Assembly (NCBI RefSeq): GCF_000337355.1
Contig: NZ_AOJH01000006.1
Span: forward strand, 11,468-58,181
From: Halorubrum kocurii JCM 14978
Lineage (GTDB): Archaea > Halobacteriota > Halobacteria > Halobacteriales > Haloferacaceae
DNA length: 46,714 bases
Direction of reading: 5' to 3'
The notes under the pieces were generated by a model. The model did not search any database. It had not been told where the DNA came from and was given only the letters and a program-made list of their open reading frames with translations. Shown piece after piece: positions 1 through 46,714 of the stretch. The stretch's first letter is position 1; the number at the start of each line of letters is the position of its first letter. Position numbers and translations under genes: made by a program.

Positions 1-30
1 GGCTTCCTCTCCGGCCTACTCGCGTCGCGC

Positions 31-82
31 TTCCGACTGAGCGTCGGAACCCCTCGCTCCTTGAGGCCGGAGGCTCCGCCTC
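31..82. terminator. Two adjacent hairpins at left edge
   Basis: TTCCGAC and GTCGGAA form a perfect 7-base stem at 31-49 with a 5-base loop. A second hairpin at 63-82 pairs GAGGC with GCCTC around an inner GGAG/CTCC stem with one bulged C. They lie upstream of the first complete gene and could end transcription of a gene outside the window. No T-run follows, so the terminator call is tentative. They could equally be a dispersed intergenic repeat. Confidence 0.3.
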
Positions 83-130
83 GAAAACTGCTGAACAAGA
101 AATATTTGACGCTCCCTATAGATTCTACTC

Positions 131-1183
131 ATGCCTGAATTCCTCACTCCACCCCCTGTCGAACCAGGTGATCAGGTCGCGGTTGTCGCACCGGCATCAA
201 ACGCACCCGAGTCCGCGCGCTTCATCTACGAACTCGGTCTTGAACGAATGCGCGACGTGTTCGACCTTGATCCGGTTGAGTATCCGACTGCGACTGCGGA
301 CCCGGAGTGGCTTGCAGACAATCCAGAGGCACGCGCCGAAGAGGTTATGGACGCCTTCCGTGACCCGGACATCTCGGCCGTGATCGCGAATATCGGAGGC
401 CACGACCAGATCACGATCCTCCCGTATCTCGATGGGGACGTCCTCCGCGAACACCCGACGCGATTCTACGGGTACTCTGACAACACGAATCTGGCCCTGT
501 TTCTCTGGAACCACGGGATCGTTTCGTACTACGGTGGATCGACACTGCTGGAATACGCGATGGACGGCGAGATGTTTGAGTACACCGAGGAGTACCTCCG
601 GCGTGTGCTCTTCGAGGATTCTGTCGGTGAGTGGACCGAATCAGAGGTGTTCACCGATGAGGCCGGTGACTGGGAAGACCCGGAGTCAGTCACAACCACG
701 CGCGAGATCGAACGATCTGACGGCAGGATCTGGCGTGGCGGCGACGAGACTGTCGCAGGTCGGATCTGGGGCGGCTGTTATGCAGTCATCGTTGAGCAGT
801 TCCTCGCCGATCGCTACCTGCCCGATCCCGACGCACTGAACGGCACCGTCCTTGCGGTAGAGACGAGCGAACTGGTCCCTGACCCGGCTGTCGTCGGTGC
901 GAACCTCCGGGCACTCGGCGAACGCGGTCTTCTCGAACGATTCGACGGTGTGCTTGTCGGACGCGCCGCCGCACGCTCACACGCTGAAGACCACCCACGA
1001 GAGTGGCGAGTGGGCTATCGAGAGCGCCAACGTGACGCGATTGCTGACGTGCTCGAAACGTACAATCCGAACGCGCCCGTCGTCTTCGATTGCGAGTTCG
1101 GACACACGTATCCGACGTGTCCCATTCCAATCGGCGGTGAGGTCGAAATCGAACCCGCAACCGAATCGATTCGCCTGCCTTGA
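131..1183 (+). CDS. S66 family carboxypeptidase (LdcA/MccF-like)
   Basis: This 350-residue protein has the layout of peptidase family S66. The nucleophile Ser116 sits in a GYSDNT elbow, a Glu lies in VETSE (244 or 247), and His325 lies in FGHT, giving the family's Ser-Glu-His triad. Bacterial relatives cleave the LD-peptide bond of murein tetrapeptides (LdcA) or the C-terminal amide of microcin C7 (MccF). Haloarchaea have no murein, so a peptidyl or MccF-like substrate is more plausible; that is inference. There is no signal peptide, so it should act in the cytoplasm. An AT-rich box (AATATTTG, about 101-108) lies about 25 bases before the ATG, which fits a leaderless transcript. Confidence 0.85.
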   Translation: MPEFLTPPPVEPGDQVAVVAPASNAPESARFIYELGLERMRDVFDLDPVEYPTATADPEWLADNPEARAEEVMDAFRDPDISAVIANIGGHDQITILPYLDGDVLREHPTRFYGYSDNTNLALFLWNHGIVSYYGGSTLLEYAMDGEMFEYTEEYLRRVLFEDSVGEWTESEVFTDEAGDWEDPESVTTTREIERSDGRIWRGGDETVAGRIWGGCYAVIVEQFLADRYLPDPDALNGTVLAVETSELVPDPAVVGANLRALGERGLLERFDGVLVGRAAARSHAEDHPREWRVGYRERQRDAIADVLETYNPNAPVVFDCEFGHTYPTCPIPIGGEVEIEPATESIRLP

Positions 1184-1278
1184 TCGCGGTACAGACACGC
1201 AACATCGGGGTGGACGATATGATATCTCGGAAGCGATATGTGTCAGTTTTATAGCTCGCTGTAACGACAGATTGGATA

Positions 1279-1830
1279 ATGGTGCCGTACGAGGCATTCG
1301 ATCAGGACGTCGAAATCAAGGGTCAGACCGTACTACAGGTTGTCGAGACGGCCATGGGACGGTTCTCCGAGGAATACCGGGACCGGGCAAACGCTGCGCT
1401 TGCCGAGGAAGACATCGTTGATCCCGCCCCCGACGAGTGGTATCGACAACAGGCGTGGTTGAACGCCTTCGAGACAATTGCTGCCGATCTGGAGCCCCAC
1501 GTCCTCGATCGCCTCGGAGAGCAACTTCCGTCGATCGCGGCGTGGCCCAGCGACATCACCTCGGTTCCCGACGCCCTCCGGTCGATCGACGACGCTTACC
1601 AGCGCAACCATCGCGGCGGCGACATCGGTTTCTATCGGTTCACCCAGACGGATGACCAGGTCGGTGAGATAACGTGCCACAACCCGTATCCATGCCCGTT
1701 CGACCGCGGTCTGATCCGCGGCGTCGCTAAGGAGTACGCTCCCGTTGATTCATTCGTGTTCATCGAAGAAACGGGGGCTGGCTGCCGCCGCGAGGGTGAC
1801 GACACGTGCACGTACACAGTTCACTGGTGA
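1279..1830 (+). CDS. V4R-like (4-vinyl reductase-like) domain protein
   Basis: A 183-residue cytoplasmic protein. Its C-terminal third has four cysteines (133, 139, 169, 177) in the arrangement of V4R domains: NPYPCPFDRG near 135-144, then a GAGCRREG/DTCTYTVHW tail. V4R domains bind small ligands or metal in regulators and in BchJ-like proteins. No DNA-binding part is attached here, so it may be a stand-alone sensor or ligand-binding protein. The ligand is unknown. A TTTTATAG box at 1247-1254 lies about 25 bases before the ATG, which fits leaderless transcription. Its 3' end faces the GbsR-like gene, with 16 bases between. Confidence 0.6.
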   Translation: MVPYEAFDQDVEIKGQTVLQVVETAMGRFSEEYRDRANAALAEEDIVDPAPDEWYRQQAWLNAFETIAADLEPHVLDRLGEQLPSIAAWPSDITSVPDALRSIDDAYQRNHRGGDIGFYRFTQTDDQVGEITCHNPYPCPFDRGLIRGVAKEYAPVDSFVFIEETGAGCRREGDDTCTYTVHW

Positions 1831-1846
1831 GTCCGGGGAGCGGCCG

Positions 1847-2359
1847 CTACGACCGTTCGTACGTTTCGAGCGCCTCACGCAACTCCGCCGCGGAGAATTC
1901 GGTAGCAAGTTGAACAATTTCTCTGAGATCCTCATACGTCTCCCGCAGCTCACGGACGCGTTCCCTCTCATGGGGATTGTCCTCAGCTGAGAGTTGATCT
2001 TCGGCCCGGTGGATCGTTCGGAGCGTCGCCTGCATCTCTCGGTGGATGTACTGTTGGAACACGTCCTGAATCGTGAACCACACTTCGCGTTCGGGCTCGA
2101 ACTGTACTCGCCGCCCACCTCCCTCAGAGGACCGTCGGTGGACGAGTCCGATTCGAGTCAGCGTTCGCGTGACGTTACTGACCGTCGATTTCGCATAGCC
2201 CGTGGCGTCCACGAGCTCGGGGATTGAGAGCGGTTCGTCCGCAAAGTACAGCACCCCATAGATGCGGCCGGAGCTCCGGCTCAGTCCGTACACTTCGGCC
2301 GACTGTTCCATCGATTCAATGACCCGCTCGCGGGCGTCTGTCATCTCGTCGCTACTCAT
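1847..2359 (-). CDS. GbsR/MarR-like winged-helix regulator
   Basis: A 170-residue regulator with a winged helix at about residues 25-95 (LSIPELVDATGYAKSTVSNV is the recognition helix region), followed by a long helical, probably dimerising C-terminal half. This is the layout of the haloarchaeal GbsR/MarR-like family, which often controls osmolyte, membrane or export genes. I chose the ATG at 2359; an in-frame GTG two codons upstream (2365) is also possible. It is transcribed divergently from the HTH gene starting at 2500. The 140-base gap between them holds a perfect inverted repeat, so either protein could bind there. Confidence 0.75.
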   Translation of the reverse strand: MSSDEMTDARERVIESMEQSAEVYGLSRSSGRIYGVLYFADEPLSIPELVDATGYAKSTVSNVTRTLTRIGLVHRRSSEGGGRRVQFEPEREVWFTIQDVFQQYIHREMQATLRTIHRAEDQLSAEDNPHERERVRELRETYEDLREIVQLATEFSAAELREALETYERS

Positions 2360-2428
2360 GAGCACTCGTCGTGTCCGCTGTCCTGTTGGAGACCCCGGTG
2401 AACCATATGTATTCGATGAACTCCGTAA

Positions 2429-2473
2429 TTATTAAATTGTTTGATTGGTTTGTTCGGAGTGAGCCGAACAAAC
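2429..2473 (+). promoter_or_regulatory. TATA box plus 26-base palindromic operator
   Basis: A TTATTAAATT box at 2429-2438 is followed by a perfect inverted repeat at 2448-2473. Its arms are GTTTGTTCGG and CCGAACAAAC, 10 bases each, with a 6-base spacer. The repeat covers the expected transcription start for the gene beginning at 2500, the classic position for a repressor site. The likely binders are the gene's own winged-helix product or the divergent GbsR-like protein; that is inference. Confidence 0.6.
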
Positions 2474-2499
2474 AAAACGGACAGCGGTTTACCAAGACA

Positions 2500-2883
2500 A
2501 TGGCAAGCGCCTTTCCACTCCAGCCCTCCGTCGATTACACGCCCCGCGACCGAACCGAGATCGTTATCGGCAGCGACGAGCACTCCCCAGTCCTCCAAGC
2601 ACTGTCGTCTGACACTGCCCAAGAGCTCCTCGACGTTCTCAGTGACGGGCCACGGACAGCCTCGACGATCGCCGACGCCGTCGACACTTCCATCCAAAAC
2701 GCCCAGTACCACCTTGACCGTCTTGCCGAGGCGGGCCTCATCGAGACTGTCGATACGTGGTATTCCTCAAAAGGCAGGGAGATGACCGTCTACGGGTTAG
2801 CTGCTGAAGAGTTCGTCATCCAGTTCAGCGCAAACCGCCACCATTCGAGCCGGGATATTCATGACGCTCTCGAAGACGAGTAG
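2500..2883 (+). CDS. Winged-helix HTH regulator (ArsR-like)
   Basis: A 127-residue protein with an ArsR-type winged helix across about residues 33-105: ALSSDTAQELLDVL helix, ASTIADAVDTS turn, QNAQYHLDRLAEAGL recognition helix, then a basic wing (SSKGREMTVYGL). The reading frame is open upstream to 2371, but that part would run through the AT-rich promoter and palindrome, so the ATG at 2500 is preferred. The gene converges on the DUF3267-type protease gene, with 25 bases between their ends. It probably represses its own promoter through the inverted repeat at 2448-2473. The regulated target is unknown. Confidence 0.7.
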   Translation: MASAFPLQPSVDYTPRDRTEIVIGSDEHSPVLQALSSDTAQELLDVLSDGPRTASTIADAVDTSIQNAQYHLDRLAEAGLIETVDTWYSSKGREMTVYGLAAEEFVIQFSANRHHSSRDIHDALEDE

Positions 2884-2908
2884 CTGGAATTGGTGAAATC
2901 CACTCTTA

Positions 2909-3808
2909 TCAACGTCGTCCGCTCGCTCGGAAATAGGCGTAGCAGATCCCGATGAAGACGCCGAAAGCGAGAATTCCCGTGCCCATCGTGAACTCGATAC
3001 CTCCGTCGGGCGATTGAACGAACTCGAGGATCAACAGCCGGCTATTTGGCACGCCGAGAGTGAATGAATCGAGACCGATCGCAGCCAAGACGAGTGGTGC
3101 CAGGATCCCCCCACAGACGGCGAGGATCACGACGCCGCCTGCGATGCCGACGAGCAGATCCCAGACGACGACGGCCGGGGCGGTCTCGGTTCGCTCGAGC
3201 GACGGTGTGCCGTAGATTTCGAGTCCCGTCCTCGTATCGACCACCGTTACGGACGGAGGATAGCGCATCAGCGTCAATGCCATCCAGAGGTCCCCGACGG
3301 CGCCGCCGGCGTTCAGCGCCAACGGCAGGGCGAGCCATCGCCACTCGAACACGATCATCACCGGGACGCCAACCAATGAGAGCAGCACAAGTGGGGCAAG
3401 TGCGATCGCGATGAACTGATCGCGCGAGAACCGCGTCTCGGTCGTTGCGAACGCGTACGGAAAGACGAAATACGCGACTCCCAGACCGAATCGCGGCTCC
3501 CCGCCGAAGAAACGGATCCCTACGCCGTGACAGAGTTCATGCGGGACGATCACGAGCAATAGCATACCCACGAGAACGACGATTGTGAGTCCGAGGTTCC
3601 ACCACCCCGTATCGGGTGTCACGACCAGTTCCGTTCCAGCCGTATCACCGGTTGACACGTAGTACAACAACAGCAGACCGAAGAGAGCAACCACAAATCC
3701 AAGCATACTGACGACGGTCCACTGGAGGATGAGCGGCCGTGACATTCCGTACTCCGCGATCAGGACGTCGTCTGGCTGGTCTTCGCGCGGGGATTCGCCG
3801 ACAGTCAT
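2909..3808 (-). CDS. DUF3267-like membrane zinc metalloprotease
   Basis: A 299-residue polytopic membrane protein with a zincin motif HELCH at residues 90-94, placed just after a hydrophobic segment (LVGMLLLVIV). This is the layout of DUF3267/site-2-protease-like putative membrane proteases. About six membrane segments can be seen (around 28-50, 72-90, 120-150, 155-185, 205-245 and 275-295). The substrate is unknown. I chose the ATG at 3808 (MTVGESPRED); the frame continues to 3898, but the extra N-terminus is basic and unlike the rest. It is one of five putative proteases or peptidases within 17 kb. Confidence 0.7.
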   Translation of the reverse strand: MTVGESPREDQPDDVLIAEYGMSRPLILQWTVVSMLGFVVALFGLLLLYYVSTGDTAGTELVVTPDTGWWNLGLTIVVLVGMLLLVIVPHELCHGVGIRFFGGEPRFGLGVAYFVFPYAFATTETRFSRDQFIAIALAPLVLLSLVGVPVMIVFEWRWLALPLALNAGGAVGDLWMALTLMRYPPSVTVVDTRTGLEIYGTPSLERTETAPAVVVWDLLVGIAGGVVILAVCGGILAPLVLAAIGLDSFTLGVPNSRLLILEFVQSPDGGIEFTMGTGILAFGVFIGICYAYFRASGRR

Positions 3809-4038
3809 CTTGAGCGTCTGACACCGATTTTTGCTGCCGCTGACAAAGGTGTTGCTCCGGAAGAAGCCTGGTGGCCCAGCAACCGTGGACTCGTGCATTT
3901 AGCTGGGGTTGCGACCGGGGCCCTCAACCTATCTGGATCGTAGTTGGCGTCTCTTCATGCGATAATCGGACTAGGAATCGTCGCATGGTTGGGAAACGAC
4001 GGAGTCACCGATATCTGCTAGCCTGGAACCGAGCCCGT

Positions 4039-4764
4039 CTACTCGGTGGTACTGACCGCGTTAACGACCGACGGGTGGGTGCCCAAGTAGGCGCCGAGGA
4101 CGCTCAGGCCTACCATGTACGCCACGGAGACGATCAGCGAGAATGCCAGGATAGCGAGGATGAACGCCGTCAGCCCAGTGGCACTCCCAAGGAGACTCCA
4201 GGTGACGACCGCGAACACGGTGACAACCGGTAGGCTGGCAAACAGGCCGGTCAGGCCGCCGGTCCGAATGGCACTGTCATTCGATCCGCGGTTGAGGTAG
4301 CCCGAGACTCCGCCACCGATGACGGGAGAGAACGGAACGAACGACGCGACGATAGTGACCATCGCCCCGAGGATGGCATTCCCGGTCGTACTCGGCGATA
4401 CAATCCCGGTCGCGTCGAAGCGGCGTCGCGCGCGGGTCTGGACCCCGAAGAACGCGATACCGGCACCGACCAGCATCACGCCGGTTAGTGTCAAGCTGAC
4501 TCCGCTCCCCCAGATGAAGGCGTAGACCGCGTCGATCAGTTCGGGGTCACTCATCTCCGTCGAGGTAATCCGTCCGGAAGCTACCCAAGACGTGACTCGG
4601 CCAACGTCCGCGAACCCGGCGAGGAGATATCCGGCAGCTCCGAAAACGCCTCCTGCGAGCACGAGAAACAGCGAGATGGCCACATCGAGCGTTCTGCTCA
4701 GCGGCTGCGTCTGCTCGTCACGATTCTGTACGACTGTCTCTTCATCAATTATTGCTGAGGACAT
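4039..4764 (-). CDS. DUF5518-like polytopic membrane protein
   Basis: A 241-residue protein with a short polar N-terminus and about six membrane helices. A glycine-rich GGGVSGYLNRG segment near the middle is followed by a TGGLTGLFASLP stretch, which resembles the haloarchaeal DUF5518 family. No catalytic motif is visible and the function is unknown. The ATG at 4764 is preferred over one at 4791, because the extra residues would overlap the operator part of the promoter. Its promoter (4771-4825) carries the GATACGGC element shared with the ABC and CPBP operons, which ties the gene to that putative regulon. Confidence 0.6.
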   Translation of the reverse strand: MSSAIIDEETVVQNRDEQTQPLSRTLDVAISLFLVLAGGVFGAAGYLLAGFADVGRVTSWVASGRITSTEMSDPELIDAVYAFIWGSGVSLTLTGVMLVGAGIAFFGVQTRARRRFDATGIVSPSTTGNAILGAMVTIVASFVPFSPVIGGGVSGYLNRGSNDSAIRTGGLTGLFASLPVVTVFAVVTWSLLGSATGLTAFILAILAFSLIVSVAYMVGLSVLGAYLGTHPSVVNAVSTTE

Positions 4765-4770
4765 ATCAAT

Positions 4771-4825
4771 AGATACGACCCGTATGGGCACATAGCTCCC
4801 GCCGTATCCATCCGTGTTTTATAAG
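4771..4825 (-). promoter_or_regulatory. GATACGGC-type promoter, copy B (minus strand)
   Basis: Read on the minus strand, CTTATAAAA (4825-4817) is followed by 8 bases (CACGGATG) and then GATACGGC (4808-4801). Downstream there is a palindrome ATACG-ACC-CGTAT (4773-4785). The same TATA-8-GATACGGC layout occurs at 6602-6626 and 10036-10060. The GATACGGC block lies between the TATA box and the expected start site. The downstream CGTAT half-site is one base closer than in the other two copies. Confidence 0.7.
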
Positions 4826-4889
4826 TTAATCCCGAGTTCACACCACCTGCGAATGGATGCAGCGAAAAGGTGTTGCCGTCCGACCGCAT

Positions 4890-4905
4890 ATACGGTAGTT
4901 CGTAT
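4890..4905. promoter_or_regulatory. Palindrome ATACG-N6-CGTAT
   Basis: A perfect 5-base inverted repeat, ATACG gtagtt CGTAT, lies in the gap between the DUF5518-like gene and the membrane protein beginning at 5037. The arms match the ATACG/CGTAT palindrome in the promoter at 4771-4825. It may be another binding site for the same regulator. No convincing TATA box stands beside it, so its role is uncertain. Confidence 0.35.
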
Positions 4906-5036
4906 CAATGCCCGATCCGATTCGTCAAACGGCGTCCGCACGCGGAGACGCAAGGCTTGACCTCACAGCCTGTGGGCATACACCTCCGAATTCGACTCCA
5001 AACGGAGTGGGTCCGTGACAGCCGAGGAGGGTATCG

Positions 5037-5678
5037 ATGGTCCGTAGGCGAGCAAGCGGTAGCAGTGTGTGCCCCTCGACTACGGCGTGGTGCGGAATCA
5101 GTGCGGTCGTGGGTGCATTCTGCTGGATCGCCTCGTCGTTGTTAGAGCCCGTCGTCTTCGGTACCAGACCGTACGATGCGACCGTGCTCGACGTCTTCAG
5201 GCTGCTGGGGTGGACGCTGATGATAAGTGGGGTGATCGGAGTAGCAACCACTTTCGGCAACCAGTACGGGCGAAGTGGCCGAATCGGCCTCGGAGTGGTA
5301 GCTTCCGGCATGGTTCTGATCGCAGGACTGCACGTTCGGGCTGTCATCGTACTGGTGTCGGCCGGCTTCCGGGCAGTCCCCACGACCGGAGAGAACACCC
5401 TGGTTCTCGTTGCTGCGTATGCCGGCTCTACCCTCGTCGTCGTCGGCGCCGGATCGCTCGGAATTGCGCTGTGGAGGGTGTCTCCCCGCCCGACGATCGC
5501 GGCTGTGGTTCTCGTAGTCGCGGCCGTGCTACCACTGGTGGCACTCCTCTCGTCCGGCGTTCTCCCGGCGACGCCGCGAAGGCTGTGGCTACAGTCTGGC
5601 ACTCTCCTCGTGCCCTTTGCAGCCGCCTGGGCGGTGCTCGGCGCCGTGGTTTACCGTCGAGCAGGTCGGCAGGACTGA
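5037..5678 (+). CDS. Six-helix membrane protein of unknown function
   Basis: A 213-residue protein, almost wholly hydrophobic, with about six membrane helices and a short basic N-terminus. The layout resembles DUF998-type haloarchaeal membrane proteins, but no diagnostic motif is visible and I do not assign a family. It is read in the same direction as the Bat-type regulator, 89 bases upstream of it. The pair may be co-transcribed, although the regulator also has its own upstream inverted repeat. Confidence 0.6.
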   Translation: MVRRRASGSSVCPSTTAWCGISAVVGAFCWIASSLLEPVVFGTRPYDATVLDVFRLLGWTLMISGVIGVATTFGNQYGRSGRIGLGVVASGMVLIAGLHVRAVIVLVSAGFRAVPTTGENTLVLVAAYAGSTLVVVGAGSLGIALWRVSPRPTIAAVVLVVAAVLPLVALLSSGVLPATPRRLWLQSGTLLVPFAAAWAVLGAVVYRRAGRQD

Positions 5679-5732
5679 GTCGATCGCCCCGTGGCGACCG
5701 CCTCGGCTCTAGTGGCCCGCCACTGCCTCCCG

Positions 5733-5762
5733 AACAGTTATCCAGTTTCGTTTGGAACTGTT
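5733..5762. promoter_or_regulatory. Inverted repeat before Bat-type regulator
   Basis: AACAGTT (5733-5739) and AACTGTT (5756-5762) form a perfect 7-base inverted repeat with a 16-base spacer. It ends 5 bases before the ATG at 5768. It could be an autoregulatory site for the downstream HTH gene or a stem around its start codon. Only the symmetry is observed; the role is inference. Confidence 0.4.
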
Positions 5763-5767
5763 ACAGT

Positions 5768-6448
5768 ATGAGCGTCTTTGGAGAGTTCCGCGTGCCTCCC
5801 AGAGCCCTCGCTCTCTCAGATACGTTCGATGCTGAGCCGGAGACTGTCATCCAGATCGACCGAGTTGTCGCCTCGGAGATGGAGTCGCTGACCCAGTACT
5901 TCATCGTCTCGGGAGTGTCGAACGCGGCCTTCGAAGAAGCCGCCGCTTTGGACGAGTCGATCGATGCCCTCCAGCAGATCCTCGACGCCGAGCAGGGTAC
6001 GATGTATCGTGCGATATGGGGGGATAGCGTCGAAGCCCTGGTGCAGGAGTACACGGACGAGGGGACATCGATTCTGAAAGCGATGGGTACGGCGGACGGG
6101 TGGGTGCTCCGGATCCGGTTCGATGACCATGCGCTGGTCGGCGCGTTCACCTCCCACCTCCGCGATCGAGGGTTCTCGTTCGAGCTCGTCCGTCTTCACG
6201 AGATGTCCTACGCGCAGACGGGCAGCCAGTTCGGGCTCACCCCGAAACAACACGAGGCGCTAGTAACGGCGTGGCAGATGGGTTTCTTCGAGCTCCCGAG
6301 GGAGACGTCGATGGCGGTCATCGCTAAAGAACTCGATATCACCCCGCAGTCACTCTCCGACCGCCTTCGCCGAGCACAGAACACGCTCATCGGCGATGCG
6401 CTACGCGTGGCTGTACGGACGAGCCAGGTGGGCCCCGGGAACGACTGA
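5768..6448 (+). CDS. Bat-type HTH_10 transcription regulator
   Basis: A 226-residue protein. The C-terminal region (about 157-207) is a typical haloarchaeal bacterio-opsin-activator-like HTH (HTH_10): LTPKQHEAL, then ETSMAVIAKELDIT, then PQSLSDRLRRAQ. The N-terminal part (about 25-140) resembles the partner domain of single-input Bat regulators, which senses an unknown signal. The same frame is open far upstream, but that part overlaps the membrane protein gene in another frame, so the ATG at 5768 is the start. It sits directly upstream of the ABC exporter operon and its GATACGGC promoter, so it is the best local candidate to read that element. Confidence 0.85.
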   Translation: MSVFGEFRVPPRALALSDTFDAEPETVIQIDRVVASEMESLTQYFIVSGVSNAAFEEAAALDESIDALQQILDAEQGTMYRAIWGDSVEALVQEYTDEGTSILKAMGTADGWVLRIRFDDHALVGAFTSHLRDRGFSFELVRLHEMSYAQTGSQFGLTPKQHEALVTAWQMGFFELPRETSMAVIAKELDITPQSLSDRLRRAQNTLIGDALRVAVRTSQVGPGND

Positions 6449-6601
6449 GCTAGCCACCGATCGAACGGTCCGGGATTGACCGCCTCCTCCAGAGAACACA
6501 GGAGCGAGGCAACGACTTCGGTCGTGGGTGGGGGTCAACACCGGCGCTCGCGGATTTTTTCTTCGAGTCTCCGTTACCGATCGAAGTGAGTCCGGCCAGA
6601 G

Positions 6602-6655
6602 TTTATAAAAACCGGATAGATACGGCGAGAGCAATCTTGGGTATCTGACCCGTAT
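6602..6655 (+). promoter_or_regulatory. GATACGGC-type promoter, copy A
   Basis: TTTATAAAA (6602-6610), then ACCGGATA, then GATACGGC (6619-6626), and a CCCGTAT half-site at 6649-6655. ATACGG (6620-6625) and CCGTAT (6650-6655) are exact inverted copies. The distance from GATACGG to CCCGTAT is 30 bases, the same as in copy C at 10036-10089. The expected start site is near 6632, which leaves a leader of about 30 bases before the ATG at 6665. Confidence 0.75.
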
Positions 6656-6664
6656 AAGGCGTCA

Positions 6665-7690
6665 ATGAGTCACACCGATTCACGCTCGGACCCCATTTCT
6701 GATGAGATGGCCATCGAGCTCACCGGATTAAGCAAGCAGTACGGCGACGTAACGGCCCTCAACAGTGTTTCTCTCACGGTTCGAAGGGGAGAGATCTTTG
6801 GCTTCCTCGGCCCCAACGGCGCCGGGAAGTCGACGACAATCGATATCCTCCTCGACTTCGTTCGCCCGACGGCAGGGACGGCCACCGTCCTCGGCTACGA
6901 TGCACAGGACGATTCGATGGCGGTTCGGCAGGCTGTCGGAATTCTCCCCGACGGCTATCACCTCTACGATCGCCTGACGGCCCGGCAGCACCTCGAATTC
7001 GCGATTGCCTCGAAAGGCAGCGACGACGATCCGATCGAACTGCTAGAGCGCGTCGGCATCGCCGACGCCGCCGACCGGAAGGCCGGCGGCTTCTCGAAGG
7101 GGATGAAACAGCGACTCGTCCTCGCGATGGCGCTCGCCGGGTCGCCGGAGCTGCTGATTCTCGACGAGCCGTCGACGGGACTCGACCCGAACGGGGCGCG
7201 CGAGATGCGCGACATCATCCGGGCGGAGCGCAATCGCGGGGCGACGGTGTTCTTCTCCTCGCACATCCTCGAACAGGTCGAGGCGGTCTGTGACCGCGTG
7301 GGAATCCTCCGAAACGGGGAACTGGTGGCCGTCGACACGATTGACGCGCTTCGGGACGCCCTGGGGACCGACACTCGACTGGTCCTCACCGTCGAGTCGG
7401 TGACCGACGATATGGTCAACGCGGTCGCTGTCCTTCCGGAGGTGACCGGCGTCCACGCCGACAGTGAGACTCGCCTGACGGTGACGTGCGCGCCGGAGAC
7501 GAAGACGGCCGTCATGCACGCCCTCGAAGCGGCTGGCGGGACCGTCGTCGACTTCGATATCGAGGAGACATCTCTCGAGGAGATGTTCGCGGCCTACACG
7601 ACGGACGACGACACGGCCACGAGCAGCGAAGACGAGGACGACCGCGAACTCGTGGCTCCCTCGGCTGAGAGCGAGGAGGTGCGCGCATGA
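6665..7690 (+). CDS. ABC exporter ATP-binding subunit
   Basis: A 341-residue ABC ATPase with Walker A (GPNGAGKST, 49-57), signature (FSKGMKQ, 143-149), Walker B with catalytic Glu (LLILDEP, 163-169) and a switch His in FFSSHILEQ. It matches the ABC-2/NatA-NosF-type ATPases that energise export or membrane-protein turnover. The C-terminal 100 residues form a small regulatory domain ending in an acidic tail. Its stop overlaps the permease start by 4 bases (ATGA), so the two are translationally coupled. It is a close paralogue of the ATPase at 18578-19573. It is transcribed from the GATACGGC promoter at 6602-6655. Confidence 0.92.
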   Translation: MSHTDSRSDPISDEMAIELTGLSKQYGDVTALNSVSLTVRRGEIFGFLGPNGAGKSTTIDILLDFVRPTAGTATVLGYDAQDDSMAVRQAVGILPDGYHLYDRLTARQHLEFAIASKGSDDDPIELLERVGIADAADRKAGGFSKGMKQRLVLAMALAGSPELLILDEPSTGLDPNGAREMRDIIRAERNRGATVFFSSHILEQVEAVCDRVGILRNGELVAVDTIDALRDALGTDTRLVLTVESVTDDMVNAVAVLPEVTGVHADSETRLTVTCAPETKTAVMHALEAAGGTVVDFDIEETSLEEMFAAYTTDDDTATSSEDEDDRELVAPSAESEEVRA

Positions 7691-8541
7691 GCTGGACCGT
7701 CGTTGCTCGGAAGGATTTCCGAGACGCCCGGCTTTCGAAGGCCCTCTGGGCCATCACCGCCGCGTTCGTCCTCCTCTCGGCAGGGATGGCGGTCCTCTAC
7801 GCCACTGTCCCGGAACTCAGTCAGGATATCGGTGAACTGAGCACCCTCGGCTACCTGACGCTGCTGCTGGCCGTGACGACGCTGTTCGTCTCGGTCGCGG
7901 CGATCGTCATCGGCGCGGGAGCGATCGCCGGCGAGCGCGACCGTGGATCGAGCAAGCTCCTCTTGGGCTTCCCACACAGCCGCGCGGACGTGGTTCTCGG
8001 GAAGCTCATCGGGCGCACCGCAGTGCTCGGGGTGGCCATCCTTGCCGGCCTCGCCGTCACGCTGGGGGTGATCCTTGCCCTGTTGCCGTCGTTCTCGCCG
8101 GTCGACTACGCGATCTTCGCCGCGGTGACGCTCCTATTTGCCCTCGTGTACGTCGGGATCATGATCGCCGTCTCCGCGACGACCGGGAACGGCGGGCGGG
8201 CGATGGCGTTCGGGGTCGGCGTGTTCGTCCTCCTCGAGTTCCTCGGCGATCTCTTGGCCCCAGCGGTCATGTTCGTCGTGAACGGGTTCTCCTTCGGCGG
8301 ACTCGCCGCAGTCCCCGGATGGTATGCCTTCCTCAACGTCGTCACGCCGTCGGCCGCCTATCAGAACGCCCTCGGATGGTTCCTCGGTGACGGTACCGCG
8401 GCAGCCCTGACTCTCGGCGGAATGCTGGACGGTGCGGTCCCGTTCTACCTCACGGGATGGGCTAGCATCGCGGTGCTTGCGCTCTGGCTCGTCGTTCCGC
8501 TGGTGCTCGGCTACCGCAAGTTCGCCGCCGCAGACCTCTGA
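7687..8541 (+). CDS. ABC-2 type permease subunit
   Basis: A 284-residue permease with six predicted membrane helices. A cytoplasmic N-terminus (WTVVARKDFRDARLSKALW) leads into the first helix. The loop AGERDRGSSKLLLGFPHSRADVV between helices 2 and 3 is typical of NosY-like ABC-2 permeases and couples to the ATPase. It ends in GYRKFAAADL, closely similar to the end of the second permease in this window (GYSKFRQADLS). It pairs with the preceding ATPase. The substrate is unknown; peptides, lipids or hydrophobic drugs are typical for the family. Confidence 0.88.
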   Translation: MSWTVVARKDFRDARLSKALWAITAAFVLLSAGMAVLYATVPELSQDIGELSTLGYLTLLLAVTTLFVSVAAIVIGAGAIAGERDRGSSKLLLGFPHSRADVVLGKLIGRTAVLGVAILAGLAVTLGVILALLPSFSPVDYAIFAAVTLLFALVYVGIMIAVSATTGNGGRAMAFGVGVFVLLEFLGDLLAPAVMFVVNGFSFGGLAAVPGWYAFLNVVTPSAAYQNALGWFLGDGTAAALTLGGMLDGAVPFYLTGWASIAVLALWLVVPLVLGYRKFAAADL

Positions 8542-8571
8542 CCACACTGATCCCAGATATCATAATACCTC

Positions 8572-9945
8572 ATGCACACGTTACTCCGGAACCGAAACTT
8601 CACCCGCCTGTTCGCCGGCCGCCTCGTCACCAACGTCGGCGATAGTGTCTACTTCGTCGCCGCGATGTGGCTCGTTTGGGAGCTGACCGGCAGTGAATTT
8701 TTCACCGGGCTGGCGGGCTTTCTCGTGTTAGCTCCCTCTGGCCTGCAGTTTCTCTTTGGCCCGTTAGTCGACCGCTGGGACCTCCGTCGCATCCTCGTCG
8801 GTACCCAACTCGTTCAGGGCCTGCTTGTCCTGTCGGTTCCCATCGCCGCAGCGACTGGCAACCTCTCAGTGTGGCTGGTGCTCGCGGTGATGCCGACCCT
8901 TGCGCTGCTCAATCAACTGGTCTACCCCGCACAAACCGCCGCCATCCCACGACTCGTCGAACAAGAGGAGCTGGTGGCCGCGAACTCGCTGTTCGCACTC
9001 GCCTATCAGGGGGTCGACGCAGTGTTCAATGCCTTGGCCGGCGTGCTCGTCGTGGTCGTCGGTGCTGTGGCGCTGTTCACCCTCGACGCGGTGACCTTCG
9101 TGCTGGCTGCGGCCCTCTTTTCGACGCTCTCGGTGCCGCGGACCGACGCTACGGACTCGAATCTCGATGCCGAGCCCGAGACGCTCCCCGGGACGCCGAC
9201 TCAGGATGTCGAGGCTACTCCCGACGGCGGACAGTCGCCCGACGAGCCGGTCTCGGAGATCGAAGAGACAGTATCGGACGAGCGTCTCGACGCCACCGTG
9301 TCCGACGGAGACGATAGTCAATCGGCATATTTCGCTGACCTCAGGGAGGGCATCATGTACCTCCGGGGTACGTTCCTCATCTCGATGCTGTTCGGGAGCA
9401 TGGTCATCAACTTCGCCCTGGGGGCGACGATCGCAGTACTCCCGTCGTACGGGGCTCTCGTCGGGGGTGTCGAGGGGTACGGATTCCTGATGGCAGCGCT
9501 CGCTGTCGGCATCCTGTTCGGGTCGCTGGCTGCCTCTCTCCTCGCCGGCTTTGCTTTCGGTCGGTTGTCGATCGTGGCGTTCCTGCTTTCAGGCATCGCC
9601 TGGCTCGGTGCCGTCGCAGTCGGCTGGCTGCCCGCCACTGTCGCTCTGTTCGTCCTTGCGTTCGTCCCGGTCGGCGTGACGAATGTCCTGATCGTCTCGG
9701 TAATCCAGGCTGTGGTCCCCGAAACACTACTGGGCCGAGTGACGGCCGTATTGGGAAGCGCCTCGGCCGTATCGACGCCCTTCGGAGCCCTCGCAGGAGG
9801 AGCCACTGCTTCCCTAGTCGGGCCAGTGGCCGTGATAACAGTCGCCGGGATAGGATTTCTGCTACTGGCCGTCTATCTCGCCAGTGTTCCTACGCTTCGA
9901 CAGCTCCCCGCAGTCAGCGACATCGACACGTTGGGAACCAATTAG
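8572..9945 (+). CDS. MFS exporter (MFS_3/EntS-like)
   Basis: A 457-residue major facilitator protein. The N-terminus (LLRNRNFTRLFAGRLVTNVGD) matches the MFS_3 exporter group, which includes macrolide and enterobactin exporters. There are twelve predicted helices. The central cytoplasmic loop (about 190-260) is unusually long and very acidic, which fits haloarchaeal adaptation. It begins 30 bases after the permease gene, so it is probably in the same operon. The likely role is efflux of an amphipathic compound, perhaps the same one handled by the ABC pair; that is inference. Confidence 0.85.
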   Translation: MHTLLRNRNFTRLFAGRLVTNVGDSVYFVAAMWLVWELTGSEFFTGLAGFLVLAPSGLQFLFGPLVDRWDLRRILVGTQLVQGLLVLSVPIAAATGNLSVWLVLAVMPTLALLNQLVYPAQTAAIPRLVEQEELVAANSLFALAYQGVDAVFNALAGVLVVVVGAVALFTLDAVTFVLAAALFSTLSVPRTDATDSNLDAEPETLPGTPTQDVEATPDGGQSPDEPVSEIEETVSDERLDATVSDGDDSQSAYFADLREGIMYLRGTFLISMLFGSMVINFALGATIAVLPSYGALVGGVEGYGFLMAALAVGILFGSLAASLLAGFAFGRLSIVAFLLSGIAWLGAVAVGWLPATVALFVLAFVPVGVTNVLIVSVIQAVVPETLLGRVTAVLGSASAVSTPFGALAGGATASLVGPVAVITVAGIGFLLLAVYLASVPTLRQLPAVSDIDTLGTN

Positions 9946-10035
9946 CAACCGACGCGAACAAAAGGGCTGCCGACTTCCGTATGTGGTACGCTGGCTTAAC
10001 CCAGGGACTGAGGATTCCAACTGGATCGAACGGGG

Positions 10036-10089
10036 TATTTAAAACGCGGATTGATACGGCCTACGTCTTCAGGAGTCATCCTCCCGTAT
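10036..10089 (+). promoter_or_regulatory. GATACGGC-type promoter, copy C
   Basis: TATTTAAAA (10036-10044), then CGCGGATT, then GATACGGC (10053-10060), and CCCGTAT at 10083-10089. The spacing between all parts is identical to copy A. The expected start is near 10066, giving a leader of about 70 bases before the ATG at 10138. Within that leader an ATG at 10088 is followed at once by TAA, a minimal start-stop element whose role is unknown. Confidence 0.75.
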
Positions 10090-10137
10090 GTAAGCGCGAG
10101 CAAAACGGAAGCATCGTGCTTCGTTGCGGTGTTCATC

Positions 10138-10911
10138 ATGTCAACCTCAACGTACAATCAACCGGATGTACAGCCCCGAACTGCCGATAGCCCGCGCCGG
10201 GCGATTCTCGTCGCTCTCGGGCTACTGTTTGCCGCGGCAATTCCCCCGTTAGCCATCGTTGAGGGCTTCAAGCTCGTACAGGCGCAGTTCGGATACGGTG
10301 GCGATCTCGCGGTCACGTTTATCGGCGGGGGTCTCCTCGCGACTCTAGCGATCGGCCTGCTTGGCGTCGCGTACCACCGCGTTCGACCGGTTACCGTCCA
10401 CGTGCCGCGATGGCTCCCGACGCTGCGCGAGAGCGGCTGGATCGTCGCGGGTGTCGTCATCATGTTTATCACTGCAATCCTGATCCAGATCGGGATGCAG
10501 TTGCTCAATGCGACACCGCCAACGAACTTCAGCGCCGCTGCGGCCGCCGAACGTCCGGTTCTGGTGTACGGCCTGGCGATCGTTGGCGCACTGTTCATCA
10601 TCGGCCCCATCGAGGAGTACTTCTACCGAGGTATCGTCCAGGGCCGCCTCCGTGAACAGATGGGGCCTGTGCCGGCCATCGCCATCGTTTCCGTCGGCTT
10701 CGCGCTGGGACACGTTCCGAGCTACTGGGTCGGCGGATCGGATCTCCTCTCGCTGGGCGTGTTCTTCGCCCTCTTGAGTATCGGCGTTGGGTCTGTCATC
10801 TTCGGTGTAATCTACGAGCGCACGCAAAATCTCGTCGTGGTCATCGTGATCCACAGCCTGGTCAACGCGATCAGTTTCAGCTTGGCACTAGTCGCTGCTC
10901 TCGGAGTGTGA
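10138..10911 (+). CDS. CPBP intramembrane metalloprotease 1
   Basis: A 257-residue polytopic protein of the CPBP (Abi/CAAX protease and bacteriocin-processing) family. Catalytic motifs are EEYFYRG (Glu159-Glu160, Arg164), GHVPSYW (His192) and a last HSLVNA motif near 243. CPBP enzymes are glutamate-type intramembrane proteases. Known roles include prenyl-protein trimming, bacteriocin maturation or immunity, and anti-sigma factor cleavage. I chose the ATG at 10138; the frame is open upstream but would start inside the promoter. It is the first gene of an operon with a second CPBP gene, seven bases downstream. Confidence 0.85.
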   Translation: MSTSTYNQPDVQPRTADSPRRAILVALGLLFAAAIPPLAIVEGFKLVQAQFGYGGDLAVTFIGGGLLATLAIGLLGVAYHRVRPVTVHVPRWLPTLRESGWIVAGVVIMFITAILIQIGMQLLNATPPTNFSAAAAAERPVLVYGLAIVGALFIIGPIEEYFYRGIVQGRLREQMGPVPAIAIVSVGFALGHVPSYWVGGSDLLSLGVFFALLSIGVGSVIFGVIYERTQNLVVVIVIHSLVNAISFSLALVAALGV

Positions 10912-10918
10912 TCAGGGG

Positions 10919-11764
10919 ATGGGCCTGAGGTATTTCCACTCGCGCCCGGTGCAGTTGTACGTCGGTATTCTCGCGGCGATGCTGGCGTTCGGCGTACTCG
11001 CCAGACCCCTCGTCGAGACGTTCGCACCCGGACTCTCCGTCATCGGTATCCGTGTCGTCGTCAACTGGCTGTTCGTCGCACTCGTCGTCGGCCTGGTCGC
11101 CTGGCTGGGCTGGTGGCGGAAGGTCCGGCTGACTGCACCGATAGCGTCGGGCGGCCGTCGGTATCTCCTCGTGTTGGCCGCCCTGCTGCTCGTCCCGCTG
11201 GGAGTAACCCTCGCGCTCGCGCCGGCGCCCTTCGCGGTCCCGGAGTTTACGATCCTCGATGGACAGCCCCTCTCCACGGCCGGCGTCGTTGTGCTCGTCG
11301 TCGTCGGGTTCGCCCTCGGGGCGGCCGTCTCGGAGGAACTCCTGTACCGGGGTGTCGTCCTCCGGAGCTTCGAGTCGCGGGGTCGGATTCCCGCGGCGCT
11401 CGCGGCCAGCTTCCTCTTCGGCGCCTCTCACCTCTCGCTGCTCGCGGTTGGCGTGCCCCTGAGTGAAGTGCTGCTCGTCGGCGTGTTGAGCGCCGTCTCT
11501 GGTATCGGGCTCGCGGCGATCGCGTTCAGAATGGGGACGCTGTGGCCGCTGGTCGGATGGCACTTCCTTCAGAACTCCTTTCCGGCGTTCCTTACCGCCG
11601 AAGCGATGGCGGTGTTCGTTCCCGTCAACATCGCCGTCGTCCTCGGGGTCGCCATTCTCGGGACGTGGCTCCTCTGGACTGATCGCAACATCGGAGTCGC
11701 TGACGACGAAGAGATGCTGACCGATGCAACCCCTCAGCCCACTGGGAGCAGTATGAGACCGTGA
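10919..11764 (+). CDS. CPBP intramembrane metalloprotease 2
   Basis: A 281-residue CPBP family protease. Motifs: SEELLYRG (Glu139-Glu140, Arg144), FGASHLS (His171) and GWHFLQNS (about 214-221). About eight membrane helices are present. It lies 7 bases after CPBP 1, and its stop overlaps the GTG of the next lipoprotein gene by 4 bases, so three genes form a tight operon. The two proteases are only distantly similar outside the motifs, so this is an old duplication or a recruited pair rather than a recent copy. The substrate is unknown. Confidence 0.85.
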   Translation: MGLRYFHSRPVQLYVGILAAMLAFGVLARPLVETFAPGLSVIGIRVVVNWLFVALVVGLVAWLGWWRKVRLTAPIASGGRRYLLVLAALLLVPLGVTLALAPAPFAVPEFTILDGQPLSTAGVVVLVVVGFALGAAVSEELLYRGVVLRSFESRGRIPAALAASFLFGASHLSLLAVGVPLSEVLLVGVLSAVSGIGLAAIAFRMGTLWPLVGWHFLQNSFPAFLTAEAMAVFVPVNIAVVLGVAILGTWLLWTDRNIGVADDEEMLTDATPQPTGSSMRP

Positions 11765-12225
11765 ATCGCCGCGACTTCCTCGGCGCCGCGGCTGGAACCA
11801 CGGTCGCAGGGACCCTCGCGGCGCTGGCTGGCTGCGCCGGCTCAGTGGACGGCATCGGCGAACTCATGGTAAGCGTCACCAACGAGGACACGATCACGCA
11901 CACAATCGCAGTGACCGTCACGAACCAGGCCGGTGACGTCGTCGAATCGCTCACCGGCGAGGATATCGAACCGGGTATCGGGCGGACGTTCACCAGTGCA
12001 GGGTATCCCGACGACACCTACCAGGTCGCGGTTGAAGACGACAGGGAGGACCGTCCCACCTGGAAGCAGGTCACGCGGTGGTCGAACTTGGCGGAGTGTC
12101 CCTCGTTAGTGTTCGAACTCCGGCTGACCAATCGGGACGGCGTTCGGAACGTCATCCCGTCGAAGCGGTGCGGGTCGTCACTCCCGCTGGAGTGGACGCA
12201 GGGAGACGTCACCGAACTCGCTTAG
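11761..12225 (+). CDS. Tat-exported lipoprotein, unknown function
   Basis: A 154-residue protein with a twin-arginine signal (NRRDFLGAA) and an archaeal lipobox LAGC (Cys25). It should be exported folded and lipid-anchored outside the membrane. The mature part looks like one small beta-sandwich (VTNEDTITHTIAVTVTN), a form common in haloarchaeal lipoproteins. It is coupled to CPBP 2 through a GTGA overlap; the GTG start is chosen for this coupling and for the signal peptide. Its last 48 bases overlap the convergent DUF4097 gene. Its place in a protease operon suggests a partner or substrate role, which is inference. Confidence 0.75.
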   Translation: MNRRDFLGAAAGTTVAGTLAALAGCAGSVDGIGELMVSVTNEDTITHTIAVTVTNQAGDVVESLTGEDIEPGIGRTFTSAGYPDDTYQVAVEDDREDRPTWKQVTRWSNLAECPSLVFELRLTNRDGVRNVIPSKRCGSSLPLEWTQGDVTELA

Positions 12226-13017
12226 GACGTGGACCTCTGAGCCGCCGGCGTTCAGTTGTCCTGCGAGTCGGTCGCTGCTCGACTCCACGTTTGTGAGCGC
12301 GAGAGTCGAGTTGATGTCCGAGACCGATTCGGCGAGGACGTCGACATCGAGGTCATCGGCGATTCCGACAGCGACATCGCCAAGATCCGTCCTGATTTCG
12401 ATGTCGTCGCGCACGTCCCACACTTCGACTTTCACTGCTCCGAGATCAGATCGCGCGCGATCCAACCCCGTCGAACCAGAGGAGAGTACCTCTCCCAGGT
12501 TCGATCGGAGGTCGGGATAGCCGTTGACGCCGTTTGCAGTGACGTTCCCAAGGTTAGTTCGGACCCTGGTGTCGCCGCGCGTGTTCAGAAGCGTCACGTC
12601 CCCCAACTCCGACGTGACTGAGTCGACGGCCGGTCCCGCATCTCCTTCGGGGACGCTCACTGTCACGTCCGTGCTTGGCGACGAGCGTGTGAACCACTGT
12701 GCATCGTCGTCGATACGTGTCTCGACGGTCAGAACCCCGTCGTCCAGCGAAACTGTGGCCTCGATATCATCCAGTCCGGACTGACCCTCCGTGGACCGCT
12801 TGACCACACGAGCGCGAACATTGTCGACGTCGGTGGCTGTGACCAGAACGTCACCGATGTCGTTAGTAACTCTCACCGTCTCGACGTCCGCTGCCGGGAA
12901 CGACTCCTCCGTTGTCTGGATAATTCGGCTGCGACCGAATGGCGTGCCACCGAGACACCCCGAGAACGCACTGACCGTGACGAGACCACTTGCACCGAGA
13001 AACTGCCGACGGTTCAT
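12178..13017 (-). CDS. DUF4097 toast-rack lipoprotein
   Basis: A 279-residue protein with a Tat signal (NRRQFLGAS) and lipobox FSGC (Cys21). The mature part shows repeated beta rungs with a recurring pattern: ELGDVTLLN, NLGNVTAN, NLGEVLSS, DLGAVKVE, DLGDVAVG, EFGDVSLR. This is the DUF4097 'putative adhesin' or toast-rack fold seen beside LiaF/PspC envelope-stress proteins in bacteria. The ATG at 13017 is chosen because it starts the signal peptide. Its 3' end overlaps the convergent lipoprotein gene by 48 bases. It should be anchored on the outer face of the membrane and may sense or shield envelope damage. Confidence 0.8.
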   Translation of the reverse strand: MNRRQFLGASGLVTVSAFSGCLGGTPFGRSRIIQTTEESFPAADVETVRVTNDIGDVLVTATDVDNVRARVVKRSTEGQSGLDDIEATVSLDDGVLTVETRIDDDAQWFTRSSPSTDVTVSVPEGDAGPAVDSVTSELGDVTLLNTRGDTRVRTNLGNVTANGVNGYPDLRSNLGEVLSSGSTGLDRARSDLGAVKVEVWDVRDDIEIRTDLGDVAVGIADDLDVDVLAESVSDINSTLALTNVESSSDRLAGQLNAGGSEVHVLSEFGDVSLRPLQRE

Positions 13018-13181
13018 AAGAGAGAACACGCGCCTAATAGTTAAATAATTAACAGTAGTTGCCGCGCTATCACAGAACAGGGTCTAGCTGGCCAACCGCG
13101 CAGGAGGCGACCACTTTTAAGGAACGCCTCAGACACAAGATCTATATCGTATCGGCCTCCCAAGTAGGCAAGGTTAATTCG

Positions 13182-14489
13182 ATGGAATTTCTCCAGCACG
13201 TGCGGCAGCGGCGATGGACAACAGTGTCCGGGTATCTGCTGTTCACCGCGCTGATGGTCGCCGGCTACTACTACAACATCACGTTCGTCCAGTTGGGACT
13301 CATAGACCTCGGGACACGCCTCGTCGGACTGTCCGAGACAGACGTCTCGATGTGGATGGCAGCGCTCGCGCTCGTGACGCTAATTGTGGCGGCCGTGACT
13401 GGCGTGACAATGGACCGCCGCGGGTGGAGTACGACCCTCCGAACGAAGCTCCGACTCCTGTTCGGTGTCGTCTGTCTCCAGTTCGCGCTCACGCTTGTCG
13501 CACCGATGATCCGGACCGTCCCCGCCTTCGGCGCGTGGATTGTCTTCGCGTCGATCGGCCTCGGGGTCGGATTTCCCGTCTCGTTTTCGCTCGCGATCGA
13601 TCTCGTTCCGGTCCCCGACCGAGGCTACGTCGCCGCGGCGATCACAGCGATCGCGTACTTCCTGGCGAACGCGATTCCGCTCTCCTGGTCGGTCGATGTC
13701 TTCAGTCAGCTGATGGTCGCCGCGATGGCGCCGGGTATCCTCGTCCTGGCCGTCCTCTCGTTTGCCAGCTTCGACCGTCTCGATGCAGTTCTCGACGTCC
13801 TCGGGACACGCCACGAGACGTACGGCACCGGGCGGTTCTGTCACGACACCCAGGTTCAGGCGCGGAGTCTGGCCTTCGCCGTCCCGGTCGTCTTGATGTT
13901 CGGCGTGTTCTTCATCGACAGCCTCGGGTTCCTCCGGATCATCGACACGCCGTCGCTCCTGTTGAGCTCTTGGCAGTCGCCCGACCTCTCGACGCGCCTG
14001 TTCATCGCCGTGGCGCACGTCGTCGGCGCGGTGATGGCCGGTGTCATCTACGCGAACTACTCGCTATCGCGCGTCTTTCTCTGGACGTTCGCGCTGTTCG
14101 CCCTGACGCACGTCATGTACACGTCCGACCTGCGAATCGAGGCGGTGTTCCCCACGATCGCCGGCAGCGGAACCTCTCCGCTGAACCCCGCCCTGTACGC
14201 GATCGCCGTGAGCTTTTACACGACCCTGAACTTCGCGCTCTGGCCCGACCTTTCGACGCCGGAGACGGTCGGCACCCACTCCGCGATCGGCATCGGCGTC
14301 GCCGGGTGGCTCGCCACGTTCTCAAGCACGGCACTCGCGCTGTATTTCCAGGCAGCCGACCTCACACTCCTCTCGCACCTGAACGTGGTGCAGGCGCTCT
14401 CTCTCCTCCTCTTGTTCGGACTCGCAGTCGGCCTGTATGCCAAACGGATGGTCGAACTCGCTCGCGAGACCGGAGGTGCTAATGCATGA
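13182..14489 (+). CDS. MFS transporter
   Basis: A 435-residue twelve-helix protein of the major facilitator type, with an MDRRGW loop after helix 2 that corresponds to the MFS motif A region. The substrate cannot be told from sequence. The open frame extends back to 13059, but that part lacks a membrane character and crosses the promoter (TTTTAA at 13115-13120), so the ATG at 13182 is chosen. Its stop overlaps the next start by 4 bases (ATGA), which couples it to the bactofilin-like protein. This coupling suggests joint work at the membrane. Confidence 0.75.
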   Translation: MEFLQHVRQRRWTTVSGYLLFTALMVAGYYYNITFVQLGLIDLGTRLVGLSETDVSMWMAALALVTLIVAAVTGVTMDRRGWSTTLRTKLRLLFGVVCLQFALTLVAPMIRTVPAFGAWIVFASIGLGVGFPVSFSLAIDLVPVPDRGYVAAAITAIAYFLANAIPLSWSVDVFSQLMVAAMAPGILVLAVLSFASFDRLDAVLDVLGTRHETYGTGRFCHDTQVQARSLAFAVPVVLMFGVFFIDSLGFLRIIDTPSLLLSSWQSPDLSTRLFIAVAHVVGAVMAGVIYANYSLSRVFLWTFALFALTHVMYTSDLRIEAVFPTIAGSGTSPLNPALYAIAVSFYTTLNFALWPDLSTPETVGTHSAIGIGVAGWLATFSSTALALYFQAADLTLLSHLNVVQALSLLLLFGLAVGLYAKRMVELARETGGANA

Positions 14490-15358
14490 GTCCGACAGAG
14501 GCCATTCCGCTCCTCATCGTCGTCCTCCTGATGATCTCCATCGGGGGTGGCGACGTGCAGGACATGTCTGTGACGTTCGAGGGCGACAACGACGTCGAGG
14601 CCCTCGCGGACGTCCACGTCGTCGCCGGCGGAACCACCACCGTCCCCGAGAACGCGGCGGTCGACGGCGACATCTATGTCATCGGTGGGACCGCAGCCAT
14701 CGACGGTACTGTCGACGGCGATGTGACGCTCCTCAACGGAAATATCTCGGTAAGTGATGGCGCGACCGTGACTGGCGCCGTCCAGACGTATTCGGGATCG
14801 GCTTCTGTCAGCCCCGATGCGTCGGTCGGTCGCGTCTCACAGTTCGAGGCGCCGACGCCGTCGAGTTCGCCCGCACAGCGGGTCGGGGGGTTCCTTCTGC
14901 AGTTCCTCGTCCTCGGCGCGTTCGGGTGGTGGCTCGTCAAGCGGCATCCACTCCTCTTCGAGAACGTCGGCGCAGCCGTCACGGACCACGCGCTCGTCAG
15001 CGGCGTCGTCGGTAGTCTCGGCGCAACGACCCTCCTCGTCCTCTTCGTCTACATGGCGTTCACCCTCATCCTTCTCCCGCTCGCGATCGTCGGGCTCTTT
15101 GCCGAGTTCCTCGTTATCCTCTACGGCCAGGCAGTGTTCGGGTACCTCATCGGGACGCGCCTCCCGATCGAACGCGATGGCGTCGCGACGCTTGCCGGGA
15201 TCGCCGTGTTCCTGCTCGTCCTCGAGCTCTTCGGGATCGTGCCGTACCTTGGTGGGATCGCACAACTCGCCGTTGCGGTCGTCGGGTTCGGCGCCGTTCT
15301 GAACACGTACTTCGGTCTCCAGCGGTTCGAACCCGTCACGATCCCGGGAGGAACGTAA
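14486..15358 (+). CDS. Bactofilin-like polymer-forming membrane protein
   Basis: A 290-residue protein. A short hydrophobic N-terminus is followed by a right-handed beta-helix-like stretch (about 45-120) of short repeats such as AVDGDIYVIGG, TVDGDVTLLNG and TVTGAVQTYSG. These repeats are typical of bactofilins and other polymer-forming domains. The rest (about 128-285) holds four or so membrane helices. Bactofilins build cytoskeletal filaments that organise envelope enzymes; here the filament domain would be tied to the membrane, with its side uncertain. It is coupled to the MFS gene by an ATGA overlap and followed by the DUF2071 gene after 52 bases. Confidence 0.75.
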   Translation: MSPTEAIPLLIVVLLMISIGGGDVQDMSVTFEGDNDVEALADVHVVAGGTTTVPENAAVDGDIYVIGGTAAIDGTVDGDVTLLNGNISVSDGATVTGAVQTYSGSASVSPDASVGRVSQFEAPTPSSSPAQRVGGFLLQFLVLGAFGWWLVKRHPLLFENVGAAVTDHALVSGVVGSLGATTLLVLFVYMAFTLILLPLAIVGLFAEFLVILYGQAVFGYLIGTRLPIERDGVATLAGIAVFLLVLELFGIVPYLGGIAQLAVAVVGFGAVLNTYFGLQRFEPVTIPGGT

Positions 15359-15410
15359 CTATGCACACGGCACTCCACGATCGGAGTATCCGAACCGAGG
15401 TGGCCAATCG

Positions 15411-16100
15411 ATGGTAACACCACTTCACATGGGCTGGCGGCACGTCCTGTTCGCGAACTGGTCCGTCGACCCCGAGCTCCTCAACGCGCACCTCCCGTCG
15501 GCACTCTCGGCCGATACGTATGACGGCGACGCGTGGCTCTCCGTCGTGCCCTTCACGAACGTCGACGTCCGGCCAACGTGGGCCCCCGAAGGTTGGGGGT
15601 TCTCACTCCCCGAACTCAACCTCCGGACATACGTTACTCACGACGGCCACAGCGGAGTGTACTTCTTCAGTCTCGACGCCCAGGGTATCCTCAGCGTCGT
15701 CGGCGCCCGTCTCTTCCATCACCTCCTGTACTATTACGCGCGCTGTTCGCTCACCGAAGCTGACGGCGATATCCGGTTCCAGAGCAGGCGATTGCATCCC
15801 GGCGCTCGCCCCGTTCACTTCGCCGCGACATATGGTCCATCCGGTCCGGAACTCGAGGTACAGTCAGACTCGCTCGAAGCGTTCCTCACCGAGCGCTACC
15901 GATACTACACAGAAGCACAAGACGGCTCGCTGCGGTACGCAGCCATCGACCACGAGCCGTGGCCGCTGTACGAGGCCGACCCGACGATCGAGACCAACAC
16001 GCTGTTCGAGGCCAACGGGTTCGCCTACCCCGAGACCGAACCCGTGCACTACTACAGTCCCGGCGTGACGACGATCGCGTCCCCGAACCGCCGGGTGTGA
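15411..16100 (+). CDS. DUF2071 (YqjF-like) family protein
   Basis: A 229-residue soluble protein with the hallmarks of DUF2071/YqjF: WRHVLFANWSVDPELLNAHLP near the start, WLSVVPF at about 45, ELNLRTYV at about 68 and GVYFFSLDA at about 82. The family has an acetoacetate-decarboxylase-like beta-barrel, but the reaction is not established. It overlaps no neighbour; the CPBP 3 gene begins 4 bases after its stop, so the two are surely in one transcript. It may modify or bind a small hydrophobic acid, which is a guess from the fold. Confidence 0.8.
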   Translation: MVTPLHMGWRHVLFANWSVDPELLNAHLPSALSADTYDGDAWLSVVPFTNVDVRPTWAPEGWGFSLPELNLRTYVTHDGHSGVYFFSLDAQGILSVVGARLFHHLLYYYARCSLTEADGDIRFQSRRLHPGARPVHFAATYGPSGPELEVQSDSLEAFLTERYRYYTEAQDGSLRYAAIDHEPWPLYEADPTIETNTLFEANGFAYPETEPVHYYSPGVTTIASPNRRV

Positions 16101-16104
16101 TCGA

Positions 16105-16938
16105 ATGCCGTCACGTTCGCACGCCGTCGCTGTCGACGACTGGTCGCCTCGAGCGACACTCCTCGGGTACACCGCCCTCACGTACGCCATCTCGTGGTCA
16201 CTCTGGGGTGTGTGGGCGATCAGCGAGACCGGGTCGACACCCACAGGAACGGTCCTGTTCGTGCTCGGCGGGCTCGGACCGTTCGCCGCGAGTGCCGTCC
16301 TCGTTCGGGCATCGGGTCGATACGTGAGGGCGTGGCTTCGGGAAATCTTCGAGGCTCGAATCGCGCTGCGGTACTACGCGCTCGCCCTTGCGCTTCCGGT
16401 TGCCCTGTTGCTCGGTGCCGCTGTGATCCACGTCGTCCTCTTCGATGGCGTCGTGACACCGGGCCTGCTTCCGGGCGTCATCGAGTATCCGCTTTTCCTC
16501 GGGTTCGTCGTCCTGTTCGGCGGCGGGCTCGAGGAACCTGGCTGGCGCGGGTACCTCCTACCAGCACTCCAGAATGCCTACAGTCCGCTCACGGCTGGAC
16601 TCCTCGTTGGCGTCGTCTGGGCCGGGTGGCACCTTCCGCTAGTATTCATTCCAGGTACCATCCAGAACACGCTCCCGCTTGGTCTCTATCTGCTCCAGCT
16701 CGTCGAACTCTCGATTCTATTGGCGTGGCTCACGAACCGGGTCGACGGACGCATCCTACCAGCGATTCTCTTGCACGCGGGCGCCAACGCACTCCTGAAT
16801 TACTATCCGGTCGGTGGTGCCGCGGGTGCGACGACACCCCTCGGGTTCGGACTTCTCGTTATGATGCTTACAATCGCCGTCGTCGCCCTTGTCATCAGTG
16901 CTGGGCCGTCGCTTGGCGTTGCCCGTCCGGCTCGTTAA
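16105..16938 (+). CDS. CPBP intramembrane metalloprotease 3
   Basis: A 277-residue CPBP protease of the subgroup with a GLEEPGWRGY motif (Glu143-Glu144, Arg148), VWAGWHLP (His176) and ILLHAGANALL (His about 230). About eight helices are present. It begins 4 bases after the DUF2071 gene. Its motifs differ from CPBP 1 and 2 (EEPGWRG rather than EE-x3-RG), so three separate CPBP subtypes lie within 7 kb. The substrate is unknown. Confidence 0.85.
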   Translation: MPSRSHAVAVDDWSPRATLLGYTALTYAISWSLWGVWAISETGSTPTGTVLFVLGGLGPFAASAVLVRASGRYVRAWLREIFEARIALRYYALALALPVALLLGAAVIHVVLFDGVVTPGLLPGVIEYPLFLGFVVLFGGGLEEPGWRGYLLPALQNAYSPLTAGLLVGVVWAGWHLPLVFIPGTIQNTLPLGLYLLQLVELSILLAWLTNRVDGRILPAILLHAGANALLNYYPVGGAAGATTPLGFGLLVMMLTIAVVALVISAGPSLGVARPAR

Positions 16939-16959
16939 TGTATTTGTCAGCAGAGCACG

Positions 16960-17625
16960 ATGCCTGTCCGTATGGCGGCGTCGAACGCGACCGGGCTGGT
17001 CGATCTGGTGTCGAAGCGAATCGGGCAGTACGTTAACCACGACGACGTCCTCGTCCGGTTTGTCTCCCTGTGGGTCGTCGTCGCGAGCGTGTTCACGGCA
17101 TCGTGGGTCCTCAGCTACCTCGTTCTCCCCCAAGGGCTGTTACGCGGCGGGAACCCGGGCGCAGCTACGGGATACGCGGGAAGTATCACGCGGGAATTCT
17201 TGTGGCTGTTCGGGTGGAACGTCGGCGTCTCTCTGATCGCCGTCGGTGCGAACACGCTCCGGTCGGTGAACACACCGATGGGATACGTCATTGAGGTCGT
17301 CCAGGCGCCCTGGTACGGGGCAGTCTGGGGAACCGGGTCCCTCGCAATCGGGACGGGAGAGCGCATCGTGCCGTCGTTGGCCGTACTCGTCGAACGCAGC
17401 GGCCCGATGGAGATTACGGCGCTCGTCGCGGTCGTGGTCGCGACGCGGGGCGTAACGCTGTGGCATCAGGAGTCCGGGCCCCGGTGGAAAGAGGATTTCG
17501 TCCGCGTACGATCGCCCAGCGACTGGTCGCTGACGCGCAGTGAGTTGACACTTCTTGCCGGCGGATATCTATTGCTGGCCGTCGCCTGCTACCGGGAAGC
17601 TGTCGCGATAGCACAGGTCGTCTGA
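16960..17625 (+). CDS. Polytopic membrane protein, possibly SpoIIM/DUF95-like
   Basis: A 221-residue protein with about five hydrophobic segments. One feature, FLWLFGWNVGVSLIAVGANT, resembles the core of stage II sporulation M/DUF95 proteins (integral membrane proteins with a glycine-rich middle helix). The match is weak. An alternative ATG at 16972 is possible. It follows CPBP 3 by 21 bases and probably closes the operon that begins at 13182. Its 3' end faces the second ABC operon, with an AT-rich gap of about 115 bases. Confidence 0.55.
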   Translation: MPVRMAASNATGLVDLVSKRIGQYVNHDDVLVRFVSLWVVVASVFTASWVLSYLVLPQGLLRGGNPGAATGYAGSITREFLWLFGWNVGVSLIAVGANTLRSVNTPMGYVIEVVQAPWYGAVWGTGSLAIGTGERIVPSLAVLVERSGPMEITALVAVVVATRGVTLWHQESGPRWKEDFVRVRSPSDWSLTRSELTLLAGGYLLLAVACYREAVAIAQVV

Positions 17626-17741
17626 TAAAGTTAATGATATTATGTATTATGCCTTTTAATCGCCGATTGAAATCTGAAAAATTAATCCTGCGAGAAACCT
17701 AGACTCCTGAGTTCGATTTGAACTTTCGAAATGCTGCGGTA

Positions 17742-18581
17742 TTAGCTCAGATCGGCTTGGCGGAACTTGGAATACCCGACGAGGAGCGGGACGACAGCCC
17801 ACGCAAACAGTATTCCGAGAAACACCGCCGGATCGAGATAACTGGGTGCCGATCCCCCGATGCGTGCTTCCACGGCAGTTCCGCTCCCGAGCAACAACCG
17901 CTGGACGAGCGCGTTGTACGCGCCGGTTGGACTGACTCCCTGTATGAGTAGTAACCACGCGGGCACAACTCCACCGGGCATCTCACCGGTGACCAGTAGA
18001 TGAACCACAGTGGGAGCCAGATCCCAGAGCAGCGTTAGCCCGAGGTATGCAGTAATAGCCAGAGTCATGGCCCGCGATCGTGTCGCCGTAACCGCCGAGA
18101 TTCCGATGCCGATGCCGACGAACGAAACGCCGAGAAGGACAGTCAGTAGTGTGGTTCCAACGAACGCTCCCACGGGAAGGCCACCGTAGAGGACAGCCGT
18201 GACGACACCCGATACCACAAACCCCAGTGCGAGTCCGATAGCGACTACACCACTCCGGCCGAGGAACTTCCCGAAGAGCACTTCGCCCCGCGACGGCGGG
18301 AGCCCGAGGATCACCTTCAGACTCCCTGACTCCAGTTCACCGGCAATCGCGAGATAGGCGGCGATCAGCGCCATGATCGGAACGAGGAGTCCCGCGAACT
18401 GCGACGCACCGCCGATCGCCATCTCGGCACCGCCTTCGACGTCGGGGACGAGGAGTGAGATACTTGCAGACAGCGACGTCATCACCGCGATGATTACGAC
18501 GATTCCCCAGATCATTCGCGATCGGAGGGCGTCGGCGAACTCCTTGCGAGCGATCGTCAGCCAGAGCGGAGCACGCGTCAT
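17742..18581 (-). CDS. ABC-2 type permease subunit (second copy)
   Basis: A 279-residue six-helix permease closely similar in layout to the one at 7687-8541: N-terminal WLTIARKEFADALRSRMIW, loop AGELESGSLKVILGLPPSRGEV, and terminal GYSKFRQADLS. Its start overlaps the stop of its ATPase by 4 bases. The substrate is unknown. The two permeases look like paralogues from one duplication, now on opposite strands at the two ends of the protease-rich block. Confidence 0.88.
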   Translation of the reverse strand: MTRAPLWLTIARKEFADALRSRMIWGIVVIIAVMTSLSASISLLVPDVEGGAEMAIGGASQFAGLLVPIMALIAAYLAIAGELESGSLKVILGLPPSRGEVLFGKFLGRSGVVAIGLALGFVVSGVVTAVLYGGLPVGAFVGTTLLTVLLGVSFVGIGIGISAVTATRSRAMTLAITAYLGLTLLWDLAPTVVHLLVTGEMPGGVVPAWLLLIQGVSPTGAYNALVQRLLLGSGTAVEARIGGSAPSYLDPAVFLGILFAWAVVPLLVGYSKFRQADLS

Positions 18582-19573
18582 CGGTCCGCCTCCGCGTCAT
18601 TACCTCGCGGCGGTACATCACCCGTGTAGGCGCTGAACAGGTCTTCCAACGACGACTCTTCGATCGTCACGTCGAGAATTGAAGCGCCATCATCTCGTAT
18701 GCGATCGATCACGTCGACTTTGGCGGGAGCATCGTCGACGCTAACTCGGATTATCCGCCCATCAACTACGACATCTGAGACACCGGCTATCTCCACGAGG
18801 GTGAGCGAGTCCGGGACAGCGTCGACTGTGAGCGTTATCGTCGACCCGGTTCCGAGTGCGTCGCGAAGCCCGTCGATCGAATCGATAGCGACGAGTCGGC
18901 CACGATTGAGTATCGCGACGCGATCACAGACGGCTTCGACCTGACTGAGAATATGGCTGGAGAAGAAGACGGTCTTCCCTCGGTTCGCGTGATCGCGAGC
19001 GATCTCACGGACGAGGCGAACGCCGTTGGGATCGAGTCCCGATGACGGCTCGTCGAGGATCAACAGTTGCGGATCGCCGACGAGGGCGATCGCGAGGGCT
19101 AATCGCTGCATCATTCCTTTCGAATAGCCACCGACGACGCGATCAGCAGCTGCAGCATCGAGCCCGACTCGATCGAGGAGGTCGTCAACAGCGTCATCAG
19201 ATCGCTTCAACGCGATCGCGTACTCCAGATGTTTGCGGCCGGTTAGGCGCTCGTAAAGCCCGTACCCGTCCGGAAGAATACCGACCCGCTCGTGGATTTC
19301 CCGCGTCTCAGTCTGCGCGTCGAATCCGAGGACAGTTGCACTCCCGGCAGACGGGCGGACGTAGTCCATAATCACATCGATGGTCGTGGACTTCCCGGCG
19401 CCATTCGGTCCGAGAAAACCGAATATCTCGCCCTCGTAGACAGTCAGATCGAGGTCGTCGACGGCGAGGACGTCCTTCCCATAGCGTTTTGTCAGTCCCG
19501 TCGTTCGGATGGCAACTGGCTCGTCATCGGTTGGGGTTCCCCAATCTGACGAAGCACGAGAACGGGTGTCCAT
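18578..19573 (-). CDS. ABC exporter ATP-binding subunit (second copy)
   Basis: A 331-residue ABC ATPase with Walker A (GPNGAGKST, 55-63), signature YSKGMMQR, Walker B LLILDEPS and FFSSHILSQ switch. It is a strong paralogue of the ATPase at 6665: both contain GEIFGFLGPNGAGKSTTID, ATVLG-DAQ, VGILPDGY and EAVCDRV. The ATG at 19573 (MDTRSR) is chosen; the frame stays open to 19702, but the extra N-terminus has no family match. Its upstream DNA lacks a clear GATACGGC element, so the two exporters seem to be under different control. Confidence 0.9.
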   Translation of the reverse strand: MDTRSRASSDWGTPTDDEPVAIRTTGLTKRYGKDVLAVDDLDLTVYEGEIFGFLGPNGAGKSTTIDVIMDYVRPSAGSATVLGFDAQTETREIHERVGILPDGYGLYERLTGRKHLEYAIALKRSDDAVDDLLDRVGLDAAAADRVVGGYSKGMMQRLALAIALVGDPQLLILDEPSSGLDPNGVRLVREIARDHANRGKTVFFSSHILSQVEAVCDRVAILNRGRLVAIDSIDGLRDALGTGSTITLTVDAVPDSLTLVEIAGVSDVVVDGRIIRVSVDDAPAKVDVIDRIRDDGASILDVTIEESSLEDLFSAYTGDVPPRGNDAEADR

Positions 19574-20107
19574 ATTGCCCGTACGTCTACCTCCGTGAAA
19601 AGGCCGTGTGCGGTATCCCGACGAGGCTCCGGACTGCTCGTAGCGGCACCACACAGTTACTGTTGATGAGAGTGAAGTTACAAGAGTAGGCCAGTCATTC
19701 ATGCAGGCGGACCGCTGAAAGCGGGTGCGGCCAATCGGTTACTAGAACATCGATCACGGGTTCCGTCCTGGCGGAGCAACAGTCAAATCGAAAGGCCAGC
19801 TTCGAGGACGACTCCCTCGAGAGCGCTGACTACAGGGGCTGTTGACGGCTGCCGACACGGTCGCTATCGCCGATCAGATAGCCGCCGAAGGCGATCATCC
19901 AGATCATCACGGGGTAGATGATATTTGCCCGGGTGTAGCGTGTCGCGTTCGGAGAGTCAAAACTGCGCTCTTCGCACGATGAGAACAGGTGGGGGTCGAT
20001 GGCTAGACCATTTGTCCTAATATCAGTAAAATAATCGTCGATATACTCGATAATATACGCTCATTCTACTCTTTAATAGTGTGTGGTCGTAGTAACTTTT
20101 GAAAACA
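19574..20107. other. Intergenic gap before nadE
   Basis: About 530 bases between divergent genes. It holds the promoter of the second ABC operon on one side and a TTTAATA box (20072-20078) about 30 bases before the nadE ATG on the other. A start-less coding fragment lies at 19830-20060 on the minus strand (separate entry). Nothing else was recognised. Confidence 0.5.
19830..20060 (-). pseudogene. Start-less fragment of a membrane-protein gene
   Basis: On the minus strand an open frame of 76 codons runs from a TGA (20063-20061) to a TAG at 19832-19830 with no ATG, GTG or TTG until deep inside. The translation looks like real protein: EYIDDYFTDIR, then DPHLFSSCEERSFDSPNATR, then a hydrophobic stretch NIIYPVMIWMIAFGGYLIG, then a polar tail. 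It reads like the C-terminus of a membrane protein whose front was lost. The family was not recognised. It could also be chance, since the region is short. Confidence 0.35.
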
Positions 20108-21799
20108 ATGCAAAGTGTTCTTCGAATGGGTATTATTCAACACAATCCCGTAGTCGGCGACGTCGCAGGCAACGCCGACCGGATCGCCAGTGAGTACACT
20201 GCACTGCTAGAAGCCGATCCAGATCTCGTCGTCACACCCGAACTGTCACTGGTTGGCTATCCGCCCCGCGACCTGCTCCACCGATCGGCAATACTCGACG
20301 CGCAAGAGTCGGCGCTCGACCAGTTGGCCTCGCACACCGCCGACGGACCGCCACTGATCGCCGGCGCGGCGGTCAGAACAACGCATGACACGGGGGCTCC
20401 GGTCCACAACGCCGCGGTTGTGTTACGCGATGGAGACCGGACTGACACGTACCACAAACGGTTACTCCCGACCTACGACGTCTTCGACGAACACCGATAC
20501 TTCCGCCCCGGCGACGACCCACAGGTCGTTGAGGTCGCCGACACGGCCGTCGGCATCACAATTTGCGAAGACGCCTGGCAGGACACCGTCGTGACCGGGA
20601 CGCGCCGCCACGACGAGACGCCGCTGCTGGATACGGCCGCGGCCGGTGCTGATGTCATCCTCACGCTGTCGGCCAGCCCGTTCAGCCTCAATAAGCCGGG
20701 CCGCCGTGAGAATCGCTTCTGCGCGCACGCCGCTGAGACGAGCTGTCCGGTCGTGTTTGTCAATCAGGTGGGCGGCAACGACGAGCTGATCTTCGACGGT
20801 CACTCGTTCGTCGCGGTTGAAAACGGGATACGAAACCGGCTCGCGGGGTTCGAGTCCGACGCGACCGTCGCGGAGGTTTCGCTCGACGCAGACGTCGAAG
20901 CAGACGTCCGAGCATCGGCTACCGGCGCCGTTGCTTCACAGGCCCGCGAAGCACTCTCACTTGGAGTGCGCGACTACTTCGATAAGACCGGCTTCGAGGA
21001 GGCGGTCATCGGGCTGTCAGGTGGAATCGATTCATCGGTGGCCGCCGCGCTCGCGGCAGACGCCTTGGGGGCGGATAACGTCTACGCGGTTTCACTCCCC
21101 AGTGAGATCACCAGCCAACAGAGCGTCGCTGACGCTCGCGCAGTCGCGACGAACGTGGACATCGAATTCGACGTGATCCCGATCGGATCGGCGGTGGAAG
21201 CGGTAACCAGTACGCTCGACGCCAACGACGCTTCGCTCACCGGTGTCGCAGCGGAGAACGTCCAAGCACGGATTCGGGGAACCATACTCATGGGTATCGC
21301 GAACCAACGCGATGCGCTCGTCCTCACCCCGGATAACAAAAGCGAAGCCGCAGTCGGCTACTGCACGCTGTATGGCGACACCGTGGGTGCGCTCGCCCCG
21401 CTGGGTGACTGTTACAAACGATTGGTGTACGAGCTCGCCGACGTGTTCAACGACGCGCTCTCTCCGCCGTCAGGGGCAGGACCGATCATTCCGACGTCGG
21501 TGATCGACAAAGAACCGAGCGCCGAGCTCCGTACCGGACAGACCGACGAAGAAGAGGTTCCCGCGTACGATGTTCTCGACCCCATTTTGGAACAGTACAT
21601 CGAGGGCGGCAGGAACGCGGGGTCGATCCAGCAAGGGTATCCCGACCACGTCGTTGACGACGCGCTCAGACGGACAACACACGCCGAATTCAAACGGCGA
21701 CAGACGCCGCCCCCGCTCCGCATCACGCGAAAGGCACTCGGACGCGGGTGGAACTATCCGATCGCTGCAGCGTACGATCACGTGCTTACGGATCGCTGA
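20108..21799 (+). CDS. nadE: Glutamine-dependent NAD+ synthase
   Basis: A 563-residue two-domain enzyme that turns deamido-NAD into NAD+ with glutamine as nitrogen donor. The N-terminal nitrilase-type glutaminase (about 5-270) shows the catalytic triad Glu45 (TPELSL), Lys117 (YHKRLLP) and Cys153 (TICEDAW). The C-terminal synthetase (about 280-560) has the ATP-binding SGGIDSS loop at 304-310. Many archaea have only the short ammonia-dependent form, so the fused glutaminase is notable. The ATG at 20108 is preferred: a TATA-like TTTAATA lies 30 bases upstream. A TTG three codons earlier and an ATG at 20126 are alternatives. Confidence 0.93.
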   Translation: MQSVLRMGIIQHNPVVGDVAGNADRIASEYTALLEADPDLVVTPELSLVGYPPRDLLHRSAILDAQESALDQLASHTADGPPLIAGAAVRTTHDTGAPVHNAAVVLRDGDRTDTYHKRLLPTYDVFDEHRYFRPGDDPQVVEVADTAVGITICEDAWQDTVVTGTRRHDETPLLDTAAAGADVILTLSASPFSLNKPGRRENRFCAHAAETSCPVVFVNQVGGNDELIFDGHSFVAVENGIRNRLAGFESDATVAEVSLDADVEADVRASATGAVASQAREALSLGVRDYFDKTGFEEAVIGLSGGIDSSVAAALAADALGADNVYAVSLPSEITSQQSVADARAVATNVDIEFDVIPIGSAVEAVTSTLDANDASLTGVAAENVQARIRGTILMGIANQRDALVLTPDNKSEAAVGYCTLYGDTVGALAPLGDCYKRLVYELADVFNDALSPPSGAGPIIPTSVIDKEPSAELRTGQTDEEEVPAYDVLDPILEQYIEGGRNAGSIQQGYPDHVVDDALRRTTHAEFKRRQTPPPLRITRKALGRGWNYPIAAAYDHVLTDR

Positions 21800-21913
21800 C
21801 AGCCTCAGCGGCCACGAGCGTCTCCGATCGACGCGGCCGACTCTCACAGATCGCTTCGCGCGGAAGTACACTCGACATCGGACTCAGTACAACGGCGGCC
21901 ACGGTCGATGCGA

Positions 21914-22324
21914 TCAGTCGGTCCCACTACTACCCATATACGTCAGCTGCGCTGTGAGATCCGTGGCCGAGAGCATCCCAGCAATCTCGTTTTCGCCTCC
22001 GGAGACAGGAAGGTGCTGAATATCCTCGCGAATCATCTTGACCGCGGCATCGTGGATCGTGGCCGTCGTGGGAACCGTGAGCACGTCTTCCGTCATGTAG
22101 TCAGCGACAGTCGCCGTCTGGGGAACCCGATCTGTCGAGACGACTGACACAAAATCGGTACTCGTGAGAACCCCTGCAAGACGGTCTTCGTCGTTCAACA
22201 CAATCAGCGATCCAACACCCTCCTCAAGCAAGATATTCGCGGCTTCTTCGATAGTAGTACCGGGTGAAACAGTCAGGAGATCAGTGCTCATCAGTTTTTC
22301 AACCGGAATGTTCTCTGCATCCAT
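21914..22324 (-). CDS. Tandem CBS-domain protein
   Basis: A 136-residue protein made of two CBS motifs (about 7-60 and 75-125), each with the typical VSPGTTIEEAANILLEEGVG / VPTTATIHDAAVKMIREDIQ helix and a (G)VLTSTDF or GMLSATDL ending. CBS pairs bind adenosine nucleotides and act as energy sensors. With no other domain it is a stand-alone regulatory module, and its target is unknown. It converges with nadE and is 115 bases from its end. Confidence 0.85.
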   Translation of the reverse strand: MDAENIPVEKLMSTDLLTVSPGTTIEEAANILLEEGVGSLIVLNDEDRLAGVLTSTDFVSVVSTDRVPQTATVADYMTEDVLTVPTTATIHDAAVKMIREDIQHLPVSGGENEIAGMLSATDLTAQLTYMGSSGTD

Positions 22325-22914
22325 ATCACATTCAAAAGTACTGCTAATGTATACACATTGTGGTCAATTTGTTGTGATTAGCACCATCCCGCTCTGTGTA
22401 TATTATTTATACAGTGGGATTAGGCATAAAACAACAATTTTGTCAGATAAACTCTGGGAGAGCGGTGATCCTATATGATTAAAAATTGTTATTGAATATA
22501 TTCTATTAATAAAATAATAGCGCCTTGCGGTCGTGGCAGAACTCTACTCTGATTGTGAATTATATGACTTAGATAATCCTGTTATAACACTTTCAAATGA
22601 AAATATCTTCAAAATATCATTCTATGAAATTTGAGGTCGGTCGCCTATCAAACATACCAAATAAAAATAATATATAATATATTTTATTATATATTTAAGT
22701 ACTGATAAGAGACCACGAACAAATCTACACGTTCGACAGCCTTTCCGAGAGCAATTTATATACTTTCTCTTACAATTCTCTCGGGGTGAGACCGCTCTCA
22801 GGGCTGAGTCACTAGGCAGCCGGCCTGATAGTCCAAAGTCTCGGTTTGTATACATGAGCGACCCGGACGGGGAGCCGTTGATACGGTCGGTATTGACCGA
22901 TACCGAACGTCTTA
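22325..22914. other. AT-rich intergenic gap
   Basis: About 590 bases of strongly AT-rich DNA, including an alternating A/T stretch at about 22665-22700. It carries an inverted repeat CCGAGAG (22745-22751) and CTCTCGG (22778-22784) that flanks a TTTATATA box (22756-22763). That could be a promoter with symmetrical sites, but no good gene follows on the plus strand. A minus-strand frame of 98 codons here is basic and Cys-rich and is not believed to be a gene. Confidence 0.4.
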
Positions 22915-23892
22915 TCACTCAGTTTGGGACTCTCCCACCGGAGTAACTTGGGTTACTCGCGTCGACGCTCGTTCGATGATCGCCACAACGGCGACTCCCA
23001 CGATTGCGAACAGTATGAACGAGCGGACCCAGTACGGGCTCCAGTTCATTCCCATAAGACGTAGTTCAACAGACGCCTGCTCAACGGGGGCTCGAAGCGC
23101 GCCGACGATCAGGCTGACGAGAAAGGCGATCGTCACTTCGCGGTTCCGTTCGAACGCGGCGCGGACTGCGTGAGCGACGGATACCAAGCCGACAGCGGCA
23201 CCGAGGAGGAACGTCAGGACGGGAACACCACTCTGGTACACGCCAGCGACGCCGCCACCCTGTGCCGCGGCAAGTAACGCGTCTGTGAACCGACTCAGCG
23301 CAGTGGACATGTACTCGTACTGTCCGAGGACGAGAAGCAACAGTGACCCTGACATTCCCGGTAGAACCATCGCGCTGACGGCGATCAGCCCGGCGACAAA
23401 CAATACCGGAAGCGATGTATCGAGGCCCGTCGCCGCGTACCCGGAGGCTAGGAATGCGACTGCGAATCCACCGACGACAGCGACACGCTCGCCCCATGAC
23501 GACACTGACACGTCCCGGTAGAACACGACGGCGGAGGCACCGATCAGTCCGAAAAAGAACCCGTACACCTCGACCGGAGAGACGCTCAGTAGCCAACTGA
23601 TAATTCGCAGGACGCTGACGACCGCCGTGACGATTCCCGCTCCGAGGACGACGAGGAACCAGACATCCATCTCTCGGAGCGTGCGCATGACGGTCGAACG
23701 GTCTCCAGCACGCACTTCGCCTAGGAGCCGACGAAGCCGACTCACCGTGACGGCCGTGATGGCGGCGATGAGTCGCTCATAAATCCCCGTAAGAAGGGCG
23801 ATCGTTCCGCCTGAGACGCCCGGGACGGCGTCAGCGGCTCCCATGCAGAATCCACGTGCGTAGATGCCGAGTATCCGACGCGTGGGCTTCAT
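22915..23892 (-). CDS. DUF368 membrane protein (PopT-like polyprenyl-phosphate transporter candidate)
   Basis: A 325-residue protein with about nine membrane helices. The start carries the DUF368 signature (ARGFCMGAADAVPGVSGGT, about 10-28), and a second copy of the motif, SAMVLPGMSGSLLLLVLGQYE, appears mid-protein as expected for an inverted repeat fold. In bacteria DUF368 (PopT) proteins flip undecaprenyl phosphate back for re-use. In an archaeon the lipid would be dolichyl phosphate, the carrier for surface glycans; this step is inference. The ATG at 23892 fits the family start; the frame is open to 24171 but that region is unlikely to be translated. It is divergent from the gene at 24086. 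Confidence 0.85.
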   Translation of the reverse strand: MKPTRRILGIYARGFCMGAADAVPGVSGGTIALLTGIYERLIAAITAVTVSRLRRLLGEVRAGDRSTVMRTLREMDVWFLVVLGAGIVTAVVSVLRIISWLLSVSPVEVYGFFFGLIGASAVVFYRDVSVSSWGERVAVVGGFAVAFLASGYAATGLDTSLPVLFVAGLIAVSAMVLPGMSGSLLLLVLGQYEYMSTALSRFTDALLAAAQGGGVAGVYQSGVPVLTFLLGAAVGLVSVAHAVRAAFERNREVTIAFLVSLIVGALRAPVEQASVELRLMGMNWSPYWVRSFILFAIVGVAVVAIIERASTRVTQVTPVGESQTE

Positions 23893-24085
23893 CGGCTCAA
23901 GTACAGCGAAGAATCGAACATAGCTATTTGGATTGTATGAACCACATTCGAAAGAGAAGCCGGCCAGCCAGTGGTCAACCGACTGGGAGCTTGTCACGCG
24001 GTATCCCCGGCGTGGTGGTCCCGATACGTCGTGACTGCGACGCGTCAACGACGACGTTTTGACCGTCGGAATGAAGTGAGAGACA

Positions 24086-24598
24086 ATGCGACCCATCGAG
24101 CACCTGATTGTCGCGCTTTCTCTCGCCGCCGGGTACATTCTCGTTACGGAACACCGCCTTCTGTCGCTCAAACTTGCCGCCGTCGCGGTCGTCGGGAGTC
24201 AGTTCCCGGATATCGTTGATAAGCCGCTCGCACTGGAACTGGGGCTCTTGCCGACGGGCCGCGTGGGCATGCACTCCCTGCCAATTGCCATCCCGCTCTG
24301 GGTACTCGTCGTTCTGTACAGCTGGAAGACCGATAGAGTGCAAGCGGGGGTCGTGTTCGTCATCGCGTACGCGTCACATCTCACCGCGGACAATTACATC
24401 GGCTTGGCCGCCGGTCGGATACCGAGTGACCTCCTGTGGCCGCTGTCGAACCCGACCCCGAGGCCGGCTATCCCGTACTGGGCCGGCCCTCAGTCGATCA
24501 ACGTTCACCTGTTCACGCTGTTTTCTATCGGCGTCCTCTCGATAGCGGCGTATTACGCCCTCCGTGACGTGCTTCACCAGCTTTACACCGATACCTGA
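24086..24598 (+). CDS. YdjM/DUF457-like membrane-bound metal-dependent hydrolase
   Basis: A 170-residue protein with four or so membrane helices and the polar residues of the YdjM/DUF457 family: RPIEHLIVA at the start, GSQFPDIVDKP at about 36, GRVGMHSLP at about 58, ASHLTADNYIG at about 95. The conserved His and Asp residues suggest a buried metal site. The reaction is not established. It starts 193 bases from the divergent DUF368 gene. Confidence 0.75.
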   Translation: MRPIEHLIVALSLAAGYILVTEHRLLSLKLAAVAVVGSQFPDIVDKPLALELGLLPTGRVGMHSLPIAIPLWVLVVLYSWKTDRVQAGVVFVIAYASHLTADNYIGLAAGRIPSDLLWPLSNPTPRPAIPYWAGPQSINVHLFTLFSIGVLSIAAYYALRDVLHQLYTDT

Positions 24599-24770
24599 GT
24601 CCCGGATTCCACTGTCCTCGTGTTTGTTCATACATGTTCCAATGTTGGTATAACTAAACATCCGTGTGCTATTCGACTGGAAGCGTGTGTGGATCTGCGT
24701 CGACCGTGTCGCAGTGTTCGTTTCCGCGCGAACCGAAACTACATATTCGCGTCCATTCTTGAGATAGGTA

Positions 24771-25046
24771 ATGACTGTCGCACGACAGTATCGATTCATC
24801 TCAGGTGTGCTCGCTTGGACGCTCACCGGTCTCTTCGTGCTCGTCACGACGGGGTGGCTCACGTACGAACTGTTCTTCGTCGTCTCACTCATCGGCGTCC
24901 TCATCGTTGTCGAGTTCACGTCACCAATCCACGTCCGACCGCTGTGGCGCAAGCGGGTCCGCTGGATTGTCCTCGTGGGTATCGCGGGCTTTCTGGTCGT
25001 CCTCGCGAGACGCACAATCGCCGTGTTGCCGCCGGAGGTGGTGTGA
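24771..25046 (+). CDS. Small membrane protein
   Basis: A 91-residue protein with two to three membrane helices (about 10-32, 34-50 and 62-80) and a basic loop VRPLWRKRVRW. No family was recognised. It ends 3 bases before the DUF4350 gene, so the two are surely co-transcribed. Small partners of this kind often accompany DUF4350 and DUF58 genes; the link is inference. Confidence 0.65.
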   Translation: MTVARQYRFISGVLAWTLTGLFVLVTTGWLTYELFFVVSLIGVLIVVEFTSPIHVRPLWRKRVRWIVLVGIAGFLVVLARRTIAVLPPEVV

Positions 25047-25049
25047 TCG

Positions 25050-26165
25050 ATGCGCCTTCGTGGATATGAACTGACGTATCCGCGGGTGGTGTTCGTAGCG
25101 GTGTTACTCGTCACCCTGATAACGACGGGCGTCGCGGTCGGGACCTCGTCGACGCCTTACGGGTCGTATAATTACGACTGGGACGGAACGAGCGACAGTC
25201 GAACGGTCGCCGCGGACGCCGGAGCCGACGTCGAAATCGTGCGCTCACCTGCGGGGTATCACCGGACCGCAGCCGAGAACGCAACGGCGTTCATCCTCGA
25301 GCCGACGGAGCCGTACGCCGACACGGAGGCGGACGCGGTGGCGTCGTTCCTCGATCGCGGCGGAACGGTGGTCGTCGCGGCCGAAGGCGGCGGTGAGGCA
25401 AACCGGCTACTGACCGAGCTCGATGTCAGTTCACGGTTCGACGGCCGTCCGCTCCGAGACGAACAACGGCACTACCGGAGTCCCGCATTACCGGTCGGAA
25501 CACCCGTCCGCGACACGTCCGCGACGAGTGATGTCTCACGGGTGACGCTCAATCACGGGACGGCAGTGACCGCTTCGGACAGCGGGACCGTGCTCGTGAA
25601 CAGTTCGGGGTTCTCGTATCTCGATGCGAACGCCAACGGTGAGCTCGACCCCACGGAGCCGGTTCAAGAGTACCCGATAGTCGTCCGGGAGGACGTCGGA
25701 AACGGCAGCGTGCTCCTCGTCAGCGACGGGAGCGTGTTCATCAACGAGATGCTCGACCGAACGGACAATCGGCAGTTCGCAGCGAACCTCCTCGGGGGTT
25801 CAGAGACGCTCATTGTCGACCACCAGCGCAGACCGGCGATCCCCGATGTCATTGCCTTTCTTCTGACGACGGCCGATTCGCCGCTCCGTCTGTTGCTGCT
25901 GGCTGCGGCACTCGTCACCGCGGTCGGGGTCGCGTGGCGGAGAGTCACTGCCAGCACTGATGGGGACTCCTCAGACACACCCACTGGCGACCAGCACCCG
26001 CGGGCCGCTCTCAAAGAGGAACTGAGCGAACGCCGGCCGGACTGGGACGACGAGCGAGTCGACCGCGTCGCGGCGGAGTTCACGACGGACAACCCCGGAT
26101 CGAAGTTCACAACGGACAACCCCGGATCGAAGTTCACAACAGACGACCCCGGATCGAACAACTGA
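25050..26165 (+). CDS. DUF4350 domain protein with repeated C-terminal tail
   Basis: A 371-residue protein with an N-terminal membrane helix (about 9-30), an extracytoplasmic DUF4350-like domain (about 40-250; VASFLDRGGTVVVAAEGG and GSVLLVSDGSVFINEML are the diagnostic parts), and a second helix near 275-292. The cytoplasmic tail ends in three copies of FTTDNPGSK. DUF4350 domains resemble glutamine-amidotransferase-like folds and often accompany MoxR/DUF58/transglutaminase modules, none of which is seen in this window. Its function is unknown. It is the second gene of a short operon. Confidence 0.75.
   Translation: MRLRGYELTYPRVVFVAVLLVTLITTGVAVGTSSTPYGSYNYDWDGTSDSRTVAADAGADVEIVRSPAGYHRTAAENATAFILEPTEPYADTEADAVASFLDRGGTVVVAAEGGGEANRLLTELDVSSRFDGRPLRDEQRHYRSPALPVGTPVRDTSATSDVSRVTLNHGTAVTASDSGTVLVNSSGFSYLDANANGELDPTEPVQEYPIVVREDVGNGSVLLVSDGSVFINEMLDRTDNRQFAANLLGGSETLIVDHQRRPAIPDVIAFLLTTADSPLRLLLLAAALVTAVGVAWRRVTASTDGDSSDTPTGDQHPRAALKEELSERRPDWDDERVDRVAAEFTTDNPGSKFTTDNPGSKFTTDDPGSNN
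26079..26159 (+). repeat. Three tandem 27-base repeats in coding DNA
   Basis: The unit encodes FTTDNPGSK and occurs at 26079-26105, 26106-26132 and 26133-26159. The first two encode the same peptide; the third has Asp for Asn and ends in Asn. Near-identity at the DNA level points to recent slippage or unequal exchange, so copy number may vary between strains. Confidence 0.85.
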
Positions 26166-26188
26166 CCAAGCGACGTTTCGTCGAGGCG

Positions 26189-27277
26189 TTACGATTCTTG
26201 AGAGCCGTCAGAGACGGAGATCCACAAGTGGGTCTCACGATAGGCTTGGTCCGCCGTCGGGCTCGATGGCGGGTCACCCTTGAACAGCATAAACGAGAGC
26301 CGCAGCCGTTCGCCGGTCATCTCTGGAGTCACGTTCAGTTTCCGTTCGCTCGTCTCCTCGTCACCTAGCGTTAGTTGTTGTCGGAAGAGCTCGTCACGTT
26401 CGTGGATCTGCGTCGAGTTGTTCTCGACGGTGGCGTCTTGCAGCTCGACGACCAGCGAATACTCCACGCTCCGGTGTTCGTAGTTCCCGACGCCCACGAC
26501 GAGCGGCTTGGACTCACCGCTCACGAACTCCGTCGGATAGTCGTCAGCGATCAGGTCGCCGTCGTCCTGTTCAGTGACCAGATACAGTTCAGTGAACGCG
26601 CCCGCTTCCTTGGGAACGGCGAAGGCGTATCCAGCACTCGTGACGGCCAAGAGCAGTCCCAAGACAGTGAGAACGGTCAACGCGCGATCGAGGTTCGACT
26701 CGTGGCCGGAAAAGACTCCGACGACCGAATGGCCCCACTGACGGTACGGCACCGCGAACCGATCGCCTGGCGGCAGTTGCAGGCGGCGATACTGCGCGAG
26801 CACAGCGGCAGCGAGGGTCAGACCCGCCACCGAGAACAACACCGGCGCCAACTGAATCCCGAACGGCGTGACGTTCAGCACCAACCCGGTGAGCGGGACC
26901 ACCGCGACGCTCACGCCGAACGATAGCGCGGCACGTTCCACGTACGTGAGTCCGGGACCGTTAGCTTGGGGTGACTTATCCGTCTCGTCACCGTCAGCGG
27001 CACGCTCGCCTGCTTCCGGGAACAGAGCTGCGACGATCGCGTAGCCCGGGAGAAATAGCACCAGCGGGACCGCCAGGACGGACCGGATCGGAGTCGAACG
27101 GACTACCGGAAGCGTCACCGCAGCGCTCGCGAGGGCCGTCACCAGAGCGACCGCAGCCAGGTCAGCCGATATCGGGACCGTCGAACCCGAGGCGATTTCA
27201 CGGTCCGTGCCGTCATCCGCACTGGCTCCGTCGCCGTTCGGCTCGTCGTCGCCGGTGGTAGTGTCTGTGTCAGTCAT
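26189..27277 (-). CDS. DUF1616 membrane protein
   Basis: A 362-residue protein. An acidic N-terminal tail of about 35 residues is followed by four membrane helices with the DUF1616 core (TPIRSVLAVPLVLFLPGYAI). The C-terminal half has one more helix and an extracytoplasmic beta domain (about 225-355) that resembles CARDB-like sandwich repeats (VVGVGNYEHRSVEYSLVVELQD). The family often lies next to archaeal surface glycosylation or S-layer genes. Its start overlaps the stop of the Ig-like gene by 4 bases, so the two are coupled. Confidence 0.8.
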   Translation of the reverse strand: MTDTDTTTGDDEPNGDGASADDGTDREIASGSTVPISADLAAVALVTALASAAVTLPVVRSTPIRSVLAVPLVLFLPGYAIVAALFPEAGERAADGDETDKSPQANGPGLTYVERAALSFGVSVAVVPLTGLVLNVTPFGIQLAPVLFSVAGLTLAAAVLAQYRRLQLPPGDRFAVPYRQWGHSVVGVFSGHESNLDRALTVLTVLGLLLAVTSAGYAFAVPKEAGAFTELYLVTEQDDGDLIADDYPTEFVSGESKPLVVGVGNYEHRSVEYSLVVELQDATVENNSTQIHERDELFRQQLTLGDEETSERKLNVTPEMTGERLRLSFMLFKGDPPSSPTADQAYRETHLWISVSDGSQES

Positions 27278-29103
27278 GAGTCCTCCTCGGTCCGTCCGGA
27301 ACCTGATGTGGAGTCCGGGTCGGACTCGCTCCCATCGACATCCGTGGTGACCGGTGCAGCGACGACTCCCGGGTCGAGCGCGGTCGGCTGTACCGCGTCC
27401 ACCAGCGAGTCGCGTGCCGACCCACTCTCACGGCGGTTTCGGTAGACCACAACTGCGCCCGCCGCGACCGCGACGAGCCCGGCGACTAACACGAGCGTCA
27501 GCGGCCGCGTGTCCCCCGGTGAGATCCCTTGTCCGGGCGGGGTGAGCGAGGCATCGACGGTCGCGGATCCGAGGTTCGTGCCGCTGCCATCGAACGCGGC
27601 CTGTACCGAAACCGCGTCCGACGCGTTCGTCGCGTTCGACAGCTCGACGCTCGTCTGGAAGCTTCCGTCGTCGGCCGTCCGGACGGTCGCTCGTTGGTCG
27701 CCGTCTAGTGACACGTCGACTTCCCGCCCGCTGACACCCGCTTCGGTGTCAGTTACCAGCCGGCCGGAGACGTCCACGGCACCCCCGCTTCGGACCGCAG
27801 ACAGCGTCAGTTGCGTCGGAGTTTCTTCGACGGTTAACTCGCTGTCTTCGGTCACCGGTGTCAGCGCGGTACCGGTACTCCCGACGGAGACTGACAGCGT
27901 TCGGTTTCCGGCAGAGACGTTCGCCGGCAGGCGTGTGTCGAACCGATAGGTGCCGTCGCCCTCAGTCCGCGTTTCGGCCAGTCTCCGCCCGTCGATCCGA
28001 AGCGTGACCGACGTGTTCGAAACGGGGGTGTTTTCGACCGTTACCCGTCCACCGGCGGTGACCGACGACCCGACCCGCCCACGCGACGACGCGTCATCGA
28101 TCGAAACGGCCGGTGTCGACTGCGTAATCGCGGTCGACGCTTCGGTCCGTGACGGGAGGTACAGCGCCGCGTCGCCGGGCGCGTAGCTGACGGAGACCCG
28201 TGCCGGTCCCTCCGGCGCGGTGACGGGTCGATACAGCATATCGAACGTCCCGTCTCGGTCGACTGTCGTCGTAACGTGCCGCCCGTTCACCCTGAACGAG
28301 ACGTTTCCACTCGGCGGGTCGTTGTCCTCCGCAGTCAGCCGTCCGGTGATGCGAACCGGCTCGGCGAACGATCCGTTCGCGCTCGCCTCCGCGCTCACTT
28401 CCGTCGACGTGTACGTTTCCCGCACTCGTTTCGCTGTCCGTTGCGCCGTTTCAGTCGTCGTCGCCGAGACGACGTTGTCGGCCGTCGTGACCGAACCGTG
28501 CGTCGTCTCAGCTATCGCTCGATACCGCGGAGTCAGCGACTGTTCGATCCGACGGAGATCGCTACTGATGTTGCTCAACTCGCGTGCGCGCCGCTGCGCA
28601 CGCTCCCGATCGTCGGACTGCCGAGCACTCTCGTACTCGGCGGCCACTCGCCGGTACTCTGAGAGCCTCTCTGCGTACCGCGTCTGCAGCGCAGCGGTCT
28701 CAATCAAAAGCGTCTCCCGCCGTTCAACCCGTTCGAGGTCGGTCGTGACGACAGTCCGGTACACTTCCATGTAGCGGGTAACCCGCTCGTCGTACCCGTC
28801 CGCCAGCAGCCGCTGTGCGGTATCGTACTCTCCGGCCTCGATCCTGCGTGCACTCTCTGCCAATCGATCGGTCACTGCCACGGACAGGCGCCGTTCGAGG
28901 GCCGACGTGTTGCCGGACCGCGTCACCGAGTCCGGATCTTCGTGCCGTACCGTGGTCGCGTTCGGCTGGGGATCGTCGGTCTGCGTCCACCCCGCGTCGA
29001 ACTGTACTCCCGCGTCTGCCGTTCCGGCTGAGACGCCGACGACCGCGATGGCAACCACCGCACACCCGATAATCAAGAGACGGCGGACGAGGGAGCGTGA
29101 CAC
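27274..29103 (-). CDS. Membrane-anchored coiled-coil and Ig-like surface protein
   Basis: A 609-residue protein with an N-terminal hydrophobic segment (about 7-25), a helical coiled-coil region (about 60-215, rich in Arg and Glu), several Ig-like beta domains (about 235-530; GNVSFRVNGRHV, TSVTLRIDGRRL, REVDVSLDGDQR mark each repeat) and a C-terminal helix followed by a short cytoplasmic tail. It should stand on the cell surface as a stalk. GTG at 29103 (VSRSLVRRLL) is chosen as start since it opens the signal-like segment; the frame is open to 29205. It is followed by DUF1616 in the same operon. Confidence 0.7.
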   Translation of the reverse strand: MSRSLVRRLLIIGCAVVAIAVVGVSAGTADAGVQFDAGWTQTDDPQPNATTVRHEDPDSVTRSGNTSALERRLSVAVTDRLAESARRIEAGEYDTAQRLLADGYDERVTRYMEVYRTVVTTDLERVERRETLLIETAALQTRYAERLSEYRRVAAEYESARQSDDRERAQRRARELSNISSDLRRIEQSLTPRYRAIAETTHGSVTTADNVVSATTTETAQRTAKRVRETYTSTEVSAEASANGSFAEPVRITGRLTAEDNDPPSGNVSFRVNGRHVTTTVDRDGTFDMLYRPVTAPEGPARVSVSYAPGDAALYLPSRTEASTAITQSTPAVSIDDASSRGRVGSSVTAGGRVTVENTPVSNTSVTLRIDGRRLAETRTEGDGTYRFDTRLPANVSAGNRTLSVSVGSTGTALTPVTEDSELTVEETPTQLTLSAVRSGGAVDVSGRLVTDTEAGVSGREVDVSLDGDQRATVRTADDGSFQTSVELSNATNASDAVSVQAAFDGSGTNLGSATVDASLTPPGQGISPGDTRPLTLVLVAGLVAVAAGAVVVYRNRRESGSARDSLVDAVQPTALDPGVVAAPVTTDVDGSESDPDSTSGSGRTEEDS

Positions 29104-29529
29104 AATACAGTGATATCGGTGTGTATTCTTATACTTTATCGTGTTTACCTCTGTGTTTAGTGAATGTTTAGTGTGAAGTGGTTCTAAAATACTAGAAACA
29201 TACATTTAAATCGCATATAGCACAGTACAAACCGAAAAATAACAGATACTGTCGCCATCACCAGTACATTCAATTAGCGACGGACAAGTTCGTACGCTAA
29301 TGGATTCGACACGGCCGGAAGACCGCCATCGCCCCAGTGACGAAGCCGCTGTGATGACAGCGAGACGCTCAACGATTCCGCCGCTCGCTGCTCCGGCCGG
29401 CATTCACAGACGACCGATGAGTCGCTGGCGCGTAGTCGATCGACTTCCGATCTCAGCCGCACTGAAGCGTAGAACCCAGGGTGTCAGTGCAGACTTCGAC
29501 GCCGCAGTCGAGATCGCCGTCACATAGAA
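29104..29529. other. Intergenic gap between divergent genes
   Basis: About 425 bases between the Ig-like gene (minus) and the coiled-coil membrane protein (plus). The left part is AT-rich and should hold the promoter of the minus-strand operon. Open frames on the right side are short and basic, unlike haloarchaeal proteins, so I see no gene here. Confidence 0.5.
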
Positions 29530-30492
29530 ATGAGCGCACCCAATTCGAACGGCGACGACATTGACGCCACGGAGCGGACGACGCAAAACGGCGACGGAGA
29601 GACCGCGACCCTACAGACACCGACCGCTGAGGCACCAGAGGGGAGCGAACAGGCACTGAACGGTAACGCTGAGGGAGTGTCCGATTCGGTTGGTCCCTCC
29701 GAGCGGATCACTGAGCTGGAGACGTACATCGACGTGCTGCAGACGGAAAACGACCGGTTACGGGCTGACTACGCCCGCGCTCGCACGGTATCGTACCAGA
29801 AAACCGCGCTGGCAATCGCCGCGATCGGTACCGTGGCCGTCCTCGGCGGAGCGATCCTTCCGGACGTCCGTGCCGTATTGGTTGTCACTGGAGCTATCGG
29901 CCTGTTCAGCGGGGTGATGACGTGGTATCTCACGCCTGCCCGCGTCGTGCCGGTGGGCGTGAGCGAGAGCGTTTACGACGCCGCGACGGCGACGCTCGCC
30001 GGACTCAAAGACGACCTGGGGTTACAGGCAATTACCGTGTACGCTCCCGTCGGTGACCAAACTCGGGGGTTTATTCCGCGGGAGCGGGGCTTCGAAGTCC
30101 CGGAGAACGTCACGCACGCATTTCCGGGCGATACGACCGGGTCACAGGGGCTCTCGTTCACACCGTCGGGGCAGCAGCTCACGCGAGAGGTTGACCGGAT
30201 CCGAGCGGCGCAGACCCCGACCACGGCGCTCGACGCGTTCGAACAGACCGCCGACTCGCTCGTCGAGCACTTCGAGGTGGCCGATCAGATAGCAGTAGAA
30301 AAAGGGACAGATTTCCAAGAATTTGTTATTTCGGTCGATGAGGCCGCTTTCGGCCCGCTGACGCGTCTCGACCATCCGATCGTGTCGGCGCTCGGCTGTG
30401 CGGCCGCGCAGAGCGTCGGCGAACCGGTCGTCGTCAACGACGCCGAAGCGACGACAGTGAGGCTCGCAGTGATCTCGGAGACTAACGAGTGA
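29530..30492 (+). CDS. Coiled-coil membrane protein, unknown function
   Basis: A 320-residue protein. The N-terminal 55 residues are acidic and disordered, followed by a short coiled coil (about 58-85, ITELETYIDVLQTENDRLRA), two membrane helices (about 92-112 and 114-132), and a soluble C-terminal domain of about 180 residues with regular strand and helix patterns (DLGLQAITVYAPVGD; EKGTDFQEFVISVDEAAFG). Similar architectures exist in many haloarchaea as uncharacterised conserved proteins. It converges on the two-HTH regulator gene, 62 bases from its end, and no operon partner is visible. Confidence 0.65.
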   Translation: MSAPNSNGDDIDATERTTQNGDGETATLQTPTAEAPEGSEQALNGNAEGVSDSVGPSERITELETYIDVLQTENDRLRADYARARTVSYQKTALAIAAIGTVAVLGGAILPDVRAVLVVTGAIGLFSGVMTWYLTPARVVPVGVSESVYDAATATLAGLKDDLGLQAITVYAPVGDQTRGFIPRERGFEVPENVTHAFPGDTTGSQGLSFTPSGQQLTREVDRIRAAQTPTTALDAFEQTADSLVEHFEVADQIAVEKGTDFQEFVISVDEAAFGPLTRLDHPIVSALGCAAAQSVGEPVVVNDAEATTVRLAVISETNE

Positions 30493-30554
30493 GACCGAAA
30501 CACGGGGCTATCCGACTGCGCTTCGCGGTTGGCTGGAAAGAGTTCCGCTCCGAT

Positions 30555-31721
30555 TCAGTTCACGAGCGCGTCGAGTATCTGTAGCTCCTCCTCCTCGACG
30601 ATCCGGTCGGAGTTCATGCAGGCGTAGACGACCTTATGCAAGAGGTCAGTATCACTGAAGGGCGACCCCTCACCGGTCTCACCGTCGTCCTGTAGCTCCT
30701 GTTCCACTGCCGCGAGCCGCTCGGCGAAGTCGTCCAGCTGGTGTGAAATCGCGTCGAGGTCCTCGCTCGACGCGGCGTCCGAGTCTTCTGTCGTGGCGTC
30801 CCGGTCGGCGGCCTGCGGCGCCGGTGCCGTTGGCGCCGTGCCATCGACGACGCCGTCAGCGGCGGCGCTCGAGTCCTCTTGAGTCGATGAATCACCGGTG
30901 GCATCCTCGGACTGCCTGCTCGGCGAACCGTCAGTGACGGCTTCTTTTCCGGTGTTCTGCGTGGCCGCCGAACCGTCGTCTCCGTTCGGACTCACCGACA
31001 CGTCGACGGTTAGGTGATCATCGAACACCTCCTCAACGAATGAGTCACGGTCGGCCCAGTTAAACCCAGGAATCGCGTTGACCCGGTTCGACACCGTGGC
31101 ACGTGAGACACCGAGCATATCGGCGATTTGATTCTGCGTCGCGGTCGGCTCGTAAGAGATCGCCCGAAGGGTCTCGCGTTCCTTCTGCGTCAGTCCTTCG
31201 GGATCGGGGATCGACTCATTAGTGGGCGAGGAGGTGTCAGCACCGGATCCGGCCGTCTCCGCCGATTTGTCGGACGGTCCGGCCTCAGCCGCCGGCTCTG
31301 GCTCTACTCCTGGCTCGGTCGTGTCGGCCTCCGTCTCCGGGTCCATTTGAGAAGCAGTTTCGGGCGGTTCGGTCACTGATGGGCCGTCCGGTTCTTTGTC
31401 GGTCTCCGACGACAGTTCGTGGGCCTGGTTCGTCGCCTCGGTCGTCGCTTGACCGTCGGACGAGCCTTTGGAATCGAGGTCGGCATCGGCGTTCGAGTTT
31501 TCGTCCGGTGGCCCCGATGATGACTGGTCTGGGTCCGACTCGTCGGACGCGGCCGGATCGCCGTACTGATCGAGGACGCGGTCGACGTGATCGGCCGAAA
31601 CGCTCGGGATTTGCTCTGCAATCTCTGCGAGCGTCGCACCGGGGTTGTCAGCGGCAATGTCCAAGATCCGTTTCTGACGGATCGATTTGGGTTGCGTCGA
31701 GGGGGATTCTGATTTGCTCAT
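30555..31721 (-). CDS. Acidic protein with two winged-helix motifs
   Basis: A 388-residue protein. The N-terminal HTH (about 14-52, RILDIAADNPGATLAEIAEQ) is followed by a very acidic, low-complexity linker of about 120 residues, then a second HTH (about 175-215, TQNQIADMLGVSRATVSNRV), another acidic linker, and a C-terminal coiled coil with a short conserved-looking tail (LLHKVVYACMNSDRIVEEEEL). Two DNA-binding units on flexible linkers suggest a regulator or DNA-bridging protein. Targets are unknown. It is a single gene with a long AT-rich upstream gap. Confidence 0.7.
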   Translation of the reverse strand: MSKSESPSTQPKSIRQKRILDIAADNPGATLAEIAEQIPSVSADHVDRVLDQYGDPAASDESDPDQSSSGPPDENSNADADLDSKGSSDGQATTEATNQAHELSSETDKEPDGPSVTEPPETASQMDPETEADTTEPGVEPEPAAEAGPSDKSAETAGSGADTSSPTNESIPDPEGLTQKERETLRAISYEPTATQNQIADMLGVSRATVSNRVNAIPGFNWADRDSFVEEVFDDHLTVDVSVSPNGDDGSAATQNTGKEAVTDGSPSRQSEDATGDSSTQEDSSAAADGVVDGTAPTAPAPQAADRDATTEDSDAASSEDLDAISHQLDDFAERLAAVEQELQDDGETGEGSPFSDTDLLHKVVYACMNSDRIVEEEELQILDALVN

Positions 31722-32094
31722 AGTGCGCTCCGTCTTATTTCAATTCACAGTAACGAATTTCATACCAGATGTATAATTCTTTTTCTGCAACACTATAAGA
31801 AGTATCCAGAATATAAGGTAATAGCTACATATAACAGCAAACATGATTTGAAACAGCTTTAAACGCTATATACATTGTTATATTAGCTAAATAACTGTAT
31901 GTTTGTTCATAATTAATGTCCTGATTTCTGTTGCAGAAAGTGTCTTTTCCTCTCCTAAACCGGTTATTAAGACGTCCTATGTCGGTCTCAGCGTTAATTC
32001 GGCCTTCTCGAACTGCCGCGCGGTTCGAACGGGGGTTTCACTCAGGGAGGGCCGGTCGCCTACCGAGTGTCGAAACGGAAACGCCTCGCCCGAG
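31722..32094. other. AT-rich intergenic gap
   Basis: About 370 bases between two minus-strand genes. The part next to 31721 is AT-rich (31740-31910) and likely holds the promoter of the two-HTH gene. No gene, clear hairpin or RNA was recognised. It marks the left border of the glycan cluster. Confidence 0.5.
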
Positions 32095-33273
32095 TCACGG
32101 CGACGTCCCGAGCATTGCGTCCGACTCGAGCGGCCGCCCGTCGGAATCGACCACTCGCTGATAGACCGTCTCCGCCTGTAACGCGACCGCGTCCCAGTCG
32201 AACCGCTGCGCCCGATCGACGGGATCTACTATGGGTCGGTCGCCGTCAAGCGCGGTCTCCAGTGCCCCGGCGAGCGCCTTCGCGGTCGGCGCAGTGAGGA
32301 ATCCGGCGTCGCCGATCACCTCGTCGGCCGCCGAGTCCGGGTGGTCGGCGGCGACGACAGAACAGTCGGCGGCCATCGCCTCTGCGAGCGTGAGCCCGAA
32401 CCCCTCGCGCGTGCTCGGCGAGGCGAACACGTCGGCCGCGCGCATGTGGCCCAACACGTCCTCGTACTCGTCGAGGAAGCCGAGGAACTCCACGGCGTCT
32501 GCGTTCGTCAACGACTCGCGTTGGGATTCGAGGCGCGCCTTCTCCGGGCCGTCGCCGATGACCCCGAGCGAAACGTCGCGCTCTTCGCAGACACGGTTGA
32601 ACGCCTCGAGCAGCAGGTCGACGTTCTTGTGTTCGACGAGCCGCCCCGCGAAGAGCACGTCGTACCCGGCGTCGGGACGCGGCGCGGTCCGTATCTGCTC
32701 GGTGTCGATGCCGTTCGGGACGACGGCGACGTCGTCGCGGCCGGGACCGATCGCCGCGAGCTGGTCGGCCGTACTCCCCGAGACGGCGACCGGGTGCTGT
32801 GGCGTCCGCGCCGTCACGCGTTCGCTCACTTTCCCGAAGACGGCCAGCGACCCGAGGTACTCCTCCCAGTACTCACCCCACACTTCGTGCCACGTCGTGA
32901 CGAGTGGCGTGTCCGTGCCGAGGGCCGCGAGTCTCGTCGAGAGGACAGGAAAGTACGGGAAGACGCTGGCAACGACGACGTCGTGTTCGTCGTCGCGAAG
33001 CCGACGTCGAAGCGGCGGGAGGGCTCGCGCGGCGAAATCGAGCGCCTCGGTGATCGACCGCCTGTCGTCGTTGTATAGGTCGGCGGCCGGGGCGACCGCT
33101 CGAAGGGTCATGCCGTCGCTCGTGATTTCCGACGGACCGTCCCAGAAGTGGCGTCCGTAGACCGTCACCTCGTGGCCTCGGTTCGCGAGCCGTGACCCGA
33201 TTTCGTGGATTCGCTTTTCTGCGCCGCCAGTGACGTACGGATACACGACGTTAGAGACGAACGCGACACGCAT
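32095..33273 (-). CDS. GT4 family glycosyltransferase
   Basis: A 392-residue GT-B enzyme. The N-terminal acceptor half begins with FVSNVVYPYVTGGAEKRIHE, with the glycine-rich loop typical of GT4. The C-terminal donor half shows VLFAGRLVEHKNVDLLLEA (about 210-228) and the E-x7-E motif in STREGFGLTLAEAMA (about 283-297). It transfers a sugar from a nucleotide donor to a lipid-linked glycan at the cytoplasmic face. The donor sugar cannot be told. It stands alone on the minus strand at the left edge of the cluster. Confidence 0.88.
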   Translation of the reverse strand: MRVAFVSNVVYPYVTGGAEKRIHEIGSRLANRGHEVTVYGRHFWDGPSEITSDGMTLRAVAPAADLYNDDRRSITEALDFAARALPPLRRRLRDDEHDVVVASVFPYFPVLSTRLAALGTDTPLVTTWHEVWGEYWEEYLGSLAVFGKVSERVTARTPQHPVAVSGSTADQLAAIGPGRDDVAVVPNGIDTEQIRTAPRPDAGYDVLFAGRLVEHKNVDLLLEAFNRVCEERDVSLGVIGDGPEKARLESQRESLTNADAVEFLGFLDEYEDVLGHMRAADVFASPSTREGFGLTLAEAMAADCSVVAADHPDSAADEVIGDAGFLTAPTAKALAGALETALDGDRPIVDPVDRAQRFDWDAVALQAETVYQRVVDSDGRPLESDAMLGTSP

Positions 33274-33741
33274 CGATTCTGAGAGAGTGGCTCAGCCACT
33301 ATGACTTTTGGGTCCTCCGCAACAGGCCGACTTCCTCTGCCCGACGCCGAGCAGCATCACCCCTCCAACCGTCGAACCGAACACATACTGCAATATGATA
33401 AGCACACAAACGATGTGCTATCTCGATATTTGATTAGTAGTCGTCCGTCTTTATTATGTATATAACTGCACCAATAGCCATATATCATTACTATTTCAAT
33501 AAATGTTTGATTCAGAATGGTATGATCCGCCTGTCGGTCGGGGAATGATCATTTACGCTCGTATAGGCGTAATAGTTAAATTGGTAACTATATCCGTGCA
33601 ACACTTCCTTTACACAGATATAGATGTAATGTAAGACCATTAGGAACGTTGACACTAGTCAGTGAACGTATCATTCTACCCGCGGCCGTGAACACACCCG
33701 GCACGTAACACATATACTGCTACGCACGCTTCTCGAAATCG
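33274..33741. other. AT-rich intergenic gap in glycan cluster
   Basis: About 470 bases between divergent genes. It is AT-rich in the middle (33390-33520) and must contain promoters for both the glycosyltransferase (minus) and the sulfatase-superfamily gene (plus). An ACATATAC box near 33708-33716 lies about 30 bases before the ATG at 33742. No gene was recognised. Confidence 0.5.
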
Positions 33742-35022
33742 ATGCGAAAGGACCGCCCAAACGTCGTTTTACTGACTGCTGACGCGCTCCGCGCGGACCA
33801 TCTCGGGTGTTACGGGTATCACCGTGACACCTCGCCGGTGCTCGACGCATTCGCAGACGAGAGTCTTCGGTTCACGAACGCGTACAGCGCGAGCTCGCAC
33901 ACGCGAGAAGCGGTGCCGGCGCTGCTCACCGGGGAGTTCCCGGATATCGCGATCGGCTCGGACTACCGGCTCGCGAGCGACACCGTGGCGTCGACGCTTT
34001 CCGAGGCGGGGTACGCGACCGCGGGGTTTCACTCGAACCCCTTCGTCTCGCGGGCCTACGGGTTTGACCGCGGGTTCGACACCTTCGACGACGACCTTCA
34101 CCTCGGTCAGCACAAGCTCATCGCGCTCGCACAGCGCGCCCTCGACAAACTACGGAATCGGCACTACGCGCGGGCCGACGAGATCAACGAGCGGTCGTTA
34201 GCGTGGCTCGACGCCCAGACCGTCGACGAGCCGTTCTTTCTGTGGAACCACTACATGGACACTCACGGCCCGTATGAACCGCCCGGCGAGTACGCGACGC
34301 TGTACGCGGACCGCGAGGTGAGCGGGCGCGAGGCCCAGTCGCTGTACCAGCGCGCGATCGACGACCCCGAATCGATCACCGAGTCGGAGCGCGAGCTGTT
34401 GATCGACCTGTACGACGCCGAGATCCGATACAACGACGAACATCTTGGGGCGTTCCTCGACGCGCTGCGCGACCGACTCCTCCTTGATGAGTCCATCGTC
34501 ATCGTCTCGGCCGACCACGGGGACGCGTTCGGCGAGCACGGCTACTACGAACACCCGCGGTACCTCCACGACGAAATCACCCACGTGCCGCTGTTCGTCC
34601 GGCTCCCCGACGGGTCGAGCGAGACGGTCGAGACGCCCGCGAGCACGCTCGACATCGTCGCGACGATCGAGGGGATACTCGGCGACGAGCCCGCGTTCTC
34701 GCTGTTACAGCCGCCCGACGAGGACCGACAAGTGTTCTCGCAGGCGCGGGGTGAAGACGAACACAGCCACCTTCGACGGTACGCGCTCCGCACGCGCGAG
34801 GAGACGTGTTTCTGCGAGCGTGACACGGACACCGGCGCTATCGAACACACCGCGTCGACAGACCCGTCGCTGCGCTCGACGCTGGAGGCGCACGTCGAGG
34901 AGCGGGTGCGCGTCGAGAACGGGACTGGTGGCGCGGGCGAGGAGGACGGGGGCGACGCGGACGAGGACGACGCGGTCGGCGAGGAGATCGAACAACGGCT
35001 CGACGCGCTGGGGTATAAGTAG
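33742..35022 (+). CDS. Sulfatase/alkaline-phosphatase superfamily enzyme with Thr nucleophile
   Basis: A 426-residue cytoplasm-type protein (no signal) with the metal-binding motifs LLTADALRADHLGCYGY (Asp14) and SADHGDAFGEHGYY (about 255-268). In true sulfatases the residue seven before LLTG is Cys, later formylglycine. Here the motif is SSHTREAVPALLTG, with Thr54 at that place. A Thr nucleophile is typical of phosphoethanolamine and phosphoglycerol transferases in the same superfamily, so sulfatase activity is doubtful. An acidic tail ends in RLDALGYK. It probably acts on a surface glycan, given the cluster. Confidence 0.8.
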   Translation: MRKDRPNVVLLTADALRADHLGCYGYHRDTSPVLDAFADESLRFTNAYSASSHTREAVPALLTGEFPDIAIGSDYRLASDTVASTLSEAGYATAGFHSNPFVSRAYGFDRGFDTFDDDLHLGQHKLIALAQRALDKLRNRHYARADEINERSLAWLDAQTVDEPFFLWNHYMDTHGPYEPPGEYATLYADREVSGREAQSLYQRAIDDPESITESERELLIDLYDAEIRYNDEHLGAFLDALRDRLLLDESIVIVSADHGDAFGEHGYYEHPRYLHDEITHVPLFVRLPDGSSETVETPASTLDIVATIEGILGDEPAFSLLQPPDEDRQVFSQARGEDEHSHLRRYALRTREETCFCERDTDTGAIEHTASTDPSLRSTLEAHVEERVRVENGTGGAGEEDGGDADEDDAVGEEIEQRLDALGYK

Positions 35023-35049
35023 CCGCGATGGACGACGCCACCGCACGGA

Positions 35050-35060
35050 GGTTTATAAGC
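35050..35060 (+). promoter_or_regulatory. TATA box for RHH-sulfatase-GT operon
   Basis: A TTTATAA box (35052-35058) inside AGGTTTATAAGC lies 43 bases before the ATG at 35101. It is in the gap after the first sulfatase-like gene, which suggests that the following three overlapping genes have their own promoter. Confidence 0.55.
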
Positions 35061-35100
35061 GATCGAACGGATCTCACGACCGAACACGACCCACTCACCG

Positions 35101-35313
35101 ATGACAGATCTCACCATTTCGGACGAGCTCGCGGACAGGATTGACGCGCGCGTCGAACGCACGGACTTCGAGAGCCCGGCGGAGTACGCCGAGTTCGTGC
35201 TCTCGGAGGTGGTCACGCGCGTCGAACGAGACGGCGAGAGCGACGAGGCGGCGGAGGCGTCCCGCGAGGGCGTCCAGGACCGGCTCCAGTCGCTCGGCTA
35301 CTTGGAGGAGTGA
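35101..35313 (+). CDS. Small ribbon-helix-helix-like protein with sulfatase-type tail
   Basis: A 70-residue protein. The first 45 residues (LTISDELADRIDARVERTDFES PAEYAEFVLSEVV, given in two parts) fit a ribbon-helix-helix fold: one strand and two helices. The end, RLQSLGYLEE, matches the tail of the neighbouring sulfatase-superfamily proteins (RLDALGYK at 35022 and RLESLGYLE at 42251). Its stop overlaps the GTG of the next sulfatase gene by 3 bases, so they are coupled. It may be a regulator or a subunit that borrows the same docking tail. DNA binding is inferred from the fold only. Confidence 0.65.
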   Translation: MTDLTISDELADRIDARVERTDFESPAEYAEFVLSEVVTRVERDGESDEAAEASREGVQDRLQSLGYLEE

Positions 35314-36617
35314 CCGTGGCCGACGACCCGCGGAACATCGTGATGCTGACGGCTGACAGCCTCCGGGCCGACCACTGCGGCTTCGTCGACTCGGCGTCGT
35401 CGCTCACGCCGACCATCGACCGGCTCGCCGAGGAGGGCGTCTCGTACTCGGAGGCGGTCGCGCCCGGGCCGCGCACGCCCTCGTCGGTCCCGGTGTTTTT
35501 TACGGGGGAGTTCATGACCGACGATCCGGAGTGGTCAATGGCGGACTGGCAGGGCCGACAGTCGCGTATCGGCCGTCATATGGAGCAGTTCACGCACCTG
35601 AGCGAACGTCTCCAGCGGCGCGGGTACGAGACGGCGACGTTCACGACGAACCCGTGGACGACGCGCGAGAGCAGCTTCCACCACGGGTTCGACGACTTCA
35701 ACGAGGTCAGCGCGGACAGCCCTGACGTCGACTCGAAACACCTCTCCGACTCCACGCTGTTCACCGTCGCCGACGGCGGGCTGAAGTCGCTCCCCGGCGA
35801 CCCGGGCGGGTGGAGCTCGAAGAAGGAGTGGTTCTCGCAGTGGACGGGGTACTTCGAGCTGATCGAAGACCGGATCGAGTCGCTGTCGGAGCCGTTCTTC
35901 CTGTGGGTGTTCGTTCTGGACTCACACCAGCCGTACATCACGCCGCGGGCCTACCGGGAGGAGTCCGCCGCGTGGGAGATGTACTACTCGATCCTGCGGT
36001 ACTGGTACGGCGAGACGAACGACGCGGAACTCCCCGACCGGGCGGGCGAGCTGATCGGCCAGGCCTACCGCGACGCGGTCCGGTCCGTGGACGGGTTCGT
36101 GGACGCGCTGACGGGCGCGGTCGACGCGTACGACCCCGTCACGGTGTTCTTCTCGGACCACGGCGAGGCGCTCGGCGAACACGGGAACTTCGGCCACGAA
36201 CAGACGCTGTACGAGGAGAACCTCCGTGTGCCGCTGTTCGTCCACAACGCCGGAGCGACGGGGACGGTCGACGAGCAGCTCCCCTTGCGGTCGCTGCCCG
36301 AGCTGCTGTGTGACCTCGCCGACGTGACGCCGTTCGACCCGGCGGCCCACACCCGGCAGTTCGTCGTCTCGCACACGGAAAACAACGCGACGCAGTCGGT
36401 CCGCACGTCGCGATGGAAGCTCGTCGACGACGGCGAGACGGCGCGGCTGTTCGACCTCCAGGGCGACCCGGACGAGACGACGGACGTCTCGGAGTCGTAT
36501 CCGGAGGTGGCCGCGTCGCTCGCCGACGTGCTCGCGAGCCACGACGCGACCCAGACGGAGAAGGCGCGCGTCGGCGACGCGGCGGCCGAGGTGGTCTCGG
36601 GCGAGGCCGACCTATGA
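35310..36617 (+). CDS. Sulfatase/alkaline-phosphatase superfamily enzyme 2
   Basis: A 435-residue protein with the metal motifs MLTADSLRADHCGF (Asp16) and FFSDHGEALGEHGNFGHE (about 280-296). The nucleophile region is GPRTPSSVPVFFTG; Thr56 takes the place of the sulfatase Cys, as in the enzyme at 33742. So it is more likely a phosphoryl-group transferase or phosphodiesterase than a sulfatase. A GTG at 35310 overlaps the previous stop; a second GTG at 35316 is also possible. Its stop overlaps the next glycosyltransferase by 4 bases, so enzyme and transferase are made together. Confidence 0.8.
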   Translation: MTVADDPRNIVMLTADSLRADHCGFVDSASSLTPTIDRLAEEGVSYSEAVAPGPRTPSSVPVFFTGEFMTDDPEWSMADWQGRQSRIGRHMEQFTHLSERLQRRGYETATFTTNPWTTRESSFHHGFDDFNEVSADSPDVDSKHLSDSTLFTVADGGLKSLPGDPGGWSSKKEWFSQWTGYFELIEDRIESLSEPFFLWVFVLDSHQPYITPRAYREESAAWEMYYSILRYWYGETNDAELPDRAGELIGQAYRDAVRSVDGFVDALTGAVDAYDPVTVFFSDHGEALGEHGNFGHEQTLYEENLRVPLFVHNAGATGTVDEQLPLRSLPELLCDLADVTPFDPAAHTRQFVVSHTENNATQSVRTSRWKLVDDGETARLFDLQGDPDETTDVSESYPEVAASLADVLASHDATQTEKARVGDAAAEVVSGEADL

Positions 36618-37780
36618 GCGACGCGTTGCGGGTGTGTTTCATCACGAAGATGTACCCCCCGCGGACCGGCGGGGGTGCGACGTACGCGTACGAGCTCGCG
36701 AACGCGCTCGGCGAGCTCGGCCACGAGGTGGACGTGTACACCCAGTCGGTCCCCGGCGAGGACGACGACGTCTCGACGCACCCGAACGTGACCGTCACGC
36801 GGATCACGAAGGCGCGGCCGCTGGTCGTCTTCTCGACGCTGTACTTCTCGATCGCGTGTCGGTTCCGGATCGACTTCGACGAGTACGACGTGATCCACGG
36901 AACGTTGATGCCCGCGTCGACGATAGCGCTCGGGCCGCGGTTGCTCGACGAGGCGGACGCGCCGCTGGTGTTGACGAGCCACGGCACCTCCTACGACGAG
37001 GCGCGCTCGGTCGACCCGCAGAGCCCGCCCGACTACCTATTTAAATACGTGTTCCACCCGATCAACGTCGCGCTCGACGCGGTGGCCGGGCGGTTCGCCG
37101 ACCACATCATCGGCGTGAGCGACCACACGCGCGAGCAGCTGCGCGACCTATATCGGTTCGACCCGGACGACCTGACGACCGTTCCCCCCGGCATCGACGC
37201 CGACCGGTTTCGGCCGACCGACGAGGTCCATCCCGCGGTCGACACCGACCGCGAGTCGATCCTCGTGTTGAGCCGGCTCGACCCGCGGAAGGGGATCGAC
37301 AAGGCGATCCGGGCGTTCGCGCAGCTCGAGCGCGAGGACGCGGAACTGCTGATCGCGGGCACCGGGCGACTGGAGGAGTCGCTGCGGGAGTTGGCTGCGG
37401 AGCTCGGCGTGAGCGACGACGTGCGGTTCCTCGGGTTCGTTGAGGACGAGGAGCTGCCCGAGCTGTACTCGTCGGTGGACCTGTTCATGTTGCCCTCGGA
37501 GTACGAGGGGTTCGGCATCGTGTTCATGGAGGCGATGGCGTGTGAAACGCCCGTGATCGGGACCGAGGTCGGTGGGGTGCCGACCGCCGTCGACGACGGC
37601 GAGACCGGGTATTTGGTGCCGAAAGACGGGATCAGGGAGTTGGCCGCGCGGATGGACGAACTGCTCGGGGAGCCGGGCGAGTACGAGCGGATGGCAGATG
37701 AGTCGCGGACGTGGGCGATCAACCACGATTGGACGGCGATCGCGGAGCGGGTGGGTCGGGTGTACGCCGAGAGTCGTTAA
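36614..37780 (+). CDS. GT4 family glycosyltransferase
   Basis: A 388-residue GT-B enzyme. The start (VCFITKMYPPRTGGGATYAY) carries the GT4 glycine loop. The donor half has VLSRLDPRKGIDKAIRAFAQ (about 220-240) and the E-x7-E motif SEYEGFGIVFMEAMACETPV (about 296-315). ATGA overlaps the end of sulfatase 2, so it belongs to the 35101-37780 operon. It would add a sugar to the glycan that the neighbouring enzymes decorate. The frame is open upstream within the sulfatase gene, but the ATG at 36614 fits the family start. Confidence 0.9.
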   Translation: MSDALRVCFITKMYPPRTGGGATYAYELANALGELGHEVDVYTQSVPGEDDDVSTHPNVTVTRITKARPLVVFSTLYFSIACRFRIDFDEYDVIHGTLMPASTIALGPRLLDEADAPLVLTSHGTSYDEARSVDPQSPPDYLFKYVFHPINVALDAVAGRFADHIIGVSDHTREQLRDLYRFDPDDLTTVPPGIDADRFRPTDEVHPAVDTDRESILVLSRLDPRKGIDKAIRAFAQLEREDAELLIAGTGRLEESLRELAAELGVSDDVRFLGFVEDEELPELYSSVDLFMLPSEYEGFGIVFMEAMACETPVIGTEVGGVPTAVDDGETGYLVPKDGIRELAARMDELLGEPGEYERMADESRTWAINHDWTAIAERVGRVYAESR

Positions 37781-37798
37781 CCAAGTGTAGGCATTCTT

Positions 37799-40018
37799 TT
37801 ATCCGTTGTAGTGGACTCTGTCGTGTCCCGTCGTATAGACGGTGTTTGATTCATCGAATGCTGGGAGCGGATCGTAGGTGTAGAAAACAAAGCCAAGAAA
37901 TGACTGTGTGTTCTTTCCGGTGACAGTGTCAGGTTCCGAGAGATAAGTGTACCCTTCGGCGTTTTTAGTGGAGCCATCGAACCTACTGAACTGAATGTTT
38001 GCTCTCCGATTACCCTCATAGAAATACGGAATAAACTGACTGACGGTGGTTACCTCTGCGTTTGCTCCGTCTGGAAGATAGGCTATCAAGAAGTTTGACG
38101 CAGTGACAGTGTTTCGAGACGTGTATCCAGCATAATATGCGAATTGCTCTGTGGTGGACCCGCTCTCTACAATTCGTTCTCCGTCGATAATTGGTTGTGG
38201 GGAAACATCGTGTGTCGCCGCCGCGGACACAAACCCGGACGTGACGAGAAGGAAGGCGACCATCAGTACAACTGCGGGTTTCGACCCGATTCGTTCGAAC
38301 CGCATTGATCTGAGTACCAGAATGGGGAACGGTGCGACAATAACCATAACCAACGCGAACGTGCGGCCTGCGCTCAGGACTTGTGGACCGAACGAGAGCG
38401 GAAAAAAGAGGAACATTCCCACGACGAGGTGGACGTAGTCCGAATCCTCAAGTACGTCGTCGGAGAGTCCGGGTAACACGTTCCTGTCAATCCAGCGTTG
38501 AATATCGAGCCGGTACGGGATTCCATCGCCGAAGTACCGGAGGTAGACGAGGCTGATCCCGATAGACGTGAACACTCCGAGGAGGAGGTGACCAATAAAC
38601 ATGACTTCGTACGAGGCTGACGGCATCCCGAACGCACCGCCCGTGCTTTCCGTCGCGAGGTTGATCGAACGGACTGCGGTACTCCCTTGGGTGAAGAACA
38701 GCGCATCAGATATCTGATTGTAGAACGACATAGTTAGGAAATCGTATATTCCATCAGTCATGTACTCATACCACACGAAGAACAGCACGCCGAACAGCGC
38801 CATATTCCTTAACGAGAGGTTGGAAAAACGCTTTCCGTCGAGCAAGTATGCGGCCAGAGTGTTTACGACATACGCGACAAAGAGTGCAAACACAACGAGC
38901 GTGCTGACTCCGTAGTGCGACATGAGAACACCAATAAAAAACGTAATAACGAACAACTGTCGTAATCGGGTTGGTAGATCCGTATCAAGTACCACGAATA
39001 GTAGCAACGCTGTAAACATGATTGCCGCACCGGTCCGCGTGTTCCGACTAATGATCTGGTACGTCCGGGGGAGGAATATGTACAAGGTTGCACTCAAGAA
39101 GGCGATATCCTTCGAGAAGTATCGTGCCGTGAGTACGTACGTGATGAGCGGTACCGTGACAAACAGGATTGGATGAACGAGTTTGAACACCCAAAATAGG
39201 CTCACGTCCGTTAGTAACGAGTAGGCAGGTTGGAGGGTCACAATCCGTGGCATAGAACCGAACGTTCCAGCAGGTATCCAGAATCCATTTTGTAGGACGA
39301 AATTGGCCCTTGCGAATTCACGGGTAGCATCGCCACCACGGAGATAGGTCGTAATGACCGTGTTCTGTAAAAGAAGGGCGGACGAGATTGCGGCGATGGC
39401 TATCGGGTAGTATCTTCCTCGATCATCGAAGTAGTACACGAACACGGGGACGAGCGCGATACAGACGATCGTGAACAGGGTTAGTTCGTTGAACGCGTAC
39501 CGGTTGATAAACATCGCGCCTGTTATGGCAAACGTCGGGACGAGCGCCAACAACGTTAGGATTCGAACGTCGTAGTCGGGGAATTTGACGGTGAACGTTC
39601 GGACGTCGTTCGGATCCGTGAGAGTCCAAACGAGGATGCTCAACATCGCCGACGCCCAGAGGTAAATAATCGACATCGTCGGCTGTTCGAAGGGGACGAC
39701 AGCCGTGTCGAAGCCGAGATACAACAGGTTCGCCGCCGATCCGAGGAACATCGAAAAGGCCACGCTGAATCCGACCGCGTACAGGAATCCGGCGAGAGTG
39801 AACTCGTCAAGCACGTAGCTCACGAGGAGATACCCGGGGACGAACGAGAGGATTAGGAACCCGGATACGGCCTGTACGACCGACAAACCCGGAATATCTA
39901 CGGGCAGGAGCGTCAGGAGATGAACGCCGAGCACGAACAGCGAGAGCCGGACCGCAGTCGGCATCGACGAAGGTCTGATCCACGCTGTCGAGACGGCGGG
40001 TGTAACACGAGTGCTCAT
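37799..40018 (-). CDS. Large polytopic GT-C/DUF2206-like protein
   Basis: A 739-residue protein with about sixteen membrane helices and a C-terminal extracytoplasmic domain of about 110 residues (from about 630). The N-terminal part (LSVVQAVSGFLILSFVPGYL) resembles the DUF1616 membrane core. The middle carries a GGDATREFARANFVLQNG loop, which looks like the first extracellular loop of GT-C glycosyltransferases (DUF2206-type), where acidic residues bind metal and lipid-linked sugar. It may be a lipid-linked sugar transferase or polymerase on the outer face. No flippase or AglB is visible here. Confidence 0.65.
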   Translation of the reverse strand: MSTRVTPAVSTAWIRPSSMPTAVRLSLFVLGVHLLTLLPVDIPGLSVVQAVSGFLILSFVPGYLLVSYVLDEFTLAGFLYAVGFSVAFSMFLGSAANLLYLGFDTAVVPFEQPTMSIIYLWASAMLSILVWTLTDPNDVRTFTVKFPDYDVRILTLLALVPTFAITGAMFINRYAFNELTLFTIVCIALVPVFVYYFDDRGRYYPIAIAAISSALLLQNTVITTYLRGGDATREFARANFVLQNGFWIPAGTFGSMPRIVTLQPAYSLLTDVSLFWVFKLVHPILFVTVPLITYVLTARYFSKDIAFLSATLYIFLPRTYQIISRNTRTGAAIMFTALLLFVVLDTDLPTRLRQLFVITFFIGVLMSHYGVSTLVVFALFVAYVVNTLAAYLLDGKRFSNLSLRNMALFGVLFFVWYEYMTDGIYDFLTMSFYNQISDALFFTQGSTAVRSINLATESTGGAFGMPSASYEVMFIGHLLLGVFTSIGISLVYLRYFGDGIPYRLDIQRWIDRNVLPGLSDDVLEDSDYVHLVVGMFLFFPLSFGPQVLSAGRTFALVMVIVAPFPILVLRSMRFERIGSKPAVVLMVAFLLVTSGFVSAAATHDVSPQPIIDGERIVESGSTTEQFAYYAGYTSRNTVTASNFLIAYLPDGANAEVTTVSQFIPYFYEGNRRANIQFSRFDGSTKNAEGYTYLSEPDTVTGKNTQSFLGFVFYTYDPLPAFDESNTVYTTGHDRVHYNG

Positions 40019-40062
40019 ACTGGTGTGCTGTTGTCCCCTGAAGCGACACGGTGTGGGTATAA

Positions 40063-41193
40063 TTAGCTTGCGTCGACATCGCGCGCCTCGACCTCGGATC
40101 GATCGGCATGGTCGGCGTGTACGCCGATAGTCTCCGCGAGCTTCGCCTCGAAGTCATTCTGGTTACCGTCCATCGCCAACACCGCGTTCTCGATCGACCG
40201 GACTGCCGGGATCGAGTCGTACGCGACGATGGTGGTCCCGAACCGGTTCGCCTCCGAGAGCGGCAGTCCCCACCCCTCGGATAGTGAGCACGTCGCGTAG
40301 ACATCGCTGCGGTCGTAGAACCCGGCGAGGGTCTCGTCGTCGACGAATCCGGTGAAGATCACGTCATCGCTCGCCTTCTCGCGCACGGTCGTGGAGTACT
40401 CGTCCATGTTCTCCTTGCCGACCAACACGAGTTTGTATCCTTCTTCGGCGTCGGTGGCTGTCTCGAACGATTCGACGAGCTTGTCGATGCTCTTGCGCGG
40501 CGTGATGCGACCGACGTGTAACACCACCGTGTCCGTCGGATCGATGTCGTACCGATCTTCGATCGTCTCTTTCGAGGCCACCTCCTCAAACCGCGAGTCG
40601 GGGACAGTGTTCGGGACGTAGATGGCGTCGCGACCAGTCTTCGACGCGATGTACGACCGTGATTCCTCGCTGACGGCACAGACGTAGTCCGCGCGACTTA
40701 CCGTGAAATTGGTCGTCTCCATGTGGTGTTGGGCCTTTGCCCAGACCTTCGCGACGCCGTCGAAGAGGTCGTCGGAGGACTGAGAGGGGTGCGACCAGAA
40801 CGCGTACGTGGTCTCTTTCGTCCGCGAGGCGAGGTAGCTCAGAATCGAGAAGGGGAATCGGTGGGTGATGACCAGGTCAATGTCAGCCATCCGGGAGAGG
40901 AAGCGCCATCCGTCCGGCACAATCGGGGTGAGGAGTTTGTCAAGCTCCTTGTACGGCGTCGTCTCGAAGCGGCCGAGCTCGTGAAGGGTGACACCGTCTG
41001 GGGCGTCCTTATCCCCAGTCAGCGTGTTGATCTCGACATCAAATCCTTCTTTGGTGAGCGCAAGTGCCTGCTGTTCGACCACTCTGGCGATACCGCCCGT
41101 GTCCGTGTACGACGTCCCACAGATTGCGATGGAATTGACGCTTCTCGGGACCGCTTCAACGAAATCGACGACGGAGTCGTAGTGATTTTTCAT
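40063..41193 (-). CDS. GT4 family glycosyltransferase
   Basis: A 376-residue GT-B enzyme. It starts with an unusual 18-residue helix before the first strand (SIAICGTSYTDTGGIARVVE, the glycine loop). The donor half has VLHVGRITPRKSIDKLVESF (about 215-235) and a SEGWGLPLSEANRFG motif (about 308-322) in place of the usual E-x7-E ending. It lies 44 bases upstream of the GT-C-like gene on the same strand, so the two probably form one operon. The donor sugar is unknown. Confidence 0.88.
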   Translation of the reverse strand: MKNHYDSVVDFVEAVPRSVNSIAICGTSYTDTGGIARVVEQQALALTKEGFDVEINTLTGDKDAPDGVTLHELGRFETTPYKELDKLLTPIVPDGWRFLSRMADIDLVITHRFPFSILSYLASRTKETTYAFWSHPSQSSDDLFDGVAKVWAKAQHHMETTNFTVSRADYVCAVSEESRSYIASKTGRDAIYVPNTVPDSRFEEVASKETIEDRYDIDPTDTVVLHVGRITPRKSIDKLVESFETATDAEEGYKLVLVGKENMDEYSTTVREKASDDVIFTGFVDDETLAGFYDRSDVYATCSLSEGWGLPLSEANRFGTTIVAYDSIPAVRSIENAVLAMDGNQNDFEAKLAETIGVHADHADRSEVEARDVDAS

Positions 41194-41312
41194 TAATGCT
41201 GTTGATATCGAGTTCTATTGTTTAGTACTAACAAATAATTTCGGACGTTTCATTGAACACTACACTTATAATGTGTTAATCTGTAACTACACATTAGTTA
41301 GCAACACCTAAC

Positions 41313-42251
41313 ATGAACTATAAAAAAATACATTCTTTTATGAATGGGATAAAAAAGAGGACAAATATAAATGGATTTTTGTGGGGCAGTTCCCAAATAT
41401 ATCAGGAAGTATTTGTGCGGAATATATCTAGAGATATTTTTGATTATAACGATGAACACATCCTCGAGAGAGATTTTGATGTTCTATTACTACTCGACGC
41501 TTGTCGACCAGATACATTTAGGGAGGTTATGTCAGAATACGATTTCATAAACCAAGATTCATTTGAAACATATGTATCCGTAGCTGGTGATTCTACACAG
41601 TGGTTACAACGAACGATTACTCCCGAATATGATTTCTCTAATATTGCATATGTTACCGGAAATCCACACTCAGATATCGCCGTGGGGTCACACGATTTCA
41701 AAACATACGACGAAGTGTGGAAGTATGCGTGGGACGACCAGTTAGGAACTATTCCCCCAAGATCGTTAACAGACAGAGCAATCGACACATGGCGGACAGA
41801 CTCCCCAGACCAGATGATTGTACATTATATGCAGCCACATTTTCCCTCGATAACGCATCCGGAGCTTGGATCCGGCATCGACATTGAGCGTATAGGGAAA
41901 GCATGGAAAGGAAATATCTGGGATAAGCTCAGAGATGGGTTAGTTGACCACAACGAAGTATGGGAAGCATATGTTGGTAATTTACGACACGTTCTAGACG
42001 ATATTGAAACCTTAGTAAATAATTTGGATGCTAATAATGTGGTTGTGAGTGCTGATCACGCAAATGCCTTCGGTGAACGCGGTTACTACGGGCACGGTGA
42101 TTTTAGAGTTCCTAGCGTTCGGCGAGTACCATGGGTTGAAGTGGACGCCAGAGACAGGATGAGTTATCAACCCGACCTATATCCGGTTGATAATGAGATA
42201 TCTGACGACGAAATCACGGATCGATTAGAGTCACTTGGATATCTTGAGTGA
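41313..42251 (+). CDS. Alkaline-phosphatase superfamily enzyme 3 (AT-rich gene)
   Basis: A 312-residue protein. Metal motifs are LLLLDACRPDTFRE (Asp62) and SADHANAFGERGYYGHGD (about 245-262). Thr95 in GDSTQWLQRT sits where the nucleophile is expected; no Cys is present. It lacks the middle and C-terminal parts of full sulfatases but keeps the family tail RLESLGYLE. Codons are far richer in A and T than in the two enzymes at 33.7-36.6 kb, so it probably arrived separately. It would modify the surface glycan, but the exact reaction is unknown. Confidence 0.7.
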   Translation: MNYKKIHSFMNGIKKRTNINGFLWGSSQIYQEVFVRNISRDIFDYNDEHILERDFDVLLLLDACRPDTFREVMSEYDFINQDSFETYVSVAGDSTQWLQRTITPEYDFSNIAYVTGNPHSDIAVGSHDFKTYDEVWKYAWDDQLGTIPPRSLTDRAIDTWRTDSPDQMIVHYMQPHFPSITHPELGSGIDIERIGKAWKGNIWDKLRDGLVDHNEVWEAYVGNLRHVLDDIETLVNNLDANNVVVSADHANAFGERGYYGHGDFRVPSVRRVPWVEVDARDRMSYQPDLYPVDNEISDDEITDRLESLGYLE

Positions 42252-42518
42252 GGGGTTTTCATAACCTTGTGATCTTATTTACGAATTCCGCACTACGGCT
42301 ATCATGGCCTCTAATTTCTCTCGGAATATACAGGAATTAAATAAGCATCGAACGCATCCTTCGAGAACTAGACTGACCAATTTTCAAACTACTTTAGCCG
42401 TGCCAAAGCAGAAACCGACGAAAATCTATTTGAGTGTTTGCCTTCGCATAGAACTAGCTTGTCTGAACACTGCCTGTATCCCCAATATATATTGCCGACT
42501 GTCTTGTGTCTTAACAAC

Positions 42519-43646
42519 ATGAACTCCCCTCGCGAGATTGTACTTTTTACTCCAACACTTGATGCAGCAGGAGGGATAGAACGGAATAGTGTAAATCTCG
42601 CGAATGCACTCTCGGAGCATCTGCGTGTAATTATTCTCACTCCACAAGGCGAGTCGAGTGGGCCATTAACTGATGAGCTTTCTTCGGATGTCCAGGTTGA
42701 CGAACTGTCCTCACCGATGATGAGAGGCATAGGAGTGTTGGCCACCGTACCAAGTCTCATACGATATTTTGAGGAGTACCAACCGGACGGTATCATATCC
42801 GGACTAAGACATGCTAATCTTGCTATTCAGATAGCGCTTAGAGCGGTACCTGAAGACATCCCGTTGGTCCTCACGTTTCACAACGATGCGAACAGACTCA
42901 CCCAAGACCGGGATCGATTCAGGCGGTATCGATCGGGTGCGATTTTTAGGGGGATATCTTTACTTCGGGAGGATGACGAGCGTTGGGTGGGCGTGTCTAA
43001 GGGTGTCTCAGACAGTATAATTGATCAGACAGGGGTCTCACCGGATACCATAACACATATATATAACCCAGTAGTTACCGAACGGCTGCTTAATTCGGAC
43101 TTTGATCCACCACAGCATCCATGGCTTACTTCAGAACACGAGATCCCGGTAGTTCTAGGAGCAAAGCCACAACCACAAAAGAACCTTACACTGCTACTCG
43201 AGGCTGTAGCGTTATTAGACTGTGAACTGCGAGTGATAATTGTTGGACAGGGTGGCCAGACTGAAGAATTGGAACAGAAGGCCCAAGAGCTCGATATCGC
43301 AGACGAAGTAGATATTCTCGGTTTAGTTGATGAGATCTATCCGTATTTATATCACGCAGATGCCTTTGCGCTGACGAGTAATTGGGAGGGATTATCTAAT
43401 ATATTAATTGAAGCAATGGCATGTGGAACTCAAGTAGTCTCTACTGATTGTCCCAGTGGTCCTAGTGAGATTCTACAGGATGGCGAGATTGGCTATTTGG
43501 TCGAGGAGGGAGACGCTAGCGCAGTCGCAGAGGGACTAAATAACGCTATTGACGATCCGTACGATCCTACAGCTTTGCGTAACCGTGCACAGGACTTCTC
43601 TGACGTTACATCGGCGGAACAATATCTAGATGTTATTTATGAATAA
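42519..43646 (+). CDS. GT4 family glycosyltransferase (AT-rich gene)
   Basis: A 375-residue GT-B enzyme: FTPTLDAAGGIERNSVNLAN with the glycine loop at the start, a donor half with VVLGAKPQPQKNLTLLLEA (about 208-226), and the motif SNWEGLSNILIEAMACGTQV (about 289-308). This end fits the subgroup that includes GalNAc- and glucosyl-transferases of capsule pathways. The ATG at 42519 is chosen; an open frame to 42438 has no family match. It follows the AP-superfamily gene on the same strand after 267 bases. Confidence 0.88.
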   Translation: MNSPREIVLFTPTLDAAGGIERNSVNLANALSEHLRVIILTPQGESSGPLTDELSSDVQVDELSSPMMRGIGVLATVPSLIRYFEEYQPDGIISGLRHANLAIQIALRAVPEDIPLVLTFHNDANRLTQDRDRFRRYRSGAIFRGISLLREDDERWVGVSKGVSDSIIDQTGVSPDTITHIYNPVVTERLLNSDFDPPQHPWLTSEHEIPVVLGAKPQPQKNLTLLLEAVALLDCELRVIIVGQGGQTEELEQKAQELDIADEVDILGLVDEIYPYLYHADAFALTSNWEGLSNILIEAMACGTQVVSTDCPSGPSEILQDGEIGYLVEEGDASAVAEGLNNAIDDPYDPTALRNRAQDFSDVTSAEQYLDVIYE

Positions 43647-43696
43647 CAGTTAGGTGACTGTCTTGTATAATAAATTTTGGACTCTTCTGTAAGAAC

Positions 43697-44734
43697 TCAG
43701 ATCTCTGTAATAATCGTATTGAACTCCTCTCTGAATTTTCTCTTTCGCGATTCAGGATCAAATCGTGCTCCAATCTCATTAGCATGTTTCGAGAAATTCT
43801 TCCGTTTATTTAAATTCTGATTGAACCACCAATCAATTCCATGGGCTAACTGTTTCGGGTCAGCTTTCACAACTAGATCTTCCGACATCTTACTAACCTC
43901 TGATTTCGTTCCAGTCGTTTCGGTCACAATTGCTGGCGTGCCTGATCTAAGCGACTCCAATACAGTTACTGGGAAAGCATCTACTCGAGACGGTTGAACA
44001 TAGAGTCCACTCTTCCCGTATTCAGCAGCTAAATCATCAACATAGCCCAGTACTTCAACTCCGTTTACAGACTCGTATTCCTCCGGATGATCGTTCCCAA
44101 TAATATGTAACTCTGCGTCTGAGTGTTTTTTGTGAATCTTTTTCCAAGCTTCGACTAACAAGTCTACGCCCTTGTAACTTGCCGGGCGGCCAACGGTGCT
44201 CACGATCTTTGAATCGGGTGTCGATGAAAGCCCGCCCAGATCGTCAAATAATGGTCTTTGGATATACGGGTGTGCAACGCGAATAGGAGTGTTATCACCA
44301 ATTAGACGCTTCAGATACTGCCTCATGAACTCTGAAACGGCAATCACACCGTCAACACTGTATCTCAGAATACGGCTAACTGCGGGTAGTCCGTAGCTTC
44401 CAACGATCGATTTTAATCGTGTATAAAAGGAATGGACATCAATCTCACTTTCAATTAGTTGGTAGAGGCGGTGTTCAGCACACAGATATATTAGTGAGGC
44501 ATCAGATAATGTCTTAGCGACTAAGCCAGCATAGAGAGGACGAGCCCCTTCTGCGATGAGAACATCGTATCCATCTATTTGGCTACCCATCTGAAATTCG
44601 CTAATGAACGAATCAACTGAATGTGGAGTTGTGCCAGTTTTTGAGCAACTGACGAGATCAGCATCTATTGCTTCTGCAAAGCCGCGATGAGCTGGATGAA
44701 TATCGTTGCCTAAATGGAGGATTGCGGTATCCAT
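43697..44734 (-). CDS. GT4-like glycosyltransferase (AT-rich gene)
   Basis: A 345-residue protein, shorter than the others. The acceptor half is diverged (no clear glycine loop). The donor half is clear: IVSTVGRPASYKGVDLLVEA (about 180-200) and SRVDAFPVTVLESLRSGTPA (about 260-280), the E-x7-E analogue with Asp in the first place. It converges with the GT4 gene at 42519. Its amino-acid make-up is less acidic than the glycosyltransferases of the GC-rich half, in line with recent acquisition. Confidence 0.8.
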   Translation of the reverse strand: MDTAILHLGNDIHPAHRGFAEAIDADLVSCSKTGTTPHSVDSFISEFQMGSQIDGYDVLIAEGARPLYAGLVAKTLSDASLIYLCAEHRLYQLIESEIDVHSFYTRLKSIVGSYGLPAVSRILRYSVDGVIAVSEFMRQYLKRLIGDNTPIRVAHPYIQRPLFDDLGGLSSTPDSKIVSTVGRPASYKGVDLLVEAWKKIHKKHSDAELHIIGNDHPEEYESVNGVEVLGYVDDLAAEYGKSGLYVQPSRVDAFPVTVLESLRSGTPAIVTETTGTKSEVSKMSEDLVVKADPKQLAHGIDWWFNQNLNKRKNFSKHANEIGARFDPESRKRKFREEFNTIITEI

Positions 44735-44826
44735 TGATACTCATATTTGAGATACTATCATATAAAACAGTATCTGGATGTTCATTTTGTGTCATGATCA
44801 TACTCAATCTCATAGATTATATATTG

Positions 44827-46314
44827 CTAAGGGCTAAATTCGTGTTCAATCTCCCAAGAATTACCATTATATATAACTTTTGCCGGATTGCCAGTCTCGG
44901 CGGGATCCCAGCCTTCCCCAGACGCGATAACCTCAGAGTATTTTTTTGGGGTATCTGGCTTAGAATCCGCTGTAGGTAGTTGTATCCGCATATCCATTCC
45001 CTCAACCCCCCCAAACTGTAATTGACCATCAAAATCAGGAGCTATATTGTATATCCCCGTATTATAATCGCCAGTTACTGTAATGCTATTATTTGAGGAG
45101 GAGAAAAATAACAGCTCTGCACGATCATTCTGTTGTATTTTAACATCCATGTTGGGGTAAAAGAAGGTTGACCCCCCGACCGGTTGGTTGATTTCCATTT
45201 CTATTCCATCACTACCTCCCATAGAAGGAGCTAGGAACACAAGATTATCTATCCCTCTGTTCAAGTTGTCTCCTTTCAATCCTAAGCGCAGGTCAATAGG
45301 TCCCCCTTCGCATGAGAATCCACCTAAGAACCCTCTAGTGGCCCCTAAGAGTGTAACTGTTGCGCCGTTAGGGTTCTCTCCATCTCGGTTATTAAAAGTA
45401 GCACCGCCAGAAATACTAAATGCGCCAGATTGAATTAGAGTATTATCTTCGCCCTTTTGTGTTCTCCATGCCCCACCATACATCGCAAAGGTAGCACCTT
45501 GAGTGTAGATGGAAGGCCATACTTCTTTTTCGGCTACAGTTAGAGACTGTTGTTCACCACCGAGATTTCTATTGTCGCAGTGGATTAATTTATGTCGGCC
45601 CGCCCAAATAATCCACGGCCCACCTCTACTCGATACGTTCTCAATCCATCCTCTTGCTGGTCTCCCGGCTGGGTCTGCGGTTCCACCGTCAAAATCTGGT
45701 CGTCCAAGATCAATACACGGTCCTGTATCTAGACCTCCCTGTATTCTAAAATTTTGTAGGAAAAATCGGCTTGTAGTGTTCCCCTTCTCTACGGTTATTA
45801 CTGGCGACCCATCACCTAAGTCATTAATTTGAGGTCTACCATCTTGCGCCATTCCCCGAAGTCTAAAAGGATTACCAGCTGTTTGAAACTCACCATCAGG
45901 ATTGGGTGGAATTACAATATTATTTTCATCAACATCTTCGCATAACCAGATGTCTCTGTAACCAGCGTCAATAGCATCTTGTATCTTGTTATATGCCTGT
46001 GGTTCAGAAGGTGCAACGATCGCAAACCCTGGGCCCTTATTGAATGCTTCTCCGAATGTTATCTCTTTTGATTCTAGTTTATTTATTTTTCTACTGGCTA
46101 AAATCCACGAGTTTCCATCTCCGTAGTAAATTGCGCCAGAGTCTGTTGCTTCATACTTTGTGCCTTTTTTTGGGTCATAATTTGATTTGTTGGCTTCTGT
46201 GTCTCTAATTTCAACATCTATATCGAGTTTTTCAAAGTTTTCATTTAGAGGGATGTGCCATTCTGATTCGCCTTCGCTAGGTGTATTGAATCTATGGTTT
46301 GGTGTTTCAGTCAT
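44827..46314 (-). CDS. Beta-helix surface or tail-spike-like protein
   Basis: A 495-residue protein. The start, RFNTPSEGESEWHIPLNENFEKLDIDVE, given here in outline only as an NxPxEG...LNENFEKLD pattern, resembles the N-terminal adaptor of haloarchaeal and viral beta-helix proteins. After about residue 95 there are regular short strands and turns rich in Gly, Asn and Asp, as in pectate-lyase-like right-handed helices. No signal peptide is seen. It may bind or cleave a polysaccharide, or be a cargo gene of viral origin. Its codons are AT-rich. It is the last complete gene of the glycan cluster. Confidence 0.6.
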   Translation of the reverse strand: MTETPNHRFNTPSEGESEWHIPLNENFEKLDIDVEIRDTEANKSNYDPKKGTKYEATDSGAIYYGDGNSWILASRKINKLESKEITFGEAFNKGPGFAIVAPSEPQAYNKIQDAIDAGYRDIWLCEDVDENNIVIPPNPDGEFQTAGNPFRLRGMAQDGRPQINDLGDGSPVITVEKGNTTSRFFLQNFRIQGGLDTGPCIDLGRPDFDGGTADPAGRPARGWIENVSSRGGPWIIWAGRHKLIHCDNRNLGGEQQSLTVAEKEVWPSIYTQGATFAMYGGAWRTQKGEDNTLIQSGAFSISGGATFNNRDGENPNGATVTLLGATRGFLGGFSCEGGPIDLRLGLKGDNLNRGIDNLVFLAPSMGGSDGIEMEINQPVGGSTFFYPNMDVKIQQNDRAELLFFSSSNNSITVTGDYNTGIYNIAPDFDGQLQFGGVEGMDMRIQLPTADSKPDTPKKYSEVIASGEGWDPAETGNPAKVIYNGNSWEIEHEFSP

Positions 46315-46565
46315 CTACCTACATGAATAAAGACCGAGTATATAAATGTACGCGTCTCAGTAGGAGATTATTGATGCCGTTGAGCTTTCACCGTCGTATT
46401 AAAACAGACAACAACACCGTGGAAGCAATATTCGACAATGTGATTCTACTTAATATGTTTGGGTCGGAATCGGCCGCAAACGACGTGTTCCAACTGCTCT
46501 ACTAAAAATAGAAGACAGCGACGGGATCCTCCCGTAACAATTTGAAAAAATGAGGTCGAGAAAGC

Positions 46566-46679
46566 GATTATGAGCGTCGCGTACTCGACTTCGTTGAGAC
46601 AGCACTGCGTGTAGCTAAACAAGTACGCTCTTCGGAAGTAGATTGTTGGTCAGGTAGAGCTGTCGCTGTGGAAGCGTAG
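46566..46679 (+). pseudogene. Possible transposase N-terminal fragment
   Basis: A start-less plus-strand frame of 37 codons plus stop reads DYERRVLDFVETALRVAKQV and then a short polar stretch. This resembles the N-terminus of some haloarchaeal IS transposases (RLLDFVETAxRLAKxx). The match is from memory and short, so confidence is low. If right, it marks mobile-element debris at the end of the glycan cassette. Confidence 0.25.
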
Positions 46680-46686
46680 CGGGCAA

Positions 46687-46708
46687 GGGTGACGCGAACG
46701 CGTCACCC
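46687..46708. repeat. Perfect 10-base inverted repeat
   Basis: GGGTGACGCG and CGCGTCACCC are separated by AA. It lies just after the possible transposase fragment, near the right edge. It could be a terminator stem, part of an insertion-sequence end, or the start of a repeat continuing outside the window. Confidence 0.5.
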
Positions 46709-46714
46709 GAATGC

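Follow-up and report, generated by a model that had tools for sequence, protein, structure and literature searches.

The best-known members of the HTH_10 family are activators of anaerobic and phototrophic genes, and in the bop promoter the site precedes the TATA box. A haloarchaeal genome may encode many HTH_10 proteins; to our knowledge, the binding sites of very few have been identified. Archaeal repressors of the Lrp, TrmB, MDR1 and Phr types use operators that overlap the start region and block polymerase recruitment. An upstream activator sequence has been mentioned for bop (PMC2253796), and the denitrification motif of Haloferax mediterranei, CGAAYATDKTYG, is a compact, semi-palindromic 12-mer that stands 66-79 nt (nir, nor, nos) or 319 nt (nar) before the start codon (PMC10062603).

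The locus studied here is part of contig C6 in a 3.62-Mb draft Halorubrum genome, within a window of 46,714 nucleotides (the whole stretch of DNA that was analyzed), where three promoters share a composite element that is a candidate operator of a Bat-type protein. The proposed regulator has a BAT and an HTH_10 domain (PF15915, PF04967) and, as is reported of NarO and DmsR, lacks a PAS/GAF sensor domain; whereas Bat, DmsR and NarO target the bop, dms and nar genes, mainly by activation, the putative targets here are membrane exporters and proteases. Unlike the bop site, the element lies downstream of the TATA box, and its sequence is unrelated. As with CGAAYATDKTYG, a short motif recurs in several promoters of one functional group, but the Haloferax mediterranei motif is not tied to a TATA box, whereas here the TATA spacing is fixed, and the CGAAYATDKTYG core is not present in the element consensus across sites, CGGAYNGRTACGG-N23/24-YCGTAT. 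The position between TATA box and leader recalls the Lrp-, TrmB-, MDR1- and Phr-type operators, although the protein family and the sequence are different and the inverted halves lie about three helical turns apart, flanking the predicted start. No matching operator was found in the literature searched, in which subscription journals were thinly covered. Judged by sequence comparison, a regulator of a familiar family would here control a local regulon through a new operator, and the evidence points to a small circuit, not previously described, that governs membrane exporters and membrane proteases.

On direct reading of the three window copies, the element takes the form TATA-N2-CGGATNGATACGGC, followed 23-24 bp on by the inverted half-site YCGTAT; all three have the TATA box, two variable bases, CGGAT-N-GATACGGC and YCGTAT, and the half-site centers are about 31 bp apart, the equivalent of three helical turns. 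The copies are as follows.

4824-4772, minus: copy 1, DUF5518 gene promoter; TATA box 4824-4817, left half CGGATGGATACGGC 4814-4801, right half TCGTATC 4778-4772, 23-bp gap
6602-6655, plus: copy 2, ABC-2 exporter operon promoter; TATA box 6602-6609, left half CGGATAGATACGGC 6613-6626, right half CCGTAT 6650-6655, 24-bp gap
10036-10089, plus: copy 3, CPBP operon promoter; TATA box 10036-10043, left half CGGATTGATACGGC 10047-10060, right half CCGTAT 10084-10089, 24-bp gap

The first-pass annotation had proposed a shared element at these promoters, and its coordinates, spacer pattern and spacing difference all proved correct. The copy that it described as one base shorter is that of the DUF5518 gene, where GATACGG and YCGTAT are separated by 23 bp; the other two copies, ABC and CPBP, have 24 bp. 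Assigned start codons lie downstream of every copy, and the putative regulator and target genes are the following.

5768..6448, plus: Bat-type regulator, 226 aa, BAT domain and HTH_10, predicted leaderless
4039..4764, minus: target 1, DUF5518 membrane protein, 241 aa (PF17647, E 7e-15)
6665..7690, plus: target operon 2, ABC transporter ATPase (PF00005)
7687..8541, plus: ABC-2 family permease (PF12679, E 6e-47)
8572..9945, plus: MFS transporter (PF07690), 30 bp after the permease
10138..10911, plus: target operon 3, CPBP/Rce1-like membrane protease 1 (PF02517, E 2e-18)
10919..11764, plus: CPBP/Rce1-like membrane protease 2 (PF02517, E 1e-13)
11761..12225, plus: small protein with a twin-arginine-type signal (PF10518, below cut-off)

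By two domain tests, the protein encoded at 5768-6448 is a predicted member of the Bat/HTH_10 family: it has a C-terminal HTH_10 domain (PF04967, E 1e-16, residues 157-208) and a BAT (GAF- and HTH_10-associated) domain (PF15915, E 2e-13). Pfam found in it no PAS/GAF sensor domain of the kind that Bat itself has, and no significant relative was found in the PDB. Since NarO and DmsR are likewise described without a PAS/GAF sensor domain (PMC11218638), such a domain is not required for family membership. The Bat gene ends about 154 bp upstream of the TATA box of the ABC operon. No copy of the element was found in the promoter of the Bat gene itself, and autoregulation through the element was dropped for this reason.

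The ABC ATPase has, in addition, a partial DrrA-type C-terminal match below the Pfam cut-off, and the MFS transporter gene is probably in one operon with the ABC-2 permease. The small-protein gene, which overlaps the 3' end of CPBP 2 and has an ortholog after the CPBP genes in genomes G077 and G319, is probably part of the CPBP operon. Calling these units a putative regulon is well supported by comparative genomics; the "envelope" label is plausible from gene content, and a role in defense against membrane or antimicrobial-compound stress is likely, given the CPBP proteases, the ABC-2 exporter and DUF4097. The DUF4097 gene of H. xinjiangense carries the element (L070 8862-8820, minus; CGGATGGGTACGG-N23-TCGTAT), whereas that of the window (12178-13029, minus) does not, a difference that we read as a putative gain or loss of a regulon member. 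The window also holds a second ABC-2 exporter (ATPase and permease, 17742-19702, minus) without the element; its ATPase is 55-59% identical to the element-controlled ATPase of related loci, and this exporter is predicted to be a paralog that is unregulated or differently regulated. At 131-1183 lies an LD-carboxypeptidase (peptidase S66) gene. MccF-type S66 members confer self-immunity against peptide antibiotics, and the gene would fit a compound-defense neighborhood if an MccF-type role holds.

The element, its conservation, its fixed geometry and its exclusive co-occurrence with the Bat gene are all shown by the analysis. With up to three mismatches allowed, TATA box plus element gave three matches in the window, whereas 100 dinucleotide shuffles gave 0.00, and a comparable pattern at the same tolerance found exclusively the same three promoters in the whole 3.62-Mb genome (reversed control, 0). 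The GATACGGC octamer is unremarkable by itself (7 in the window, 2.3 expected) and was dropped as a stand-alone motif because it is not significant there; it is therefore the composite that is significant. The frequency of YCGTAT per window position is 0.0005, and still all three copies have it at the 23- or 24-bp spacing. Allowing two mismatches to CGGATNGATACGGC yielded 165 matches in the genome, mostly common CGATCGA background, with no further promoter copies among them, and an in-register TATA box is missing from all seven sites with one mismatch. Exact core matches outside the cluster in other genomes (L031-L034, L036-L038) were set aside, having no TATA box in register. The first-pass annotation had held that frequent occurrence elsewhere would speak against its proposal; searches of the genome and of its relatives found the element to be infrequent, with three copies as the genome total.

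The same annotation had asked whether the element is present in orthologous promoters, and there it was found, in other species and genera. H. xinjiangense (G028, L070) has it at the ABC, CPBP1, DUF5518 and DUF4097 promoters, G077 before CPBP1 and another CPBP gene (CPBPx), G104 before CPBPx and ABC, G319 before ABC and CPBP1, and G462 before DUF5518. Copy 1 is thus kept in H. xinjiangense and G462 (L133), and copy 2 in G028, G104 and G319; copy 3 is kept entire in G077 and as the left half alone in G028 and G319. The DUF5518 gene of G462 (L133 16447-17168) was matched in two frames and is apparently frameshifted, with its promoter element intact. The TATA box is in identical register in all 14 sites compared, and YCGTAT follows 23 or 24 bp downstream in 11 of the 14; the right half has degenerated or disappeared at the other three (CPBP1 of G028, CPBP1 of G319 and ABC of G319). 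The CPBP1 promoters of G028 (L070 11425, plus) and G319 (L099 9473, plus) have a left half with GGTACGG and show CACATAG where the right half is expected, so the right half may be dispensable, or these two promoters may be regulated differently. The sequence GAGNRCAATCTTG (window 6627-6640), at the expected transcription start, is conserved in several ABC and CPBPx promoters (window, G028, G077, G104) and not in CPBP1 or DUF5518 promoters, and is a possible initiator or promoter-subclass signature.

Between orthologous promoters, the TATA box plus left half is 68-96% identical, whereas over the roughly 90 bp that precede the TATA box identity is 20-32%, with a single exception among the pairs, CPBP1 of G028 against G319 (62%). 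Because the upstream DNA is mostly at chance identity, the conserved regulatory information lies at and downstream of the TATA box; the ortholog comparison revealed no conserved activator site upstream of it.

Searching 170 genomes of the family for TATA box plus left half returned 13 matches, all in six genomes and near the Bat gene (control, 0), and when the Bat-type protein was searched for in these 170 genomes, exactly the same six came up at E<=1e-60, with 65-100% identity. Were the genomes independent, the coincidence of the two sets would have a probability of 1/C(170,6), or about 3e-11; they are not fully so, since the island passes on by descent or transfer as one block, and the co-occurrence does not amount to six independent events. 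The Bat gene is the sole gene common to all six element loci, whose gene sets vary, and whichever of ABC, CPBP1, CPBPx and DUF5518 is present has the element. In G023, G351, G306 and a MAG (L069, of which the 9-kb contig alone was checked), ABC orthologs in genomes or contigs without this Bat gene are also without the element. The association goes further than block inheritance in two respects: Bat alone is common to the variable loci, and the Bat-less ABC orthologs lack the element. Near the genes of distant Bat paralogs (39-47% identity), the element is absent. Across 392 genomes of the order, the strict composite pattern gave eight matches in three genomes at element loci (reversed control, 0) and four stray matches with no promoter context, two of them antisense within one MCM helicase gene and two without a TATA box. 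The island occurs in just 6 of the 170 family genomes, with shuffled gene content. Its contigs in G319 (C3, L099), G077 (C4, L082) and G104 (C3, L083) are 180-490 kb long in genomes of 4-7 contigs, and a ParA-like gene is close to one of these loci; the island is possibly carried on secondary replicons.

In our judgment, the element is probably the bipartite operator of the Bat-type protein 5768-6448, and it most likely serves to repress the exporter, CPBP and DUF5518 units. In haloarchaea, transcription is expected to start roughly 26 bp from the TATA center. On that basis, the left part (CGGAYNGRTACGG) would fill the DNA between the TATA box and the predicted start, at about -18 to -5, and the right part, the inverted YCGTAT, would lie in the leader at about +20 to +26. 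The bound Bat-type protein would thus occupy DNA needed by TFB, RNA polymerase and the early transcript, and repression of the three transcription units would be lifted by some signal. We infer the binding, the start position, the sign, the signal and the role of the genes. Since 72% of Haloferax transcripts are leaderless (PMC4983044), the predicted leaders of the target operons fit an operator that reaches past the start.

The same protein and site could also serve activation, with the Bat-type protein bound beside the TATA box to recruit or stabilize TFB or RNA polymerase and the element acting as a regulator-dependent part of the core promoter. We keep this reading open because of the fixed TATA spacing, identical in 14 of 14 copies although a repressor site would not require such constancy, and because of the activator reputation of the family, Bat, NarO and DmsR being reported as activators (PMC11218638). 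Nevertheless, we consider it unlikely: the site falls between the TATA box and the predicted start and its other half within the leader, positions from which archaeal regulators as a rule act by blocking; the TATA boxes are near consensus, so the promoters may do without help; and no conserved site upstream of the TATA box was seen. Repression is likelier than activation because the bound protein would sit where TFB and polymerase must go.

That a different protein (GbsR-like, a special TFB or a regulator encoded elsewhere) recognizes the element, with Bat co-occurring because the island travels as a unit, appears improbable. Two further HTH genes do lie near, at 1847-2365 (GbsR-like) and 2371-2883, but both are missing from the other five loci, and Bat alone is common to the six. 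The first-pass annotation had named both the Bat-type and the GbsR-like protein as candidates; the latter fell away when its gene found no match in the other five element loci, while the confinement of the element to the six genomes with a Bat ortholog favors the Bat-type protein as the putative regulator. The patchy, rearranged island, in which several targets are paralogous CPBP genes, would also suit a promoter cassette that was duplicated with rearranging genes and kept by recent ancestry, with no dedicated regulator; we find this very hard to reconcile with TATA boxes and left halves at 68-96% identity next to upstream DNA at or near chance, and with Bat-less orthologs that lack the element. 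Least credible of all is an RNA element, with the inverted halves base-pairing within the leader or playing a part in translation. The right half does lie within the predicted leader, and leadered transcripts are a minority in Haloferax (72% leaderless; PMC4983044), but the left half is upstream of the predicted start, folding is ordinary (z -0.2 to -1.8), and the right half stands at very different distances from the start codon.

Returning to repression by the Bat-type protein, the wider proposal is that a Bat-family protein represses at the start site, by way of a two-part operator that spans the transcription start, and controls a mobile membrane-defense island (exporter, CPBP, DUF5518/DUF4097). 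We offer this tentatively, our judgment being nearly balanced and tilted slightly toward doubt. If true, start-site repression and membrane defense would be a mode and a function not known from the HTH_10 family. Sequence alone here yields a matched putative regulator-operator pair, a precise consensus and clear negative controls, so that binding and the sign of regulation are directly testable, and the circuit would give a handle on when archaeal CPBP proteases and ABC-2 exporters switch on.
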